Assembly (NCBI RefSeq): GCF_030812295.1
Contig: NZ_JAUSSK010000005.1
Span: forward strand, 372,001-436,000
Direction of reading: 5' to 3'
Length of the DNA stretch: 64,000 nucleotides
DNA from: Luteibacter jiangsuensis
Lineage (GTDB): Bacteria > Pseudomonadota > Gammaproteobacteria > Xanthomonadales > Rhodanobacteraceae
Shown one piece after another: positions 1 through 64,000 of the stretch (the first letter of the stretch is position 1; the number at the start of each line of letters is the position of its first letter). Under the pieces are notes generated by a model. The model saw only the letters and a list, made by a program, of their open reading frames with translations. It was not told the DNA's origin and made no database searches. The position numbers and the translations under genes were made by a program.

Positions 1-2
1 TC

Positions 3-455
3 GTCGCCAATGGCATCGCCTACGTCGTCTGGTCGGTGGTCAGCCGGCACCTCACCCGCGACCTTGTCCCCACGCGTGCCGACTGGCGTGGTCTCGGCCG
101 TTCGATCGTGGACCACCTGCGGTTCCGCCATCCACAAGGCGAGGAAGCCATTCGATACAACGTGCTCCAGCGACTGGCCTACCTGCTGGCGATCTTCGTC
201 TTCGGCGGGGGCATCGTGCTGATGGGCATCGCCATGTCGCCGCGCATGGATGCGGTGCTGCACTGGCTGGTCGATGCCGTAGGCGGTCGGCAGTCCGCAC
301 GAACGATCCATTTCATCATCGCCACGGCCTTCGTAGCCTTCGTGTTCGTGCACGTCTTCGAGGTGCTGGTGAACGGCCCGCTGAACCAGTTGCGCGGGAT
401 GATCACTGGCTGGTACCGGATTCGCGACGAACGGCGGGAGACCCGCCATGACTGA
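3..455 (+). CDS. Cytochrome b-type membrane subunit (partial, 5' end outside window)
   Basis: The reading frame is open from the first bases of the window, so the N-terminus is missing. The visible 150 residues include a hydrophobic segment (YLLAIFVFGGGIVLMGIAM) and a second near the C-terminus (FIIATAFVAFVFVHVFEVL) with histidines suited to haem ligation. This looks like the C-terminal half of a cytochrome b561/thiosulfate reductase-type membrane subunit. Its stop overlaps the start of the next gene by 8 bp, so the two are probably translationally coupled. That neighbour is a molybdopterin oxidoreductase, so the likely role is quinone-to-periplasm electron transfer to or from it. The family is assigned by topology and context only. 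Confidence 0.65.
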   Translation, partial: VANGIAYVVWSVVSRHLTRDLVPTRADWRGLGRSIVDHLRFRHPQGEEAIRYNVLQRLAYLLAIFVFGGGIVLMGIAMSPRMDAVLHWLVDAVGGRQSARTIHFIIATAFVAFVFVHVFEVLVNGPLNQLRGMITGWYRIRDERRETRHD

Positions 456-1203
456 TCGCCGGGCATTCCTGCGCAACACCGTGCTCGCCCTGGGAAGCGC
501 CGTGCTGACCGGTTGCGACCGCATCTCGGAAAGTGAAACCGGCGCGAAGGTACTGGAATCCGCCGAAGCGGTGACCCGACGCGTCCAGCGTTTTCTTTCG
601 CCCTCGCAAGCCCTGGCCAAGGAATATACGGAGGCCGATATCTCGCCGGTATTCAAGCCCAATGGGAGCATCCTGCCCGACACGCCGGCGTACCAGGCGC
701 TCCTGCGCAACGGCTTCGCCGATTATCGCCTCGAGGTGGATGGCCTGGTCGAGCGCCCTTCACGCCTCTCTATCGAGGACCTGAAGGACCTTGGCACGCG
801 CACGCAGATCACCCGCCACGACTGCGTCGAGGGCTGGAGCGTTATCGGCAAATGGACCGGCACGCCTCTGGCTTCCGTGCTCGATCATGTCGGCGCGAAG
901 CCAGGCGCCCGCTACGTCGTCTTCCATTGCTTCGACAACTACGAGGAAGACACGGCCTACTACGAGAGCATCGACCTGGACGAGGCGCATCATCCGCAAA
1001 CCCTGCTGGCCTACGGCCTCAACGGCGGGGACCTGCCCGTGGCCAATGGCGCACCGTTGCGCCTGCGCGTGGAACGGCAGCTCGGTTACAAGCACGCCAA
1101 GTACCTGCGCCGGATCGAACTGGTCGCCTCCTTCGCTGACATCGGCGAAGGCAACGGCGGGTACTGGGAAGACAACGGTTACGAGTGGTATGCAGGCATC
1201 TGA
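448..1203 (+). CDS. Tat-exported molybdopterin-dependent oxidoreductase (sulfite oxidase/MsrP-like fold)
   Basis: This 251-residue protein starts with a twin-arginine-like motif (DRRAFLRN), a hydrophobic stretch and a lipobox-like LTGC at Cys23, so it may be a Tat substrate that is lipid-anchored in the periplasm. The core resembles the sulfite oxidase/MsrP molybdopterin fold. The segment HDCVEGWSVIGKWTG around Cys126 is the expected place for the cysteine that ligates molybdenum. It is shorter than a plant-type sulfite oxidase and has no dimerisation or haem domain. The overlapping upstream cytochrome is the likely electron partner. Substrate is unknown: MsrP-like methionine sulfoxide reduction or another small oxo-transfer reaction is possible. 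Confidence 0.8.
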   Translation: MTDRRAFLRNTVLALGSAVLTGCDRISESETGAKVLESAEAVTRRVQRFLSPSQALAKEYTEADISPVFKPNGSILPDTPAYQALLRNGFADYRLEVDGLVERPSRLSIEDLKDLGTRTQITRHDCVEGWSVIGKWTGTPLASVLDHVGAKPGARYVVFHCFDNYEEDTAYYESIDLDEAHHPQTLLAYGLNGGDLPVANGAPLRLRVERQLGYKHAKYLRRIELVASFADIGEGNGGYWEDNGYEWYAGI

Positions 1204-1373
1204 AGCGGGGTCTTTTCCGCATTGCGTCAACCGGCCCCTGAAAAAAAGGGCTCAAAATGCAAAAAAACTTCGCGGACCCTATTTTCAGCGGACGAAAGCA
1301 ACGCTAGAGTGAGTCGCCCGCTGGGCACCGGCCGGAACGGCCGCCTCATTCGATCAAAGTGACAAGGATAACC

Positions 1374-1769
1374 ATGGCCAAGACCACCAAAACGGCGGCG
1401 AAGAAGGCCGCTGCCAAGGCTCCCGCCAAGGCTGCGAAGGCGCCGGCCGCCCTCAAGCCAATCAAGGATCCGCTGTCGAAGTCGTCGCTCGTCTCGCACA
1501 TCGTCGAGCAGAGTGGCGTCGACAGCAAGAGCGTGAAGGCCGTTCTGGCCTCGCTGGAAGGCGCGATCTCCGCGTCCGTCCACAAGAAGGGCGCTGGCAC
1601 GTTCACGCTGCCCGGCCTGCTGAAGATCACCTCGGTTGCCGTCGCGGCGAAGCCGAAGCGCAAGGGCAAGGACCCGTTCACGGGTGAAGAGCGCTGGTTC
1701 GCCGCCAAGCCCGCTTCGGTCAAGGTCAAGGTCCGTCCGCTCAAGAAGCTCAAGGACGCGGCCGCCTGA
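1374..1769 (+). CDS. HU-family DNA-binding protein with Lys/Ala-rich N-terminal tail
   Basis: This is a 131-residue basic protein. Roughly the first 30 residues are a repeat-like run of Lys, Ala and Pro (KKAAAK, KAPAKAAK) that resembles a histone H1-type tail. The rest is an HU/IHF fold: a helical dimerisation part (SLVSHIVEQSG to SASVHKKG), then the TFTLPGLLKITSVAVAAKPKRKGKDPFTG segment that corresponds to the DNA-binding arm. I chose the ATG at 1374 because it follows an AAGGAT ribosome-binding site; a GTG at 1359 is also in frame. It has its own terminator at 1812-1843 and looks monocistronic. The likely role is nucleoid compaction. Tailed HU variants are known in several proteobacteria. 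Confidence 0.88.
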   Translation: MAKTTKTAAKKAAAKAPAKAAKAPAALKPIKDPLSKSSLVSHIVEQSGVDSKSVKAVLASLEGAISASVHKKGAGTFTLPGLLKITSVAVAAKPKRKGKDPFTGEERWFAAKPASVKVKVRPLKKLKDAAA

Positions 1770-1811
1770 TTCCACGCGGTGGTTCGTCCACCGCGTTCAA
1801 CCAGGTAACCG

Positions 1812-1843
1812 AAAAGCCCCTGCTTATGGCGGGGGCTTTTTTT
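1812..1843 (+). terminator. Rho-independent terminator of the HU gene
   Basis: An AGCCCC/GGGGCT stem with a GC-rich loop is followed by seven T residues. It lies 42 bp after the HU stop codon and directly before a REP element. Confidence 0.88.
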
Positions 1844-1928
1844 GGTGGGAGCCGACCTTGTCGGCGATCCCGCGGCAGCGGGCCTGGTTATCGCAAGCAC
1901 CCATCGCCGACAGGGTCGGCTCCCACCA
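1844..1928. repeat. REPIN-like element, type 1 ends
   Basis: A forward REP end (GGTGGGAGCCGACCTTGTCGG, ending CGAT) is followed by a 34-nt linker and an inverted copy of the same end. Each end has a GCCGAC/GTCGGC stem. The linker starts with its own hairpin, CCCGC-GGCA-GCGGG. Related copies are at 7337, 21941, 26275, 38641, 42435 and 56070. No RAYT transposase gene is present in the window. Confidence 0.85.
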
Positions 1929-1954
1929 CACACCCTCTGCCGCAAGTCATGCTT

Positions 1955-1995
1955 GACTACAACTGTCGTCAAGCGCACTCTGCCTACATCTGTAG
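1955..1995. promoter_or_regulatory. Two BlaI/MecI-like operators upstream of the repressor gene
   Basis: Two dyads lie in the 55 bp before the BlaI-family gene: GACTACAACTGTCGTC (imperfect) at 1955-1970 and CTACATCTGTAG (perfect 5-bp arms) at 1984-1995. Both match the TACA/TGTA pattern of BlaI/MecI operators, which supports autorepression. A TTGACT at 1953-1958 could be a -35 box, but I see no convincing -10. Confidence 0.7.
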
Positions 1996-2009
1996 TCAGG
2001 AGCGTCGGC

Positions 2010-2396
2010 ATGAGCAAGAAGACGATCGGTGACCAGGAGCTAGCCCTCCTGCAGTACATCGAGGAAGCACCGAAGAGTTCCGTGGCCGAGGTCTGCGCGG
2101 GGTTCGGCGAAGCCCGCGGGCTCGCACGGTCCACTGTGCTGACCATGATGGAACGGCTGCGGGCGAAGGGTTACCTCACCCGCCGCAAGATCGACAACAG
2201 CTTCCGCTATAGCGCGACCAACGGCGCGGGCGAAGTGATGACCGGCGCCGTCGGCCGCTTCGTCGAAAGAACGTTACAGGGTTCGGTTTCGCCCTTCGTC
2301 GCCTGGATGTCCGAACGCGGGCAAGTCAGCGATGCCGAACTGGCGGAACTCGAAGCCCTCGTCGGTACGCTGCAGTCGCGGCGCAAGGGGCGCTGA
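2010..2396 (+). CDS. BlaI/MecI/CopY-family transcriptional repressor
   Basis: This 128-residue protein has an N-terminal winged-helix region (DQELALLQYIEE, STVLTMMERLRAKGYLTRRK) followed by a short helical dimerisation tail, the usual architecture and length of BlaI/MecI repressors. I chose the ATG at 2010 because it follows CAGGAG and sits just behind two TACA/TGTA dyads; the open frame runs further upstream, through the REP element. The stop is 1 bp before the next gene, a BlaR1-like metallopeptidase. By analogy with BlaI-BlaR1, the membrane protease would cleave or inactivate this repressor when it senses a signal. No beta-lactamase gene is adjacent, so the regulon is unknown. Confidence 0.88.
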   Translation: MSKKTIGDQELALLQYIEEAPKSSVAEVCAGFGEARGLARSTVLTMMERLRAKGYLTRRKIDNSFRYSATNGAGEVMTGAVGRFVERTLQGSVSPFVAWMSERGQVSDAELAELEALVGTLQSRRKGR

Positions 2397-2397
2397 G

Positions 2398-4119
2398 ATG
2401 GATACCTTCCTGGATACCCTGCTTTCGCGCCTGGCGTTCGCCTCGGTGCAGGCCTTGTTGCTCGCCGGTGTGGTCTACGCGGCGTGTCGTTTCTTCCCCG
2501 CCCTTTCCGCGGCGGCACGCAGTGCGCTCTGGTGGTTGCTCGGTGCGCAGCTGCTCATCGGCGTCGCCTGCCCTGCGCCATTCGCCCTTCCCCTGCTTCC
2601 TGCCGCCGCGCCAGCGCGCGACGTGCTGCTGACCGCACCTACCGTGATCGGCGACGCGACGATGTCCGTCGACATGGTGCCGCCTTCGGGAGCACCCTCC
2701 TGGAGCATGGTGTTGCTCGGCGCATGGGGGCTCGCCGTGGTGCTGCAACTGATCGTCGCCTCCGTGCGTTGGGCAAGGCTGTCCGCGGTGTTGCGGCGGG
2801 CCATGGCGCACGAGGATGTACGCGTCGAGACGCTTTGCGCCCGCCGCGCCCGTGAACTCGGCTTGCGCCGTTCCCCTCGCCTGGCGGTATCCGCGGAAGT
2901 GGATTCGCCACAGGTGGTGGGCTTGTGGCACCCCACCATCCTGCTGCCGCTCGACGACCGGCTCGACGACGAGGAGCTGGAAATGGCGTTGATGCACGAA
3001 CTGGCCCACGTGCGTCGCGGCGACCTCCTGCTGGGCTGCGTGCCGGCCCTTGCACGGGCCCTGTTCTTCTTCCACCCGCTGGTCCATCTGGCCACCCGCG
3101 AATACGCCCTCTGCCGCGAGGCGGCATGCGACGCCATGGTGCTCTCACGCGGCCGGCAGGCACCGCGGACGTATGGACGTCTGTTGCTCCGTCTCGGCGT
3201 CGCTCCGCATCCGCACCATGCCCTGCCGGGCGCATCCCCCACGTTTCGCACGCTGAAAAGGAGACTCGACATGCTCGGCCAAGTTACCGACGCGCCACCG
3301 CGCGCACTCACCTGGTGCCTCGTCGCCGCCATCGCCGTCGTGGGCGTGATCCCCTGGCGAGTCGTCGCCGCCGATGGTGGCGCCGACTCGCAGGATACCT
3401 ACCATCCCGCACCGCCCTCACCGCCCTCACCGCCGGGACCATCACCGGCGGCACCAGCCCCGCCAGTACCGCCAGCACCGATGGCCGCCCCTGCGCCCAT
3501 GGCGCCGGCGGCCCCTTCGGCACCGATGCCCCCAACGGAAATCACCACCGTGCAAGGCGGCAATCCGGAACGGTCGTTCATCTTTTTCAGCGACGACATC
3601 CATGTGATGAACGGCAGTGGCAACGACTTCCGCCGGGCGGAAGCCGCACGCGACGGCGCCGACGACTTCGTCTGGTACCGCGAAGGCAAGCAAGCCTGGG
3701 TACTGAAGGACCCCGCGTACGTGAAGCGCATCCGTGACGCCTTCGCCCGCAGTGCGCAGCCGGCCGACGGTGCCGCGATGAGCGCCGACAAGCAGGCCGA
3801 ACTCGACCGCGAGCAAGCCGTGCTCAACGAGCAGATGGCCAAGCTCGCCCAGCGACAAGCCGAACTGGCGGTACAGGAAAGCGATCCGAGGGGGCCGACC
3901 GATCGCGCCGCCTACGCCGCCGGCCACGCCGCCCTCGGCAAGGAGCAGGCAGCCATCGCGCAGAAGATGGCCGACATCGGCCGGGTCCGCGCGGAACAAG
4001 GCAGTATCCAGGCCGAATGGGGCCGCCGGCAGGCCGAAGCGTCACGAAAGGCGACCAAGGAGGTGGATGCCATCCTCGCCGAGGCCATTCGCAATCACGC
4101 GGCCAAGGCGGCGCGCTGA
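2398..4119 (+). CDS. BlaR1/MecR1-like M56 membrane metallopeptidase with Pro-rich linker and coiled-coil C-terminus
   Basis: This is a 573-residue protein. Hydrophobic segments near residues 12-35, 44-75 and 102-122 precede a zinc-protease motif HELAH (His200, Glu201, His204), followed by AREYALCREAACDAMVL. A further membrane segment lies near residues 303-325. After that comes a Pro/Ala-rich stretch (about 345-395) and a charged, Gln/Glu/Ala-rich, probably coiled-coil C-terminus. Classical BlaR1 carries a penicillin-binding sensor here; none is visible, so the signal is probably not a beta-lactam bound in the usual way. ATG 2398 is chosen because it follows the repressor stop by one base. 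The likely job is signal-dependent inactivation of that repressor. Confidence 0.85.
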   Translation: MDTFLDTLLSRLAFASVQALLLAGVVYAACRFFPALSAAARSALWWLLGAQLLIGVACPAPFALPLLPAAAPARDVLLTAPTVIGDATMSVDMVPPSGAPSWSMVLLGAWGLAVVLQLIVASVRWARLSAVLRRAMAHEDVRVETLCARRARELGLRRSPRLAVSAEVDSPQVVGLWHPTILLPLDDRLDDEELEMALMHELAHVRRGDLLLGCVPALARALFFFHPLVHLATREYALCREAACDAMVLSRGRQAPRTYGRLLLRLGVAPHPHHALPGASPTFRTLKRRLDMLGQVTDAPPRALTWCLVAAIAVVGVIPWRVVAADGGADSQDTYHPAPPSPPSPPGPSPAAPAPPVPPAPMAAPAPMAPAAPSAPMPPTEITTVQGGNPERSFIFFSDDIHVMNGSGNDFRRAEAARDGADDFVWYREGKQAWVLKDPAYVKRIRDAFARSAQPADGAAMSADKQAELDREQAVLNEQMAKLAQRQAELAVQESDPRGPTDRAAYAAGHAALGKEQAAIAQKMADIGRVRAEQGSIQAEWGRRQAEASRKATKEVDAILAEAIRNHAAKAAR

Positions 4120-4171
4120 CGCGACGACGATGCTCCGGTATGGTGAGGGGTTTTCACCTGCCGGAGGCATC

Positions 4172-4837
4172 ATGCGACTTGAAACGGGCACGCTCATCGA
4201 AGCCAGCGCCCTGCTGTTCGACATGGATGGAACGCTGATCGATTCGCGGGTCGTGGTCGAGAAGATCTGGAAACGCTGGTGCGACGAGAACGGCATCGAT
4301 TGGCACTACGTGCTGCCGCGCCTGCACGGGGTGCGCATGCTGGATTCCGTACGCATGTTCGTGAAGCCGGGCATGGACGTCGACGCCGTATACGAGCGGC
4401 TGTATCGCGAAGAGGTCGAGGATGTGGATGGCATCGTGCCCATCGCCGGCGCTCCGGACCTGCTGGCGTCCCTGCCGCCCGAAGCCTGGACGATCGTGAC
4501 CTCGGCCGATACCGTGCTGGCGAAGGCCCGTCTCGGCGCCGCGGGAATCGTGCCCCCGCCGCTCATGGTCACCGGCGAGATCGTCACCAACGGCAAGCCC
4601 GATCCCGAGGGTTACCTGCTGGGTGCGACGCGCATGGCCGCGGCCCCGAGGGACTGCCTCGTATTCGAGGATGCGAAGGCGGGTATCGACGCGGGCCTGG
4701 CCGCGGGTGCCCGGGTGATCGCGATCGCGGGCGACCATCCCGGCGAAATTCCGGAAAACGTCGAATGGGTGACCGACCTGACGGCGCTACGCTTCGACAG
4801 CATGTACGAAGGCAAGGTGCGCCTGGTCGTCACCTGA
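4172..4837 (+). CDS. HAD-superfamily phosphatase (subfamily IA, sugar-phosphatase-like)
   Basis: This 221-residue HAD hydrolase has the nucleophile motif LLFDMDGTLIDS (Asp17, Asp19), motif II in TIVTSADT, the motif III lysine in NGKPDPEGYLLGA and the acidic motif IV in CLVFEDAKAGIDAGLAAG. The alpha-helical cap after motif I fits the IA subfamily (beta-phosphoglucomutase, HxpA-like sugar phosphatases, glycerol-3-phosphatase). It starts at ATG 4172 behind CCGGAGG. It is downstream of and co-oriented with the BlaR1-like gene but 52 bp away, and converges with the flavoreductase operon. The natural substrate cannot be read from the sequence; a small sugar or polyol phosphate is the best guess. 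Confidence 0.88.
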   Translation: MRLETGTLIEASALLFDMDGTLIDSRVVVEKIWKRWCDENGIDWHYVLPRLHGVRMLDSVRMFVKPGMDVDAVYERLYREEVEDVDGIVPIAGAPDLLASLPPEAWTIVTSADTVLAKARLGAAGIVPPPLMVTGEIVTNGKPDPEGYLLGATRMAAAPRDCLVFEDAKAGIDAGLAAGARVIAIAGDHPGEIPENVEWVTDLTALRFDSMYEGKVRLVVT

Positions 4838-4844
4838 TCGCCGG

Positions 4845-6308
4845 TCAGTAGACGTCGCGGCGGTAGCGGCCGGAAGCGCCCAGGTCGCTCACTGCCGCGT
4901 CACCCAGGATGTCGCGCAGCGCCCTGTCCACGCCTGGCGCCATTCCGGCAAGGCTGCCACACACGTAAACGCCCCCACCCTCGCCCACGAAACGGCGCAA
5001 CGCGTCGGCGGCGATGCGCAACCGGTCCTGCACGTAACGTGCACCGCGCGCCTCCCGCGACCAGACCAGGTCGAGCCGCTCGATGCCACCGGCCTCGTAC
5101 CAACGCTCCAGGTCGTCCACATGTAGACGGTCCGCGCGTGCGTGGCGTTCCCCGTAGACCACCCAGTTGCGCAAGTGACCCTTCGCCAGACGCGCCTTGA
5201 GCAAGGCGCGCAGGCCGGCGATGCCCGTGCCGTTACCGATCAGCAACAACGGCCGGTCGTCAGCCGGCGCATGGAATCCCTCGTTCCGGCGTACCCGCAC
5301 GTCGATCGGATCGCCCACCGCCGCATGCGCTGTCAACCAGCCGGAACCGACCCCCGGCGTGCCGTCCTCCGCATGCATCTGTCGTACGACAAGGTGGAGC
5401 GCACCGTCCGCTGGTAACGACGCGATCGAGTATTCGCGTTGCGGCACGACGGATTCGTCGCCACGAGCGCGGCGTGGCCCGATCTCGGCGATGTCGCCCG
5501 CTTCCCACGCGAGATCGGACTCATCTTCCGGAACCAGCGCGACGTGGTAACACTGTCCGCCCACGCTCCCCGGGTTCAGCAGGCGGCGCTCGGCCAGCCG
5601 CCAGCGTCGATAAGCCGGGCGCGACCAGTCCGCCATGGCCGTCGTTCCCGACACATGTGCCACGTGGTGTTGCCAATGGCGCAGGGAGCCTTCATCGCCA
5701 TTGTCCACCTCCACGCGGTCGAACAGGGGCGTGGCGCCACTGGCATGCAGCCACTGGTCGAGGTCGCGGCCGAAAGCGCAGAAATCGTCATAGTCGCGAT
5801 CGCCAAGTGCCAGTATCCCGTAGCTCAAGCCATGCAGGGCCAGTGGAGCACGCATGGCACGCTCGCGGAACAGGCTGGCCATGTCGGGCGCATCGCCCTC
5901 GCCTGTCGTACTGACGACGAATAACACGCGCGTGGCCCGCTCCAGCCTGTCCGTTGTCAACGCGTCCATGCCGCGCACCTCGGCACGGGGACCACCTGCG
6001 TGGACCACACCGGCGGTGCGTACCGCCAATTCGGTGGCGAAGCCGGTTTGCGAGGCGTGGACGATGAGGATGCCGCCGGCATCACGGACATCGCCGGCGC
6101 TCGCCCTGTGACGGGTGGCGAACGCGGTGAATATCATCCAGGCGAGCAACAGGACGCCGGCCGCCATGAGACGCGGCAACGCCGGTGCCTGCATCGTCGA
6201 AAAATCCTGGAGCAGCCCGAACCATACGGCGAGCGTGGCCAACAGGAGGCAGAGGCCCGCCTGTCCAGCCAGCGCTTTCACCTGTCCTTCCGTCCCGGCC
6301 ATGCTCAC
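4845..6308 (-). CDS. Membrane-anchored flavodoxin/ferredoxin-NADP reductase-type flavoprotein (CysJ-like)
   Basis: This 487-residue protein has two N-terminal membrane segments (LCLLLATLAVWFGLL and LMAAGVLLLAWMIFTAF). A flavodoxin-type FMN domain follows (ILIVHASQTGFATELA, VSTTGEGDAPD), then an FAD/NADPH reductase module with the RxYS-type motif REYSIASLP, the pyridine-nucleotide site IGNGTGIAGLRALL and a C-terminal Tyr. This is the CysJ/P450-reductase layout tethered to the inner membrane. A GTG start at 6308 overlaps the apbE stop by 4 bp; an ATG at 6302 is the alternative. As the last gene of the PepSY-DUF2271-DUF4198-ApbE operon, it probably supplies NADPH electrons for periplasmic reduction, plausibly of ferric iron or siderophore. 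Confidence 0.87.
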   Translation of the reverse strand: MSMAGTEGQVKALAGQAGLCLLLATLAVWFGLLQDFSTMQAPALPRLMAAGVLLLAWMIFTAFATRHRASAGDVRDAGGILIVHASQTGFATELAVRTAGVVHAGGPRAEVRGMDALTTDRLERATRVLFVVSTTGEGDAPDMASLFRERAMRAPLALHGLSYGILALGDRDYDDFCAFGRDLDQWLHASGATPLFDRVEVDNGDEGSLRHWQHHVAHVSGTTAMADWSRPAYRRWRLAERRLLNPGSVGGQCYHVALVPEDESDLAWEAGDIAEIGPRRARGDESVVPQREYSIASLPADGALHLVVRQMHAEDGTPGVGSGWLTAHAAVGDPIDVRVRRNEGFHAPADDRPLLLIGNGTGIAGLRALLKARLAKGHLRNWVVYGERHARADRLHVDDLERWYEAGGIERLDLVWSREARGARYVQDRLRIAADALRRFVGEGGGVYVCGSLAGMAPGVDRALRDILGDAAVSDLGASGRYRRDVY

Positions 6309-7315
6309 GGCGGCGACACCGCCGTGAAGGCAGGTGATGCCCGCTCCTCGAACCGTCCGTTCTCGCCATAGAGGATGAAGAGCACGGCGATACCATGGCG
6401 TTTCGCATAGGCCATGCCTTCATCTGGCCCGAGCACGGTCATCGCGGTACCCAGCGGGTCCGCGTGCATGCAGTCGTCCGCGACGATGCTTACCGATGCC
6501 ACGCGATGCGCCACGGGGTAGCCCGTACGCGGATCGATATGGTGCGAGAAGAACGTCCCGCCGCTCTCGAAGAAGTGCCTGTAATCCCCGGAGGTGGCGA
6601 TGGCCTTGCCGGTCAACGAGACGATGCGCTGGACTTCGTCCAGACTGTCGACGGCACCCGCCGCCGCGCCGGGGCGCTCGATACCCACACGCCAGGGCGA
6701 GCCGTCGGGTTTCCCGCCGCGGGCGCGCAACTCCCCACCGACTTCCACCAGGTAATCCCGCACCTCCGAGCGATCGAGGAAGCGGGCGACCTGGTCGACA
6801 CCGAAGCCCTTCGCCACCGACGAGAGGTCCACATAGACGCCGCCCGGTTGGAGCGCGCGCCGGTTCGCCTCGTCCAGCTCGATCTTCGACCAACCCACCC
6901 GCGCGCGCGCCGCGGCGATCGCGGCAGCGTCCGGTGCGTCGTGGGGACGCTTGTCCGGGCCGAACCCCCAGAGGTTGACCAACGGCCCCACCGTGGGGTC
7001 ATAGGCACCGTTCGAATCCTTCGCCAGCCACAGTGCGTAACGCAGCACGGTGAAGAGCTCCGGCGGCAGCGTCCGCCACGTGCCGGCCGGCGCACGGTTG
7101 AAGCGGCTGAGGTCCGAATCCGGTTCGTACGTGCTCATCTGGGCGACGACGCGGTCCACTTCGGACTGGATGCCACGCTCGATGGCGCGACCGTCCGCGC
7201 CATCCGGCAACACGGCATTGACCGACCAGGTCGTGCCCATCGTCTCGCCTTCGAAACGTCGTACGTCCTTGCCGGAGGCTACGGGTGCTGCCGACACTGC
7301 GAAGGTGAAGATCAA
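6305..7315 (-). CDS. apbE: FAD:protein FMN transferase (ApbE)
   Basis: ApbE transfers FMN from FAD onto a Thr of periplasmic redox proteins. Family features are visible: FEGETMGTTWSVNAVLP near the N-terminus, VDLSSVAKGFGVDQVARFLD, the DYLVEVGGELRARG strand and the C-terminal region ISLTGKAIATSGDYRHFFESGG to SHHIDPRTGYPVAH. The open frame extends to a GTG at 7441, but that would make a REP element (7337-7420) coding. The in-frame TTG at 7315 follows GGGGGAT with 8-nt spacing and leaves a short secretory segment, so I prefer it with moderate certainty. The DUF2271 protein two genes upstream carries a candidate flavinylation motif. The next gene overlaps by 4 bp. Confidence 0.88.
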   Translation of the reverse strand: MIFTFAVSAAPVASGKDVRRFEGETMGTTWSVNAVLPDGADGRAIERGIQSEVDRVVAQMSTYEPDSDLSRFNRAPAGTWRTLPPELFTVLRYALWLAKDSNGAYDPTVGPLVNLWGFGPDKRPHDAPDAAAIAAARARVGWSKIELDEANRRALQPGGVYVDLSSVAKGFGVDQVARFLDRSEVRDYLVEVGGELRARGGKPDGSPWRVGIERPGAAAGAVDSLDEVQRIVSLTGKAIATSGDYRHFFESGGTFFSHHIDPRTGYPVAHRVASVSIVADDCMHADPLGTAMTVLGPDEGMAYAKRHGIAVLFILYGENGRFEERASPAFTAVSPP

Positions 7316-7336
7316 CGCCGCGATCCCCCGGACACA

Positions 7337-7420
7337 TTGTGGGAGCCGCTTCAGCGGCGATGGATGCTTGCGAAGAACTGGCCCGCTGCCGCGGGATCGC
7401 CGCTGAAGCGGCTCCCACCA
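7337..7420. repeat. REPIN-like element, type 2 ends (5' edge of apbE)
   Basis: The ends read GTGGGAGCCGCTTCAGCGGC and its inverted copy, with a GCCGCT/AGCGGC stem in place of the GCCGAC/GTCGGC stem of type 1 copies. The linker is again 34 nt and, read on the minus strand, carries the same CCCGCGGCAGCGGG hairpin as the copy at 1844. It lies between the DUF4198 stop and the probable apbE start. Confidence 0.85.
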
Positions 7421-7444
7421 AGTTGAGGGACCGGTCGGCACGGG

Positions 7445-8254
7445 TTACTGCGGGAGCACTTCGAGCGTCGCCGTATACGCGAGGCGGCGCTGCTTGGCTT
7501 CCTTCACCGAGGTCTTCGTGTCTTCCGTGGACGCATTCACCCAGTACATGCCCGCCGACGGCCAGGCGAAGGAGAACTTGCCATCCTTGTCGGTGGTGGT
7601 GGTCATCTCGTCCTGCGCGTTGCGGTAGCGGGTGGCGCCATTGATAGCGACGACCTTCAGGTTCGCGGCGGGCTTGCCGTCGACGATCAACTGGAAGGTC
7701 GCCTTCTCACCGGCCACGAGATCGTTCGGCTGGGTGACCGGCACCAGTTCCAGCCCCCTGTTCGTGGGCTTGAGCGCACCCTCGCTCGGTGATCCCTGGG
7801 TCACGAAGGTCTCCACGCGCGAGGCGATCTCACTGAGTTGCACGTTCTTCGCGTTTGCCGGTATGGCCGTCCTGACGTCCTCCGGCCTGCCGCGCCAGCG
7901 CTTTTTCTGGCCGTCCACTTCGTAGCTCGCGAACAGTCCCTGGTTGACCAGCGCGAGGCGATAGGTTCCCTTCTGCGGAACGGGGAGGTCGAACGTGCTG
8001 CGGTACTTGCCCGTGGAGGGGTTTTCCGGCTTCACCGTGGAGCCGTCCGGTGCGGTGACCACCAACTGGTCGAGTTGCGCGGGGAAATGGTCCGGGTAAT
8101 ACAGGTCGTTGGAAACCGCGGCGTCGACGGTCACCCAGGCGTCGTCTCCGGAGATCACGGTGGCCGACGGGACCATCCACATCTTGTGCGCCTGCGCGGC
8201 CAGCGGCAGGGCCAGGGCGATGCCAAGCGCGGCGCGAACGAATGCATGCTTCAT
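7445..8254 (-). CDS. Periplasmic DUF4198-family protein
   Basis: This 269-residue protein has a cleavable signal peptide (VRAALGIALALPLAAQA, then HKMWMVPS). The mature N-terminal HKMW resembles DUF4198 proteins, where a His close to the mature terminus is often proposed to bind metal. Two beta-rich, Ig/transthyretin-like regions follow, the second around DLVAGEKATFQLIVDGKPAANLKVV and DGKFSFAWPSAGMYWVNAS. It sits in a minus-strand operon between the DUF2271 gene and apbE, 15 bp after the DUF2271 stop. DUF4198 proteins recur in metal-uptake clusters, so a role in metal or siderophore handling beside the redox proteins is likely; this is inference from context. Confidence 0.8.
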   Translation of the reverse strand: MKHAFVRAALGIALALPLAAQAHKMWMVPSATVISGDDAWVTVDAAVSNDLYYPDHFPAQLDQLVVTAPDGSTVKPENPSTGKYRSTFDLPVPQKGTYRLALVNQGLFASYEVDGQKKRWRGRPEDVRTAIPANAKNVQLSEIASRVETFVTQGSPSEGALKPTNRGLELVPVTQPNDLVAGEKATFQLIVDGKPAANLKVVAINGATRYRNAQDEMTTTTDKDGKFSFAWPSAGMYWVNASTEDTKTSVKEAKQRRLAYTATLEVLPQ

Positions 8255-8269
8255 CGGGTAGCTCCGTTT

Positions 8270-8782
8270 CTAGGGATTGAGGTCGAGGCTGATCTGGCCG
8301 AGTTCTTCCGTGCCGCTGGCCGACAGGTGCACGGGAGCCTTCGCCGGCCAGTCGAAGGGAATCCTTTGTGCTTCACGCCCGCCCACCTCGCGCGCCGCCT
8401 CCACCACGAGGTCGTAGTGGCCCGGCGGAAGCGTGCCCAGCGGCGGCTTGCCATCGCTGAAACGCAGTTGGTGCTGGCCGGCCGGGCGCGTGGCGCCGGA
8501 CACGCCGTCGATCGGCATGGTTTGCTCGCGGCCACTACGTCGCCACCACTGGCGCATGTCTTTCAGCCATTTCGTCCCTTCGCCCCCGGCCTTCTTCACG
8601 TCGTACCAAACGGCGAGATTCGCGGCGACACTGTGGTCATCGCGTTCGATCCACACGGCCACGTAGGGCCGGTGGTATTCGGCCACCTTCAGCGTGGGAA
8701 TCTCCACGGTGAGGTTCATGTCGGCGGCCAGGACCGGCGTGGCAAGCGCAAGACACGAGGCGAACGGCAGGATGCGTCGCAT
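8270..8782 (-). CDS. Periplasmic DUF2271 protein with candidate flavinylation motif
   Basis: This 170-residue protein has a signal peptide (MRRILPFASCLALATPVLAA). The mature part contains TVEIPTLKVAEYHRPYVAVWIE, a Trp-rich segment (KWLKDMRQWWRRSG) and IDGVSGATRPAGQHQLRF. The DGVSGAT portion (Asp92 to Thr98, bases 8489-8509) matches the D-x-x-[S/T]-G-A-[T/S] pattern that ApbE modifies with FMN in NqrC/RnfG-type proteins. With apbE in the same operon, Thr98 is a good candidate for covalent FMN. I chose ATG 8782, 11 bp after the PepSY gene; the open frame extends further but lacks a signal peptide there. Predicted role: a periplasmic flavin electron carrier between the PepSY membrane protein and its acceptor. 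Confidence 0.82.
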   Translation of the reverse strand: MRRILPFASCLALATPVLAADMNLTVEIPTLKVAEYHRPYVAVWIERDDHSVAANLAVWYDVKKAGGEGTKWLKDMRQWWRRSGREQTMPIDGVSGATRPAGQHQLRFSDGKPPLGTLPPGHYDLVVEAAREVGGREAQRIPFDWPAKAPVHLSASGTEELGQISLDLNP

Positions 8783-8793
8783 GGCGGTTTCCG

Positions 8794-9417
8794 TCAGTGG
8801 ATGAAAATAAGCGCGAGGACGACCGGCAACACGAAGCCGAGCGCGACCATCGGCCAGGTCATGCCGCGCTGTCCCGCGTGCATCTTGAGCAAGAGCAGTC
8901 CGGTGAACGCGAAGACGATGCAGGCCAGTGCGAAAACGTCGATGAACCAGCTCCACACCGGTCCCGTGTTGCGGCCCTTGTGCAGGTCGTTGAGGTACGC
9001 GAGCCAGCCGCGGTCGGTCGTTTCGTACTGCACATCGCCCGTTTCGCGGTCGATGCTGACCCAGCCGTCGCCACCGGGCCGCGGCAGTGACACGTAGACC
9101 TCGTCGTCGCTCCAGTCACCCGCGCGACCGTCGACCGGTGCGCCGGTGTTCGCGGCGACAAACGCCACCACGGGGGCCGGCAAGGGCGCGGATTTCGCGC
9201 CCGGGCGGGCCACCTGCTTCAGCAGGGCGTCCGGCAGGGTCGCCGTGTGTCGCTCGACGTGCGGTGAGGCTTCGATCCGCGCCGCGTGGTTCAACGTGAA
9301 TCCGGTGATCGAGAACAGCAGCAATACGACCAGCGAAACCGCGGAACTGATCCAGTGCCACCGGTGCAGGTGCTTCAGCCAGAACGCGCGGCGTTGCCGG
9401 TCGACGGTGTCGCGCAT
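8794..9417 (-). CDS. PepSY-associated membrane protein (small PepSY_TM type)
   Basis: This 207-residue protein opens with a basic amphipathic stretch (RAFWLKHLHRWHWISS), then a membrane segment (AVSLVVLLLFSITGFTLNH), a periplasmic PepSY-like region containing YVSLPRPGGDGWVSIDRETGDVQYE, and GWLAYLNDLHKGRNTG. Two membrane segments close the protein (WFIDVFALACIVFAFTGLLLL and WPMVALGFVLPVVLALIF). Conserved His residues (HLHRWHW, NDLHKG) suggest haem or quinone contacts. It is the first gene of the flavinylation operon. ATG 9417 is preferred over an upstream start at 9486 because a Fur-like box occupies 9469-9488. It probably carries electrons across the membrane for ferric iron or siderophore reduction. 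Confidence 0.82.
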   Translation of the reverse strand: MRDTVDRQRRAFWLKHLHRWHWISSAVSLVVLLLFSITGFTLNHAARIEASPHVERHTATLPDALLKQVARPGAKSAPLPAPVVAFVAANTGAPVDGRAGDWSDDEVYVSLPRPGGDGWVSIDRETGDVQYETTDRGWLAYLNDLHKGRNTGPVWSWFIDVFALACIVFAFTGLLLLKMHAGQRGMTWPMVALGFVLPVVLALIFIH

Positions 9418-9468
9418 GTGCTGGAACGCCCCTGGGTATGGATCTCGAAGGCACCCATGGTAAAACAC

Positions 9469-9488
9469 AATGCGAATCGTTCGCAATT
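9469..9488. promoter_or_regulatory. Fur-box-like palindrome upstream of the PepSY/ApbE operon
   Basis: AATGCGAATCGTTCGCAATT is a near-perfect dyad (core GCGAA-TCG-TTCGC) resembling the Fur/heme-type operators of Pseudomonas and Xanthomonas. It lies about 52 bp upstream of the PepSY start and 100 bp upstream of the divergent response-regulator gene. Confidence 0.65.
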
Positions 9489-9588
9489 AGGCCGATTCAG
9501 CCCAAGGTATGAAGGGCCGGGAAAGCGCGGCGAAAGCCTGCCGCGACAGCATGCGCGCAGCCCTCCCCGGAGCGTATCCTTGACCCTC

Positions 9589-10263
9589 ATGCGCATCCTC
9601 CTAGCCGAAGACGACGCCGCCATCGGCGCGGCCGTACGTGCCTCCCTCGAACAGGGCGGCCATGCCGTCGACCACGTCACCGACGGGTCCAGCGCGGACC
9701 ACGCGCTGCGCGACCACGATTACGACCTGCTCGTGCTCGACCTCGGGCTGCCCCTGCTCGACGGCAGCGACGTGCTGGCTCGTGCGCGCAAACGCGGCGC
9801 GAGCCTGCCGGTGCTGGTGGTGACCGCGCGGGAGGGTTTGAAGGAGCGTGTCCGCGTGCTCGACCTCGGCGCCGACGATTACCTGGTGAAACCGTTCGCA
9901 CTGGCCGAATTCGACGCCCGGGTACGCGCCCTGCTCCGCCGGCGCACCAGCAACGGCACGCCGGAATTCCGTATCGGCCGGTTGCGCCTCGACATTCCCG
10001 GGCATCGGGCATGGATCGGCGAATCCGCGCTCGACCTCACCGCTCGTGAATTCGGTCTCATCGAAGCCCTCGCGGCGCGCGCGGACAAGGTCACCAGCCG
10101 CGCGCAGCTCGTCGAGGCGCTGTGCAACTGGGACGAGGACCTGACCGACAACGGCCTGGACATCGCCTTGCATCGCTTGCGCAAGAAACTGCAGGGGTCT
10201 GGCACCAACGTGCGCACGATCCGCGGCCTCGGCTACCTGCTCGAAGAAACCGCGGATGCCTGA
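9589..10263 (+). CDS. OmpR/PhoB-family response regulator (QseB/PmrA-like)
   Basis: This 224-residue regulator has an N-terminal receiver with the acidic pair in LLAEDDAA, phosphoacceptor Asp51 (LVLDLGLPLLDG), a Thr in VVTAR and Lys in DDYLVKPFAL. A C-terminal winged-helix domain follows (LDLTAREFGLIEALA, LDIALHRLRKKL, VRTIRGLGYLLEE). Start ATG 9589 gives the standard receiver N-terminus. The stop overlaps the sensor-kinase start by 8 bp, so the pair is co-translated. The closest named groups are QseB, PmrA and TctD. The genes just downstream (Arn-like transporters and an aminotransferase) make envelope remodelling a plausible output. Confidence 0.92.
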   Translation: MRILLAEDDAAIGAAVRASLEQGGHAVDHVTDGSSADHALRDHDYDLLVLDLGLPLLDGSDVLARARKRGASLPVLVVTAREGLKERVRVLDLGADDYLVKPFALAEFDARVRALLRRRTSNGTPEFRIGRLRLDIPGHRAWIGESALDLTAREFGLIEALAARADKVTSRAQLVEALCNWDEDLTDNGLDIALHRLRKKLQGSGTNVRTIRGLGYLLEETADA

Positions 10264-11686
10264 ACGCCGCTCCGCGGCGCGTCGCCCCGCGCGTCCCAGC
10301 CTGCGCCGGCGCCTGCTCACCTTCCTGCTCGTCCCCGTGCTCGGCGTGCTGGTGCTCGACGCCGTCATCGGCTATTTCGTGGCGCTGGCGTATTCGAACC
10401 GCGTGCATGACGCCGACCTCTCCGACTCCGCCCTTACCTTGTCGGAAATGATCGGCAGCGATGCCCTGCGCGGGGAATTGACCGCGCAGGCACGCTTCCT
10501 GCTCGAATATGATCCGGACGGGCGCAACTACTATGCCGTGGTCAGCGATCGCCACGGCCGGATGATCGGCAACGCGGAACTGGAGGGGCCCGGTGCCGCC
10601 GTGGTGACCGACGCGGCACCGAAGCTGTACGACACGGCGCTCGGTCATCGCCCCCTGCGCGCGGCGATCATGCGCGTACCGAACCACCAGGACCCGGGTG
10701 ACGTCCTCACGATCACCGTGGCCGAAAACCTGCGCGATCGCCATACCCGGGCACGCGAAATCCTTTTCCTCACTCTGCCGATGCAGGCGCTGCTGATCGT
10801 CGCCGTGTTGTCCCTGGTCTGGTTCGGGGTTCGCCACGGCCTGGGCGTGCTGGAACCGCTCACGGCGCGGCTGGGCAAGCGCGGCCACGACCTGGGCCCC
10901 ATCGGCGAGGAAGACGTCCCCGTGGAGATCCTGCCGCTCACCCGCACCATCGACGACCTCTTCGCCCGCATGCGCAACATGCTCGGCCTGCAAGAGCGTT
11001 TCATCGCCGATGCGGCGCACCAGCTACGCACGCCACTGGCTGGCATCCAGTTGCATGTCGAACGGTTGGAAGCCACGAACGATCCGGTACAGCGCGTGGA
11101 CGCGCTCGGCCACGTGCACCGTCTCGCGGCGCGCGCGGCACGCACGTCGGCACAGTTGCTCGCGCTCACCCGCACGCAGTCGCCCGACCTCCCCGACCAC
11201 GACGGCATGGCCATCGTCGACCTCGCCAGCGTGGTGCCCGAGGCCGTGGCCATGCGTGTGCACCAGGCCCTCACCCTGGGCGTCGACCTCGGCTATGAAG
11301 GTGACGACACCCCCTGCCTCGTTCGCGCCGACGCGCTGCAGGTGCAGGAGGTGATCGACAACCTTGTCGACAACGCCTTCCACTACGCCGGACGCGGCCA
11401 CGCCGTGACGGTGTCCTTGCGCCACGACGAGGGGGAAGTGGTCCTGGCCGTCGAGGACGATGGCCCCGGGGTGGACGATGCCTTTCTCGACCAGCTGGGT
11501 GAACGTTTTTTTCGCGTTCCGGGGGGCGACGAGGACGGTACCGGCCTGGGCCTGGCCATCGTCGAGAGCATCGCCGAGCGGCACGCGGCGCGCGTGGCTT
11601 TCCTCCACGCGGCATCGGGGGGTTTGCGCGTCGAACTGCATTTTCCTGCGGTCGCTTCCGGAAAGCCCGCTGAAACCACCTCCTGA
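10256..11686 (+). CDS. Sensor histidine kinase (QseC/PmrB/TctE-like)
   Basis: This is a 476-residue inner-membrane kinase. A first membrane segment (LLTFLLVPVLGVLVLDAVIGYF) is followed by a periplasmic region of about 130 residues and a second segment (LLIVAVLSLVWFGV), then a HAMP-like stretch, the H-box FIADAAHQLRTPLAGIQ, the N-box EVIDNLVDNAFHYA and ATP-binding glycine motifs (VEDDGPGVDD, GTGLGLAIV). The HQLRTP variant and the short periplasmic domain fit the QseC/TctE subfamily. It overlaps the response-regulator gene by 8 bp and is therefore its cognate kinase. The sensed signal is not evident. Confidence 0.93.
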   Translation: MPERRSAARRPARPSLRRRLLTFLLVPVLGVLVLDAVIGYFVALAYSNRVHDADLSDSALTLSEMIGSDALRGELTAQARFLLEYDPDGRNYYAVVSDRHGRMIGNAELEGPGAAVVTDAAPKLYDTALGHRPLRAAIMRVPNHQDPGDVLTITVAENLRDRHTRAREILFLTLPMQALLIVAVLSLVWFGVRHGLGVLEPLTARLGKRGHDLGPIGEEDVPVEILPLTRTIDDLFARMRNMLGLQERFIADAAHQLRTPLAGIQLHVERLEATNDPVQRVDALGHVHRLAARAARTSAQLLALTRTQSPDLPDHDGMAIVDLASVVPEAVAMRVHQALTLGVDLGYEGDDTPCLVRADALQVQEVIDNLVDNAFHYAGRGHAVTVSLRHDEGEVVLAVEDDGPGVDDAFLDQLGERFFRVPGGDEDGTGLGLAIVESIAERHAARVAFLHAASGGLRVELHFPAVASGKPAETTS

Positions 11687-11724
11687 GACCATTCGCCCAT
11701 CGTAGGCAGGACGCGAGGCGTCGG

Positions 11725-12561
11725 GTGAACCATTCCGCGGAATTCCAGTTCGAAGGCGGACGTGACGGCGTATTGCTGATCCACGGGCTGACCGGTACGC
11801 CTACCGAGATGCGCATGGTCGGCAAGGGCCTCAACCGCGCCGGCTTTACCGTCGTGGGCGTACAGCTGGCAGGCCACTGCGGCAGCGAGGACGACCTGCT
11901 CGCCACCACCTGGGAAGACTGGTACGCGAGTGTCGAAGCCGCCGCCAACGACCTGCGCGGGCGGGTCGACCGCGTGTTCGTGGCCGGATTGTCGATGGGA
12001 GCCCTGCTCGCCCTGCGGCTCGCCGCCGTACGGCCCGGCTGGATCGACGGCGTCGGCGTGTACGGTGCGACCTTCCGTTACGACGGCTGGTCGATCGGCT
12101 GGACGGGGCGGTTGTCGTTCCTGCTACCGATCTTCAAGCGTCTCGGTATCGGCCGCCAGCGCAGCTTCATCGAGCAGCCGCCCTATGGCATCCGCGACGA
12201 GCGCCTGCGCGCCCAGGTGAGCGCGGCGATGTTCGCCGGCGACAGCGAGGCAGCCGGCTTGCCCGGCAATCCATGGCATGCGCTGGCCGAGATGGTGAAG
12301 CTATCGCGCGACGTGCGCCGGCGCCTGCCGGACGTGCTCGCTCCGTGCTTCATCGCCCATGCGGCGGACGACGACGTCGCCAGCGTCGCCAACGCCGACC
12401 TGGTGGCGCGCAGGGTGCGTGGACCGATCGAAATGCTGCTGCTCGCGGACAGCTACCACATGATCACGATCGACCGCGAACGGCGCACACTGATCGAACG
12501 CAGCGCCGACTTCTTCGGACGCATCGCGCGCGACGCGCGCCCCGTGCGCATCGCGGCCTGA
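11725..12561 (+). CDS. Alpha/beta-hydrolase (carboxylesterase-like)
   Basis: This 278-residue hydrolase has the oxyanion segment VLLIHGLTGTPTEM, the nucleophile elbow GLSMGALLAL, an acid in AHAADDDVASV and a His in DSYHMITIDRER. The order and length match monoacylglycerol lipase/carboxylesterase-like proteins. There is no signal peptide, so it is cytoplasmic. Translation starts at a GTG at 11725, 39 bp after the kinase stop. The next gene, a small transporter, begins 2 bp after its stop, which marks it as the first gene of a four-gene unit with two SMR/EamA-like proteins and a DegT-type aminotransferase. The substrate is unknown; a lipid or acylated intermediate fits the neighbours. Confidence 0.85.
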   Translation: MNHSAEFQFEGGRDGVLLIHGLTGTPTEMRMVGKGLNRAGFTVVGVQLAGHCGSEDDLLATTWEDWYASVEAAANDLRGRVDRVFVAGLSMGALLALRLAAVRPGWIDGVGVYGATFRYDGWSIGWTGRLSFLLPIFKRLGIGRQRSFIEQPPYGIRDERLRAQVSAAMFAGDSEAAGLPGNPWHALAEMVKLSRDVRRRLPDVLAPCFIAHAADDDVASVANADLVARRVRGPIEMLLLADSYHMITIDRERRTLIERSADFFGRIARDARPVRIAA

Positions 12562-12563
12562 TC

Positions 12564-12923
12564 GTGCACGGCCTCGTCCTCATCCTGTGGCTGGCCAACG
12601 TGCTGCTCGATACCAGCGGCCAGCTGGCCTTCAAGGCGGCCGCCGGAGACGACCGCGCGGGCGATGGTCTCGCCCGTTGGCGCTATATGTTCGCGCGGCC
12701 CTGGATATGGGCCGGCATCGGTTGCTACGTAGCCGAGTTCGTCGTCTGGATCGCGTTTCTCTCGTTGGTGCCGTTGTCCGAAGGTGTCCTGCTGGGATCG
12801 ATCAACATCGTCGCGATCATGATCGCCGGCCGCTTCCTGTTCAGCGAGCGCCTGAGCCCCCTGCGGGTGACCGGCATTCTGCTGGTAGCGGCCGGTGTCG
12901 CCATCGTCGGAGCGGGCGCATGA
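12564..12923 (+). CDS. Small EamA/SMR-type membrane protein (ArnE/ArnF-like subunit)
   Basis: This 119-residue protein has four predicted membrane helices (LVLILWLANVLLDTSGQLAF; WIWAGIGCYVAEFVVWIAFL; GVLLGSINIVAIMIAGRFLF; VTGILLVAAGVAIVGAG), the size and topology of a single SMR/EamA half-unit. The GTG start at 12564 is 2 bp after the hydrolase stop. It overlaps the following gene, a second four-helix protein, by 4 bp (ATGA). Two such genes in a row resemble the ArnE/ArnF pair, which flips undecaprenyl-phosphate-aminoarabinose, but the sequence alone cannot fix the substrate. A flippase for an amino-sugar or amino-lipid precursor is the working guess. Confidence 0.75.
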   Translation: MHGLVLILWLANVLLDTSGQLAFKAAAGDDRAGDGLARWRYMFARPWIWAGIGCYVAEFVVWIAFLSLVPLSEGVLLGSINIVAIMIAGRFLFSERLSPLRVTGILLVAAGVAIVGAGA

Positions 12924-13318
12924 AACGCTTCTATGCCGTCGGCTTCGCGCTGTTGCTGGCGTTCGACACATTGAACCTGATCTGCTTCAAGCTGGCCGGC
13001 ACGGAGGCATTGCCCGTGGCGATGGATATCGCATGGCTGCTGCGGGTGTTCTCGCATCCGTGGATCTACGGCGCCGTCGTCGGTTACATCGGCGCGTTCG
13101 TGACCTGGATGAGCCTGCTGAAGCACGCGCCGATCGGCCCCGCCTTCGCCGCCTCGCACCTGGAGGTGATCAGCGTGATGCTGCTGTCCTGGTGGATGTT
13201 CTCCGAACCGGTAACGGCCACTCAGATAGCCGGTGCGCTCGCGATCGTCGCGGGCATCGTCTGTCTCGCCTTTGCCGAGAGCAGGGAGGAGACGGCTGCC
13301 GATGCCGTTCCGGCCTGA
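12920..13318 (+). CDS. Second small EamA/SMR-type membrane protein (ArnE/ArnF-like partner)
   Basis: This is a 132-residue, four-helix protein (AVGFALLLAFDTLNLICFKL; HPWIYGAVVGYIGAFVTWMSLL; AASHLEVISVMLLSWWMF; IAGALAIVAGIVCLAFA) with a short hydrophilic C-terminal tail. It begins inside the end of the previous transporter gene and its end overlaps the aminotransferase start by 17 bp, so all three are tightly coupled. It differs in sequence from its partner, as expected for a heterodimeric SMR-type transporter. The SHLEVISVMLLSWWMFSEPVT segment matches the typical fourth-helix region of the EamA/SMR fold. Substrate is unknown. Confidence 0.75.
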   Translation: MKRFYAVGFALLLAFDTLNLICFKLAGTEALPVAMDIAWLLRVFSHPWIYGAVVGYIGAFVTWMSLLKHAPIGPAFAASHLEVISVMLLSWWMFSEPVTATQIAGALAIVAGIVCLAFAESREETAADAVPA

Positions 13319-14513
13319 ACGCGAATCGCCACCGACGGCAGGCATGCCGTTGGGCCTGGCCGACCTGGGCGGCACCGCTCCCGCTCCGCTGACGGCGCTC
13401 GCCGCCGTCTGGCTCGGTGTCGACGACGTGCAGCTCGAATGTTCGGGTACGGCGGCGCTAACGGTGGCATTGACCGCATTGGCCGAAGACGCGCCTTTCC
13501 GGCGCGAGGTGGCGATCCCGGCCTTCACCTGCCCGCTGGTGCCGCTGGCGATACGCCGGGCGGGTCTGGTGCCTCGACTCGTCGATCTCGCGCCTGGCCA
13601 TTTCGACATGGACCCGCAACGCCTCACCGATGCATGCGGGCCGGCCACGCTCGCCGTCGTGCCGACGCACCTCGGCGGCCGCATTGCCGACGTGGCCGCG
13701 GCGAACGCCATCGCGCACCGCGTCGGCGCCGTCACCATCGAGGACGCCGCCCAGGCACTCGGCGCGCGATGCGAAGGCGGCTTTGCAGGCACGCGCGGCG
13801 ATATCGGCTTCTACAGCCTCGCCGCGGGCAAGGGTTTGTCGATCTTCGAAGGCGGCCTGTTGGTGAGCCGCGACGAAACATGGCATCCACGGTTTCGCCG
13901 GGCGGCGAAGCGCATCGCGCGCTGGCAGCCGGGATGGGAACTGCGACGGTCGCTGGAACTGGCGGCATATGCGTTGCTTTATCGACCGCACGGCCTGGGT
14001 TGGGCCTATGGGCGTCCGCTGCGTCGCGCACTGCGCCGCGGTGACCTGCTCGGCGCGGCGGGCGAACATTTCTCCGTCGATTTTCCGTTGCACCCGGTCG
14101 GGCGCTGGCGACGCGCCGTCGGCGCACGGGCGTTCCACCGTCTGCCAGCCTTCATCGAGGCGACATCCCGGCAAGCGCGCTCGCGCCTGCCGCGGTTGGC
14201 CGCCATTCCGGGGCTGCATGCGTTCTCGGACGAAGGTGGCACCTGGCCTTACCTGATGCTGCGCCTGCCCGACCAGGCGACCCGCGATGCCGTGCTCAAG
14301 CGGCTCTGGCCCTCGCGACATGGCGTATCACGCATGTTCGTGCACGCGTTGCCGGACTATCGCTACCTCGACCCGATGCCGGGCGGCGAAGACGTTCCCC
14401 ACGCTCGCGACTTCGCGGCGCGCACGCTGACCATCACCAACAGCCCGTGGCTCGACGACGCGGCATTCGAACATGTATGCGCCGTGATCGAGGCGGTGAT
14501 CGCTTCGCGCTAG
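13302..14513 (+). CDS. DegT/DnrJ/EryC1/StrS-family PLP aminotransferase (ArnB-like)
   Basis: This 403-residue protein has the sugar-aminotransferase fold. CSGTAALTVALTAL binds the PLP phosphate region, VVPTHLGGRIADV and VTIEDAAQALGA hold the PLP-pyridine Asp, and Lys177 in SLAAGKGLSIFEGG is the probable Schiff-base lysine. These enzymes typically transaminate nucleotide-linked ketosugars, as ArnB does. ATG 13302 is used because it gives a compact N-terminus; it lies within the last codons of the preceding transporter gene. It ends the four-gene unit and converges with tsaB. No other Arn pathway gene is nearby, so the product may be a different amino sugar or amino-modified lipid. Confidence 0.83.
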   Translation: MPFRPERESPPTAGMPLGLADLGGTAPAPLTALAAVWLGVDDVQLECSGTAALTVALTALAEDAPFRREVAIPAFTCPLVPLAIRRAGLVPRLVDLAPGHFDMDPQRLTDACGPATLAVVPTHLGGRIADVAAANAIAHRVGAVTIEDAAQALGARCEGGFAGTRGDIGFYSLAAGKGLSIFEGGLLVSRDETWHPRFRRAAKRIARWQPGWELRRSLELAAYALLYRPHGLGWAYGRPLRRALRRGDLLGAAGEHFSVDFPLHPVGRWRRAVGARAFHRLPAFIEATSRQARSRLPRLAAIPGLHAFSDEGGTWPYLMLRLPDQATRDAVLKRLWPSRHGVSRMFVHALPDYRYLDPMPGGEDVPHARDFAARTLTITNSPWLDDAAFEHVCAVIEAVIASR

Positions 14514-14544
14514 GGCATTGCCGCTCCAGCCGCGACAGCGTGTC

Positions 14545-15234
14545 TCAGGCGCGCCCCTGCTCCACCAGGGTAAGCGCCACCTTGTCGCGCAGGTATACGG
14601 GCAGCGCCAGTTCCGGAGCCACCGCTTCACCGTCACGAAAGCACCGCGCCGCCACTTCCGCCACGTGCCTGGCCTGTGGATAGCGCGCGCCATCGGCCGA
14701 ACGGATGGGCGCCCGGATGCGGTCGCGCAGGATCGCCTCGTACGTGGCCCAGCCCGTGCCCACGACGTGCCAAGCCGATGCCTCCGGCAGCATCAGCGTG
14801 GCGGCGGTATCCACACGTTCGCGATCGATCAGGCGGATGCTGCCGTCGTCTTCGCGGCGCCACGCGGCCACGTAGATCTCGCCCATCCGTGCATCGATGA
14901 CGGAAAGAATCGCGGCGTCGTCGTCCGGCGCCTCGAGTGCCAGCGCCTGCAGGGAAGACACCGTGACGACGGGAACATCCAGCGCCATCGCCATGCCCTG
15001 CGCCAGCGACACCCCAAGGCGCACCCCGGTGAACGCGCCTGGCCCACGGCCCACGGCGATGCCCTGGAGCGCTTCGCGCTTCAGCCCGGCCTCGGCGAGC
15101 AATCCGTCAGCCATGGGCAGCACCAGTTCCGCATGGCGGCGGGGGGCGATCTCGCTGCGTTCGATCACTTCGTCGCCATGGACGAGGGCGACCGAACAGG
15201 CTTCCGTTGAGGTTTCGATGGCGAGGAAGTTCAT
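14545..15234 (-). CDS. tsaB: tRNA t6A37 biosynthesis protein TsaB
   Basis: TsaB is the TsaD-binding partner needed for threonylcarbamoyladenosine at tRNA position 37. The 229-residue protein begins MNFLAIETSTEACSVALV, the ASKHA phosphate-1 motif, and contains the diagnostic GRGPGAFTGVRLGVSLAQGMA followed by ILSVIDARMGEIYVA. The ATG at 15234 overlaps the creD stop by 4 bp (ATGA), indicating translational coupling. The open frame continues far upstream, but that part lies antisense in frame to creD and is not coding. The gene converges with the DegT-type aminotransferase, leaving 31 bp without features. Confidence 0.95.
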   Translation of the reverse strand: MNFLAIETSTEACSVALVHGDEVIERSEIAPRRHAELVLPMADGLLAEAGLKREALQGIAVGRGPGAFTGVRLGVSLAQGMAMALDVPVVTVSSLQALALEAPDDDAAILSVIDARMGEIYVAAWRREDDGSIRLIDRERVDTAATLMLPEASAWHVVGTGWATYEAILRDRIRAPIRSADGARYPQARHVAEVAARCFRDGEAVAPELALPVYLRDKVALTLVEQGRA

Positions 15235-16568
15235 GGCGTATCCAGCGAGGGAGGGAGCGGCGCCGCGTAGGCGTACCAGTCGATCCGGCGGGTCAGGTAC
15301 ATCAGCAGCGCGATCACCGCGACGAGCACGACCGAACCGATCAGCAGCGCGTACTGCTCCGCTCCGATCAGGCCATACAGTATGGCGTAAACCAGGGTGA
15401 GCACGCCGCCCAGGGCGAGGCCGGCGGCGCGGGCGCGCAGGGCCGCCATGGCGTAGCCGCCCACGATCAGCACCACCGCCGCTGCCGCCACGGCGTACGC
15501 GGGGCCGAAGCCGATCTGTTCGGACAAGGCCAGCAGGAGGACATAGAAGCTGGTCATCGCCGCGCCCACGAGCAGGTACTGCACGGGATGCAGGCGCAGT
15601 CCCTTCAACACCTCGAACAGGAAGAAGGCGACGAAGGTCAACGCAATGAAGAGCAGGCCGTACTTGCCCGCCCGATCGTTCTGCTGGTAGACGCCACCAG
15701 GCTGGTAGAGCTTCACGCCGGAGGCGGATGGTTCGAGACGGGCCGCCACGTTCGCATCGGAGACGTCCCAATGCTGGCCATAGGCCCGGTTGAGGTCGAG
15801 CACCCGCCATGTCGCGTCGAACCCTCGCGCGCCGACGCTTCGCTGGCCGGGCAGCATGGCACCGGTGAAGCTGGGGTCGGGCCACGGCGAACGGATGCGC
15901 AGCGTGTTCGTACGCGCCAGGGGCAATGCCGAGAACGACCCTGTACCGGCGATGCGCAGGGTAAGGGCGAAGTCCAGCGGCGTGTCGCGGCCGGAGTCTA
16001 CCGGCACCGGTGCGGAAAGCACGGTATAGGGGCCCATTCGCGCCGTGGAAGACGACAAGCGCACGGCGTGGCCGTCGACCGTCAGCGCCGTGATGCCCTG
16101 CAAGCCGCGAGTGTCGGCGATCAACAGGCGCAACTCGGCCTTGGCCGGATACCACGCCGCTCCCGTATCGGTGGTGAAGCGGCGGAGATCCTCGGGCAGG
16201 ATGCGACCTCGGATGGTGACGTCGCCCGTGTAGACCGGCACCTCGTACATGCCGACGCGCCGACGGTCCACGGCAAGGTCGACCACGGTGCTTTGTTCGT
16301 CGGCCAGCACGATTTCCGTGCCGTCACGCACGCTCACCACCTTGCCATCGCTACCCCGCGTCTCGTATCGCGTGGGCACGGCCAGGACGAGGCCTCCGAC
16401 GGTCTGCGGTCCGCCCCAACCCTCGGCGACACGCGTGAAAGCCGCATCGCGCATGGCCTGCCGTTCGCGCACGAGGCCATCGGCCTGGGACAGCGGTATG
16501 AGCATGATCAGCGCGAGCATGGCGACACCCAGCACCTTGGCGGTGATCGATTGCATCCAGCGGAACAT
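15231..16568 (-). CDS. creD: Cell envelope integrity/inner membrane protein CreD
   Basis: This 445-residue protein has one N-terminal membrane helix (VLGVAMLALIMLIPLS), a large periplasmic domain with the family-typical FDATWRVLDLNRAYGQHWDVSD and SGVKLYQPGGVYQQNDRAGKYGLLFI, and several closely spaced C-terminal helices (FVAFFLFEVLKGLRLHPVQYLLVGAAM onward). In E. coli creD is induced by CreBC and linked to envelope stability and beta-lactam response; here no creBC genes adjoin it. I prefer ATG 16568 because GGAG lies 6 nt before it; ATG 16580 is possible. It overlaps tsaB by 4 bp. Confidence 0.92.
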   Translation of the reverse strand: MFRWMQSITAKVLGVAMLALIMLIPLSQADGLVRERQAMRDAAFTRVAEGWGGPQTVGGLVLAVPTRYETRGSDGKVVSVRDGTEIVLADEQSTVVDLAVDRRRVGMYEVPVYTGDVTIRGRILPEDLRRFTTDTGAAWYPAKAELRLLIADTRGLQGITALTVDGHAVRLSSSTARMGPYTVLSAPVPVDSGRDTPLDFALTLRIAGTGSFSALPLARTNTLRIRSPWPDPSFTGAMLPGQRSVGARGFDATWRVLDLNRAYGQHWDVSDANVAARLEPSASGVKLYQPGGVYQQNDRAGKYGLLFIALTFVAFFLFEVLKGLRLHPVQYLLVGAAMTSFYVLLLALSEQIGFGPAYAVAAAAVVLIVGGYAMAALRARAAGLALGGVLTLVYAILYGLIGAEQYALLIGSVVLVAVIALLMYLTRRIDWYAYAAPLPPSLDTP

Positions 16569-16704
16569 GGGCTTCTCCATCGTCGGTGATGGGACCATCA
16601 TTGAACGGCGAAGGGCGTCGGGAAAGGTCGGTTTCTGTCCTGAACATGGCGAACGAGGGCGAAATGCGGAGCATCGCCTGCCTATGCCTGAATAAGCCAT
16701 TCGA

Positions 16705-16720
16705 ATGAGAGTGTTCTCAT
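16705..16720. promoter_or_regulatory. Perfect inverted repeat between creD and the cupin gene
   Basis: ATGAGA-GTGT-TCTCAT has perfect 6-bp arms and lies in the 209-bp divergent gap, about 58 bp before the cupin start and 137 bp before creD. It looks like a repressor operator; the cognate factor is unknown. Nothing else is recognisable in this gap. Confidence 0.4.
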
Positions 16721-16777
16721 GACAAGCGGCCGCTCCAGCGTGCAGCATCCGTCGATCACCCACGCAAGGAGCGCACG

Positions 16778-17167
16778 ATGCTTCCCGTCCAGCTAGCGAT
16801 GCCCCTGGCCCTCCTCGTCGGAGCCGCCATCGCCGCCACGACCGATCCCTCCCGAAGCGAAACCCTGCCCGCCGTCACGCAGGCACGGGCGGACGGGCAA
16901 CCGGAGATGCGCATGCTGCGCATCTCGATCGAACCCGGCGCCTCCCTTCCGTGGCACCGGCACACCGTGCCGGAAGCGGGTTACCTGCTCGAAGGGGAAC
17001 TTCGCCTGGAAACGCTGGAAGGAACGTCGCGCGTGATGCGGCCGGGTGATTCGATCGTGGGCGGCAGCGATGTCATGCGAGGTGGAACGGCCGGGCCGAA
17101 GGGAGCGACCGTCGTGGTGTTTTATGCGGATACCGGTGGAGATCCGCTGACCGTTTCCGGGGCCTGA
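16778..17167 (+). CDS. Secreted small cupin-domain protein
   Basis: This 129-residue protein has an N-terminal hydrophobic segment (QLAMPLALLVGAAIA) that is probably a signal peptide, followed by a single cupin barrel. Cupin motif 1 is seen as PWHRHTVPEAGYLLEGELRLE (two His and a Glu position for metal) and motif 2 near GDSIVGGSDVMRGG, which lacks an obvious His ligand. ATG 16778 follows AAGGAGCG. It stands alone, divergent from creD and convergent with yoaA. Single-domain periplasmic cupins of this size rarely have known substrates; metal binding is plausible but the reaction cannot be inferred. Confidence 0.8.
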   Translation: MLPVQLAMPLALLVGAAIAATTDPSRSETLPAVTQARADGQPEMRMLRISIEPGASLPWHRHTVPEAGYLLEGELRLETLEGTSRVMRPGDSIVGGSDVMRGGTAGPKGATVVVFYADTGGDPLTVSGA

Positions 17168-17193
17168 AGAGCATCGCGGACAGAGTCCGCGAT

Positions 17194-19119
17194 TCAGTCC
17201 GCCGCGGCGTCCGATGCGAAGAATCCCACCACATCCGCCAATTCCCGCGTCCGTGGCATCGGCGGCAGGCTAGCCAGGAACAACCGTCCATAACCCTTCG
17301 TGCTGAGACGCGGATCGCACAGCACCAGCACCCCACGGTCGTGCACGTCGCGAATCAAGCGGCCGACACCCTGTTTCAAGGCGATCACCGCCGTGGGCAC
17401 CTGCCAACCCATGAAGGGGTTGATCCCCGCGTCCTCCAATGCTTCCAGCCGTGCCTGCAACACCGGATCGTCAGGCATCGCGAAGGGGAGCTTGTCGATC
17501 ACCACCACGCTCAAGGCCTCGCCCGCCACGTCGACACCCTCCCAGAAACTCGCCGCGCCGAGCAGTACGCCGCGTCCGCTCGCCCTGAATTCCTCCAGCA
17601 GGCGGTGCCGCGGCGCACTGCCCTGAACGAACAACGGCCACGGCACGCGGCCTTCCAGCAGTTCGGCCGCACGCCGCAGTGCGCGATGCGAGGTGAACAG
17701 CAGAAAAGCACGCCCATCCGAGGCATCGAGGACGGGCCGGATGGCATCCACCACCCGGTCGGTGTAATCGCGGGCGGAGGGGTCGGGGAGGTTCGTTGGT
17801 AAATACGCCAGTGCCTGGCGCTGATAGTCGAAGGGACTTTCCACATGCAGCGTACGTGGATCATCCAGCCCCAGCTGGCGGGCGAAATGACCGAAGTCGC
17901 CCGCGATCGACAAGGTCGCCGAGGTATGGATCCACGCCGCGTCCGTCGACATGCGCATCGCCCGCAGCGGCGCGGCCAGATCCAGCGGCGTGGCATGCAA
18001 CGCGAATCCACGTGGCCAGGTCTCGTACCAGCGCACGTCGCTGGCGGAGTGTTCTTCCGCGATGCGGTCGAGGCGCAAGCTCAGCATCTGCGCCCGTTCG
18101 TGCACGTTCGCCAGCCCGCGCGAACGCTCACCGAGTGCCGCGAGCAAGTCGGCCATGGCCGCCATCACGTCGCGCAGTTCGAGCAGTGTTCCATGCACCG
18201 AGGGGTCACGATCGAGCGCACCGAAGGGCCCGCGCGGCGGCAACGTGTCCATCGCCAGGCGAAGGCGTTTGACGAGGTCCTGGATGGCCTCGACCGGCTC
18301 CAGCAACTGGCTGGTGGCTCCGGTGACACCCTGCGCTTCCGCCAGCGCGTCCTGACCGAGGTCGACGAGCTGCCGCGCACTGACGCTCTGCGAGAAGAAC
18401 TGTCCGGCAAGCTCTGGAATCTGGTGCGCCTCGTCGAGGATGAAGGCATCGGCACCCGGCAGGATCTCGCCGAAGCCTTCCTGCTTGAGCGCGAGGTCGG
18501 CCATCAGCAGATGGTGGTTCACCACCACCAGGTCGGCCTCCATGGCTTCGCGACGCGCCTTCACGACGTGGCAGTCCTCGAAGAACGGGCATTCCGAACC
18601 GAGGCAGTTCTCCGGCGTGGACGTCACCCGCGGCCAGACCGCCGAGTCTTCGGGGATATCCGCCATTTCCATGCGATCGCCACGACGAGTCCGCGCCGAC
18701 CAGGCGCGGATCGCGGACAACTGGGAGGCCAGCTGACGGTCGGGATTCCCCTCGCGCACCGCCTGGTCCAGGCGGTAGAGGCACAGGTAGTTGGCCCGCC
18801 CCTTGAGCAGGCTCACCCTGGCCCGGCTGCCCAGCACCGCACGCACGCGAGGCAGGTCACGGAAGAACAGCTGGTCCTGCAAGGCCTTGGTGCCGGTGGA
18901 AACGATCACCTTGCGCCCCGACATCAGGGCGGGCACCAGGTAAGCGAAGGTCTTGCCGGTGCCGGTGCCCGCCTCGGCGACCAGGACGTCGCGTCCGGCG
19001 ATGGCCCCGGCAACCGCCGAGGCCATGCGCTGCTGGGCCTCGCGCGGCGCGAAACCCGGTACTTCACGGGCGAATGGGCCCTCCGCGCCGAGGATCGCGG
19101 CCACTTCGAGTTCAGTCAT
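17194..19119 (-). CDS. yoaA: ATP-dependent DNA helicase YoaA (DinG/XPD family)
   Basis: This 641-residue superfamily 2 helicase has Walker [17 protein letters not shown] (Gly51-Thr57), a cysteine cluster for a 4Fe-4S centre ([19 protein letters not shown] and nearby Cys), the DEAH box in [12 protein letters not shown] and the late motifs [19 protein letters not shown] and [14 protein letters not shown]. Size and motifs fit YoaA rather than the longer DinG. Start ATG 19119 gives [11 protein letters not shown], typical of the family; the longer open frame runs into the valS promoter. YoaA partners HolC in replication-fork repair in E. coli, and holC is nearby at 22040-22462. Confidence 0.92.
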
Positions 19120-19134
19120 CCACCAAGTATCGCC

Positions 19135-19140
19135 TACAAT
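19135..19140 (+). promoter_or_regulatory. Candidate -10 element for valS
   Basis: TACAAT lies 29 bp upstream of the valS ATG in the 49-bp gap shared with divergent yoaA. It is followed by GGCGG. No strong -35 hexamer is visible at the expected spacing, so this is tentative. Confidence 0.4.
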
Positions 19141-19168
19141 GGCGGTCTTTTCGTCCGGGAATCCACGC

Positions 19169-21922
19169 ATGGACAAGAGTTTCGAGCCCAGCCAGATCGA
19201 ATCGAAGTGGTACGCCCAGTGGGAGGCCAACGGCTATTTCAAGCCGTCCGGCAAGGGCACGCCCTACACGATCATGCTGCCGCCGCCCAATGTCACGGGC
19301 ACGCTCCACATGGGCCACGCGTTCCAGCACACGATCATGGACACGCTGGTGCGCTACCACCGCATGCGCGGCTACGACACGCTGTGGCAGCTCGGTACCG
19401 ACCACGCGGGCATCGCCACCGAGATGGTGGTCACCCGCCAGCTCAACGCCGAGGGCAAGCAACGCTCGGACTTCGACCGCGAATCGTTCATCGCCCGTGT
19501 CTGGGAATGGAAGGCCGAGTCCGGCGACACGATCGGCCGCCAGATGCGCCGGCTGGGCGTGTCGGGCGACTGGACGCGCGAACGCTTCACCATGGACGAG
19601 GGCATGTCCGAGGCGGTGATCGAGACCTTCGTGCGGCTTTCCGAGGAAGGCCTGATCTATCGCGGCCAGAAACTGGTCAACTGGGATCCGGTGCTGAAGA
19701 CCGCGATCTCCGACCTCGAAGTCGTCAGCGAAGAGGAGGACGGCTCGCTGTGGTCGATCCGCTACCCACTCGCCGACGGCTCGGGTGAGCTCGTCGTCGC
19801 CACCACGCGGCCGGAAACCATGCTGGGCGACGTCGCCGTGGCCGTGCACCCGGAAGACGAGCGCTACGCACACCTGATCGGGCGCATGCTCGCGTTGCCG
19901 CTGTCGAACCGGCAGATCCCGATCATCGCCGACGACTACGTCGAGAAGGACTTCGGCACCGGCTGCGTGAAAATCACGCCCGCGCACGACTTCAACGACT
20001 ACGCCATCGGCCAGCGCCACAACCTGCCGATGATCAACATCCTCACCGACGACGCCAGGATCAACGACGCCGCGCCGGAGAAGTACCGTGGCATGGATCG
20101 CTACGTCGCCCGCAAGGCCGTGCTCGCCGACCTGGAGGCCGAAGGTCTCCTGGTGGAGACGAAGAAGCACAAGCTGCAGGTGCCGCGGGGCGATCGCAGC
20201 GGCCAGGTGATCGAGCCGTACCTCACCTGGCAGTGGTTCGTGAAAATGGACACGCTCGCCGCGCGTGGACTGGAACTGGTCGAACAGGGCCACGTGAAGT
20301 TCGTGCCCGAGAACTGGATCAGCACCTACCGCCACTGGCTGGCCAACATCCAGGACTGGTGCATCAGCCGCCAGCTGACCTGGGGGCATCGCATCCCGGC
20401 GTGGTACACCGACCAGGGTGGCGTGATCGTCGCACGGAACGAAGACGAGGCCGCCCACAAGGCCGCCGCACAGGGGTATACCGGCGCGTTGCGCCGCGAC
20501 GACGACGTCCTCGAAACGTGGTTCTCGTCCGGCCTGTGGAGCCACTCCACGCTTGGCTGGCCGAACCCGCAGCGCCAGGCCGAACTGGGTTTCGACCGTT
20601 ACCTGCCGTCGAGCGTCCTGGTGACCGGCTTCGACATCATCTTCTTCTGGGTCGCGCGCATGATCATGCTCACCGACCACTTCACGGGCGAGGTCCCCTT
20701 CAAGGACGTCTATGTCACGGGTCTGATCCGCGACAAGGACGGCCAGAAGATGTCCAAGTCCAAGGGCAACGTGCTCGATCCGCTCGACCTCATCGATGGC
20801 ATCACCCTCGACGAACTGCTCGCCAAGCGCACGCGTGGCCTGATGCAGCCGAAGATGGCCGAGAAGATCGAGAAGTCCACACGCAAGGAGTTCGCCGAGG
20901 GCATCCCCGCCTTCGGTGCCGACGCGCTGCGCTTCACGTTCGCCTCGCTCGCCACGCACGGTCGCGACATCAAGTTCGACCTGGAACGTTGCGGCGGCTA
21001 CAAGGCCTTCGTCAACAAGCTATGGAACGCCTCGCGCTTCGTGCTGATGAATCTCGGCGAAGAGGCTATCGCCCCGACGAAGCCGTCGACCGAAGCCGAG
21101 CGCTGGATCCTCACCCGCCTTCGCGACACGCTGGCGACGGTGAAGGAGCAACTCGCCCTCTATCGCTTCGACCTCGCCGCACAGGCGTTGTACGAGTTCA
21201 CCTGGAACGAGTTCTGCGACTGGTTCCTGGAGCTGTCCAAGCCTGCGCTCAACAGTGGTGATGCCGCGGCCGTGGCTTCCACGCGATACACGCTGGTCCA
21301 CGTCCTCGAGACACTGCTGCGTGCCTTGCATCCGCTGATTCCCTTCGTCACCGAGGAAATCTGGCAGCATGTGCGTCCGCTGCTCGGCATCGAAGGCGAG
21401 ACGATCATGCTGCGCCCCTATCCGGAAGCCTCGGACGTGGAAGGCGACGACACCGCCACCGCTGAGATCGAGTGGGTCAAGGGCGTGCTCACCGGCGTCC
21501 GCCGTATCCGCGCGGAGATGAACATCGCGCCGGGCAAGACCATCCCGCTGCTGTTCGCCGACGGCGATGCGACGGATCGCGAGCGCTCGGCGAAGTTCGC
21601 GGCGCAGGTCGCCTTCCTGGGGCGGGTCGAGTCGCCGGCCTGGGTGGATGGTGAAGAGCCCGCCGCCGCAGTCGCCGTGGTCGGCGGCATGCGTGCGTTG
21701 ATCCCGCTGGAAGGGCTGATCGACGTGGGTGCGGAGAAGACGCGCCTCGCCAAGGAGATCGCCCGTGTCGAGGGAGAGATCAAGAAGTGCGAGGCCAAGC
21801 TCGGCAACGCCAATTTCGTCGCCAATGCGCCGGTGGAAGTCGTCGAGCAGGAGCGTCAGCGCATCGCCGACTGGACCAGGCAGGCCGATGCGATGCGCGA
21901 GCAGGCGCGGAAGCTGGGCTGA
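19169..21922 (+). CDS. valS: Valyl-tRNA synthetase
   Basis: This is a 917-residue class Ia synthetase that charges tRNA-Val. It has the HIGH-type motif [15 protein letters not shown], a CP1 editing domain ([19 protein letters not shown]), the KMSKS loop [11 protein letters not shown], an anticodon-binding helical domain and a C-terminal coiled-coil arm ([25 protein letters not shown]). Full length and complete. ATG 19169 is chosen because it gives the standard [19 protein letters not shown] start; the frame is open further upstream inside yoaA. It is followed by a REP pair and then by the minus-strand holC gene. Confidence 0.98.
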
Positions 21923-21940
21923 AGGCACAGCACCGACAAA

Positions 21941-22018
21941 GCATCGCCGACAGGGTTGGCTCCCACCCGTCCGCCGCAAGGGCTGACGCTTGGTGGGAGC
22001 CGGCCCTGTCGGCGATGC
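21941..22018. repeat. REP pair, outward-inverted arrangement, between valS and holC
   Basis: An inverted type 1 end (ATCGCCGACAGGGTTGGCTC, then CCACC) precedes a forward end (GGTGGGAGCCGGCCCTGTCG, then GCGAT). The order is opposite to the REPIN copies, and the 22-nt spacer is unrelated to the conserved 34-nt linker. It fills the gap between convergent valS and holC. Confidence 0.8.
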
Positions 22019-22039
22019 ATCGACACGCTAGCCATCGGC

Positions 22040-22462
22040 TCACATGTCGTGCTTGTTCACCTCGAAACCCGCCTTCTTGTACTCCGTCCAGCGCACGCGC
22101 GATCCCTCGCGCTCGGCCGGATCGGCCGCGACCACTTCCAGCACCCGGTCGAACCGGCCCTGGGCGCAGGTATCGCGCAGGTTGATCACCATCGGCCGGT
22201 CGGCGGTTTCCACGCCCGGCGGCACGATGAGCACCGCCGTGTTCGCGTCGTCGTCGTCGCCCGCGAGCTGGTGCGGAATGAAACTGTCCTCGTCGAACGA
22301 CCACAGGTATTCGTCGACCGCCTCGGCCTGCTCGAAATCGCGGGTGAGGATCAGGGTCGGCTGCTGGGCCGCGAACGCGCGCTTGGCGAGTTCGCAGACC
22401 AGCATCAGCGGATCCTCGCGGAATCGCGGCTTGTCGATCAGATAGAAATCGGCGCGCGGCAT
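22040..22462 (-). CDS. holC: DNA polymerase III subunit chi
   Basis: This 140-residue protein begins MPRADFYLIDKPRFREDPLMLVCELAKRAF and contains TLILTRDFEQAEAVDEYLWSFDEDSFIPHQLAGDD, the conserved core of the chi subunit that links the clamp loader to SSB. A short C-terminal acidic/basic tail closes it. The start at ATG 22462 is 10 bp downstream of the pepA stop, so pepA-holC form an operon, a common arrangement in gammaproteobacteria. HolC also binds YoaA helicase, encoded 3 kb away on the same strand beyond valS. Confidence 0.93.
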   Translation of the reverse strand: MPRADFYLIDKPRFREDPLMLVCELAKRAFAAQQPTLILTRDFEQAEAVDEYLWSFDEDSFIPHQLAGDDDDANTAVLIVPPGVETADRPMVINLRDTCAQGRFDRVLEVVAADPAEREGSRVRWTEYKKAGFEVNKHDM

Positions 22463-22472
22463 CGGACAGGGA

Positions 22473-23963
22473 TCAGCCGGCGGCGACGCGGTCGAGCAGC
22501 CACTGGGTAAGCAATGGCACGGGGCGGCCCGTGGCCATGCCCTTGCGGCCCTCGTCCCAGGCGGTGCCGGCGATGTCCAGGTGGGCCCAGCGACGGCCTT
22601 CGGTGAAGCGGGCAAGGAAGCAACCGGCCGTGATCGCACCGGCGTACTTGCCGCCGATATTGGCCACGTCGGCGAAGCCGGATTCGAGTTGGCTCTGGTA
22701 GTCGTCCCACAGCGGCAGGCGCCATGCGCGGTCGAGCGTGGCCTCGCCCGCGGCGAGCAGCTCGGCCGAGAGCGCCTCGTCCTTGGTCATCAGGCCGCTG
22801 GCGTGCTTGCCCAGGGCGACGACGCAGGCACCGGTCAGGGTGGCGGCGTCGATGATGGTGTGCGGATCGAAGCGCTTGCCCGTGTAGGTGAGCGCGTCGC
22901 AGAGGATCAGCCGGCCCTCGGCGTCGGTGTTCAGCACCTCGATGGTGATTCCCGAGAGGCTGGTGAGGACATCGCCCGGGCGATAGGCGGCGCCGTCCGG
23001 CATGTTTTCCACCGCCGGGACCACGCAAACCAGGTTCACCGGCAGCTTGAGCTTCACCGCGGCGACGAAGGCACCGAGCACGCCGGCCGCGCCGCACATG
23101 TCGAACTTCATCTCTTCCATGCCGGGGCCCGGTTTGAGGCTGACGCCGCCGGTGTCGAAGGTGATGCCCTTGCCGACGAAGGCATAGGGCCGTTCGCCCT
23201 GCTTGCCGCCATTCCACTGCAGGATGACGAGGCGCGGCGCGTTCGCCGAGCCACGCGCCACCGCGAGCAAGGAGCCGAAGCCCTCGCGCTCCATGTCGGT
23301 GCGGTCGAGCGCCTCGAAGCTGACGCCCTCGTGGGCGCCGGCGAAGGCGCGGGCTTGCTCGGCGATGTAGTCGGGGTTGCAGATATTCGGCGGCAGGTTG
23401 CCCAGTTCGCGGGCGTAGCGCACGCCCTCGGCGATGGCGCGGGCCTCGGCGAGACCGGCTTCGCCCTCGGCGGGACCGACCAGGGTGACCGAAGCCAGTT
23501 CCGGCTGCGCCTTGTCGCGCGGCTTCAGCGTGGCGGTGTATCGATAGGCGGCATGATCGGTGACCAGGGCGGCGACGCGCAGGCGCCAGGCGGCGTCGCG
23601 GCCGGGCACGTCGATCTCGGGTAGCCAGCTGACGGCTTCCGTGACGGGTAAGCGGCCGATCGCCCGGGCGGCTTCCTGGGTGACCCGCTGGTAGCGGGCG
23701 GCGTCGAAGGACTTCTGCGCGCCCAGGCCCACGATGAGCACGCGGGCGGCGGCCACGCCCGCCGGTTGCAGCAGGGTGACGACGTTGCCGACCTTGCCGG
23801 TGACGTCGCCGGCCTCGAGCAGGCGCTTGATCGCCCCGTTCGCGGCGGTGTCGATCCGCGCCGCGGCGCTGGTCAGGACACCGTTCTCGTAGACGCCGAC
23901 CACCGCCACCGGGGTAGCGGTCGACTCCGGAGCGTTGGAACCGAGGCTGAACTGAACCGTCAT
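22473..23963 (-). CDS. pepA: Leucyl aminopeptidase (M17)
   Basis: This 496-residue cytosol aminopeptidase contains the M17 signature NTDAEGRL, the metal and catalytic segment VGKGITFDTGGVSLKPGPGMEEMKFDMCGAAGVLG and the C-terminal active-site region GCFLARFTEGRRWAHLDIAGTAW. It removes N-terminal residues with two metal ions per subunit and forms hexamers. In E. coli PepA also binds DNA at Xer sites and at carAB. Full length, no signal peptide. It is divergent from lptF with a 98-bp gap that holds a TAGAAT on the minus strand near 24053, a possible -10 for pepA with a long leader. Confidence 0.96.
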   Translation of the reverse strand: MTVQFSLGSNAPESTATPVAVVGVYENGVLTSAAARIDTAANGAIKRLLEAGDVTGKVGNVVTLLQPAGVAAARVLIVGLGAQKSFDAARYQRVTQEAARAIGRLPVTEAVSWLPEIDVPGRDAAWRLRVAALVTDHAAYRYTATLKPRDKAQPELASVTLVGPAEGEAGLAEARAIAEGVRYARELGNLPPNICNPDYIAEQARAFAGAHEGVSFEALDRTDMEREGFGSLLAVARGSANAPRLVILQWNGGKQGERPYAFVGKGITFDTGGVSLKPGPGMEEMKFDMCGAAGVLGAFVAAVKLKLPVNLVCVVPAVENMPDGAAYRPGDVLTSLSGITIEVLNTDAEGRLILCDALTYTGKRFDPHTIIDAATLTGACVVALGKHASGLMTKDEALSAELLAAGEATLDRAWRLPLWDDYQSQLESGFADVANIGGKYAGAITAGCFLARFTEGRRWAHLDIAGTAWDEGRKGMATGRPVPLLTQWLLDRVAAG

Positions 23964-24061
23964 AGCTTACTGTCCTGCGAAAGCCCGCCGGGGGTCCGGA
24001 CAGGCTAGACTTATGGTTTGCCGGCCGGGACTGACGCGGCACGAACCGCCAATTCTATCAA

Positions 24062-25165
24062 ATGCTCAGCATCCTCGACCGTTATTTCCTGCGCGAACTT
24101 GCCTACGGGGTGCTCGCGACGGCCATCGTGCTACTGGTGATCTTCGCCGGCGGTGCGTTCGCGACCGTCTTGCAGAAGGTAGCCAACGGCAGCATCCAGC
24201 CCAGCGTGATGTTCGAGGTACTGGGCCTGCAGATGGTCGACCTGCTCTCCACCCTGCTGCCCATGTCGGCCTTCCTCGGCACCCTGATCGCCCTGGGCCG
24301 CATGTACCGCGAGAGCGAGATGCACGTGCTGGCTTCCTCGGGCATGGGCCCGCGCGGCATGCTCCGCCCGGTCACCCTGCTGGCCGTGCTCTCCACCATC
24401 GTGGTGGGCCTGGTCTCGCTCTGGCTCGGTCCTCTGTCGGCACGCACGGCCGACCAGGTCATCGCCGCGGCGAACAAGTCGGTGATCGCCGCCGGACTCG
24501 ATGCCGGCCGCTTCACCGAATTGCCAGGCAAGGGCGGCATCATCTTCGTCGACACGCTGAGCCGCGACGGCACCGTGCTGGGCAAGACCTTCCTGGCCAC
24601 CGACCGCACGGACAGCGAAGGCCGTCCACAGGTCCGCGTGATCAGCGCCAAGAGTGGCCGCATGTACCAGGAGAGCGATGGCCAGAACCGCTTCCTGGCC
24701 CTCTATGACGGCTGGCAGTTCGAGATTCCGCTGGCCGCCGATAATTGGCGGCGAATGAAATACGAACGCAACGACGCATCGCTGTCGTCCATTTCCGACG
24801 ATGACGACGACACCGATCCAGCCCACGAATCGGCGACGACCGATCTGTTCAAGGACATCACGCCAGAGAACCTCGGCGAACTCGTCTCGCGCTTCGCCGC
24901 CCCGGTCAGCACCCTGGTGTTGATGATGATGGTGCTGCCGATGTCGCGCCAGGCACCGCGCGACGCCCGCTACGGGCGCCTGCTGATCGCCGTGCTGGCG
25001 TACTTCCTCTACGTGGTCTGGCAGTTGATCGCACGCGCGCAGATCATCAAGGGGCACCTGCATACCTCGGCGCCCATCTGGATACTGCACGCCATCGTGT
25101 TCGGCGTGGCGGCCTGGTATTTCTGGCGACAGAACAGCGCCCGGCGCGTGAAGGGAGCCCACTGA
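24062..25165 (+). CDS. lptF: LPS export ABC transporter permease LptF
   Basis: This 367-residue protein has three N-terminal helices (YGVLATAIVLLVIFAGGAFATVL; LGLQMVDLLSTLLPMSAFLGTLIAL; LLAVLSTIVVGLVSLWL), a periplasmic beta-jellyroll domain and three C-terminal helices (VSTLVLMMMVLPMS; LIAVLAYFLYVVWQLIA; WILHAIVFGVAAWYFW), the LptF layout. It starts MLSILDRYFLRELAYG, with the coupling helix that contacts LptB. LptF and LptG form the inner-membrane core that extracts LPS and passes it to LptC/A. The stop overlaps the lptG start by one base (TGATG). pepA lies divergently upstream, a widely conserved arrangement. Confidence 0.96.
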   Translation: MLSILDRYFLRELAYGVLATAIVLLVIFAGGAFATVLQKVANGSIQPSVMFEVLGLQMVDLLSTLLPMSAFLGTLIALGRMYRESEMHVLASSGMGPRGMLRPVTLLAVLSTIVVGLVSLWLGPLSARTADQVIAAANKSVIAAGLDAGRFTELPGKGGIIFVDTLSRDGTVLGKTFLATDRTDSEGRPQVRVISAKSGRMYQESDGQNRFLALYDGWQFEIPLAADNWRRMKYERNDASLSSISDDDDDTDPAHESATTDLFKDITPENLGELVSRFAAPVSTLVLMMMVLPMSRQAPRDARYGRLLIAVLAYFLYVVWQLIARAQIIKGHLHTSAPIWILHAIVFGVAAWYFWRQNSARRVKGAH

Positions 25166-26262
25166 TGGCCACGCTGACCGTCAAGCGCGCCGACCGGCTG
25201 ATCGGCGCCAGCGTCCTCGGCACCCTGCTCCTCGTCTGGCTGGTGCTGACCGGTTTCGACGCGCTCACGCAATTCGTGCGCCAGCTGGGCAATATCGGCA
25301 AGAACGGCTTCACGCTGTACGACGCCATCGCGTACATCATGCTCACGGTGCCACGGCGGCTGTACCAGATGTTCAGCAACGCGGCGTTGATCGGCGGCCT
25401 TCTCGGCCTGGGTGGCCTCGCCGCCACGGGAGAACTGACCGCACTGCGCGCGGCGGGCATGTCGAAGCTGCGCATCGCCGCCTCGGCGGCGGGCGTGATC
25501 GCCGTGCTCACTGTCGGTGTCGTCATCATGGGGGAGACCGCCGGCCCTTACGGCGACCAGCATGCCCAGGCGATCCAGGTACGCATGCGCTCGAGCAACC
25601 TGGGCTCCACCAGCAGCGGCCTGTGGGCCCGCGATGCTGGCAAGATCATCAACGCCAAGTCGGCCATCGCCACGCAGGACGGCGACCGCACCACGGTGAA
25701 GCTGGTGGACGTCCGCGTCTACACCTTCACACCGGACGGCCAGGTGAGCGTGTTCTCGCACGGCGACAGCGCCATCCACGATGGTAACCGCTGGGTGATG
25801 ACCAATGTGCGCACCACCACGCTCGACGCCCAGGGCACGCATTCCTCGCACGAGGACACGCAAACCTGGGCTTCGCGCCTGAATCCGCACGTGCTCGAAC
25901 AATCGGTGATCCATCCCGAATACCTCTCGATGGCCGACCTGCGCCGCAACATGCGCTATCTCGAGGCCAACGGGCAGAATCCCGGCGCGTACGCCGTGGC
26001 CTTCTGGGGGCGTGCACTGTTCGCGGTGAACACGCTTGTGCTGGTGCTGTGCGCCATGCCGTTCGCGTTCGGCTCGCTGCGTTCCGGCGGCCTGGGCAAG
26101 CGCCTCTTCATCGGCATCATCCTTGCGATCGGCTGGTACTTCCTGCAAGGCGCCATGGTCAACTTCGGCACCGTCTACGGCATGCCACCGCTACTGGCGA
26201 ACCTGCTGCCGACGACATTGCTGGTCGTGGGCGCCCTCGCGTACTTCAGGCGGTTCGGCTAG
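25165..26262 (+). CDS. lptG: LPS export ABC transporter permease LptG
   Basis: This 365-residue partner of LptF has the same six-helix plus periplasmic-domain layout: GASVLGTLLLVWLVLTGFDAL, LYQMFSNAALIGGLLGLGGLA and IAASAAGVIAVLTVGVVIM at the N-terminus and three helices after the jellyroll (FWGRALFAVNTLVLVLCAMPFAF onward). The ELTALRAAGMSKLRI segment is the coupling helix contacting LptB. Translation couples to lptF through a one-base overlap. A REPIN-like element follows the stop after 12 bp, with no clear terminator. Confidence 0.95.
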   Translation: MATLTVKRADRLIGASVLGTLLLVWLVLTGFDALTQFVRQLGNIGKNGFTLYDAIAYIMLTVPRRLYQMFSNAALIGGLLGLGGLAATGELTALRAAGMSKLRIAASAAGVIAVLTVGVVIMGETAGPYGDQHAQAIQVRMRSSNLGSTSSGLWARDAGKIINAKSAIATQDGDRTTVKLVDVRVYTFTPDGQVSVFSHGDSAIHDGNRWVMTNVRTTTLDAQGTHSSHEDTQTWASRLNPHVLEQSVIHPEYLSMADLRRNMRYLEANGQNPGAYAVAFWGRALFAVNTLVLVLCAMPFAFGSLRSGGLGKRLFIGIILAIGWYFLQGAMVNFGTVYGMPPLLANLLPTTLLVVGALAYFRRFG

Positions 26263-26274
26263 CACGGGCTTTCT

Positions 26275-26359
26275 GGTGGGAGCCGACCCTGTCGGCGATC
26301 CCGTGGCAACGGGCCAGGTTGAGGCAAGCGTTTATCGCCGACAGGGTCGGCTCCCACCA
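26275..26359. repeat. REPIN-like element, type 1 ends
   Basis: Type 1 ends in forward then inverted order flank a 34-nt linker starting CCCGTGGCAACGGG. Compared with the copy at 1844 the linker stem has changed C-G to T-A at both paired positions. It lies between convergent lptG and the hybrid sensor kinase. Confidence 0.87.
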
Positions 26360-26372
26360 GAGGAAGAGACCT

Positions 26373-29300
26373 TTACTGCATCGTGGCGGCCGATGCGTGG
26401 CAGACACTCTCCAGCACCGCGTCCAGGTCGTCGCCCGTCATGGGTTTGCGCAACAAGGCGTCCATGCCGGCGTCGCGGATCGCCGACAGTTCGTCGCCGG
26501 CGGAACGCGCTGTGACGGCAATGATCGGCAACCCATCCAGGTGTTCCATGCGGCGGACGAGGCGCGCCACCTGGAAGCCGTCGACCACCGGTAGGTCCAG
26601 GTCGAGCAGCATTGCGTCGAAGGTGCCGCGCGACAGTTCGGTCATGGCGGCAAGTCCGTCGGCGACAGCCGTAACCACATGGCCGCGCCGGCCCAACAAG
26701 CCAGTGATCACCTCGCTGACGAGGGCGTCATCCTCGACCAGGAGCAGCCGCTTTCCCGTGAGGGCGAACGACGGGACAGGGTTGCTGGCGTGACCCTCGC
26801 ACGTACACACCTCGAATGGGAGCTGCACGACGAAGGAACTGCCCTGCCCTGGCTCGCTGCTCACGCGGATCGTTCCGCCCATCAGGACGCATAGCTCGTG
26901 GCAGATCGCAAGGCCCAGCCCGCATCCCTGGGCGCGTTGCGGTGACCCACCCTGCTCGAACCGGGAAAATACTCGCGAGCACAACGCTGCCGACATGCCC
27001 GGGCCGGTGTCGTTCACCGTCATGACGACGGTTCCGCCATCGCGCCCCATGTGCAGGGACACTCCACCGCGCTCTGTGAATTTCACCGCGTTGTTCACGA
27101 GATTCTGCAGGATCTGACGAAGGCGGATCGCATCGCCACGGATGGCCGCGGGCACGCCGGCGTCGATCGCCGACGAGAGGACCAGGCCCTTCTCCCCCGC
27201 GCTGCCGGTGGCCAATGCGACCACCTCGTCGCTGATGGCACGTAGCGAGACACATTCCGACTCGAGAACCAACCGGCGCGATTCGATGCGGGTGATGTCC
27301 AGCGCATCGTTGACCAGCCGCAACAACGTAGCTCCCGAACGGCGGACCGCCTCGACATAGCTTCGTTGCGTATCGTCGAGCGGGGTTCTCGCCATCAACT
27401 CGGCCATGCCGAGCACGCCGGTCATCGGTGTACGGATCTCATGGCCGAGCGTCGCCATGAAATCGGTCTTTGCCGCGTTCGCTGCTTCAGCAAGGCGCTT
27501 CTGTTGCTCGGCAAGCTTGAGCCGCATGGCCTGGCGTACGCGCCGGCGCGTGCTGAAGACGATGGCAAGGGCGACGCCACCCAGGGCGACCGCGTAGGCG
27601 AGCCATGCCCACCAGCGAAACCATGGCGGCGCATCGACCACGATGGTCAGTGGCTCGGGAAGCGATCCGTTCACTTCGTCGCGCCCCGAGCCGGATATCA
27701 CCAGCCGATAGACGCCCGCGCGGAGCGGGCCGAAGTTACGCTCGCCATCCTTTCCCGTATGCAACACCGTCGTACCGCCATCGTGCCCGAGCGTGAAAAC
27801 CAGGTGGTTGCGATCCGGATTGACGTAGGAAAGGGCACGCGCCCGCACGATCAGTTCGCGATCGTTCCAGGCAAGACGCAATGATCCGTCTTCGACGGGC
27901 ACGACCTGGCGAACGCCGCCGCGCGACACCGTGGCACCGAGTACGGCGATGGCGGGCGCCCGTATGTGGTCGCGCTGACGATCGGGCCGGAATCCCACAA
28001 GGCCCCCGAGGGTGGCGCCATACATCGTACCGTCGTCGAGTAGCACGGTTGTCGCATTGGTGAATTCGCCGCTGGCCAATCCGTCGGCGAGGCCGAACGG
28101 ACGAAAGTTGCCACTGCCCGGATCGAAGCGCCAAACCCCGGTGTGACCGTACAACCAGATGCGGCCAACGACGTCGCGGCGCACGTTGAGGATATCCGAC
28201 GACGGGAATCCATCCGCGCCGCCGACATGGCGATCGCGCTGCGCTCGCCGGCCGTCCCAGCGGTAGTGTTCCAGGGCGTCCGGGCGTACGACCCAGAAGC
28301 CGTCCTCCTCCGGTTCGAAGGCATTGATCCGGCCAGGCGCGATGCCTTCAATGAAGCGCATGTCGCCCGACCCGCGATCGAGTCGGGCGAGGCCCGCCAG
28401 GCTTGCCTGCCAGAGCTCGCCGTCGACGATCTCAATTTGCCGCGTATCCGCCGCGCCGCGCCGCGACTCGGCGAAGGGAATCGCGGTGGCCTGGGTGAGC
28501 TTTGTATCGAGCGCGAAGAGACCCTGGCCCAGCGAGGCGACATAGACGGTTTCATCATTACCCGCGACTATCGTCGTGACGGGCCGATCGACGCTTGCCC
28601 GCAACAGTGGCCGCGCGCGTCCACGCCGCGCGAGCGACAGGCCGTCCACCGTCCCGATCAGCAGGCCACGCGATACCTCGAGCAACGATTGCACGCGCAC
28701 GGACCCGATATCGAATCCTTCATCGGTGCGCCCCGTGGCGGGATTGAAACGGCGGATCCACCCGCGCAGGCCCCCGACCCACAGTTGCGTGCTTCCGTGC
28801 GCGGCCACGGCCGTGACCGCACGGCCGGGAAAACTGAAGCGATCGGTGGCGACATGCGCGAAACGGGTGAAGTCCTCCCAGGCCGGCCCGAGGTAAGCCA
28901 GTCCACCGTCGCTCAGGGCGAACCACAGGCCGTGCTCCCGATCCTCCAACATGCCGCGCACGGTACGTCCGGGTAGTCCTCCGGATGCGGTCCATGAGCC
29001 CGGCACGGCGTGCAGGCGCCCGTAGCGATCGAGCATCGACAAACCATCGACGCCCGAGAGCCATAAGCTGCCGTGGCTGTCGACAAGGGAAGCGTAGGCT
29101 GTTGATACCGGGAGGCGTCGGTCGCGGCGCAACTGACCGTCATGGGACAGGCGATAAAGGCCTCGTTCGGTCGCGAAGCGTAACTCCGCCGCATGGCCGT
29201 CGATCCGAAGCACACGTGGGTGGCTTCCGTCTTCGAAGGGCACGCTGTAGATACGGCCAGACACATCGACGACATCCACGCCCCCGTCCGAGCCGATCCA

Positions 29301-29879
29301 TACACGACCGTCGTCCGATGCGTGGACGGCACGAATCGATGCCGACGACGGCCCGTCGGCGCCCGCATGACGATGCTCGAAGGCGCTGCCGTCGGCCCGC
29401 ATATGGGCCAGGCCACCACCGGTTCCGATCCAGATCGAACCGTCGCGCGCCTGCGCGATCGCGCGGACGTCGTTGTCCGCCAGGCTGTCGTGCCACTGCA
29501 CGAAGCCACCGCTTGCGGGATCGTAGCGCCCGAGTCCCATTTCGGGGCCGCCGATCCAAAGGCGATCGGCGGAATCCACCAACAGGGCCACCACGCCACC
29601 GGTGGGTAACGGGTGGGTGAAGTCCGGGCCGATGCCTGGCGTGGTGAATTCGACGCCATCGAAACGGGAGAGGCCAACCGACGTGCCCACCCATACGAAA
29701 CCGCGGGCGTCCTGGGCTACGGCCTGGACCTTGCTGCTGGGCAGGCCTTCATGCAATCCGTAGCTGCGGAACTGCGGCGTGGGGACCGGCGGCATGGTGG
29801 CCGCTTCGGTGGTGAGGGGGGCCGCGATCACGAAGATCGTGGCCACGAGGATCCATCTCGTGATGAGCGTGTGATGCAT
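26373..29879 (-). CDS. Two-component-regulator-propeller hybrid sensor histidine kinase
   Basis: This 1168-residue protein has a signal sequence (WILVATIFVIAAPLTTEA) and a long periplasmic region of Reg_prop beta-propeller repeats (AVAQDARGFVWVGTSVGLSR, SIWIGTGGGLAHM, GRVWIGSDGGVDVV). A Y_Y_Y-like domain is followed by one membrane helix (WWAWLAYAVALGGVALAIVF). In the cytoplasm are a HisKA domain (LGHEIRTPMTGV, His813), an HATPase domain and a C-terminal receiver with Asp1093 (MLLDLDLPVVDG). Such hybrids often sense sugars or polymers in Bacteroidetes and xanthomonads. There is no C-terminal AraC domain, so phosphate must pass to another protein. No partner regulator adjoins it. Start ATG 29879 is chosen for the signal peptide. 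Confidence 0.9.
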   Translation of the reverse strand: MHHTLITRWILVATIFVIAAPLTTEAATMPPVPTPQFRSYGLHEGLPSSKVQAVAQDARGFVWVGTSVGLSRFDGVEFTTPGIGPDFTHPLPTGGVVALLVDSADRLWIGGPEMGLGRYDPASGGFVQWHDSLADNDVRAIAQARDGSIWIGTGGGLAHMRADGSAFEHRHAGADGPSSASIRAVHASDDGRVWIGSDGGVDVVDVSGRIYSVPFEDGSHPRVLRIDGHAAELRFATERGLYRLSHDGQLRRDRRLPVSTAYASLVDSHGSLWLSGVDGLSMLDRYGRLHAVPGSWTASGGLPGRTVRGMLEDREHGLWFALSDGGLAYLGPAWEDFTRFAHVATDRFSFPGRAVTAVAAHGSTQLWVGGLRGWIRRFNPATGRTDEGFDIGSVRVQSLLEVSRGLLIGTVDGLSLARRGRARPLLRASVDRPVTTIVAGNDETVYVASLGQGLFALDTKLTQATAIPFAESRRGAADTRQIEIVDGELWQASLAGLARLDRGSGDMRFIEGIAPGRINAFEPEEDGFWVVRPDALEHYRWDGRRAQRDRHVGGADGFPSSDILNVRRDVVGRIWLYGHTGVWRFDPGSGNFRPFGLADGLASGEFTNATTVLLDDGTMYGATLGGLVGFRPDRQRDHIRAPAIAVLGATVSRGGVRQVVPVEDGSLRLAWNDRELIVRARALSYVNPDRNHLVFTLGHDGGTTVLHTGKDGERNFGPLRAGVYRLVISGSGRDEVNGSLPEPLTIVVDAPPWFRWWAWLAYAVALGGVALAIVFSTRRRVRQAMRLKLAEQQKRLAEAANAAKTDFMATLGHEIRTPMTGVLGMAELMARTPLDDTQRSYVEAVRRSGATLLRLVNDALDITRIESRRLVLESECVSLRAISDEVVALATGSAGEKGLVLSSAIDAGVPAAIRGDAIRLRQILQNLVNNAVKFTERGGVSLHMGRDGGTVVMTVNDTGPGMSAALCSRVFSRFEQGGSPQRAQGCGLGLAICHELCVLMGGTIRVSSEPGQGSSFVVQLPFEVCTCEGHASNPVPSFALTGKRLLLVEDDALVSEVITGLLGRRGHVVTAVADGLAAMTELSRGTFDAMLLDLDLPVVDGFQVARLVRRMEHLDGLPIIAVTARSAGDELSAIRDAGMDALLRKPMTGDDLDAVLESVCHASAATMQ

Positions 29880-29980
29880 ACGCAAGTTCCCGGTACGAGC
29901 CCGATGATGCCATGCCAGCGACGGGGGCAAAATGGGCATGCCCCGGCCGGGGACGTAGGTGTGCGCCTACTCGCTGCCCG

Positions 29981-29986
29981 TAGAAT
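29981..29986 (+). promoter_or_regulatory. Candidate -10 element placing the transcript start at the GTPase ATG
   Basis: TAGAAT ends 6 bp before the ATG at 29993, so a normal initiation distance would put the first base of the mRNA on or beside the start codon. No -35 match is strong. Confidence 0.4.
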
Positions 29987-29992
29987 GGGGGC

Positions 29993-31447
29993 ATGTCCCG
30001 CCGATTCCGCCTCCTCGTAGCAACCATCGGTTTCGCCGCCGTTGTCTGGCTGCTGTTGGCGGCGCTCGACCGCGCGGTCGCGCTCGCCCAGCGTTTCATG
30101 GGGTTGCCCGAGGGTTTGCGCTGGCTGGTTGGCGGTCTTCTGGTCGCCCTGGCGGTCCTCGGCGCAGGCCTCGCGGCGTGGTGGCTGCGCCCCCGCAAGC
30201 CACGCGCTCCCGTCGTCGCACCAGACCGGGCGTCACTCGAGGCGCGTATCGCCCAGCTGCGCGAAACCGACGCCAGTGTTGAGGAACTTCGTAGTGAGTT
30301 GGGCGAACTCGACCGCCGCCGCGAAAGCGCACACGTCTATGTCGCGGTGTTCGGCGAGATTTCCACGGGCAAGTCAACCCTGATCGCGGCGCTGGTACCG
30401 GGCGCCGCACCGGGCAGCGACGTGCTCGGCGGAACCACGAGGGAGATCGCGCATTACGAGGGCGAGACACCGGCAGGCGAGCGCTGGATGATCGCCGATG
30501 TACCTGGTTCCGCCGAGACGGGCGGTGAATCACGGGAACGGCTGGCCCGGCACGAAGCGCTGCGCGCGCACGCCGTGATCTACGTCTGCGCCGGCGACCT
30601 CACCCGTACCCAGGCGGATGAATTGCGCTGGCTGGGGGACTTCGGCAAGCCGTTGCTGCTGGCGGTCAACAAGGCCGACCAATGGACGCTCGCCGAGCGC
30701 GAGCGCATCCTGGCCCGCGTGCGCGAACGGGCCGCCGGGATACCCGATGCCGTGGTCGCGATCAGCGCCGGTGGAGAGGAACGCTTCACACGGCGCCTGC
30801 CCGATGGAGATACCGAGGAGGTCACCCGAAGGCGCGCCGCCGATGTGCGGCCACTGCTCGATGCGCTGCGCCGCCTCCTGGCACCGGGAGCGGCCGCCCT
30901 GGAGGCGCTGCGCGAAAACGCCGTACTCGCTGGCCTGCACGAACGCACGGCGGAACAAGAGTCCGTGTACCGCGCCCTGGAGTCGGAGCGCATCGTCCAC
31001 CGCTACGCGCGACGCGCCATCGTCGGCGCGATGGCCGCGGTCGCGCCGGGAAGCGATCTGGTCATCCAGGGCATCCTGGCCACAGGCATGGTTCGCGCTT
31101 TGGCCGACCTCCATGGTGTCCGGGTCACCGACGTCGAAATCGACAATCTCCTGCGCCAGGTTCGCATGACCTTGCGCACAGGAACCTCGGTGGTGCTCGC
31201 CGTGGCGGGCAACGCGATGAAGGCTTTTCCAGGCCTGGGCACGCTCGGTGGCGGTGTCTTGCACGCTTTTGCCTACGCCCTCATTTTCGACAGCTTCGGG
31301 CGTGGCCTGGCGGCGACGCTGGCGGAGCGGCACACACTGGACCAGGCCGATGCGGGCGAACGGATGCGTGAACTGCTCGCCGACGCCGGAACTTCGCGCC
31401 TGCGCCGCCTCGCCGAATTGACCGGCGAAGCCTTGCGGGATCGCTGA
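29993..31447 (+). CDS. Membrane-associated dynamin/YcjX-type GTPase with DUF697-like C-terminus
   Basis: This 484-residue protein begins with two membrane helices (LLVATIGFAAVVWLLLAAL; WLVGGLLVALAVLGAGLAAWWL). A TRAFAC-class GTPase domain follows: P-loop GEISTGKST (Gly121-Thr129), a G2 threonine in GGTTREI, DVPGS as G3 and NKAD as G4. The C-terminal half is hydrophobic and helical (AIVGAMAAVAPGSDLVIQGILATGM, SVVLAVAGNAMKAFPGLGTLGGGVLHAFAYALIF) and resembles the DUF697 region. The likely place is the inner membrane; the role may be in envelope stress or transport. A second, related GTPase lies 3.3 kb downstream in the same direction, with three small genes between them. Confidence 0.75.
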   Translation: MSRRFRLLVATIGFAAVVWLLLAALDRAVALAQRFMGLPEGLRWLVGGLLVALAVLGAGLAAWWLRPRKPRAPVVAPDRASLEARIAQLRETDASVEELRSELGELDRRRESAHVYVAVFGEISTGKSTLIAALVPGAAPGSDVLGGTTREIAHYEGETPAGERWMIADVPGSAETGGESRERLARHEALRAHAVIYVCAGDLTRTQADELRWLGDFGKPLLLAVNKADQWTLAERERILARVRERAAGIPDAVVAISAGGEERFTRRLPDGDTEEVTRRRAADVRPLLDALRRLLAPGAAALEALRENAVLAGLHERTAEQESVYRALESERIVHRYARRAIVGAMAAVAPGSDLVIQGILATGMVRALADLHGVRVTDVEIDNLLRQVRMTLRTGTSVVLAVAGNAMKAFPGLGTLGGGVLHAFAYALIFDSFGRGLAATLAERHTLDQADAGERMRELLADAGTSRLRRLAELTGEALRDR

Positions 31448-31549
31448 GTGAACGATCCGTTCGCGGCAACCGGGCTGACAAGCCACCGCCGCTCGGCCAC
31501 ACTCTTCGCATCGGCCGCCAGGCGGCCTTCCGGCAGCAGGCCACCACGC

Positions 31550-32173
31550 ATGCACCTTGCCCGTTTCATCCTCCCTGTCGCGCTGGGCACAGCCCCCTTC
31601 ATGACGCACGCGGAAGCCGTCACCTATCGGATCGACCCCGTGCACAGCCAGGTCGTCTTCAATGTCGACCACAACGGTTTCTCGCGATCCTTCGGCCGAT
31701 TGCGCATCGCGAACGGAACGATCGTCTTCGACCGCGACGATTGGTCGAAATCGTCGGTCGACGCGACCATCGACCTGGCTTCCGTGGACATGGGCGACAG
31801 TGGATGGGACAAGGCGGTGCGCGGGTCCAGCCTGCTCGACAGCGACCGCGCCGCCACCGCGCGCTACATCAGCGAATCCGTGGAGAAACGAAACGACGAC
31901 GAGGGCGTCGTGCACGGCAAGCTCACCCTGCGCGGCACGACGCTTCCACTGGACATTCCGTTCCGGGTGAACCGCATAGGCAAGACCATCTACGGCTTGC
32001 ACACCGTGGCCGGCTTCTCGGCCCAGATCATCCTCGACCGCACCGCCTACGGCATGACCTCCAACCGCAACTCGATCGGTACCGGCGTATCGGTATGGCT
32101 GGAAATCGAAGGCATCCGCGGCGGTGAATCCGCCGACCAAAACAAGGAGACGAACCGTGCCGCTGCGCAGTGA
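31550..32173 (+). CDS. Periplasmic YceI-family lipid-binding protein (first copy)
   Basis: This 207-residue protein carries a signal peptide (ARFILPVALGTAPFMTHAEA) and a YceI lipocalin-like barrel: VTYRIDPVHSQVVFNVDHNGFSRSFGRL, then VDMGDSGWDKAVRGSSLLDSDR and VHGKLTLRGTTLPLDIPFRV. YceI proteins bind isoprenoid or other polyprenyl chains in a hydrophobic channel. ATG 31550 is chosen because it gives the signal peptide; the frame also opens at GTG 31448 directly after the GTPase gene. It overlaps the cytochrome b561 gene by 17 bp. A YceI-b561-YceI order suggests a quinone or isoprenoid-linked redox function. Confidence 0.88.
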   Translation: MHLARFILPVALGTAPFMTHAEAVTYRIDPVHSQVVFNVDHNGFSRSFGRLRIANGTIVFDRDDWSKSSVDATIDLASVDMGDSGWDKAVRGSSLLDSDRAATARYISESVEKRNDDEGVVHGKLTLRGTTLPLDIPFRVNRIGKTIYGLHTVAGFSAQIILDRTAYGMTSNRNSIGTGVSVWLEIEGIRGGESADQNKETNRAAAQ

Positions 32174-32741
32174 TCACACCCGCTGGAGCCCCGTCGCCAA
32201 GACCTTCCACTGGACGATGGCCTTGTTGATCCTGGGCAACGGTGCGTTCGCCTACTGGATGGATGGTCTCAAGCCATCGCTGCACAAGATCAACATGTTC
32301 GCGCTGCACAAGTCGATCGGCCTGACGGTGCTGGCGCTGTTCCTGCTGCGCGTGCTCTGGCGCACGATCGACCGCCGTCCGCACGACGAGCCCGCCCCGG
32401 CCTGGCAGAAGATCGCGGCGCACACGGTTCACGGCTTCCTCTACCTCCTGATCGTCACGATCCCGCTGACCGGCTGGGCGTACAATTCGGCGCACGGATA
32501 TCCGCTGCAGTATTTCAAGCAGTTCAACCTTCCCGCCTTGCTGGAGAAGAACGAAGAACTGTCCAACGTCCTCGGCGCGGTGCATGAATACCTGTTCTGG
32601 TTCCTGCTCCTCGTGCTTGTCGCCCACGTCGGTGGCGCGCTCAAGCACCACATCGTCGACCGCGACGACACCCTCCGCCGCATGTTGCCGTTCGGCCGTG
32701 TGAAGCGGAACAACCCCACCATCCCCGGAGATACCCCATGA
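32157..32741 (+). CDS. Cytochrome b561 family protein
   Basis: This 194-residue protein has four membrane helices: KTFHWTMALLILGNGAFAYWM, HKSIGLTVLALFLLRVLW, HTVHGFLYLLIVTIPLTGWA and HEYLFWFLLLVLVAHVGGALKHH. The paired histidines on these helices (FHW, LHK, HTVHG, HEY, LKHH) would hold haem b. It starts at GTG 32157 behind AAGGAGA. It oxidises or reduces quinol in related E. coli CybB. The start lies inside the first yceI gene and the stop overlaps the second yceI gene by 4 bp, so the three genes form one translational unit. Confidence 0.9.
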   Translation: MPLRSDHTRWSPVAKTFHWTMALLILGNGAFAYWMDGLKPSLHKINMFALHKSIGLTVLALFLLRVLWRTIDRRPHDEPAPAWQKIAAHTVHGFLYLLIVTIPLTGWAYNSAHGYPLQYFKQFNLPALLEKNEELSNVLGAVHEYLFWFLLLVLVAHVGGALKHHIVDRDDTLRRMLPFGRVKRNNPTIPGDTP

Positions 32742-33298
32742 ATCCGACGATCCGCCGCCTGTCCATGCTCGGCCTCGCCCTGGCCTTGACCTTCGCCGCT
32801 TCCGCCGCGGACTACAAGGTCGGCCCCGGCAGCACGCTCGGCTTCAGTGGCAAGTTCCAGGGCCAGCAGTTCGATGGCAGCTTCGGCAAGTTCGATGCGG
32901 CGATCAGTTACGATCCGGCGAATCTCGCCGCGTCGAAGTTCGACGTGAGCGTCGACGTCGCCACCGCCAGGACCGGCGACAACGATCGTGACAGCGCGTT
33001 GCCCGGCAGCGACTTCTTCGATGCATCGAAATTCCCGAAAGCGCACTACGTCACCACGGGCTTCAGCAAGGATGCCAAGGGCAACGTCATCGCCAATGGC
33101 AACCTCACCCTGCACGGCGTCACCAAGCCGGTCGCGTTGAAGGTCGCTTTTTCGCCAAACGCCGGCGGCGCGCGGCTGTCGGTCACGGGCACGGTGAATC
33201 GCCTCGACTTCGGTGTCGGCAGCGGCGATTACAAGGACACCACCACCATCGCCAACGAGGTGCTGGTCAATGGCTCGCTGAACCTGCTGCCGAAGTAA
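32738..33298 (+). CDS. Periplasmic YceI-family lipid-binding protein (second copy)
   Basis: This 186-residue protein has a signal peptide (LSMLGLALALTFAASAADY) and a YceI barrel with DYKVGPGSTLGFSGKFQGQQFDGSFGKFDAAI, DSALPGSDFFDASKFPKAHYVTTGF and NGNLTLHGVTKPVALKVAFS. It is clearly diverged from the first copy, so this is an old paralogue and not a recent duplication. It overlaps the b561 gene by ATGA and is followed after 7 bp by the second GTPase gene. The HYVTTGF and HGVTKP segments are the usual ligand-binding side of the barrel. Confidence 0.9.
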   Translation: MNPTIRRLSMLGLALALTFAASAADYKVGPGSTLGFSGKFQGQQFDGSFGKFDAAISYDPANLAASKFDVSVDVATARTGDNDRDSALPGSDFFDASKFPKAHYVTTGFSKDAKGNVIANGNLTLHGVTKPVALKVAFSPNAGGARLSVTGTVNRLDFGVGSGDYKDTTTIANEVLVNGSLNLLPK

Positions 33299-33305
33299 GC
33301 GGCAC

Positions 33306-34649
33306 ATGACGGGGTGGCGCGAACGCCTGCGGGACATCGCCGGCCGCTTCCGCCGCGGCGACGCTACGGCGTCCGCCGTGGACAAGCGGGGCGGCGCGGT
33401 GGCCGCCAGCCTTCGTGGCCTGCTCGAGGATCCCTCGATACCGTCCCATGTCCGCGAGGCCATGGCTGCCGACTTCCAGCGCGTCGAGCGCATGCTCGAC
33501 CGCCTGGAGAACGAGGAATTGCACGTGGCCGTCTTCGGTCGCGTATCCGCGGGAAAATCGGCGCTGGGCAACGCGTTGCTCGGTCGCGATGCCTTCGAAG
33601 TGGGCGTGCTCCACGGCACCACCACCGAGGCCGGTGCGGCGCGCCTGGACGAAGCGGCCAGTGCGGGCCTGGTGCTGATCGATACGCCGGGGATCAACGA
33701 ACTCGGCGGTGAAGCGCGCGAGAAACTCGCCTTCGAGGTCGCCGAGGTGAGCGACCTGATCATCTTCGTCGCCGACGGCGACCTCACCCGCGAGGAGCGT
33801 GACGCGCTACGCACGCTGGCATCCACGCGCCGGCCGCTCCTGGTCGCCCTCAACAAGGCCGACCGCTACAGCGACGACGAACGTGAGAGCCTGCTCGAAC
33901 GGCTTCGCCAGCATGCCGCGAACCTGGTCCGGCGGGAGGACGTCATCGCCGTGACGGCGCGCCCCGCCCCGCGCGATGTCATGGAAGTGGACGCCGCGGG
34001 CAAGGAGCGCCATCTCCGTGAACCGCGCGCCGCCGATGTGGCAGCGTTGAAGGCGCGCCTGCTCGCCATCGCCGAACGCGAAGGCAAGGCACTGTCGGCG
34101 ATCAACGCCGGGCTGTTCGCCGGTCGGCTGACCGATCAGGTCAGCGAGCGTATCGCCGCGACCCGGCGCGACGTCGCCTCCGGCGTCATCCGCCAGTACT
34201 GCATCGCCAAGGCCGTCGCCGTGGCCTTGAACCCCGTGCCGGTCGCCGACCTGTTGCTCGCCGGCGGCTTGGATGCGGCGATGGTCGTACAACTCGGGCG
34301 CGTCTATGGGCTACCCCTGACCCGAAGCGAATCGGGACGGCTGGTCGCCGTCATCACCACGCAGCTGGCCGCCCTGATGGGAGCGGTATGGGGTGTCCAA
34401 CTCGTGTCGTCGGCGTTGAAGGGCTTGAGCGGGGGCTTGTCCGTGGTGGTCACCGCCGCCGCCCAGGGCGCACTGGGCTGGTACGCCACGGTGCTGATCG
34501 GCCGTGCGGCCGAGCACTATCTCGTCACCGGAAAGTCGTGGGGCGAACACGGCGCCAAGCGCGCCGTGGCGGAGATCGTCGCCAGCCTCGACCGGGATTC
34601 GATCCTGCGCGAAGCGCGCGAGGAAATCCTGCGGCGGCTGCGTAAGTAG
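33306..34649 (+). CDS. Dynamin/YcjX-type GTPase with hydrophobic C-terminal domain (second copy)
   Basis: This 447-residue GTPase has P-loop GRVSAGKSAL (Gly78-Ser85), GTTTEA as G2, DTPGINELGG as G3 and NKADR as G4. It lacks N-terminal membrane helices, unlike the copy at 29993. The C-terminal part is hydrophobic (YCIAKAVAVALNPVPVADLLLAGGLDAAMVVQL; LVAVITTQLAALMGAVWGVQLVSSALKGLSGGL) in the DUF697 manner, so membrane association is likely. It shares with the first copy the ADGDLTREERDAL / AGDLTRTQADEL region after G3. It ends the five-gene stretch with YceI, b561 and YceI. Function unknown. Confidence 0.78.
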   Translation: MTGWRERLRDIAGRFRRGDATASAVDKRGGAVAASLRGLLEDPSIPSHVREAMAADFQRVERMLDRLENEELHVAVFGRVSAGKSALGNALLGRDAFEVGVLHGTTTEAGAARLDEAASAGLVLIDTPGINELGGEAREKLAFEVAEVSDLIIFVADGDLTREERDALRTLASTRRPLLVALNKADRYSDDERESLLERLRQHAANLVRREDVIAVTARPAPRDVMEVDAAGKERHLREPRAADVAALKARLLAIAEREGKALSAINAGLFAGRLTDQVSERIAATRRDVASGVIRQYCIAKAVAVALNPVPVADLLLAGGLDAAMVVQLGRVYGLPLTRSESGRLVAVITTQLAALMGAVWGVQLVSSALKGLSGGLSVVVTAAAQGALGWYATVLIGRAAEHYLVTGKSWGEHGAKRAVAEIVASLDRDSILREAREEILRRLRK

Positions 34650-34651
34650 GA

Positions 34652-34669
34652 ATCACCGACAGGGTCGGC
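34652..34669. repeat. Single degenerate REP half-site
   Basis: TCACCGACAGGGTCGGCG matches the core of a type 1 end without the CTCCCAC tail. It lies between the GTPase stop and the end of the convergent glutaredoxin-like gene. Confidence 0.55.
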
Positions 34670-34672
34670 GCT

Positions 34673-34897
34673 TCAGCCCGCGAAACGCCGCGCCGTCTCC
34701 ACATCGAAAGGCCACTCCAACTCCACCCCATCCTCCCTCCGCAGCACCGGCACCCGCGCGCCATAACGCGCCTCCAGCCCGTCGTCGTCGTCGATCCATA
34801 CGGAAACGAAATCCGGGAACCGCGCCTCCGCCAGCACCGCCAGGGCCTGGTCGCAGAGGTGGCAATCGTCGCGCTGGAACAGGGTGAAGTGGGACAT
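34673..34897 (-). CDS. Glutaredoxin-like (DUF836-type) small thiol protein
   Basis: This is a 74-residue protein with a thioredoxin-like start (MSHFTLFQRDDCHLCDQALAVL) holding a CxxC motif (Cys-His-Leu-Cys) and the cis-Pro region ARVPVLRREDG. It matches short glutaredoxin-like DUF836 proteins that reduce disulfides or mixed thiols. The start at ATG 34897 is the one that gives the complete N-terminal strand; the longer open frame upstream is antisense to the sdaA leader. It is transcribed divergently from sdaA, 73 bp away, and converges with the GTPase gene. Partner unknown. Confidence 0.82.
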   Translation of the reverse strand: MSHFTLFQRDDCHLCDQALAVLAEARFPDFVSVWIDDDDGLEARYGARVPVLRREDGVELEWPFDVETARRFAG

Positions 34898-34970
34898 GCG
34901 CCGGTGTATGGGGTCGTCGGGGCTCGCAGCGTAGAATAGCGGGCTCCCCATAGCCAATCCTCCCGCAGCC

Positions 34971-36353
34971 ATGGCAGTCAGCGTCTTCGACCTCTTCAAG
35001 ATCGGCATCGGCCCATCTTCGTCCCACACCGTCGGGCCGATGCGTGCCGGGGCACGTTTCGTCGAGCACTGGCTGGAGGAAAAGGGCGTGCTGGATCGTG
35101 TAGCCCGCGTCCGCTGCGAGCTGTTCGGCTCCCTGGCGATGACCGGCCGCGGCCACGGCACCGACAAGGCCGTCCTGCTGGGCCTGGAGGGCGAGTGGCC
35201 CGACCGGGTCGATCCGGACACGATCCCGGCGACACTCGAGCGCATCCGCAGCAGCAAGCGCATACGCATCCTCGGCCGCCACGAGATCACCTTCGACGAG
35301 AAGGCCGACCTCGTCTTCAACAAGCGGCAGAAGCTCCCGTTCCATACCAACGGCATGCGGTTCTCGGCCTACGATGCCGAGGGCGACGAACTGGCCACGC
35401 GCGACTACTACTCCGTCGGTGGCGGTTTCGTGGTCAATCCAGACGAAGCGGCAGAAGATCGCATCGTGGCGGACACCAGCGAGCAGCCGCTCCCGTTCTC
35501 GTCCGGCGACCAGTTGCTATCGCTGTGCAAGGAACACGGCCTCACGATCGCGCAACTGATGATGCGCAACGAAAGCATCTGGCGTCCCGAAGCGGAGACC
35601 CGCGCCGGCCTGCTCAGGATATGGAAAGCGATGCAGGACTGCGTGGAGCGTGGCCTTCGCTCCCCCGGTGTATTGCCGGGCGGACTGAAGGTCAACCGCC
35701 GCGCCCCGACGATGGCCGCCGAGTTGCGCGCGCAGCCGGAAGCCGCGCTGCGCGATCCGCTCACCATCCTCGACTGGGTCAACCTCTACGCGCTGGCGGT
35801 GAATGAAGAGAACGCCGCCGGCGGCAGCGTGGTCACCGCGCCGACCAACGGCGCGGCGGGCATCGTCCCCGCCGTGCTGCACTACTACCGGCGCTTCTGT
35901 CCGGGCGCCAATGAGGACGGGGTGGTCGAATTCCTGCTCACCGCGGGCGCCATCGGCATCCTCTACAAGGAAAATGCCTCGATTTCCGGTGCCGAAGTGG
36001 GCTGCCAGGGCGAGGTGGGCGTCGCCTGCTCGATGGCCGCCGGTGGCCTCACCGCGGCGTTGGGCGGTACCGTGACCCAGGTGGAGAACGCCGCCGAGAT
36101 CGGCATGGAACACAACCTCGGCCTCACCTGCGATCCCATCGGCGGCCTGGTGCAGATCCCCTGCATCGAGCGCAACGCGATGGGCGCGGTGAAGGCGATC
36201 AACGCCAGCCGCATGGCGCTGAAGGCGGACGGCAAGCACCATGTGTCGCTCGACAAGGTGATCGCCACCATGCGCGACACCGGTCGCGACATGAAGGACA
36301 AGTACAAGGAAACCTCGCGCGGCGGCCTGGCGGTGAACGTCATCGAGTGCTGA
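34971..36353 (+). CDS. sdaA: L-serine ammonia-lyase (iron-sulfur, single chain)
   Basis: This 460-residue enzyme converts L-serine to pyruvate and ammonia. It begins [23 protein letters not shown], the conserved beta-subunit motif, and continues with an alpha domain containing [57 protein letters not shown] and the C-terminal [10 protein letters not shown]. The cysteines in these segments fit ligation of the 4Fe-4S cluster, and the C-terminal Cys is the labile-iron or autoinhibitory tail seen in type 2 enzymes. A TAGAAT at 34932-34937 may be its -10. It converges with a small secreted-protein gene. Confidence 0.96.
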
Positions 36354-36371
36354 CCGCGATTGCGATGAACC

Positions 36372-36752
36372 TCAGCGCGACGGGCACAGCCTCGGCAGCC
36401 GGTCGACCGTCTCGACCCGTACCGGCTGGTCCTCACCCCACCAGTTGGCCACCGCGGTGTAGCAAATGCGCAGCTTCCCCCGGCGTGTGTCGAAGCGCTG
36501 CTTGCTCGTGTACGCGAAGCAGGAAACCGATGCCAGGTGGCCCAGTTCGCGCATCGCGATGGCGCAGCGCCGCACGGCTTCCACGGGGTCTTCGCCGGGA
36601 TACAAAGTGAAGTAAAAACCCTTGGCGGTGCGGTCGTAGGACTCCGAATCGATCAGCCGGCCCTTGTCGCTCCATTGCTCGGCGGCTGCGGCAATGCCGC
36701 ATGCCGTCATGGCAACGAACAACATGGTGCTGGCGACCGCCTTCGAACGCAT
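36372..36752 (-). CDS. Small secreted protein of unknown function
   Basis: I do not recognise this gene. The 126-residue product has a signal peptide (VASTMLFVAMTACGIAAAAEQ) and a mature part of about 100 residues with three Cys (RRCAIAMREL, SVSCFAYTS, LRICYTAVANWWGE) plus one close to the C-terminus (RLCPSR), which could make two disulfides in the periplasm. It contains a WWGE segment and no membrane helix after the signal. It stands alone between convergent sdaA and the divergent permease gene. Codon use matches its neighbours. It could be a periplasmic binding or inhibitory protein, but nothing in the sequence decides this. Confidence 0.65.
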   Translation of the reverse strand: MRSKAVASTMLFVAMTACGIAAAAEQWSDKGRLIDSESYDRTAKGFYFTLYPGEDPVEAVRRCAIAMRELGHLASVSCFAYTSKQRFDTRRGKLRICYTAVANWWGEDQPVRVETVDRLPRLCPSR

Positions 36753-36912
36753 CCGAACCCCTTGATCCCTACCGCGTCGGCCAGTGTATATCGACGCGGT
36801 GCCGGTTGGGGTACGGCCGGCACTGGCTGACAGAGAGGTCCCGGGCTGTCATCATCCGGCCCTTGTGCCGCCCTGGGCCGGGGTCCACCCGTCCCGTCCG
36901 ACCGGAGTCACC

Positions 36913-38583
36913 ATGTCCCATAGCGCTATTCGCCGCGACGTCGGCGCCTTTGCCCTCATGCTCACCGGCCTGGGGTCGATCATCGGCTCAGGCTGGTTGT
37001 TCGGTGCCTGGCACGCCGCCCAGTTGGCCGGCCCCGGTGCCGTCTACGCCTGGCTCATCGGCGCCGTCATCATCCTCTTCATCGCCCTCACCTACGCGGA
37101 ACTCGGCGCGATGTTCCCGGAGTCCGGCGGCATGGTCCGCTATGGCCATTACTCACACGGATCGCTGGTCGGCTTCATCGCCGGCTGGGCGAACTGGATC
37201 GCCATCGTCTCGGTGATCCCCGTGGAAGCCGAGGCCTCGGTACAGTACATGGCCTCGTGGCCATGGGAATGGGCCGCGTGGACCAAGGACCTGTACGTGG
37301 TCACCAATGGCCATGGCGAACTCACGCCGCCGGGTCTCGCCATCGCCGTCGTGCTGGTGCTGGTCTATTTCTTCCTCAACTTCTGGAGCGTGAAGCTGTT
37401 CGCCAAGAGCAACACGGCGATCACGGTCTTCAAGCTCGTCGTCCCGGCCGCCACCGGCATCGCCCTGATCGCGACCAGCTACAACCCGGGCAACTTCGAC
37501 ATCGGCGCCCATGGCGGCACCCACGCGATCGATATCTCGTCGATCCTCACCGCCGTCGCCATCTCGGGCATCGTCTTCAGCTTCAACGGCTTCCAGAGCC
37601 CGGTGAACCTCGCCGGCGAAGCGCGCAATCCGGGGCGCAGCGTACCGCTTGCGGTGATCGGGTCGATCCTGCTGGCCACGGTGGTGTATGTGTTGCTGCA
37701 GGTGGCCTTCATCGGCGCGGTGCCACCCGACCAGCTCGGCAATGGCTGGGCCGGCCTCGAGTACGCCTCCCCGTTCGCACAGCTCGCCACCGCGCTGATG
37801 ATCAACTGGATGGCCATCCTGCTTTACGCCGACGCCTTCGTCAGCCCGAGCGGTACCGGTGCCACCTACACCGCGACCACGGCGCGCATGATCTACGCGA
37901 TGGAGCGCAACGGCCAGTTGCCGAAGATCTTCGGTCACATCCACCCGCGTTTCGGCATCCCCCGCCCGGCGATGTGGCTGAACCTCGTGGTGAGCTTCAT
38001 CTTCCTGTTCTTCTTCCGCGGCTGGGGCACGCTGGCGGCCGTGATCTCGGTGTCGACGATCATCTCGTACCTCACCGGCCCGGTGAGCGTGATGACCCTG
38101 CGTCGCACCGCCCCGGAACTGAAGCGCCCGCTGCGCATCCCCGGCCTGCCGGTGCTTGCCGCGCTGGCCTTCATCTTCGCCACGGAACTGCTCTACTGGG
38201 CGAAATGGCCGCTCACGGGCGAGATCATCCTGCTGATGGTCGTCGCCCTGCCGATCTACTTCTATTACACCGCCAAGAGCGGCTGGGAAGACTTCAGCCG
38301 GCACCTCAAGGGCGCCTGGTGGCTGATCGTCTACCTGCCGGTGATCGCGCTGGTGTCCTGGGCCGGCAGCAAGACCTTCGGCGGCCACGACTACATTCCC
38401 TATGGCTACGACCTCGCCCTGGTCGCCGTGCTGGGTGCGATCTTCTACTTCTGGGGCATCGCGACGGGTTGGCGCACGCCGATGGTGGAAGCCGCGCGCT
38501 TCCACCACGATGAACTGGAGCCGGGTGAGCCGGACCTTCCGCCAAGCGCGGACGAGGCCGAGAAAATCGTCGGCCACCGGTAA
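36913..38583 (+). CDS. APC-superfamily amino acid permease
   Basis: This 556-residue protein has about twelve to fourteen membrane helices. The first carries the unwound substrate site GLGSIIGSGWLFGAW, and helix 6 has ISGIVFSFNGFQSPVNLAGEARNPGRSVP, both typical APC motifs. Length and pattern fit the group with the Bacillus YveA aspartate/proton symporter, but substrate is not certain. A charged C-terminal tail ends the protein. ATG 36913 is chosen over upstream starts because it directly precedes the usual N-terminal amphipathic region. A strong terminator follows 3 bp after the stop. There are no co-transcribed genes. Confidence 0.88.
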   Translation: MSHSAIRRDVGAFALMLTGLGSIIGSGWLFGAWHAAQLAGPGAVYAWLIGAVIILFIALTYAELGAMFPESGGMVRYGHYSHGSLVGFIAGWANWIAIVSVIPVEAEASVQYMASWPWEWAAWTKDLYVVTNGHGELTPPGLAIAVVLVLVYFFLNFWSVKLFAKSNTAITVFKLVVPAATGIALIATSYNPGNFDIGAHGGTHAIDISSILTAVAISGIVFSFNGFQSPVNLAGEARNPGRSVPLAVIGSILLATVVYVLLQVAFIGAVPPDQLGNGWAGLEYASPFAQLATALMINWMAILLYADAFVSPSGTGATYTATTARMIYAMERNGQLPKIFGHIHPRFGIPRPAMWLNLVVSFIFLFFFRGWGTLAAVISVSTIISYLTGPVSVMTLRRTAPELKRPLRIPGLPVLAALAFIFATELLYWAKWPLTGEIILLMVVALPIYFYYTAKSGWEDFSRHLKGAWWLIVYLPVIALVSWAGSKTFGGHDYIPYGYDLALVAVLGAIFYFWGIATGWRTPMVEAARFHHDELEPGEPDLPPSADEAEKIVGHR

Positions 38584-38585
38584 GG

Positions 38586-38613
38586 AAAAACCGCCCTTCG
38601 GGGCGGTTTTTTT
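38586..38613 (+). terminator. Rho-independent terminator of the permease gene
   Basis: AAACCGCCC-TTCG-GGGCGGTTT forms a 9-bp stem with a stable tetraloop and a T-rich 3' side. It begins just after the permease stop codon. Confidence 0.95.
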
Positions 38614-38640
38614 GTTGTGCTTTTCGGTGGGCCCCGCCCT

Positions 38641-38812
38641 GGTGGGAGCCGACCCCGTCGGCGATGGGTGCTCGCTTCAATCCCTTGTGGGAGCCGACTT
38701 GTCGGCGATGGGTACTCGCCTCAATCCCTTGTGGGAGCCGACTTGTCGGCGATGGGTACTCGCCTCGACCTGGCCCGCTGCCGCGGGATCGCCGACAGGG
38801 TCGGCTCCCACC
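38641..38812. repeat. REP cluster: three forward ends (two in exact 44-bp tandem) and one inverted end
   Basis: Forward type 1 ends start at 38641, 38686 and 38730, and an inverted end lies at 38788-38812. A 44-bp unit starting at 38678 is repeated exactly from 38722. The last forward end and the inverted end enclose a 34-nt linker that is the reverse orientation of the one at 1869. The inverted end touches the stop codon of hom at 38812-38814. Confidence 0.88.
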
Positions 38813-39879
38813 TAGAGCGCCAGCACATCGCCAAGCAACGCCTGGGCGGTGATCTCCGGTCCCGCCCCCGGTCCCTGGATGACCAACGGCGTCGCGTGAT
38901 ATCGGGTGGTCGTCAGCGCGAACTGGTTATCGGTGCCCGACAACCGCGAGGCCGGGTGGTCGTGGCCAACCTCGACCAAGCCGACACGCGCACGGCCGCG
39001 CTGGTTCAGCCGTGCCAGGTAGCGCAGCACCTTGCCGTTCGCACGGGCTTGCGCGTGGCGTTCACGCAAAGGCTCGTCCAGCTCGTCCAACCGGTCCAGA
39101 AACGCCTTGGTGTCCACGCCACGCAACGCTTCCGGCACGAGGCTTTCCACTTCCACTTCATCGCTGCCGAGGGCGAAGCCCGCATTGCGCGCGATGATCA
39201 GCAGCTTGCGCGCCACGTCTTCGCCGGAGAGGTCCGAGCGCGGATCGGGCTCGGTGAACCCCAGCCGCCGCGCGTCGCGCAGGAGCGACGAGAACGGGCG
39301 GCTGCCGTCGTACTGGTTGAACAACCACGATAGCGAGCCTGAGAAGACACCCTCGAGGGTAAGCAGGCTGTCTCCGCAATGGCGCAGCCGGCGCAAGGTG
39401 GAAAGCACGGGCAATCCCGCGCCGACCGTGGCGGCGTCACCGTACACCGCGCCGCCCGCCGTCGCGCTTTGCAGCGCGCGCCAGCCGGACAGGTGTCCAC
39501 CCGCCAGGGCCTTGTTCGCGGTCACGACGTGGTAACCGGCGGCAAGCCACTCCGCGTGGCGGCTCGCTTCGATGGCGCAGGCCGTGGCGTCGACCACGAC
39601 CTTCCTCGTCGCGCTGGCCGCATCGAGTGCGGCCAGCAAGGGCAGGTTGTCCCGGCCCTCGCGTGCCTTGGCCAGGCGCTCGGCCACCTCGCCAGGTGTG
39701 ACGCCATCGGCCAGTACGTGCTGGCGCCGGGAGTTCGCCGCACCCACCAGGCGTAGCGAACGTGCCGCGGGCGTACCGAGCAGGGTGAGCAAGGCGCGGC
39801 CGACCACGCCAGTTCCCAGGAGCACGATGGCGGTGCGCGGTACCGGCTCGGCCAACGGTGCGATCGCCACGGCGCTCAT
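38812..39879 (-). CDS. hom: Homoserine dehydrogenase (monofunctional, no ACT domain)
   Basis: This 355-residue enzyme reduces aspartate semialdehyde to homoserine. It has the NAD(P)-binding motif IVLLGTGVVGRALLTLLG, the catalytic-domain segments VVTANKALAGG, GDAATVGAGLPVLSTLRRL and GVFSGSLSWLFNQYD, then FTEPDPRSDLSGEDVARKLLIIAR, which holds the catalytic Lys and Asp. The length fits the catalytic core without the C-terminal ACT domain or the aspartokinase fusion found in enterics, so feedback control at the protein level may be weak. It overlaps metB by 4 bp and is the third gene of the metX-metB-hom operon under a SAM riboswitch. Confidence 0.95.
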   Translation of the reverse strand: MSAVAIAPLAEPVPRTAIVLLGTGVVGRALLTLLGTPAARSLRLVGAANSRRQHVLADGVTPGEVAERLAKAREGRDNLPLLAALDAASATRKVVVDATACAIEASRHAEWLAAGYHVVTANKALAGGHLSGWRALQSATAGGAVYGDAATVGAGLPVLSTLRRLRHCGDSLLTLEGVFSGSLSWLFNQYDGSRPFSSLLRDARRLGFTEPDPRSDLSGEDVARKLLIIARNAGFALGSDEVEVESLVPEALRGVDTKAFLDRLDELDEPLRERHAQARANGKVLRYLARLNQRGRARVGLVEVGHDHPASRLSGTDNQFALTTTRYHATPLVIQGPGAGPEITAQALLGDVLAL

Positions 39880-41069
39880 GCGCCGACCTTGCGTTTGGAG
39901 GTCGCCGAGGCCACCGCCGCGGCGCGAGCCAGGCCGGCTTCGATGTCGGCGATGAGGTCGTCGCCATCCTCGATACCGATCGACAGGCGCAGCAGGCTAT
40001 CGGAGATGCCGGCGACACGGCGTGCTTCCGGCGCCATGGATGCATGCGTCATGGTGGCCGGGTGCGCCACCAGGCTTTCCACGCCGCCAAGGGATTCCGC
40101 CAGCGAGAAGAAACGCAACCCGTCGACGAAGGCCTCGATGGCATCGGTGCCGCCATCGAGTTCGAAGCTCAGCATCGCACCGAAGCCCCCTTGCTGGCGC
40201 TGCGCCAGGGCATGGCCGGGGTGGGAGGCAAGGCCCGGGTAATAGACCCGCTGCACTGCCTCGTGAGCGTCGAGGCGGTCGGCGACGCGGCGCGCATTTT
40301 CCTCGTGCGCACGCAGGCGCACGGCGAGCGTGCGCACGCCACGCAACGTGAGGTAGCTGTCGAACGGTGAGCCGGTAAGGCCATTGCAATTGCCCCACCA
40401 CTTCAGCTGTTCGGCAACGGCCTGGTCCGCGGCGATCACCGCGCCACCGACGACATCGCTGTGACCATTGATGTACTTCGTGGTCGAGTGCACGACGAGG
40501 TCGGCGCCGAGCTTCAGCGGCTGCTGCAACGCGGGTGAAAGAAAGGTGTTGTCGACCACCACGAGCGCGCCCACCGCATGCGCGGCCTGTGCGACATGGC
40601 GAACGTCGGTGATCCGCAGCAGGGGGTTCGACGGTGTCTCGATCCAGACCAGGGAAGGCCTCGCGGCGAGCCCCTCGGCAAGAGCGGAGGGATCGGTGAA
40701 GTCGACGAAGCGCACACTGAAGCGGCCTTTCTTCGCCCACGCATCGAGCAGGCGCCAGGTACCGCCGTAGCAGTCGTGCGCAGCGAGCACCAGCGATCCG
40801 GCGGGAACCAGTTCGAGCGCAAGCGCCACTGCCGACATGCCACTGCCGGTGACCACGGCGCCGGCGCCCTCTTCCAGCTCGGTGAGCGCGTCCGCGAGCA
40901 AGTCACGAGTGGGATTGCCGCTGCGCGAATAGTCATAGGCGCGCTTGCGGCCGAAGCCGTCGAACGAATAATTCGTGGACAGGTGCAGAGGCGGCACCAC
41001 CGCGCCGTGCTGCGTATCGGATTCGATGCCTGCGCGCACGGCGCGGGTACAAAGACGGGAATCGGTCAT
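39876..41069 (-). CDS. metB: Cystathionine gamma-synthase / O-succinylhomoserine (thiol)-lyase
   Basis: This 397-residue PLP enzyme belongs to the Cys/Met metabolism family. It shows YDYSRSGNPTRDLL and TGSGMSAVALAL in the PLP phosphate region, VVVDNTFLSPALQQPLKLGAD with the PLP Asp, and HSTTKYINGHSDVVGG with the Schiff-base Lys. It condenses an O-acylhomoserine with cysteine to cystathionine, or with sulfide to homocysteine; the sequence does not separate these. It is 3 bp downstream of metX and overlaps hom, so the operon supplies homoserine, activates it and builds the sulfur-containing product. Confidence 0.92.
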   Translation of the reverse strand: MTDSRLCTRAVRAGIESDTQHGAVVPPLHLSTNYSFDGFGRKRAYDYSRSGNPTRDLLADALTELEEGAGAVVTGSGMSAVALALELVPAGSLVLAAHDCYGGTWRLLDAWAKKGRFSVRFVDFTDPSALAEGLAARPSLVWIETPSNPLLRITDVRHVAQAAHAVGALVVVDNTFLSPALQQPLKLGADLVVHSTTKYINGHSDVVGGAVIAADQAVAEQLKWWGNCNGLTGSPFDSYLTLRGVRTLAVRLRAHEENARRVADRLDAHEAVQRVYYPGLASHPGHALAQRQQGGFGAMLSFELDGGTDAIEAFVDGLRFFSLAESLGGVESLVAHPATMTHASMAPEARRVAGISDSLLRLSIGIEDGDDLIADIEAGLARAAAVASATSKRKVGA

Positions 41070-41072
41070 GGC

Positions 41073-42110
41073 TTAGCGGTCTCCGCGACAGTCGTTGAGT
41101 GCGTGACGCAGCACGGGGGCGAGCTGCACGGTTTCTTTGAGGAAGGCGTCGTGACCGTAGGGCGAATCCACGACTTCCAGGGTGGCGGTGCCGCCGAGGC
41201 GGCGCTGCAATTCACACAGGTCGGCCAGCGGGACGAGACGATCCGACGGAAAGCCCACGAGCGTGGTCGGCGTGGAAACACATTCCGGCGAGATGTCGTG
41301 CAGGTCGATCGACTCGGACAGCGCGAGGAAACGCTCCGGTTCGAACCGTTCGACAAAACGCCGTCCGGCGTGTTCCAGATAGTCTTCCACCGGGAAATGA
41401 AAGCGGCCCTCGCGCAATTCGGGGCCCGCGGCGAAGCGGCGCGAGAACTCCTCGCTGCCGCGATAGGTGGTCATCGCCAGCTGCCGGGCCAGCGCCAGCG
41501 CCTCGTCGGTGCGGCCCGACGCGATGCCCAGCCGCACGATGCCGCGCTGCACCGAACGCTGCGCCGTCGCCAGCGGATGCGGGCGGTGCGCGCCGGCGAG
41601 CAGCACCAGCGATTTCAACTTTTCCGGGTACAGCGCCGCGAAGGCCAGGCCGGTCATCGCGCCGTACGAGGAACCAACGAAGGCATGCACGCGACCGATG
41701 CCGAGCTCGTCGACCAGCGCGGCCAACGCCGCGGCCTGGTCTTCGCTGGAGACCGAGGCGACATCGCCCAGGTCCGCCGGCACCAGCCAGTCGATCGAGA
41801 GCACGCGGCATGCCGCGAGATCGATCGCGGCGCCCTGCCCCACCAGATCCTGCCACCAGCCGGCGGCGCGCTCGCGGCCGGCGCAGACATCGCGGTCGGC
41901 CGAGATGCCGCCCTGCACGATCACCGTCGGCGCATGCGGCGCGCCGCACCAGAGGTAGCGCACGTCCACCGCGACGGAGTCGCTACCGTACTTCGGCTTG
42001 AGGGACACGCGGCGGGTACCGCGCTGTTCGGTGAGATCGGCCGCGCAACGCGGCGCGGCGGGGACGGCCACTTCGGGGAGGGAGATCACTTTGAGGGGCT
42101 CAGCTGACAT
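41073..42110 (-). CDS. metX: Homoserine O-acyltransferase (MetX family)
   Basis: This 345-residue alpha/beta-hydrolase-fold enzyme acylates homoserine for methionine synthesis. The oxyanion region VIVQGGISADRDVCAG, nucleophile elbow VGSSYGAMTGLAF, the Asp in VGFPSDRLVPLADL and His in YGHDAFLKE give the catalytic triad. The GGISADRDV variant resembles the MetX homologues of xanthomonads that use succinyl-CoA, but acyl specificity needs biochemistry. Start ATG 42110 follows an AGGA and a SAM-I riboswitch leader; longer starts would be inside that leader. First gene of metX-metB-hom. Confidence 0.93.
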   Translation of the reverse strand: MSAEPLKVISLPEVAVPAAPRCAADLTEQRGTRRVSLKPKYGSDSVAVDVRYLWCGAPHAPTVIVQGGISADRDVCAGRERAAGWWQDLVGQGAAIDLAACRVLSIDWLVPADLGDVASVSSEDQAAALAALVDELGIGRVHAFVGSSYGAMTGLAFAALYPEKLKSLVLLAGAHRPHPLATAQRSVQRGIVRLGIASGRTDEALALARQLAMTTYRGSEEFSRRFAAGPELREGRFHFPVEDYLEHAGRRFVERFEPERFLALSESIDLHDISPECVSTPTTLVGFPSDRLVPLADLCELQRRLGGTATLEVVDSPYGHDAFLKETVQLAPVLRHALNDCRGDR

Positions 42111-42204
42111 GTCCGGGTTCCTGCGTTCGGGATCGAGCCCTGCGGATACCGTGTACGGACTGTCGGCTCGGCGGGTACGCGGTGGCGTGCCCCGAAACGG
42201 ACAT

Positions 42205-42313
42205 CCCATCTATCGGCTGACGTGAAACACGCCCCGCAGGAGTTGGCACCGTCGCGGAAATCCGCAGGTTGCCCCGGCTTCAAAGGGCCTGTCCCTCAGC
42301 CGGTCTCGATGAG
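42205..42313 (-). ncRNA. SAM-I (S-box) riboswitch aptamer upstream of metX
   Basis: The minus strand reads CTCATCGAGACCGGCTGAGG, GACAGGCCCTTTGAAGCCGG, GGCAACC and then GGTGCCAACTCC, matching the conserved core of the S-box aptamer: the kink-turn in P2, the GGCCC pseudoknot loop, the GGCAACC joining region and the GGTGCnAAnTCC stretch. P1 closes as CTCATC with GATGGG (42313-42308 with 42210-42205), and P4 is a stem around GGCGTGTTTCACG. S-adenosylmethionine binding would turn down metX-metB-hom. The 94 nt between aptamer and ATG hold a CGAGCC/GGCTCG hairpin but no U-tract, which favours translational control. Confidence 0.93.
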
Positions 42314-42321
42314 TGGAACCG

Positions 42322-42350
42322 ACGATACGCCTGGATATGGTAGGTGTCAA
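42322..42350 (-). promoter_or_regulatory. Sigma-70 promoter of the SAM-riboswitch/metX operon
   Basis: TTGACA (42350-42345) is separated by 17 bp from TATCGT (42327-42322). Transcription would start about 7 nt downstream, near 42315, immediately before the aptamer. This places the whole riboswitch at the very 5' end of the mRNA. Confidence 0.82.
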
Positions 42351-42434
42351 CAGACGTTTAGACGTCCAGATGTCCATACTTCCATTTCTTGCGATGCATA
42401 TGTTGGATCTTGCACCGGATCCGGTGGGATATGA

Positions 42435-42505
42435 CCCTGTGGGAGCCGACTCCCACAGGGGCGGCTCTCCCGCAGGGTCGGTTCCCACAGGAGCGGCTCC
42501 CGAAA
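42435..42505. repeat. Rearranged REP remnants with a 26-nt perfect hairpin
   Basis: CCCTGTGGGAG, the loop CCGA and CTCCCACAGGG form a perfect 11-bp inverted repeat at 42435-42460. It is followed by further CTCCC, GGGTCGGTTCCCACAGG and GCGGCTCCC pieces. These are fragments of the REP ends shuffled together. They lie between the metX leader and the cysteine synthase gene; the rest of the gap (42361-42434, 42506-42546) shows nothing I can name. Confidence 0.75.
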
Positions 42506-42546
42506 GGGTGGACCAGCGCCCGGGCCGGACGGGTTAACATCCGGCC

Positions 42547-43560
42547 ATGCCTATCCGGACCTCCTTCGCCGCCGCCGTCGGCCAGACGCCGCTCCTTCGC
42601 CTGCGCCATGCATCGGAGGCCACCGGCTGCGAGATCCTGGCCAAGGCCGAGTTCCTGAACCCGGGCGGCTCGGTGAAGGACCGCACCGCCCTGGGCCTGC
42701 TCGACGATGCCGAACGCCGTGGCCTGGTCCGTCCCGGCTGTGTCCTGGTGGAGGGCACGGCCGGCAATACCGGCATCGGCCTGGCCCTGCTCGGAGCCAG
42801 CCGGGGTCACCGCACGCTGATCGTCATGCCCGAGACCCAGAGCCGGGAGAAGATCGACGCCTTGCGGGTCACCGGCGCCGAAGTGCGACTGGTACCCGCC
42901 GCTCCCTTCAAGGACCCAGGGCACTACGTGCACGTCGCCCGGGCCTTGGCCGGGAAGATGAACGAGCAAGAGCCCGGCAGCGCGTGGTTCGCCAACCAGT
43001 TCGACAACACGGCCAACCGTGACTGGCACGAGGCCCATACGGGGCCCGAGATCTGGGAGCAAACCGGCGGCAAGGTGGACGGCTTCGTCTGCGCCGCGGG
43101 TACGGGCGGCACCCTGGCCGGCGTGGGCCGCGCCCTGAAGGCCCGGCGGCCGGATATCCGCATCGCCCTGGCCGATCCCGGCGGTTCGGCGCTGGCGGCT
43201 TTCGTCAACACCGGCGAGCTGGCCGCCGAAGGCACCTCGATCAGCGAGGGCATCGGCAGCAGCCGGATCACGGCCAACTTCGCCGACGCCCCGGTCGACC
43301 TGGCCTGGACGATCCCGGATGCCGAGTCCGTCCCGGTCCTGCACGACCTGCTCCAGCGCGAGGGCTACTGCGTGGGCGGCTCCAGTGGCGTCAACGTGGC
43401 TGGCGCGCTGCGCCTGGCCCGGGAGCTCGGGCCCGGCCACACCATCGTCACCGTGCTCTGCGACGGCGGCATGCGCTACCAGGCCAAGCTGTTCAATCCG
43501 TCCTTCCTGCGCGGCAAGGGCATCCCGGTACCCGAATGGCTGGACCGGGCGTTCCCCTAG
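42547..43560 (+). CDS. Cysteine synthase family PLP enzyme (CysK/CysM-like)
   Basis: This 337-residue protein begins with the O-acetylserine sulfhydrylase core: VGQTPLLRL, then NPGGSVKDRTALGLL with the PLP Lys, GTAGNTGIGLALLGASRGH for PLP-phosphate binding and GTGGTLAGVGRALK. It forms cysteine from O-acetylserine and sulfide, or cystathionine or S-sulfocysteine in relatives. It is somewhat longer than CysK (about 310) and has a distinct C-terminal segment (MRYQAKLFNPSFLRGKGIPVPEWLDRAF) seen in a separate clade of cysteine synthases. It lies divergently from the metX operon, consistent with sulfur assimilation. Confidence 0.86.
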   Translation: MPIRTSFAAAVGQTPLLRLRHASEATGCEILAKAEFLNPGGSVKDRTALGLLDDAERRGLVRPGCVLVEGTAGNTGIGLALLGASRGHRTLIVMPETQSREKIDALRVTGAEVRLVPAAPFKDPGHYVHVARALAGKMNEQEPGSAWFANQFDNTANRDWHEAHTGPEIWEQTGGKVDGFVCAAGTGGTLAGVGRALKARRPDIRIALADPGGSALAAFVNTGELAAEGTSISEGIGSSRITANFADAPVDLAWTIPDAESVPVLHDLLQREGYCVGGSSGVNVAGALRLARELGPGHTIVTVLCDGGMRYQAKLFNPSFLRGKGIPVPEWLDRAFP

Positions 43561-43585
43561 CCCGGGCTTCCCCAACCTTCCCTGA

Positions 43586-43591
43586 TAGAAT
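43586..43591 (+). promoter_or_regulatory. Candidate -10 element for prfC
   Basis: TAGAAT lies 33 bp upstream of the prfC ATG and is followed by AGGGGG, a pattern also seen before other genes in this window. No clear -35 is visible. Confidence 0.4.
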
Positions 43592-43624
43592 AGGGGGTTA
43601 GCCAGAATCAGCGACCCGAGAACG

Positions 43625-45226
43625 ATGTCCTCACACCTCACCGAAACCCGCCGTCGGCGCAGCTTCGCCATCGTCAGTCACCCCGACGCCGGCAAGACCA
43701 CGTTGACCGAAAAGCTCCTCCTGTTCGGCGGTGCCATCCAGATGGCCGGTTCGGTGAAGAGCCGCAAGGCCGCGCGCCACGCCACCTCGGACTGGATGGC
43801 GCTGGAAAAGGAACGCGGCATCTCGGTCACCTCGTCGGTGATGCAGTTCCCGTACAACGACGCCATCGTCAACCTGCTGGACACCCCGGGCCATGCCGAC
43901 TTCTCCGAGGACACGTACCGCGTGCTCACGGCGGTCGACTCGGCCTTGATGGTCATCGACTGCGCCAAGGGCGTCGAGGAACGCACGATCAAGCTGATGG
44001 AAGTCTGCCGGCTGCGCGACACGCCGATCATGACCTTCATCAACAAGCTGGACCGCGAAGGCCGCCCGCCGATCGAGCTGCTCGACGAGGTCGAATCGGT
44101 GCTCGGCATCGCCTGCGCGCCTCTCACCTGGCCCATCGGCATGGGTTCACGCCTGAAAGGCGTCTACCACGTGCTGCTGGACGAAGTGCATGTATTCGAG
44201 CCGGGCAAGAACTTCACCCGCCAGGATTCCACCATCTTCAAGGGCCTCGATCATCCGGACCTCGCTGGCCGCATCGGCCAGGCCGCGCTGGATGAACTGC
44301 GTGACGAACTCGAGCTCGTGCTGGGCGCGTCCAACCCGTTCGACATCGACGCCTATCTCGCCGGCAAGCAGACCCCTGTGTTCTTCGGCTCCGCCGTGAA
44401 CAACTTCGGCGTGCAACTGCTGCTCGATTTCTTCGTCGAGCATGCGCCGTCGCCGCGATCGCGCGAAACCCTCACGCGCGAAGTGAAACCCGAGGAAGAA
44501 AAACTCACGGGCTTCGTATTCAAGATCCAGGCGAACATGGACCCCGCGCATCGCGACCGCGTGGCGTTCATGCGCGTTTGCTCGGGCACCTATACCGCCG
44601 GAATGAAGATGCAGCAGACGCGCACGGGCAAGGAAGTGCGCATCGCCAACGCGCTTACATTCATGGCTTCCGACCGCGAGATCGTCGAGCGCGCCTTTCC
44701 CGGCGATGTCATCGGCCTGCACAACCACGGCACGATCACCATTGGCGACACCTTCACCGAAGGCGAACCGCTCTCCTTCACCGGCATCCCCAACTTCGCG
44801 CCGGAACTGTTCCGTCGCGCGCGCCTGCGCGACCCGATGAAGATGAAAGCGCTTCAAAAAGGACTGGCCCAGCTTTCGGAAGAAGGCGCCACGCAGTTCT
44901 TCCGCCCACTGATGTCCAACGACCTGATCCTCGGCGCGGTGGGTGTGCTGCAGTTCGACGTCGTGGCCTATCGCCTGAAAGACGAATACAACGTCGATGC
45001 CACGTTCGAACAGGTAGGGGTCGCCACGGCGCGCTGGATCCATTGCGACGACGCCAAGAAGCTCGAGGAATTCCGCGAGAAGAACGCCGGCAACCTCGCC
45101 ATCGATGGCGCGGGCGAACTGGTTTACCTCGCGCCGACCCGTGTCAATCTGCAGCTCGCACAGGAACGCTGGCCGGCGGTGCGCTTCTCGGCCACGCGCG
45201 AGCATGCGTCCGCGGTCGAAGTCTGA
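43625..45226 (+). CDS. prfC: Peptide chain release factor 3
   Basis: RF3 is the GTPase that recycles RF1/RF2 from the ribosome after termination. This 533-residue protein has the G1 motif [18 protein letters not shown], the class-specific [40 protein letters not shown] switch region, [16 protein letters not shown] (G3) and NKLDREGRP (G4), then the beta-barrel and C-terminal domains. The length is normal. It has a TAGAAT -10 candidate 33 bp upstream and converges with the cNMP/thioredoxin-reductase gene. Confidence 0.97.
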
Positions 45227-45251
45227 GTTCGCCGCCCGGGGAACCGGACGG

Positions 45252-46910
45252 TCAAACGGGCGACGGATTGAGGAACCGGTGGATCGCCTGCACGACCACC
45301 GAGCCCTCGCCCACGCTGGACGCCACTCGCTTGATCGAGCCCGAACGCACGTCTCCCACCGCGAACACCCCGCGCAAGGTCGTCGCGAACGGTGAAGGCG
45401 TGGCGTAGCCGTCCGCGTCGCGTCCGGTCACCACGAAGCCCTTGCGGTCGAGGTCGAGGCATCCTTCGAGCCAGCCCGTGTTCGGCTCGGCACCGATCAT
45501 CACGAACAGGCTGCCCGCCTTGATCCGCTTCTGCGTCCCGTCGGTACATTTCCAGCCCACTTCCCGCAGGTAGGCATCGCCGTCGAGGTGGTCGATCTGG
45601 CAGCGCGCGTGCAAGGTGATCCGCGGCGATTGCGCGATGCGCTGCACGAGGTAGTCCGACATGGTGGCCGCGAGGCCGTCGCCGCGCACGAGGATATGCA
45701 CGTGGGCCACCGTGCGCGCCAGGAACACCGCCGCCTGGCCCGCGCTGTTGCCGCCGCCGACCACCACCACGTCCTCCCCTGCGCAAAGCGTGGCCTCCAT
45801 CGCCGTGGCGGCGTAATGGATACCCTGGCCTTCGAACCGGTCGTAGTCCACGTGGTCGAGCTTGCGATAGCGCGCACCGGTGGCGACGACGACCGCGCGG
45901 GCGGCCACCGATGTGCCGTCGTCCAGCAAAAGGCGGTAGGGATGCCTGGAGCAATCCATGCCTTGTACCGAGCGCGCTATCGCCATGTGCGCGCCGAACT
46001 TCATCGCCTGCACCTGGGCACGGCCGGCCAGCGCCTGGCCCGAGATGCCGGTGGGAAAGCCGAGGTAGTTTTCGATCTTCGAGCTGGTACCGGCTTGCCC
46101 GCCTGGCGCAAGCGCCTCCAGCACGAGGGTGTCCAGCCCTTCGGACGCCGCGTACACCGCCGCGGCCAGGCCGGCCGGTCCCGCGCCGATCACGGCCACG
46201 TCGTGCACGTGATCGCTGTCCAGCACGATGGTGATGCCCAGCTCATCGGCCAGTTCGGAGGTGGTGGGGCAACGCATCACGCGGCGGTCCGGCATGATCA
46301 CGACCGGGCATTCCGAGGGATGCAAGCCAAAGCCATCGATCAGGTGCCGGGCATCTTCATCGATGTCGGTGTCGAGCAAGCGGTAGGGATAGCCGTTGCG
46401 GATCAGGAAGCTGCGCAGGCGCACGGTATCGGCGGCGTGAGCGGAACCGGCCAGCGTGACCCCTCCCTGCCCGCTCTGGATCAAGCCCACGCGGCGCAGG
46501 ATGAAGGCGCGCATGATGATCTCGCCGATGTCCGGCTCTCCCGAGACCAGCTTGCGGAAACTCGGCGGATCGACGCGGACCAGGCGCGTATCGGAACCGG
46601 TCCGGCCATTCACCATGATCTGCCGCTCGCTGAACAGGTCCACCTCGCCGGTGAACTGGTTCGGCCCATGGACGGTGAACACGTTTGGATGGCCGTCTTC
46701 GCCGATGTCGTAGACCTCGATGCAGCCTTCGATCACGAAGAAATAATCGATCCGCCGGTCGCCCCGCCGGAACAGGACCGTACCCGACGGAACGACCTCC
46801 TCCACCCCGTACTTCACCAGGCGCGCCGCCATCTCTTCGTTGAGGTGGGGAAACGTCTGCTCTCGCCGGTTCGTCGGGCTCGAGGGGTCGTTTTCGGAGG
46901 GGATGGCCAT
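45252..46910 (-). CDS. Cyclic-nucleotide-binding/thioredoxin-like/FAD reductase fusion lacking the CxxC
   Basis: This 552-residue protein has three parts. Residues about 15-140 are a cNMP-binding domain (FRRGDRRIDYFFVIEGCIEVYDIG, FTGEVDLFSERQIMVNGRT). Residues about 160-225 are a thioredoxin-like segment (LRSFLIRNGYPYRLLDTDID). The rest is a TrxR-type FAD/NAD(P) oxidoreductase (VAVIGAGPAGLAAAVYAASEG, VVVVGGGNSAGQAAVFLAR, GVFAVGDVR). At the place where TrxR has CATC, residues 367-370 read AATA, so the usual redox-active disulfide is absent. Electron acceptor unknown. ATG 46910 is used because upstream sequence overlaps the divergent CPBP gene. The fusion suggests a reductase gated by a nucleotide or lipid signal. 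Confidence 0.88.
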   Translation of the reverse strand: MAIPSENDPSSPTNRREQTFPHLNEEMAARLVKYGVEEVVPSGTVLFRRGDRRIDYFFVIEGCIEVYDIGEDGHPNVFTVHGPNQFTGEVDLFSERQIMVNGRTGSDTRLVRVDPPSFRKLVSGEPDIGEIIMRAFILRRVGLIQSGQGGVTLAGSAHAADTVRLRSFLIRNGYPYRLLDTDIDEDARHLIDGFGLHPSECPVVIMPDRRVMRCPTTSELADELGITIVLDSDHVHDVAVIGAGPAGLAAAVYAASEGLDTLVLEALAPGGQAGTSSKIENYLGFPTGISGQALAGRAQVQAMKFGAHMAIARSVQGMDCSRHPYRLLLDDGTSVAARAVVVATGARYRKLDHVDYDRFEGQGIHYAATAMEATLCAGEDVVVVGGGNSAGQAAVFLARTVAHVHILVRGDGLAATMSDYLVQRIAQSPRITLHARCQIDHLDGDAYLREVGWKCTDGTQKRIKAGSLFVMIGAEPNTGWLEGCLDLDRKGFVVTGRDADGYATPSPFATTLRGVFAVGDVRSGSIKRVASSVGEGSVVVQAIHRFLNPSPV

Positions 46911-47037
46911 CGCTTGATTTCCAGGTCCGGGCGTACCCGCCCATGGCCGCGACCTTAATGGAAGCGGCGTTGCACTATCTTGTATCGGAGCACCATCATG
47001 CCTGCGTAGACTGCGTGCGCAAGCCCCTCTACGCGAG

Positions 47038-47949
47038 ATGCCCATGTCAGCCGAGCCAACTGTCGCGACCCGCCCAGCACTGCCCTTGCGCCTGCTCCGC
47101 TCACCCCTGGGGCGGATCGTGGCCTTCTCCGCGACGGCCTTCCTCATTGGCGTCGTCATCGCCCGGATCTACGACGGCCTCGGCCTGCCCAAGGGCGCCA
47201 TACCCTTCAGCGACGTCACGCCGCTCATCGAACTATTCCGGCTGGCCCCGGTGGTGCTGGCCTACTGGTTGCTGGTCCGGATCATTGAAAACCGCAGGAT
47301 CGACGAGCTCGCTCCGCGCAAGGCCGTACCTCATGTGCTCCTCGGCATCGCCGGCGGCACCGCGCTCTTTTCGCTCGTCGTGGGCGCCCTGTGGGCCCTC
47401 GGGGCATTCGTGGTCGACGGGGTGAACCACGATGTGCCTTGGCTGGGCCCGGTCCTGGTGCTTGGCGTCGGCGCCGGGGTCGGCGAGGAGATCGTCAGCC
47501 GCGGCGTGATCTTCCGCATCGTGGAGGAAGGCCTGGGTACGTGGGCGGCCTTGCTGTTCTCGGCTGCGGTGTTCGGCGGCCTGCACGCGTGGAACCCCAA
47601 TGCCACCGCGTGGAGCGCGCTCGCCATCGCCATCGAGGCGGGGTTGCTTTTCGGCTTGCTGTACCACGTGACCCGGTCGCTATGGGTTTGCATGGGCATG
47701 CACGCTGCCTGGAACGTGGCGCAGGGCCCCGTCTACGGCATCCCCGTGTCCGGCTTCGAACAGCACGGCCTCCTTGCCTCGCACATGCGCGGGCCCGACT
47801 GGCTCACCGGCGGGGCGTTCGGCGCCGAAGCATCCGTGGTGGCGCTGGGCCTGTGTTCGGTCGTCACGGCGGGCTGCCTGGCGATCGCCCTGCGCCGTGG
47901 CACACTGGTTCCACCACCGTGGCGCCGAAATCGTGCGCAATCCGCCTGA
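47038..47949 (+). CDS. CPBP-family intramembrane metalloprotease
   Basis: This is a 303-residue polytopic protein with about eight hydrophobic segments. The CPBP/Rce1 signature is present: EEIVSRGVIFRI (EExxxR), a second His motif in SAAVFGGLHAWNP and a third, HAAWN, in the GMHAAWNVAQG segment. These form the zinc-type active site of CAAX-prenyl-protease-like enzymes, which in bacteria often cleave or regulate membrane and secreted peptides. The start is ATG 47038 (ATG 47044 is nearby). It is divergent from the cNMP-reductase gene by 127 bp. No substrate peptide gene is evident next to it. Confidence 0.85.
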   Translation: MPMSAEPTVATRPALPLRLLRSPLGRIVAFSATAFLIGVVIARIYDGLGLPKGAIPFSDVTPLIELFRLAPVVLAYWLLVRIIENRRIDELAPRKAVPHVLLGIAGGTALFSLVVGALWALGAFVVDGVNHDVPWLGPVLVLGVGAGVGEEIVSRGVIFRIVEEGLGTWAALLFSAAVFGGLHAWNPNATAWSALAIAIEAGLLFGLLYHVTRSLWVCMGMHAAWNVAQGPVYGIPVSGFEQHGLLASHMRGPDWLTGGAFGAEASVVALGLCSVVTAGCLAIALRRGTLVPPPWRRNRAQSA

Positions 47950-48012
47950 GCCATTTCGGTAACGTGGTGATCCGGGGCGCGACGCCCCTTCCCGTCCTCA
48001 TTGGGCTGTCAC

Positions 48013-51000
48013 ATGCCTTCGACTGAAAAGAAGTACTCCTGGCTGGCCAACCAGCCTCTCCAGCGCAAGATCGTGCTCGCCATCGGCATGCTGCTGATCC
48101 TCTTCGTGGCGGTCGGCATCAGCAACCTCGTCTCGCTGGGCCGTGAGGACGACTCGCGCGAATGGTCTTCACATACGTATCTAGTGCTGCTCACGCTGGC
48201 GGAAGTGAGCGACGATGCGCAGACCCGCCAGGCGGGCGCGCGCGGCTACATGCTCAACCAATCGGAGGACGAGTACGCCGACTTCGAGGCCGCCGATCGC
48301 GACCTCGATCGCAGCTTGGCGGGCCTGCGCGGACTCACCGCGGACAACCCCCTGCAGCAGTCGCGCATCGACCGCTTGCAGGAGATGCTCGACCGCTGGA
48401 AAAGGGAGGTGCTGACGATCGGCCTCGAGCCCATGCGGGCCATCGGCGATGCCGCGACACCGGAAGGCGTCGCCGCGCGCGAGGCCATCCGCCGGGGCTA
48501 CTTCGTGCAGCGCACCGTCTTGATGGACGATATCCGCAAGCACATCCGTGAAATGGCGGAGACCGAACGCGCCCTGCTGGCCAAGCGCAACGCCGAGCTC
48601 GACGCGGAGGTGAAAGCCATCCGGTACGTGGATATCGCCTCGCTCGCCCTCTGCGTGCTCATCGGTGGCATCGTGATCGTCATGACGTTCCGCCTCATCA
48701 CGCGGCCGATCGTGCGCATGACGGGGCTCATGACGCGATTGTCGAACCACGACCATTCGATCGAGGTGCGCCAGCTCGAACGCAAGGACGAGATCGGCGA
48801 GATGGCCCGCGCCCTGCAGGTCTTCAAGGAAATGGCGATCGAGACGGCCGGGCAGACGTGGTTGAAGTCGACCGCCACGAACATCTCCAACCGGCTCCAG
48901 GCCGCCACCTCCTACCGCGACTTCGCCGACACGCTGCTCTCCGAACTGGTGCCGAACCTGAAGTCCGGGCTGGGCGTGTTCTACGTCTTCCGCGAAGAAA
49001 CCGGCCGGCTCGAACTGCTCGGCAGCTACGGATACAAGCAGCGTCGCCACGTCACCGCCGACTACGCCCTCGGCGAGGGGCTGGTCGGGCAGGCGGCCAT
49101 CGAACGGCGCACCATCGTCCTGCAGGACGTCCCCGACGATTACACGCGCATCCATTCCGGCAGCGGGGAGGCGCCACCACGCAGCGTCGTGGTCGTTCCC
49201 GTCCTACTGCGAGACACCCTGCTCGGCGTTCTGGAGATCGCCAGCTTCACCCACCTCACCGACGTGCAGGAGCGCCTGCTCGATGAGTTGACGCCCATTG
49301 TCGCGCTATCGCTGGAGAATCTCGCCCGCACCCTGCGCACCCGCGCCCTGCTCGAACAGACGCAAAGCCAGGCCGACGAGCTGCGGGCTTCCGAGGAAGC
49401 GTTGCGCCGCCAGCAGGAAGACTTGCGCAGCACCAACGAAGAACTGAAAGCCAAGACCGCCGAGTTGCTGGAGCAGTCGCAGCGGCTGGTCGCCTCGGAA
49501 GAGGAACTGCGCGTGCAGACCGAGGAATTGCACGCCTCGAACGAAGAATTGCGCGAAAAGAGCATCACGCTGAACCAGCAGAAGGAGGCGCTCGAAGCAC
49601 TTCAGCGAGAGACCCAGGAAAAGGCCGAGGAACTGGCGCGCGCGAGCCAGTACAAGTCCGAGTTCCTGGCCAACATGTCGCACGAACTGCGTACGCCACT
49701 GAACAGCCTGCTGATCCTTTCGCGCAGCCTGGCCGACAACGACGAGGAGAACCTCAACGCCGAACAGGTCGAATCCGCACGGATCATCCATGACGCAGGG
49801 TCCAACCTGCTGCGCCTGATCAACGACATCCTCGACCTCTCCAAGGTCGAGGCTGGAAAGATGGAACTGGTGGTGGAACCACTCCCCCTGGCCGACCTGG
49901 CGCGCACCCTGGGGCGTACCTTCAACCACGTGGCCCAGGAGAAGAAACTCGATTTCGAGATCCACCTCGATCCCCGTCTTCCGGCCACGATACGTACCGA
50001 CGGCGGCAAGCTGGAGCAAGTGGTGAACAACCTGCTCAGCAACGCGTTCAAGTTCACCGCCAGCGGCCGTGTCGGTGTGACTATCTCGCGGCCAGCCGCG
50101 GATGCCCGCCTTCCCGATGGGCTCGACGCCGCGCGGGCGATCGCCATCATCGTGACGGATTCGGGTATCGGCATTCCCCGGGACAAGTTCCAACGCGTCT
50201 TCCACGCCTTCGAACAGGTCGACGCCAGCACCAGTCGCCAGTTCGGCGGCACGGGGCTTGGTCTGGCCATTTCGCGGCGTATCGCCATGCTGCTCGGCGG
50301 TGACATCTCACTGCGCAGCACACCCGGCGAAGGCAGCACCTTCACGATCCACCTGCCCGAGGAGGCGCCGGAAGGCGACGGCCGTCCGGAACCCATTCCC
50401 CTGCAGCAAGCCGCAGCGGAGGCCACGCTACCGCTATCACCCGGCCTGCTCGCCGAGACGATCGAAGACGACCGCGATTCGTTGAATCCCGGCGACACCG
50501 CCATCCTCGTCGTCGAGGACGATCCTGCCTTTGCACGTATCCTGGCGGCGATGATCCACCGCAAGGGCCATCGCGTGCTCGCCGCGGCCGACGGCGAGTC
50601 GGGACTCGCCCTGGCCAAGCGCTATCGCCCAACCGGTATCCTGCTCGACGTGATGTTGCCGGGCATGGATGGCTGGACGGTGATCGAACGGCTGAAAGCC
50701 GAAGCCGCCACGCGGCACATACCTGTGCATTTCATCTCGGCCACGGACGACGCCACGCGCGGACTGGAGTTGGGTGCCGTGGGATTCCTCACCAAGCCCG
50801 TCAGCCGGGAATCGATCACGGCGGCCTTCGAACGCCTCCTGCACTTCGCCGAGGGCCGCACGCGTCACCTCCTCGTCGTGGACGACGACGCCAGCGCCCG
50901 TGCCGCCGTGCGCAGCCTGCTCAAGGATGATTCCGTCCTTATCGAGGAAGCGGCCTCCGGTGAGGAAGCGCTCGCGATGACCGCGGAAAAGCCGTTCGAT

Positions 51001-51666
51001 TGCATCGTCCTCGATCTTGGATTGCCACACATGACCGGCTTCGAGTTCCTCGAGCGGCTGTCGCAAGCGGGGTATACGCCACCCGTAGTGGTGTATTCAG
51101 GGCGCGACCTCTCGCGCGAAGAGAGCATGCGCATCCGCCAGTACACCGACAGCATCGTCGTCAAGGGCGCCCGCTCGCCGGAGCGCCTGCTCGACGAAGT
51201 GAGCCTGTTCCTGCACTCGATCCGCCACGGTGGAGGGGTGCGTGCCGAGGCATCGGCCACGGCGGACGGCCTGGAGGACGGCGACCTGCGCGGCCACCGC
51301 CTTCTCCTTGTCGACGACGACATGCGCAACCTGTTCGCGCTATCCAAGGTGTTGCGTGCGAAAGGCATGGACGTGGTGATGGCCCAGGATGGACGGAAGG
51401 CTCTCGACACGCTGGACAAGGACCCCACCATCGAGCTCGTGCTGATGGACATCATGATGCCGGTGATGGATGGATACGAGACCATGCGGTCCATCAGGGC
51501 GAAACCGGCGCTGGCACAGGTGCCGATCATCGCCCTCACCGCCAAGGCCATGCGCGGCGACCGCGAGAAATGCCTCGAAGCGGGTGCCAACGATTACCTT
51601 TCCAAGCCGATCGACGTCGACCGCCTGTTGTCGATGATCCGCGTATGGCTGCCGGCGCGGGTCTGA
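48013..51666 (+). CDS. Hybrid sensor histidine kinase: CHASE3, HAMP, GAF, coiled coil, HisKA/HATPase, three receivers
   Basis: This 1217-residue protein has an N-terminal helix (LAIGMLLILFVAVGISNLV), a CHASE3-like helical sensor, a second helix (IASLALCVLIGGIVIVMTF), HAMP, GAF and a long Glu/Gln-rich coiled coil. Then come HisKA with His557 (NMSHELRTPLNSLL), an HATPase domain and three receivers with Asp879, Asp1001 and Asp1146. The middle receiver has a Ser in place of the usual Thr (VVYSGRD). Such enzymes feed phosphate through several receivers. The next gene begins 1 bp after its stop. CheR, CheB and a GGDEF protein follow, so this is the probable sensor of that signalling unit. ATG 48013 is preferred to TTG 48001. 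Confidence 0.92.
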   Translation: MPSTEKKYSWLANQPLQRKIVLAIGMLLILFVAVGISNLVSLGREDDSREWSSHTYLVLLTLAEVSDDAQTRQAGARGYMLNQSEDEYADFEAADRDLDRSLAGLRGLTADNPLQQSRIDRLQEMLDRWKREVLTIGLEPMRAIGDAATPEGVAAREAIRRGYFVQRTVLMDDIRKHIREMAETERALLAKRNAELDAEVKAIRYVDIASLALCVLIGGIVIVMTFRLITRPIVRMTGLMTRLSNHDHSIEVRQLERKDEIGEMARALQVFKEMAIETAGQTWLKSTATNISNRLQAATSYRDFADTLLSELVPNLKSGLGVFYVFREETGRLELLGSYGYKQRRHVTADYALGEGLVGQAAIERRTIVLQDVPDDYTRIHSGSGEAPPRSVVVVPVLLRDTLLGVLEIASFTHLTDVQERLLDELTPIVALSLENLARTLRTRALLEQTQSQADELRASEEALRRQQEDLRSTNEELKAKTAELLEQSQRLVASEEELRVQTEELHASNEELREKSITLNQQKEALEALQRETQEKAEELARASQYKSEFLANMSHELRTPLNSLLILSRSLADNDEENLNAEQVESARIIHDAGSNLLRLINDILDLSKVEAGKMELVVEPLPLADLARTLGRTFNHVAQEKKLDFEIHLDPRLPATIRTDGGKLEQVVNNLLSNAFKFTASGRVGVTISRPAADARLPDGLDAARAIAIIVTDSGIGIPRDKFQRVFHAFEQVDASTSRQFGGTGLGLAISRRIAMLLGGDISLRSTPGEGSTFTIHLPEEAPEGDGRPEPIPLQQAAAEATLPLSPGLLAETIEDDRDSLNPGDTAILVVEDDPAFARILAAMIHRKGHRVLAAADGESGLALAKRYRPTGILLDVMLPGMDGWTVIERLKAEAATRHIPVHFISATDDATRGLELGAVGFLTKPVSRESITAAFERLLHFAEGRTRHLLVVDDDASARAAVRSLLKDDSVLIEEAASGEEALAMTAEKPFDCIVLDLGLPHMTGFEFLERLSQAGYTPPVVVYSGRDLSREESMRIRQYTDSIVVKGARSPERLLDEVSLFLHSIRHGGGVRAEASATADGLEDGDLRGHRLLLVDDDMRNLFALSKVLRAKGMDVVMAQDGRKALDTLDKDPTIELVLMDIMMPVMDGYETMRSIRAKPALAQVPIIALTAKAMRGDREKCLEAGANDYLSKPIDVDRLLSMIRVWLPARV

Positions 51667-51667
51667 C

Positions 51668-52507
51668 ATGGACGTCGAGGACATCGAGATCCAGCTCTTC
51701 GTGCGCGCCATGCAACTGCGCCACGGATACGACTTCAGCGACTACGCGCCTGCGTCGCTGAAGCGACGGATCCAGCAACTCGTGCGCACGCACGATGCCG
51801 GCACGATCAGCGGCCTCACCACGCGCTTGTTGCATGACCAGGATTTCCTGCGCAAGGCGGTCGAGGGCCTCTCGGTTCCCGTGTCGGAGATGTTCCGTGA
51901 TCCCCCGGTTTTCCGCGCCCTGCGCGACAAGGTGTTTCCGGTGCTGGCCTCCTATGCGGAGATCAATATCTGGCAGGCCGGCTGCGCGCACGGACAGGAA
52001 GTGTATTCACTGGCGATCATGCTGGAGGAGGCCGGACTCTACGACCGCACCCGGATCTATGCCACCGACTTCAACGATGCCGCGCTCGCGGCCGCGGCCG
52101 AGGGTATCTATGCGACGCGGGACGCCCGGGACTGGTCGCGCAATTACCTGGAAGCCGGCGGCAAGCACTCCTTTAGCGACTACTACAGCGCGCGCTACGA
52201 GTTCATCAAGCTCGACCGGCGCCTGCGCCGCCATGTCACCTTCATCAACCACAACCTCGTTACGGACAAGGTGTTCTGCGAGGCGCATCTGATCCTCTGC
52301 CGGAACGTGCTGATCTATTTCAGCAATGCCTTGCAGGACCGCACGCTCGGCCTGTTCAGGGACAGCCTCGTCCGCGGCGGCTTCCTCTGCCTCGGCACCC
52401 GCGAGAACATCGATTTCTCCCCGGCGGCAGCGGGATTCACCGACATCGACCAGGCCATGCGCATCTATCAGGCAGGTGGATCGGGCGCGAGGCCACTGGC
52501 CAGATGA
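51668..52507 (+). CDS. CheR-type protein-glutamate methyltransferase
   Basis: This 279-residue SAM-dependent methyltransferase has the N-terminal helical domain (FSDYAPASLKRRIQQLVRTHDAG), the SAM motif IWQAGCAHGQEVYSLAIMLEEAG and downstream segments RIYATDFNDAALAAAAEGIY, DKVFCEAHLILCRNVLIYF and GGFLCLGTREN. It methylates glutamates of chemoreceptors or, in non-chemotactic copies, of related coiled-coil signal proteins. It lacks a TPR domain. It is 1 bp downstream of the hybrid kinase gene and overlaps the next gene by 4 bp. The long coiled coil of the kinase is a plausible methylation target, by inference. Confidence 0.92.
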   Translation: MDVEDIEIQLFVRAMQLRHGYDFSDYAPASLKRRIQQLVRTHDAGTISGLTTRLLHDQDFLRKAVEGLSVPVSEMFRDPPVFRALRDKVFPVLASYAEINIWQAGCAHGQEVYSLAIMLEEAGLYDRTRIYATDFNDAALAAAAEGIYATRDARDWSRNYLEAGGKHSFSDYYSARYEFIKLDRRLRRHVTFINHNLVTDKVFCEAHLILCRNVLIYFSNALQDRTLGLFRDSLVRGGFLCLGTRENIDFSPAAAGFTDIDQAMRIYQAGGSGARPLAR

Positions 52508-53073
52508 GTACACACGACGCCGTGGTCATGGGTTGCAGTGCGGGTGGACTCTCCGCGCTGCAACGTGTGCTGCCGGGCCTGGATCGTCATCTCGCCGTGC
52601 CGGTGGTGCTCTGCTGCCATACAGGCTCGGCTGACGTCTCGCTGCTGGTCGAGTTGCTCGCGCGCGTTTGCCCGCTACCAGTGACCGAAGCGCAAGAACG
52701 TGCGCCCGCCGATCCGGGCGTGGTCCACGTGGCACCCAGCGGTTACCATTTGCTGGTGGAAGACAACTTCCGGTTTTCCCTCAGCGTCGATGCGCGCGTG
52801 GCTTATGCGCGGCCTTCGATCGATGTACTGTTCGAAACCGCCGCGGAGGCATGGCGCGAGCGATTGGTCGCCGTGTTGATGACTGGGGCGAACTCCGATG
52901 GTGCGAACGGGATCGCAGCCGTGCGCCGGGCCGGCGGTTACGCTGTCGTGCAAGAGCCGGCGACCGCCGAAGCCGATGTGATGCCGCGGGCCGCGCTGGA
53001 ACTCGCGGGAGCGGATGCCTGCCTGACACTGGACGCGATCGCAGCGAAGATCAACGAATTGTGCCTGCCATGA
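52504..53073 (+). CDS. CheB-type methylesterase domain protein (no receiver)
   Basis: This 189-residue protein is only the CheB catalytic domain. The Ser in MGCSAGGLSAL, His in CCHTGSADVS and Asp in MTGANSDGANGIAAVRR correspond to the Ser-His-Asp triad. It has VVHVAPSGYHLLVED in the usual position. Without a receiver domain it must be controlled by something else, perhaps by complex formation with CheR or the kinase. It overlaps CheR by ATGA and the diguanylate cyclase gene by 4 bp. With CheR it would set a reversible methylation state. Confidence 0.9.
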   Translation: MSTHDAVVMGCSAGGLSALQRVLPGLDRHLAVPVVLCCHTGSADVSLLVELLARVCPLPVTEAQERAPADPGVVHVAPSGYHLLVEDNFRFSLSVDARVAYARPSIDVLFETAAEAWRERLVAVLMTGANSDGANGIAAVRRAGGYAVVQEPATAEADVMPRAALELAGADACLTLDAIAAKINELCLP

Positions 53074-54056
53074 ATCCGCTCCGCCCGAAAATCCTTGTCG
53101 TCGACGACACGCCCGCCAACCTGGTGGCCATGCGTCGCCTTCTCGCCCGCGCGGATGCCGATATCTTCGAGGCGGGCAGTGGCAACGAGGCGCTCGCGCT
53201 CTGCCTGGACCACCAGTTCGCGCTGGTGTTGCTCGATGTGAACATGCCTGAGATGGACGGCTTCGAGGTGGCCCAGTTCATCTCTGAAACCGACCACCTG
53301 AGCGAGACGCCGATCATCTTCGTCACGGCCGCCTATGCGGACGACATCAACCGGATCAAGGGATATACATCTGGTGCCGTCGACTACATCGCCAAGCCGA
53401 TCAACGACGTGATCCTGCAGTCCAAGGTCAAGATCTTCCTTGAACTCTATCGCGCACGTGCCTTGCTGCAGCAGGCCCTGGATGAGTTGTCCCTGCGCAA
53501 CCGGCAGCTCACCAGCGAGGTGGCCGAACGCACACGCATGGAGCAACTGGTGCGACACCAGGCTACCCACGATGCGCTGACAGGCCTGCCGAATCGCGTC
53601 CTGTTCCGCGACCGCCTGGAAGCTGCCATCGAACTGGGTAGCGGAGGAGCACCGTTCGCACTCGCCTATATCGATATCGACGGATTCAAGGCCGTGAACG
53701 ATGCCCATGGCCACGCAGCCGGTGATGAGCTGCTCAAGGCGATCGCCGCGCGCATCGACGCCCGCACACGCGGAACCGATACGGTCGCCCGCCTGGGCGG
53801 CGACGAATTTGCCGTGCTGTTGCATGACGCCGCCAGTGCGGAAGGCGCCCTCGTGCGCTGCCAGGCGCTATGCGAGGCGGTGGGAGAGCCATACATGCTG
53901 CATGTGGGCGATATACCCATCCCCGCCAGGGTCGGCGCCAGCATTGGCGTGACGATGTTTCGCGCGGGGACAGGCTACGACGACCTCGTCGCCGCGGCCG
54001 ACGGGGCGATGTACGAGGCCAAGCGCGGCGGGAAGAACCGTTGCGTTCTGGGGTGA
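53070..54056 (+). CDS. Response regulator with GGDEF diguanylate cyclase output
   Basis: This 328-residue protein has an N-terminal receiver (ILVVDDTPANLVAMRRLL, phosphoacceptor Asp56 in VLLDVNMPEMDG, Thr in FVTAAYADD and Lys in AKPIND), a coiled linker and a GGDEF domain with an intact RLGGDEFAVLL motif and GASIGVTMF. It should make cyclic di-GMP when phosphorylated. No RxxD inhibitory site is obvious. ATG 53070 overlaps the cheB stop. It ends the four-gene operon, making it the likely output of the hybrid kinase. Confidence 0.94.
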   Translation: MNPLRPKILVVDDTPANLVAMRRLLARADADIFEAGSGNEALALCLDHQFALVLLDVNMPEMDGFEVAQFISETDHLSETPIIFVTAAYADDINRIKGYTSGAVDYIAKPINDVILQSKVKIFLELYRARALLQQALDELSLRNRQLTSEVAERTRMEQLVRHQATHDALTGLPNRVLFRDRLEAAIELGSGGAPFALAYIDIDGFKAVNDAHGHAAGDELLKAIAARIDARTRGTDTVARLGGDEFAVLLHDAASAEGALVRCQALCEAVGEPYMLHVGDIPIPARVGASIGVTMFRAGTGYDDLVAAADGAMYEAKRGGKNRCVLG

Positions 54057-54085
54057 CAGGGAGACGGGAAACAGGAGGCCGCCGG

Positions 54086-54961
54086 CTAGAGGGTCGCCAG
54101 GAACGCCTCGAGCACCGCCCCACGGTAGCGCTGTCGATGCAGTAACACCGATAACGTACGCCTCAAGTCGAGGAAAGGCGTCGGCAACATCGCGATCCGC
54201 CCTGCCCGGACGGCGTCGCCCACGGCCACCTCGGGCAGGCAAGCGATGCCCAACCCTGCGATCACCGCCTGCTTGATCGCCTCGGACTGGTCCAGTTCCA
54301 GTACCGTGCTGCCTTCCGGCAATTCCGCCAGGGCCCGCTCGCTCAACGCCCGGGTCGCCGAGCCACGCTCGCGCAGCACCCAACGCTCGCCGGCGAAGTC
54401 CTCCCGGCGCAAGCGCTTCTTTCGTGCCAGCGCATGCTCGGGCCGCGCGCACACCACCAGGCGATCCTCCCGCCAGGGGCGAACCTCGAGCGACGGGTGA
54501 GCCACCGGGCCCTCGACACAGCCGATGTCGAATTCATGATCGAGCACGCCCTGCGCGATTCGCGCGGTATTGGCCACGCCCAGACGCAGCGACACACCCG
54601 GATGCGCGGCCGCGAACCCCCCGAGCAGATCGCCTACCAGGTAGTTGCCGACCGTATTGCTTGCACCGATGCCGATTTCGCCCGCCAGCTCGGTGATCGT
54701 GCCCTGCGCCCGGCGGCCGAATTCCGCATGACGTTCCAACAGCTCACGCGCAAGTGGCAACAGTTCGCGGCCACGGTCGTTGAGGCGCAGGCGCCCCCGC
54801 TCGCGGGCGAACAACGGAAGACCGATCTGCCGTTCCAGTTCGGCCAACGCCATGCTCGCGGCGGGTTGGCTGAGGAACAACCGGTCGGCGGCGACGCGCA
54901 CGCTGCCCGTGGTGGCCACGGCCACGAACACCTCGAGTTGCCGGGGGCTGATGAAATGCAT
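54086..54961 (-). CDS. LysR-family transcriptional regulator
   Basis: This 291-residue regulator has an N-terminal winged-helix domain (SPRQLEVFVAVATTGSVRVAADRLFLSQPAASMALAELERQIGLPLFAR) and a C-terminal substrate-binding domain (EIGIGASNTVGNYLVGDLLGGF to GLGIACLPEVAVGDAVRAGRI). The start at ATG 54961 fits LysR length; the open frame runs further upstream over the intergenic operator. It is divergent from a YeiH-family membrane protein, the same pairing as YeiE/YeiH in enterics, so it probably controls that gene in response to a small anion or sulfur signal. An inverted repeat in the gap is a candidate operator. Confidence 0.92.
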   Translation of the reverse strand: MHFISPRQLEVFVAVATTGSVRVAADRLFLSQPAASMALAELERQIGLPLFARERGRLRLNDRGRELLPLARELLERHAEFGRRAQGTITELAGEIGIGASNTVGNYLVGDLLGGFAAAHPGVSLRLGVANTARIAQGVLDHEFDIGCVEGPVAHPSLEVRPWREDRLVVCARPEHALARKKRLRREDFAGERWVLRERGSATRALSERALAELPEGSTVLELDQSEAIKQAVIAGLGIACLPEVAVGDAVRAGRIAMLPTPFLDLRRTLSVLLHRQRYRGAVLEAFLATL

Positions 54962-54981
54962 CAGTAATACTGATACTTCTA

Positions 54982-55005
54982 ATAAGCTATTTTCAATATG
55001 CTTAT
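54982..55005. promoter_or_regulatory. Inverted repeat in the LysR/YeiH gap
   Basis: ATAAGC, 12 spacer bases and GCTTAT form a palindrome 21 bp upstream of the LysR start and 48 bp upstream of the YeiH start. The T-N11-A-like layout and AT-rich content fit a LysR binding site. A CGGACC/GGTCCG stem follows at 55014-55032. Confidence 0.6.
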
Positions 55006-55053
55006 CGACTTGGCGGACCGAGAATAGGTCCGTCTCCCCGCAAGGATTTTCCC

Positions 55054-56067
55054 GTGTCCGCCATTGCCGCTCCGTCGCCCTCCTCCTCGCGCCTGCCGGG
55101 CATATGCCTCGCCTTCGCCGTGGCCGCCGTTGCCTTCGGCCTGGGGCGAGCCATGCCACTGGTCGGGGGCGCGGTATTCGGTATCGTCCTGGGTATCCTG
55201 GTCCGCCAGTTCGCGTCGCCGTCGACGCGTTTCCTTCCTGGGATCCGCTTCGCGTCGAAGCAGGTACTGCAATGGTCCATCGTCGCCCTCGGTTTCGGCC
55301 TCAGCATCAAGCAGGTCGCCCATACCGGCCTGGAGTCGCTATCGGTCACCCTCGCGACCGTTGCCGCCGCCGGTCTCGCGGCATGGGGGCTCGGCCGCCT
55401 CCTTCGCGTGCATGACACCCTCAAATTGCTGATCGGCGTGGGTACGGCCATCTGCGGCGGCTCGGCCATCGCGGCGGTCGTGCCGATCGTGAAACCGGAC
55501 GAGCACGACACCGCCTTCGCGATCTCGACGATCTTCCTGTTCAATCTCGTCGCCGTGCTGCTGTTTCCCGCGCTCGGCCATTGGATGGGCCTGTCCGACC
55601 TCGGCTTCGGTCTCTGGGCCGGCACGGCGATCAACGACACGTCTTCCGTGGTGGCGGCCGGCTACAGCTACAGCCACGCCGCGGGCGATTACGCGACCAT
55701 CGTGAAGCTGACCCGTGCGACCCTGATCATTCCGATCTGCCTCGTCATCGCCCTGGTCGTGGCCTGGCGCGAGAAGCGCGGCGGCGCCACCGGCTTCAGC
55801 CTCGCCAAGATCTTCCCGTGGTTCATCCTGTGGTTCCTGGTCGCATCGGCGATCCGCACGGCGGGCGTGATTCCCGCGGCCGTGTTACCCGTGATCCACT
55901 TCGCCGCCGAGTGCCTGATCATCGTGGCGCTCACGGCCATCGGCTTGTCCGCCGACCTGCGCCGGATGGCGTCGACCGGACCGCGGCCGATCCTGCTCGG
56001 GCTGGGTGTCTGGGCGGCGGTGGCGTTGACCAGCTTGCTGGTGCAGCACCTTATCGGGCGCTGGTAA
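55054..56067 (+). CDS. YeiH-family putative sulfate/anion exporter
   Basis: This 337-residue protein has about ten membrane helices and matches the UPF0324/YeiH family: LVGGAVFGIVLGILVRQF, the GVGTAICGGSAIAAVVPIVKPDEHDTAFAISTIFLFN signature and WAGTAINDTSSVVAAGYSYSHAAGDYATIVKLTRATLIIP. The family is proposed to export sulfate or related anions; experimental proof is thin. It starts at GTG 55054 after AAGGA. It is controlled in all likelihood by the divergent LysR protein. REP elements follow the stop. Confidence 0.9.
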   Translation: MSAIAAPSPSSSRLPGICLAFAVAAVAFGLGRAMPLVGGAVFGIVLGILVRQFASPSTRFLPGIRFASKQVLQWSIVALGFGLSIKQVAHTGLESLSVTLATVAAAGLAAWGLGRLLRVHDTLKLLIGVGTAICGGSAIAAVVPIVKPDEHDTAFAISTIFLFNLVAVLLFPALGHWMGLSDLGFGLWAGTAINDTSSVVAAGYSYSHAAGDYATIVKLTRATLIIPICLVIALVVAWREKRGGATGFSLAKIFPWFILWFLVASAIRTAGVIPAAVLPVIHFAAECLIIVALTAIGLSADLRRMASTGPRPILLGLGVWAAVALTSLLVQHLIGRW

Positions 56068-56069
56068 AG

Positions 56070-56210
56070 GCATCGCCGACAGGGTCGGCTCCCTCCGGTA
56101 ATGTGGGAGCATCGCCGCTGAAGCGGCTCCCACAACAGCCGCAGACCCGAGAACAGTAAGCGGGCTACCACGGCACGGCAACCAAGGTGGGAGCCGCTTC
56201 AGCGGCGATT
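56070..56210. repeat. Mixed REP cluster: one type 1 end and two type 2 ends
   Basis: An inverted type 1 end (56070-56093), an inverted type 2 end (56110-56132) and a forward type 2 end (56187-56210) occur in one gap between convergent genes. The last one runs over the final codons and the stop codon of the ureohydrolase-like gene at 56199-56201. Confidence 0.83.
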
Positions 56211-57068
56211 GCCCTCTATCAAGGCGAGCAACCGCAGGTTCAACGCATGCTGTTGCGCCTGCCACTCGGAGAGCCTGTGACCGTCTGCCTCGACCTGTCC
56301 ATCCATCGCGCTCAGCCGCCGTTTCCACCAGGACTTGTAGCGATACCTCGAGATCTCTCCGGTGATATCGCTGCCGATGAGCCGGCCGCGAACGGCACCG
56401 ATGATCGCGGCGCCGCCAGCCTCGCTCAGTGTGCCCTGGTCCCAATTCGTCATCGCGACATCGGGAGCGTAGGCATCCTTGTCGATCGACAGGTATACGG
56501 GCTCGCGCCGGGTCCGCTGCGCGTCGACGAAGGCCTCGACCATCGCTTCCGTATCGTCGAACGAACGAAAGGATGCGGCGATCCCGAAGCGGGACGCCCA
56601 GGACACGTCGACACCAGCCGACCAGTAGGTGAGCCTGCCCGCGCGCAACGGCGTCAGGTAGTTCTCCCAGGCATGCTTGCGGCCGATGTCGCCGGATGTG
56701 ATTCCCACGACATGCACGTGGCTGACACGCGGCAACGCGGCCACCCGGCGCACCCACGATCCGCAGTGCACGCCGAATGGGAAGCGCATGTTGTCGGGGT
56801 GGTTATCGATCACCACCACCTGGAAGCGCCAATCGCCGGGAACGCGCTGCACCAGCGGCAGTGTGAGGTGATGGAAATCGCCACTGCCGAGGAACACGGT
56901 GCCATGTTCGCGTGGCAGCGTACCGGCGAGCAGCTGGCCGAAGCGATGAAGCCGGCGCATGGAACAACCGAAGCGGATCGTTTCCTCCCAATCGCGTAGC
57001 GGCAACACGACACGTCCAGCCAAAGGCCCGACGGAATCGTCCAGGTCAAGAACGACGGGCTGCCGCAT
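56199..57068 (-). CDS. Arginase/ureohydrolase-like protein
   Basis: This 289-residue protein resembles the arginase/agmatinase/formiminoglutamase fold. The metal motifs are recognisable but altered: GSGDFHH (61-67) where the family has GGDHS, VIDNHPDN (87-93; Asp88, His90, Asp92) for DAHxD, and LSIDKDAYAPD (193-203; Asp196, Asp198) for SxDxDxxDP. The ligands for a two-metal site are therefore present. It overlaps the acyltransferase gene by 23 bp and is the last gene of a four-gene minus-strand operon. Its final residues N-R-R and stop are encoded by a REP end. The substrate is unknown; a guanidino or amidino compound is possible. Confidence 0.75.
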   Translation of the reverse strand: MRQPVVLDLDDSVGPLAGRVVLPLRDWEETIRFGCSMRRLHRFGQLLAGTLPREHGTVFLGSGDFHHLTLPLVQRVPGDWRFQVVVIDNHPDNMRFPFGVHCGSWVRRVAALPRVSHVHVVGITSGDIGRKHAWENYLTPLRAGRLTYWSAGVDVSWASRFGIAASFRSFDDTEAMVEAFVDAQRTRREPVYLSIDKDAYAPDVAMTNWDQGTLSEAGGAAIIGAVRGRLIGSDITGEISRYRYKSWWKRRLSAMDGQVEADGHRLSEWQAQQHALNLRLLALIEGNRR

Positions 57069-58110
57069 CGGGAACCTCCCACTGGCTATCCGGCTCGAAG
57101 CGATGCGCGAAGCGGCGCAGCAACGCGCGCAGCAAGGGGTTACGCACGAACACCGCATGCCGGGTCAGGTGGAAGCGCGCGCCGAGCGAAGCCTTCACGG
57201 CAGGGTCGCTCCAACCCGCGACGTAATGGGTCAATCCCCGCGTGAGAGCGTACTCCAGGTTCACGAACCAGCTCACGAAATAGAGATCGAGTTCGCGTGC
57301 CGCCGGGTAGGCGAAACCGACGTACTTGTCGAGCAACTTGCCTTGGTGTTCGTAGCAAAGGTTCCACCCGACCAACCCGCCATCGGCGTGGTAGGACATG
57401 ACGACGCCGCCCGGCTCGCGCAGCGCGGCGGCGAAGAAATCGCGGGAGAGTTTGTCGAAGTGGACTTCGCTCTGTGCGTATACGTTCTCGAAGAGTGCGT
57501 AATACGCGTCCACGCTGGCATCGGCCGCGAAAGCCGCGCCGGTGGGGGTCACCGATACGGCCAGCCGGCCGCGCGAACGGAGTTTGCGGCGCAGGTTCTT
57601 CCTTCGCGACGATGACAGGCGACCGAGGTACTCCTCGATCGACACGAAATCGATCGGCACGTAGGCGAGCGCCTGGCCTTCGACGATCAGGTACCCACGC
57701 TCGCGCGCGGCATCGGCGAAGCGGGCGGTCCATGCCCGGTCGGCGACGGCGGTCAACGGCGAATCGAGGGCGAGATCCTTGACCACCAGCAACGGGTGCG
57801 CGCGACCCGGCCCATGCGCCAAGGCCTCCGCGACGGCGACGGGATCGCTATCCCTGGCGAACAGGGAATACTCGGAAACGGTGGTTCCGGCGAAGCACGT
57901 CCTGGGGGTCAGCAACCGCTTCAGCAACCGCTGGAAGGGCAAGGCCGCCACGCGTCGCCGCAAGGCGTCGTCGGCGGTGGTGAGCAGGTCGAACGGCGCC
58001 ACGAAAAGTGGCGCGCCATCCGCCGCACGGACAGGGGTGAAGCCGTGCGGCGGATGACGCTCGAAGTGCCCGAGCAATGCATCCGGCTCGAGCTGGTTCA
58101 CGAACGCCAT
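57046..58110 (-). CDS. GNAT/FemAB-like acyltransferase
   Basis: This 354-residue protein resembles the acetyltransf_6/FemAB-like group. The C-terminal half has a GNAT-type layout (FEEYLG-like SIEEYLGRLSSSRRKNLRRKLR, then HFDKLSRDFFAAALREPGGVVMSYHADGGLVGWNLCYEHQGKLLDKYVGF and YFVSWFVNLEYALTRGLTHYVAGWSDPAVKASLG). These enzymes acylate amines or peptidoglycan precursors using acyl-CoA or aminoacyl-tRNA. ATG 58110 is 16 bp after the aminotransferase stop. In this operon it would plausibly acylate an amine made by the aminotransferase. Confidence 0.75.
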   Translation of the reverse strand: MAFVNQLEPDALLGHFERHPPHGFTPVRAADGAPLFVAPFDLLTTADDALRRRVAALPFQRLLKRLLTPRTCFAGTTVSEYSLFARDSDPVAVAEALAHGPGRAHPLLVVKDLALDSPLTAVADRAWTARFADAARERGYLIVEGQALAYVPIDFVSIEEYLGRLSSSRRKNLRRKLRSRGRLAVSVTPTGAAFAADASVDAYYALFENVYAQSEVHFDKLSRDFFAAALREPGGVVMSYHADGGLVGWNLCYEHQGKLLDKYVGFAYPAARELDLYFVSWFVNLEYALTRGLTHYVAGWSDPAVKASLGARFHLTRHAVFVRNPLLRALLRRFAHRFEPDSQWEVPDAAARRS

Positions 58111-58126
58111 GGTTGGCTGCCGGGGA

Positions 58127-59530
58127 TCAGCCGCGCTTGGCCAGCGTGAGGAGCTGGTCGAGCAACGCAATGGCGAGGTCGATTTCGTCGTGGCTGATGT
58201 CGAGCGATGGCGCGAACGTGATCACGTTCTTGTACCAGCCGCCGACATCGAGCACGAGACCGATCTTCTTGCCTTCGTGAGTGAGACCGCCGGCCAGGCC
58301 GATGTCGACCATGCGGTCGAGCAGCGCCTTGTTCGGCGTGAAGCCGTCGTCCGTGCAGATCTCCGCACGCAGCGCCAGGCCGAGGCCGTCGACGTCGCCG
58401 ATTTCCTTGTGACGCTTCTGCAGGTCGCGCAGGCCTTCGAGGAAATGCTTGCCCTTCTCGGCCACGCGCGTGCCGTAGTCCAGCTCGTAACCCATCTTGA
58501 TCACCTCGAGTCCCAGGGCGGTGCCCAGCGGGTTCGAGTTGAAGGTGGAGTGCGTGGAGCCGGGCGGGAACACCGTCGGGTTGATCAGTTCCTCGCGGGC
58601 CCAGATACCCGACAATGGATTGAGCCCGTTGGTGAGCGCCTTGCCGAACACGAGGACATCGGGCGTGACGCCGAAATGCTCGATCGACCACAGCTTCCCG
58701 GTGCGCCAGAAACCCATCTGGATCTCGTCGACCACCATAAGGATGCCGTACTTGTCGAGCACCTTCTTCAGGTCGATGAAGAAGTTCTTCGGCGGGATGA
58801 CATAGCCGCCGGTACCCTGGATCGGCTCGACATAGAAGGCGGCGTATTCGGCCTCGTTGACCTTCGGGTCCCACACGCCGTTGTATTCGGTTTCGAACAG
58901 GCGCTCGAACTGGCGCACGCAGGCATCGGAATACTCTTCCGCCGTCATGCCCTTCGGGCGACGGAACGGATACGGGAACGGGATGAACATCGCGCGCTCG
59001 CCGAAGTGGCCGAAGCGGCGGCGATAACGGTAGCTGGACGTGATGGCCGACGCACCGAGGGTGCGGCCGTGGTAACCACCTTCGAACGCGAACATCAGGC
59101 TCTTGCCACCGCGCGCGTTGCGCACGAGCTTGAGCGAATCCTCCACCGCCTGCGCGCCGCCGACATTGAAATGCACGCGGCCATCGAGGCCGAATTTCTG
59201 TTTCGCATCGACCGCGATGGTCTTCGCCAGTTCGATCTTGCCTTGGTGAAGGTACTGGCTGGCGACCTGCGGCAGCAGGTCGATCTGCGCCTTCAGGGTA
59301 TCGTTCAGACGCTTGTTGCCATAGCCGAAGTTGACCGCCGAATACCACATCTGCAGGTCGAGGAACGGGATGTTCTCGCTGTCGTAGATGTAGCTTCCTT
59401 CGGCGTGGCGGAAGATCTTCGGCGGATCGACGTAGTGCACGGTATCGCCGAAGGAGCAGTACTTCGCCTCGTCGGCGAGCAAGGCCGCATCGTCGATGAC
59501 GAGGGGCGCGTTCTTGGTGAGGATGTTCAT
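58127..59530 (-). CDS. Class III PLP-dependent aminotransferase
   Basis: This 467-residue enzyme has the class III (omega/ornithine) signature: FNVGGAQAVEDSLKLVRNARG for PLP-phosphate, FEGGYHGRTLGASAITSSY, MVVDEIQMGFWRTGKLW with the PLP Asp and VFGKALTNGLNPLSG with Schiff-base Lys297. Class III enzymes move amino groups at terminal carbons of omega-amino acids, diamines or keto acids, and some act as decarboxylases or aminomutases. It is longer than ornithine aminotransferase by about 60 residues at the N-terminus. It overlaps the HAD gene by 4 bp. I cannot name the substrate. Confidence 0.88.
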   Translation of the reverse strand: MNILTKNAPLVIDDAALLADEAKYCSFGDTVHYVDPPKIFRHAEGSYIYDSENIPFLDLQMWYSAVNFGYGNKRLNDTLKAQIDLLPQVASQYLHQGKIELAKTIAVDAKQKFGLDGRVHFNVGGAQAVEDSLKLVRNARGGKSLMFAFEGGYHGRTLGASAITSSYRYRRRFGHFGERAMFIPFPYPFRRPKGMTAEEYSDACVRQFERLFETEYNGVWDPKVNEAEYAAFYVEPIQGTGGYVIPPKNFFIDLKKVLDKYGILMVVDEIQMGFWRTGKLWSIEHFGVTPDVLVFGKALTNGLNPLSGIWAREELINPTVFPPGSTHSTFNSNPLGTALGLEVIKMGYELDYGTRVAEKGKHFLEGLRDLQKRHKEIGDVDGLGLALRAEICTDDGFTPNKALLDRMVDIGLAGGLTHEGKKIGLVLDVGGWYKNVITFAPSLDISHDEIDLAIALLDQLLTLAKRG

Positions 59531-60240
59531 GCAGGCAGTTCCTGGGGGTTCGCCGCGGGGAGGGGCATGACGGTTCGCGGTGGCAGGCGTCCGTCGAGAA
59601 GATCGGGAAGGAGTTCGAGCGCCTCATCGAAACTGGCGATGGGTGCGTACGGGATGCCGGCGGCACGGCAATGTTCGATCAGGCGATTCTTCGCGAAGAC
59701 GAAATCGACACGGTCGGCCGCGCAGAAGTCGGAGGCGCCGTCACCGATCAACAGGGTCTTGCCGCCGCGCGCCCGCGCCGCGTCGACACGCGCACACTTG
59801 CAGGTCCCGCTGCGGCATCCCTGCACGCTGTACGGCGAGGTGAGGTTCCACTCGCGCTCACCCACTTGCAGCAGGTGGTTGGCGACCGTCGGCAGGCGCT
59901 GAATACCATGATTGGCCAGGATCGCGTGGATGGCGTGGTCGATGCCGTCGCTCACGATCTCCATCGGAATGCCGTGCTCGACGGTCGCCCTCACGAAGGC
60001 GGCGAAACCGTGGTCGATGCGCAGGCCGCCGAGATGGCGCTGGAGTTCGATGTGGCTCATGTCGAGCAAGGCGACCTGACCCGCCATGCAGACCGCCGAG
60101 CCGATGGTCCCGGCGCGCCAGTCGCGCTCCAGGATCTCCCAGCCGGGCCGCCCGTAGCGGTCCAGCAGCGAGTCGATGACGTCCTCGACGGCGATCGTGC
60201 CGTCGAAGTCACACAGGATGTTCCAGGAGGGGCTGAGCAC
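59527..60240 (-). CDS. HAD-IB phosphatase (MtnX-like)
   Basis: This 237-residue HAD hydrolase has the nucleophile motif ILCDFDGTIA (Asp11, Asp13), motif II near IVSDGIDHAI, and the motif III/IV region LLIGDGASDFCAADRVDFVFAK. It resembles MtnX, the phosphatase that acts on 2-hydroxy-3-keto-5-methylthiopentenyl-1-phosphate in methionine salvage, but no other salvage genes are present. A Cys-rich stretch (GCRSGTCKCARVD) is present in the cap region. Starts at GTG 60240 and is the first gene of the four-gene operon, overlapping the aminotransferase gene by 4 bp. The substrate is likely a phosphorylated intermediate of this unnamed pathway. Confidence 0.85.
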   Translation of the reverse strand: MLSPSWNILCDFDGTIAVEDVIDSLLDRYGRPGWEILERDWRAGTIGSAVCMAGQVALLDMSHIELQRHLGGLRIDHGFAAFVRATVEHGIPMEIVSDGIDHAIHAILANHGIQRLPTVANHLLQVGEREWNLTSPYSVQGCRSGTCKCARVDAARARGGKTLLIGDGASDFCAADRVDFVFAKNRLIEHCRAAGIPYAPIASFDEALELLPDLLDGRLPPRTVMPLPAANPQELPA

Positions 60241-60373
60241 GTGGATGCGCCGTTGACCAGTTTGCAGCGCAGGCTAGTGGTGCATCCTTTCCAAGCCCTT
60301 TCCCCACGTCGAAAGCAATATGTAAGAACCCATGTGGCATGCTTCGGTGCTCATCCGGCTCCGGTTTCCGCGC

Positions 60374-61138
60374 ATGTGCCGTTCGCGCCTCGTTTTCCCC
60401 ATCCTTCTCCTGCTGGCCGCGACCGCCCAGGCCAGCGACGACGACACCCCCAGCTATGCCTTCGGCGCAGGCATGCAGCGGATGCCCGCGTGGCAGGGTT
60501 CGAAGGACCGGCGCGACCAGGCCATCCCCTACGTGGACATCGACCTGCCCGGCAAGGGCGAGCTATCCACCGCCGACGGCCTCACCATCGACCTCATCTC
60601 CGGCGAGCACTGGCACGGCGGCGTCTACGGCAACTGGTTGTGGGGCCGCACGCGTGGCGACCTCGGGCAACTTGGCGGCAAGGTCGCCTCGCTGTCGCCG
60701 CGTTTCCAGGGCGGCGGCTACCTGGAGTACGCCTTCGACAAACGCTTCAGCGTGGGGGGGCACGTCGCCCACGACACCAACGGCGCGGGTGCCTATGCGG
60801 CGCTGTACGCCGACTATCGATTGCCAGACGTGTGGTATATCCAGCATTCGATCGAACTGCAGGTCGAGGGCATGAATGGCCCGGCGATGCGGCGCTTCTA
60901 CGGTGTCACCCCTGGTGAGGCAGCCACCCTGGGCACCCAGGCATGGCACCCCGGGGCGGGCTGGCAATCAGCGAACCTGGAATACGACGCCTTCATTCCC
61001 ACCTCGCGGCATACCGGCTTCGCCCTGGCCGTTTCGTACGGACGGCTATATGGGAATGCCGCGCAGAGTCCGCTGGTCCGCCAGTTCGGCTCGACCCGGC
61101 AGGTGACGGAAACCCTCGCCTTCGTCTATCACTTCTAG
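60374..61138 (+). CDS. MipA/OmpV-family outer-membrane protein
   Basis: This 254-residue protein has a signal peptide (RLVFPILLLLAATAQAS) and a beta-barrel sequence with alternating residues, beginning SYAFGAGMQRMPAWQGSKDRRDQAIPYVDIDLPGK and ending in Phe (TLAFVYHF), the usual C-terminus for BAM-assembled outer-membrane proteins. It fits the MipA/OmpV family, implicated in peptidoglycan-enzyme scaffolding or solute passage. ATG 60374 is preferred over an upstream ATG at 60332 because it gives the signal peptide. Its stop overlaps the convergent CPBP gene by 4 bp. The 133-bp gap upstream shows no distinct signal. Confidence 0.87.
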   Translation: MCRSRLVFPILLLLAATAQASDDDTPSYAFGAGMQRMPAWQGSKDRRDQAIPYVDIDLPGKGELSTADGLTIDLISGEHWHGGVYGNWLWGRTRGDLGQLGGKVASLSPRFQGGGYLEYAFDKRFSVGGHVAHDTNGAGAYAALYADYRLPDVWYIQHSIELQVEGMNGPAMRRFYGVTPGEAATLGTQAWHPGAGWQSANLEYDAFIPTSRHTGFALAVSYGRLYGNAAQSPLVRQFGSTRQVTETLAFVYHF

Positions 61139-61917
61139 ACGGCCGGGCCGGCATTGAGTTCGTCGCGTTCCGGCGGCGCCGGAACCGCGAACAGCACGCC
61201 CAGCATCACCAGGTGGGCGGCGGCTGAAAGGAACGGCGACCATGCCTGCGACAGCACCTGGTAGGGAAGGATGTCGCCGATCAATACATTGGCGAGGTTC
61301 CAGCCCCAATGCAGGCCCACCGCCAGCCACAGCGAACCGGTGCGCAGCACCGCCGTGGCATAGGCGAGCCCGAAGCAGAACAACATCACCCATTCCGCAG
61401 GGCCGGCACCGAGCCGGTAGATATGGTTGACCACGTAGAACGTGCTGGATACGAGTACGAAAGCCCACGGCACCCAGCGGATTCGTGCCGCACGGTAGAG
61501 GAATCCACGCGTGAGGATGTCCTCGGCGATGGAGGGCACGAAGGTTGCGACAAGGGCCCATGGAATCGACGAGAGAAAGGAAACGGCAGCTACCCGTGGC
61601 GATTCCGGCGCAAGCGCGGCATAGACGTTGAAGACCATGCCGATGCAGACGGCCACGTACTTGAGAAGCAGTGCCAGCGCGAGCCCGCCGGCCAGCAAGA
61701 CCCCCGCCGACCGGCGCCACTCCAGGGCGTAGGCATCGTAGCCACGAAAGCCGAGCCAGCGTCCGAGCGGCCAGGCGGCCACGACCATGCCCACCATCAG
61801 GCCGGCCTGGACCGTGAAGCTGCCGAGCAACCGCCCGCCGATACCCTCGGCAGCCTGGTACAGAACGAACAGGATCGCGAAGGCGAGTGCCGCGCGCCAT
61901 CGATCGTTCTGCGTCAT
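61135..61917 (-). CDS. CPBP-family intramembrane metalloprotease (variant motif)
   Basis: This 260-residue protein has about eight hydrophobic segments and the CPBP pattern: AEDILTRGFLYRAARI, STFYVVNHIYRLG and GLHWGWNLANVL. The first motif reads E-D-x-x-x-R in place of the usual E-E-x-x-x-R, so metal or catalytic chemistry could be altered; the His motifs are present. It is convergent with the MipA gene, sharing 4 bp at the stops. The only other CPBP protein in the window is at 47038, and they are not close paralogues. No immunity or bacteriocin gene is beside it. Confidence 0.82.
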   Translation of the reverse strand: MTQNDRWRAALAFAILFVLYQAAEGIGGRLLGSFTVQAGLMVGMVVAAWPLGRWLGFRGYDAYALEWRRSAGVLLAGGLALALLLKYVAVCIGMVFNVYAALAPESPRVAAVSFLSSIPWALVATFVPSIAEDILTRGFLYRAARIRWVPWAFVLVSSTFYVVNHIYRLGAGPAEWVMLFCFGLAYATAVLRTGSLWLAVGLHWGWNLANVLIGDILPYQVLSQAWSPFLSAAAHLVMLGVLFAVPAPPERDELNAGPAV

Positions 61918-62017
61918 GGAATCCCCTGAAGGTTGCTTGTACTGCGCGAAGCTTAGGGCCCGAAGGCGTTGCGCGCCATAGGATTTTGGTCGCCGCTTAC
62001 GGGCCGGCGAGCGGGGC

Positions 62018-62332
62018 TCAGCGATCGTCGCGGGTCCAGATCGCGCCTTCGGCTTCCTTCACGGGGAAGACCGGAACCGGCTCGTAGGCGGGCGGACAGG
62101 TAACCTCGCCGGACCGGACGTCGAAACGGGCACCGTGCCGGACACATTCGACCTCGAAGCCATTCACCGGCCCACCAGCCAGTTCGCCGCCATCGTGCGT
62201 GCAGACGTCTTCGATGGCGTAGAGATCGCCGTCGATGTTGTATACGGCGATCGCCGTATCGCCGTCCCACACCACCCGGTACTCGCCGGGAAGCAACTCG
62301 CTACGCGTCCCTACCCGTACCCAACCGTTCAT
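62018..62332 (-). CDS. Rieske 2Fe-2S ferredoxin (non-heme iron oxygenase ferredoxin type)
   Basis: This 104-residue protein is a single Rieske domain: DVCTHDGGELAGG supplies Cys and His, and VECVRHGARFDVRSGEVTCPPA supplies Cys and His for a 2Fe-2S cluster. It resembles the small ferredoxins encoded beside sufS in many bacteria. The start is ATG 62332, overlapping the GNAT gene by 4 bp; the long open frame upstream is antisense or out of frame with that gene. It is the last gene visible of a sufS-GNAT-Rieske run, presumably the tail of a suf operon that continues beyond the right end. Confidence 0.9.
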   Translation of the reverse strand: MNGWVRVGTRSELLPGEYRVVWDGDTAIAVYNIDGDLYAIEDVCTHDGGELAGGPVNGFEVECVRHGARFDVRSGEVTCPPAYEPVPVFPVKEAEGAIWTRDDR

Positions 62333-62862
62333 GTGCGCAATTCCTTCGTCAGGTACTCGAAGCGCAGGTCGTCGCGCTGCGGGAGACCGACGCGTTCGTC
62401 GCCATAGGGGAATGGTTTCGTCCGGCCGGTACGGAGGTAGCCGCGCCGCTCGTACCAGGCGATGAGTTCGACGCGGATATCGATCACTGTCATTTCGACA
62501 CGTTGGCATCCCCACTCGTCGCGGGCGATGCGCTCGACCTCTTCGATCACCAGCCGGCCGATGCCCGCCCCCTGCAGCGGCGGGTGAACGGAAAACATGC
62601 CGAAGTAGCAGGCCCCGCCTTGCCGCTCGATGTAGCAGGACGCGGCGACCACCCCATCCCGCTCGAACAGCACGAAACGCCCGTTCCCGCCGGAGAGCAA
62701 TGCCTCGATTTCGGTGACGTCGGTACGCCGGCCGTGCAGGAAATCCGCCTCTGTGGTCCAACCCGCACGACTGGCATCGCCGCGGTAGGCGGATTCGACT
62801 AGCGCGGCGATGACGGGAGCGTCGGCCGGGGTGGCTTTGCGGAAGGCATGCTTGATGGTCAT
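62329..62862 (-). CDS. GNAT-family N-acetyltransferase
   Basis: This 177-residue protein has the GNAT core: AFRKATPADAPVIAALVESAYRG at the N-terminus, then FVLFERDGVVAASCYIERQGGACYFGMFSVHPPLQGAGIGRLVIEEVERIARDEWGCQRVEMTV, where the Q-G-A-G-I-G stretch binds acetyl-CoA, and a C-terminal RRGYLRTGRTKPFPYGDER. Substrate is unknown. It is 17 bp downstream of sufS and overlaps the Rieske gene by ATGA. Acetyltransferases of this type recur within Xanthomonadales suf operons. Confidence 0.87.
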   Translation of the reverse strand: MTIKHAFRKATPADAPVIAALVESAYRGDASRAGWTTEADFLHGRRTDVTEIEALLSGGNGRFVLFERDGVVAASCYIERQGGACYFGMFSVHPPLQGAGIGRLVIEEVERIARDEWGCQRVEMTVIDIRVELIAWYERRGYLRTGRTKPFPYGDERVGLPQRDDLRFEYLTKELRT

Positions 62863-62879
62863 GCGGGAATCTTAGCGGT

Positions 62880-64000
62880 TCAGAGCAGCAGCTTGCGCAC
62901 CCGGCCGACAGCTTCGATGAAGCCGTCCACCTCGGCCTTCGTGTTGTAGAAGGCCAGCGAGGCTCGCAGCGTGGCCGGTACGCCGAAGAACTGCATCAAC
63001 GGGTGGGCGCAATGGTGGCCCGAGCGAACGGCCACGCCCTGCAGGTCGAGCAAGGTGGCCATGTCGTTGGCGTGCGCTCCCTCCAGCAGGAAGGAAATGA
63101 CCGGTTCCTTCTCCTTCGCACGACCGAAGATGCGTACACCCGGCAGGTTTTCGATCGCATCGGTGGCATACGCCAGGAGTTCCTGCTCATAAGCCTTGAG
63201 CCGGTCGAAGCCCAAGCCCTCGAGGTACGCGATCGCCGCGGGGATACCCGCGAAACCCGCGATATTCGGTGTGCCCGCTTCGAACCGGTGCGGCGGATCG
63301 GCGAAGACGGTGCCGTCGAAGCGCACCTCGCGGATCATCTCGCCGCCACCGAAGAAGGGCGGCATCGCCATCAGGTGCTCGCGCTTCGCCCATAGCGCGC
63401 CGGTGCCTGTCGGCGCCATCATCTTATGACCGGTGATGGCATAGAAGTCGCAACCGAGCGCCTGAACGTCGATCCGGCGATGCGGCGCCGCCTGTGAACC
63501 GTCGACCAGCAGCGGGATACCGCGCTTACGGCACTCGCGGGCGATCTCACGGACCGGATTCACCGTGCCCAGCACGTTGGAAACGTGGGCGACGCAGGCG
63601 AGTTTCACCTCGGGCGTCAGCATCTCGATGTACTTCTCGACGATCAGCTCACCGTTCGCATCGATCGGCGCGGCCTTCACCGTGGCACCGGTACGTTCGG
63701 CCACCAGCTGCCAGGGGACGATGTTGGCGTGGTGCTCCATCACCGTGGTGAGGATCGCGTCCCCCGCCTTCAGTCGTGGCAAGGCGTAACTGTAGGCCAC
63801 CAAATTGATCGCCTGTGTCGTTCCGGAGGTGAGGATCACCTCGTCCCGCGAGGGTGCGTTGACGAACCGTGCGATGGCGTCGCGCGCGGCCTCGTAAGAC
63901 GCCGTGGCTTCCTCGCCCAGCGTGTGCACCGCGCGCGCCACATTGGCGTTGTGCTCGCGATAGTGCCGGTCCACCGCCTCGATCACCGATACCGGCTTCT
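62880..64000 (-). CDS. sufS: Cysteine desulfurase SufS (partial, 5' end outside window)
   Basis: The visible part runs from the window edge to the stop and covers more than 370 residues. It includes the PLP region TSGTTQAINLVAYSY, VEHHAN-type HHANIVPWQ, LLVDGSQAAPHRRIDVQALGCDFYAITGHKMMAPTGTGALW with the PLP Lys (HKMMAPTG), and the active-site cysteine loop VRSGHHCAHPLMQFFGV. This is the group II (SufS/CsdA) pattern. The frame stays open across the last bases of the window (encoding KPVSVIEAVDRHYR), so the true start is beyond 64000. It feeds sulfur to SufE/SufU for cluster assembly. Confidence 0.95.
   Translation of the reverse strand, partial: KPVSVIEAVDRHYREHNANVARAVHTLGEEATASYEAARDAIARFVNAPSRDEVILTSGTTQAINLVAYSYALPRLKAGDAILTTVMEHHANIVPWQLVAERTGATVKAAPIDANGELIVEKYIEMLTPEVKLACVAHVSNVLGTVNPVREIARECRKRGIPLLVDGSQAAPHRRIDVQALGCDFYAITGHKMMAPTGTGALWAKREHLMAMPPFFGGGEMIREVRFDGTVFADPPHRFEAGTPNIAGFAGIPAAIAYLEGLGFDRLKAYEQELLAYATDAIENLPGVRIFGRAKEKEPVISFLLEGAHANDMATLLDLQGVAVRSGHHCAHPLMQFFGVPATLRASLAFYNTKAEVDGFIEAVGRVRKLLL

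What the first reader, a model, noticed from the sequence alone, without database searches (positions are those of the whole stretch)
56199..60240. Unassigned four-gene pathway: HAD phosphatase, class III aminotransferase, acyltransferase, ureohydrolase-like protein
The genes overlap or nearly touch (4 bp, 16 bp gap, 23 bp overlap), so they act together. The set could dephosphorylate a precursor, aminate it, acylate the amine and hydrolyse an amidino group. I know no pathway with this composition. Altered but complete metal motifs in the last protein suggest a new activity.
Basis: inference. Interest (0 to 1): 0.72.

Follow-up and report, generated by a model that had tools for sequence, protein, structure and literature searches.

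The report
Two-part sensor-linked likely lipid gene set
The four genes are half of a larger gene set shared by many bacteria, apparently controlled by one sensor system, that probably builds and flips an amine-bearing lipid; its product has not been identified.

Summary
The four genes are real, at the stated coordinates, with the stated spacings. They are not a self-contained pathway. The rest of the set lies in the same window about 42 kb away (9589-14513 +): a two-component system, an alpha/beta hydrolase, a pair of small SMR/EamA transporters and a DegT-type PLP enzyme. In Stenotrophomonas the eight enzyme/transporter genes are contiguous. The ureohydrolase-like and DegT genes occur in the same 32 of 61 related genomes. 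One clade lacks DegT, acyltransferase and ureohydrolase together, at two places. Both halves carry a similar 11-bp-period direct repeat about 50 bp upstream. Elsewhere the set gains acyl-carrier/ketosynthase, desaturase, cyclopropane-synthase, ABC-exporter or EptA/DgkA genes. The ureohydrolase-like protein keeps the six expected metal ligands but has an invariant glycine where arginases bind guanidine with Glu, so amidino hydrolysis is not supported. Best reading: a sensor-controlled pathway that makes, N-acylates and flips an amine-bearing envelope lipid. Product and enzyme activities are inferred. Ten literature searches found no description.

The parts
59527..60240 (-). HAD-IB phosphatase (MtnX-like subfamily)
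   Evidence: TIGR01489 84.4 bits vs cut-off 81.55; MtnX equivalog 77 vs 303 not met; nearest solved 2fea
58127..59530 (-). Class III PLP aminotransferase; Glu and Arg of the usual substrate gate both replaced by Thr
   Evidence: Glu to Thr 85 of 85, Arg to Thr 84 of 85 with one unread, of the distinct sequences that hold the motif VEPIQGxGG
57046..58110 (-). FemAB/GNAT-type (N-)acyltransferase
   Evidence: Pfam PF13480, PF04339; no solved relative by sequence profile
56199..57068 (-). Ureohydrolase-superfamily protein, six expected metal ligands kept, guanidine-binding Glu replaced by Gly; overlaps FEM by 23 bp
60287..60303 (-). Putative response-regulator box GGAAAG-N5-GGAAAG, 46 bp upstream of HAD, between HAD and MipA
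60332..61138 (+). MipA/OmpV outer-membrane protein, divergent from HAD; MipA matches in 41 of 80 loci
   Evidence: Pfam MipA 1.1e-25
9520..9536 (+). Same box (GGAAAGCGCGGCGAAAG), 52 bp upstream of the response regulator
9589..10263 (+). OmpR-type response regulator (TctD/PmrA/QseB-like)
10256..11686 (+). Sensor histidine kinase (QseC/PmrB-like, 2CSK_N domain)
11660..11676 (+). Weaker copy of the box (GGAAAGCCCGCTGAAAC), 48 bp upstream of the hydrolase, inside the 3' end of the kinase gene
11725..12561 (+). Alpha/beta hydrolase of the S33 / monoacylglycerol-lipase type (HYD)
   Evidence: ortholog L078:4239-5072 Pfam Hydrolase_4 1e-21
12564..12923 (+). SMR/EamA transporter half 1 with central Asp
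12920..13318 (+). SMR/EamA transporter half 2 with central Asp (read by eye; the pattern did not read this one)
13302..14513 (+). DegT/ArnB-type PLP enzyme
   Evidence: Pfam PF01041 1.1e-37; same 32 of 61 genomes as ARG

Best explanation
The four genes are one of two operons of a single sensor-controlled regulon that makes an amine-bearing, acylated envelope lipid and moves it across the inner membrane. Proposed order (inferred): the class III PLP enzyme installs an amine on a small phosphorylated carbonyl compound that lacks the usual alpha-carboxylate; the HAD-IB phosphatase removes the phosphate to give an amino alcohol; the FemAB-type enzyme N-acylates it, drawing acyl groups from general metabolism (in this strain) or from a dedicated ACP/ketosynthase, desaturase or cyclopropane synthase (in others); the lipase-like hydrolase trims or supplies the acyl chain; the DegT enzyme and the ureohydrolase-fold metalloenzyme tailor the head group by adding or removing nitrogen; the paired SMR transporter, which keeps an acidic residue in both halves, flips the cationic product. 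The PmrA/QseB-like response regulator controls both operons through an 11-bp-period direct repeat. Shown: gene content, conservation, co-occurrence, joint absence, shared repeat, residue changes. Inferred: every chemical step, regulation, and the product.
For: Contiguous HYD-SMR-SMR-DegT-HAD-AT-FEM-ARG in Stenotrophomonas L078, preceded by RR-HK; 15 of 80 loci hold all ten. ARG (E 1e-3) and DegT (E 1e-30) in the identical 32 of 61 genomes; HYD in 35 of 61, i.e. all 34 AT genomes plus G030. Joint absence of DegT and of FEM+ARG at two loci in one clade of the genus. A matrix trained on 10 other HAD upstream sites of the genus ranks the window's HAD, RR and HYD boxes 1st, 2nd and 4th of all positions in 64 kb. 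Acyl-lipid genes join the set elsewhere: KS in 36 and ACP in 34 of 80 loci, KS beside HAD-AT-HYD in L142; desaturase in 4 and CFA synthase in 3 of 7 annotated Rhizobiaceae loci; DevABC-like exporter adaptor in 40 of 80 loci, with permease in 23; TolC-ABC-adaptor genes in A. fabrum 1D132; EptA and DgkA in one Agrobacterium. SMR halves hit the lipid flippases ArnE/ArnF weakly, and a review calls that SMR subtype glycolipid flippases that often have Asn for the central Glu and carry noncationic lipids (PMC9574504, passages); here an acidic residue stands there in 42 of 43 readable halves (38 Asp, 4 Glu, 1 Asn; 9 of 52 rows unread).
Against: No product, expression or enzyme data. No ACP of this type and no DevC (E 1e-60) was found in this genome; KS was not searched genome-wide. 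EptA/DgkA adjoin the set in 1 of 7 annotated Rhizobiaceae loci. The genome-wide box pattern is not rare (10 hits vs 5 for the reversed control; of the other eight, four lie in predicted ORFs and four between ORFs); the HYD box lies in coding sequence; the RR box is missing in G012, Stenotrophomonas and X. maliensis and weak in G006/G010/G020; the HYD box is weak in Rhodanobacter and Stenotrophomonas. The matrix excluded the window, but its seed pattern was chosen after seeing an alignment that included it. HAD-AT-HYD-SMR without FEM/ARG/DegT persists in three genomes, so part of the set has its own function. DegT was not found in the Rhizobium/Agrobacterium and Pseudomonas-like loci read. FemAB/GNAT enzymes can transfer amino acids rather than fatty acyl groups.
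Confidence: 0.5

Rival explanations
1. One reading: a self-contained small-molecule pathway that dephosphorylates, aminates, acylates and finally hydrolyses an amidino (guanidino) group.
For: Tight four-gene operon; Pfam families; metal ligands kept.
Against: The Glu position that binds guanidine in arginases is an invariant Gly, and NW[DE]QG replaces the usual loop. Six more genes travel with the four.
Confidence: 0.08
2. An Arn-like pathway: DegT makes an amino sugar on an undecaprenyl carrier, the SMR pair flips it as ArnE/ArnF do, and it ends on lipid A or another surface glycolipid under a PmrAB-like system.
For: DegT is of the ArnB/WecE/DesI kind, SMR pair weakly ArnE/ArnF-like, PmrA/PmrB-like regulators, EptA/DgkA next to one Agrobacterium copy, an undecaprenyl-diphosphate phosphatase gene near the Roseomonas copy, two glycosyltransferase genes near one A. 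larrymoorei copy.
Against: No glycosyltransferase or nucleotide-sugar gene was seen to recur in the annotated loci (not searched for genome-wide). DegT is lacking in the Rhizobium/Agrobacterium copies read; KS/ACP, desaturase and CFA synthase point to acyl chains.
Confidence: 0.15
3. A secreted small molecule (siderophore- or antibiotic-like acylated amine) exported by the SMR pair and, where present, a DevABC/TolC pump.
For: ACP/KS, acyltransferase, two PLP enzymes and exporters are a natural-product mix.
Against: Most copies stand by a two-component system or MipA, and no NRPS, large PKS or receptor gene was noticed in the loci read (not searched for). Not excluded.
Confidence: 0.17
4. A catabolic or repair pathway that dismantles an amine-containing lipid or peptide met under stress.
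For: Hydrolase, ureohydrolase-fold protein, aminotransferase and phosphatase could all be degradative; HAD-AT-HYD persists without FEM/ARG/DegT.
Against: Acyl-synthesis and acyl-tailoring genes join the set.
Confidence: 0.1

Closest known systems
Arn (4-amino-4-deoxy-L-arabinose) operon with PmrAB control
   Same: DegT-family PLP enzyme, paired small SMR/EamA flippase-like proteins, PmrA/QseB-like two-component system, direct-repeat operator of 6+N5+6 layout (PmrA-box layout recalled, not from a call)
   Different: No ArnA/C/D/T-type gene was noticed in the loci read; class III AT, HAD-IB, FemAB, ureohydrolase and lipase-like genes are not Arn genes; SMR halves mostly keep Asp; the ArnB, ArnE, ArnF, PmrA and PmrB equivalog cut-offs are missed
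Ureohydrolases (arginase, agmatinase, guanidinobutyrase)
   Same: Family and the six metal-ligand positions by profile alignment
   Different: Guanidine-binding Glu is Gly; [HN]CGxW and NW[DE]QG signatures replace the substrate loops
Class III aminotransferases (GABA, ornithine) and archaeal relatives such as 7vno
   Same: PLP lysine, YHGRT arginine
   Different: Gate Glu to Thr (QGTGG) in 85 of 85 and C-terminal Arg to Thr (KNVIT.AP) in 84 of 85 sequences, one unread
MtnX-like HAD-IB phosphatases
   Same: Subfamily TIGR01489 reached
   Different: Not the methionine-salvage enzyme MtnX by score (77 vs 303 bits)
Amine-plus-phosphatase routes to serinol (rhizobitoxine RtxA, N-acyl serinols; recalled)
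   Same: Possible logic: aminate a phosphorylated ketose, dephosphorylate, N-acylate
   Different: No sequence comparison made; literature searches gave nothing on the combination

Membership tests
Arginase/agmatinase (ureohydrolase enzymes) | Six metal ligands: His of GGDH, DAHxD, SxDxD | tested here: met
   GSGD[FY]HH, DNHPD and DKD invariant in 22 of 22; aligned with agmatinase 7lol. Which His of HH is the ligand was not resolved
Arginase/agmatinase (ureohydrolase enzymes) | Guanidine-binding Glu after the DVV strand (residue recalled) | tested here: not met
   Invariant Gly237 at that place in 22 of 22; the profile alignment ends just before it, so the position rests on motif spacing
Arginase/agmatinase (ureohydrolase enzymes) | Predicted structure superposes on arginase | not tested
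   Structure machine busy on all 14 tries (one search was for FEM)
GABA/ornithine-type class III aminotransferase | Glu-Arg substrate gate | tested here: not met
   Glu to Thr 85 of 85, Arg to Thr 84 of 85 (one unread) among distinct sequences that hold VEPIQGxGG; sequences without that motif were not counted; positions from the alignment with one structure, 7vno
GABA/ornithine-type class III aminotransferase | PLP-binding Lys and Aminotran_3 profile | tested here: met
   (GKA[LI]TNG in 84 of 85)
Arn pathway | ArnB, ArnE, ArnF at equivalog level | tested here: not met
   62.1 vs 631 (window DegT); 32.4 vs 92 and 31.6 vs 99 bits (Stenotrophomonas SMR halves)
Arn pathway | ArnT/ArnC/ArnA/ArnD in the same set | tested here: inconclusive
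   None noticed among annotated loci; not searched genome-wide
PmrAB two-component system | Equivalog score | tested here: not met
   RR 194.6 vs 330, HK 131.4 vs 314
MtnX phosphatase | Equivalog score | tested here: not met
   77 vs 303
Lipid-flipping SMR proteins | Paired small halves, lipid transport | not testable with these tools
   Pairing shown; transport needs experiment

The most novel reading that the evidence does not exclude
The set makes a hitherto unknown class of cationic N-acylated amino-alcohol membrane lipid, shared by Xanthomonadales, Burkholderia- and Pseudomonas-like bacteria and Rhizobiaceae plasmids, and presumably switched on by envelope stress; its ureohydrolase-fold enzyme is the first of a subfamily that works on a non-guanidino C-N bond.
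Probability: 0.33. Interest if true: 0.82.

Novelty: new variant of a known kind. Interest (0 to 1): 0.62.

Why it matters
If right, a whole membrane-modification pathway has gone unnamed in well-known soil, plant and opportunistic bacteria and on Rhizobium, Agrobacterium, Bartonella and Xanthomonas plasmids. It would give new substrates for three enzyme families (ureohydrolase, class III PLP, FemAB) and a further lipid role for SMR transporters. It also gives a sharp test: the product should appear or vanish with genes at two places 42 kb apart.

Tried and rejected
Literature: ten full-text searches gave no paper on the set; PMC2629846, PMC5817063, PMC10666787 and PMC8707732 were seen as listings only and not followed. 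PMC9574504 was seen as passages. The claim that nothing is in print covers only these searches of an open-licence library.

Rejected: arginase/agmatinase for the last gene (Gly for Glu); MtnX for the HAD (score); a dedicated ACP in this strain (best own-genome hit to the L019 ACP 33%, E 1.3e-5; the KS was not searched genome-wide); a DevABC exporter in this strain (no DevC at E 1e-60). Other members of the box regulon: of the other 8 of 10 genome matches, 4 lie in predicted ORFs (L167, L168, L169, L174) and 4 between ORFs (L170, L172, L173, L175) at other spacings or orientation, L172 undecided. Sigma-70 and terminator scans of 55900-61300 found nothing above chance. No PDB relative of FEM by profile. 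A first greedy ORF caller mislabelled reverse-strand frames and was replaced. Structure prediction never ran.

One search counts only sequences with its motif; one search left 9 of 52 rows unread.
Full report
The observation. The window lies in a 4.3 Mb genome (G000), by inference a Luteibacter: the closest named AT matches are Luteibacter at up to 96%. The four ORFs, their order, strand and spacings are as reported once FEM is started at 58110 and ARG at 57068. Families are as guessed.

The set is larger. In 80 loci around AT (the best 80 of 576 confirmed), HAD is found in 80 of 80, FEM and ARG together in 54 of 80, KS in 36, ACP in 34, MipA in 41. In Stenotrophomonas (L078) RR-HK-HYD-SMR-SMR-DegT-HAD-AT-FEM-ARG follow each other on one strand. 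In Rhodanobacter (L027) KS-ACP sit between AT and FEM on the other strand, and DegT-SMR-SMR-HYD follow, also on the other strand. In the window the second half is at 9589-14513, about 42 kb from ARG.

Co-occurrence. Among 61 relatives, ARG (E 1e-3) is in 32 and DegT (E 1e-30) in the identical 32 (one DegT is a contig-edge fragment); AT (E 1e-100) is in 34, HYD (E 1e-60) in 35. G006, G010 and G020 have AT and HYD but neither ARG nor DegT; G030 has ARG, DegT and HYD but no AT at that cut-off. In G006/G010/G020 RR-HK-HYD-SMR-SMR are present but DegT is missing, and HAD-AT-MipA are present but FEM-ARG are missing. These three are one clade (86.6-87.9% to each other over HK-HYD, about 79-80% to the others compared), so this is probably a single event (loss, by inference), yet one that touched three genes at two places. 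In 398 genomes of the phylum: ARG 16, AT 25, FEM 23; all 16 ARG genomes have AT and FEM; 21 of 23 FEM genomes have AT. Five of those 21 rest on weak FEM matches on other contigs than AT.

Range and additions. The Bartonella locus read has AT-FEM-ARG only. In the Roseomonas and Aureimonas loci read, a different class III PLP enzyme of the glutamate-semialdehyde aminomutase kind stands beside HAD where AT would be (whether it is an extra copy was not tested); the Azospirillum copy has only distant AT matches (24-30%). Of seven annotated Rhizobiaceae loci viewed, seven have HAD-AT-ARG-SMR ... HYD-FEM-SMR, four a fatty acid desaturase, three a cyclopropane synthase, five MipA, one EptA-DgkA, one a TolC-ABC-adaptor exporter. 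An eighth has no annotation. A DevABC-like exporter adaptor lies by the set in 40 of 80 loci, 23 with the permease, but no DevC was found in this genome. In L142 KS, HAD, AT and HYD lie on one strand, with a small ACP-like ORF before KS (by eye) and about 1 kb unassigned between HAD and AT.

Regulation. An alignment of HAD upstream regions shows a conserved direct repeat, GGAAAG-N5-(G/C)GAAAG. A weight matrix from 10 other sites of the genus ranks the window's HAD site first, the RR upstream site second and the HYD upstream site fourth among all positions of the window; distances to the start codons are 46, 52 and 48 bp. The window was not in the training set, but the seed pattern was picked after seeing an alignment that held it. 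With two mismatches allowed the window has 9 matches against 2.16 expected, none of 100 shuffles reaching 9. The repeat recurs upstream of HAD in Rhodanobacter and Xanthomonas maliensis (22.5 bits each) and weaker in Stenotrophomonas (18.7) and Dyella (17.5). Against: the RR site is missing in G012, Stenotrophomonas and X. maliensis and weak in G006/G010/G020; the HYD site is inside the kinase gene and weak in Rhodanobacter and Stenotrophomonas; no site was found before the two genes tested in the Pseudomonas-like L121; genome-wide the pattern has 10 hits against 5 for the reversed control, four of the other eight lying between ORFs. The regulator pair scores nearest TctD/PmrA/QseB and QseC/PmrB but below their cut-offs. 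In Roseomonas and Aureimonas a kinase with a sigma-54-type regulator sits next to the set instead.

Residues. ARG: GSGD[FY]HH, DNHPD, DKD, NW[DE]QG and D234xxG237 are invariant, apart from the bracketed places, in 22 sequences. The profile matches agmatinase and arginase chains with these motifs in register. Where arginases go on to Glu after the DVV strand, ARG has Gly. AT: Thr replaces the gate Glu (QGTGG) in 85 of 85 and the Arg before the C-terminal Pro (KNVIT.AP) in 84 of 85 sequences (one unread) that hold the search motif, while the YHGRT Arg and, in 84 of 85, the PLP Lys motif remain. This speaks against an ordinary alpha-carboxylate substrate. SMR: at the central Glu position reads Asp in 38, Glu in 4 and Asn in 1 of 43 readable halves (9 of 52 unread); the window's two halves both have Asp. 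Lipid SMRs are described as often having Asn there (PMC9574504, passages).

Mechanism. From this I infer a sensor-controlled pathway for an amine-bearing acylated lipid with its own flippase. A serinol-like head group (aminated DHAP, dephosphorylated) fits AT + HAD-IB but is a guess from recalled pathways. FEM as N-acyltransferase and HYD as acyl hydrolase follow their families. DegT, FEM and ARG behave as a unit in one clade of the genus and may tailor the head group; in the Rhizobiaceae loci read FEM and ARG occur without DegT.

What remains open: product, order of steps, direction (synthesis or breakdown), and the stimulus. No structure could be predicted. Novelty is judged against ten searches of an open-licence library and the family libraries only.

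Noticed in passing
window 9469-9488: A palindrome AATGCGAATCGTTCGCAATT, identical in five other loci of the genus, lies upstream of the response regulator at the start of divergent genes that look PepSY-like by eye; it resembles a Fur box (recalled).
   Followed up: partly
L037:10085-12632 and L132:12469-14996: A DltB/MBOAT O-acyltransferase plus a partner gene lies by the set in Rhodanobacter and on a bat Bartonella plasmid.
   Followed up: no
G030 (L126, L127): One relative has FEM-ARG, DegT-SMR-SMR and HYD at separate places but no AT at E 1e-100, so another enzyme may stand in.
   Followed up: no
L155:6484-7827, L156:6547-7884: A glutamate-1-semialdehyde aminomutase-like enzyme stands beside HAD where AT would be in Roseomonas and Aureimonas plasmids.
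   Followed up: partly
L147-L149, L162-L164: A clade of the genus that lacks DegT, FEM and ARG but keeps the rest: a natural control for lipid comparison.
   Followed up: yes
window 54086-56067: YeiE-like LysR regulator beside a divergent YeiH-family membrane protein, next to but not part of the set.
   Followed up: no
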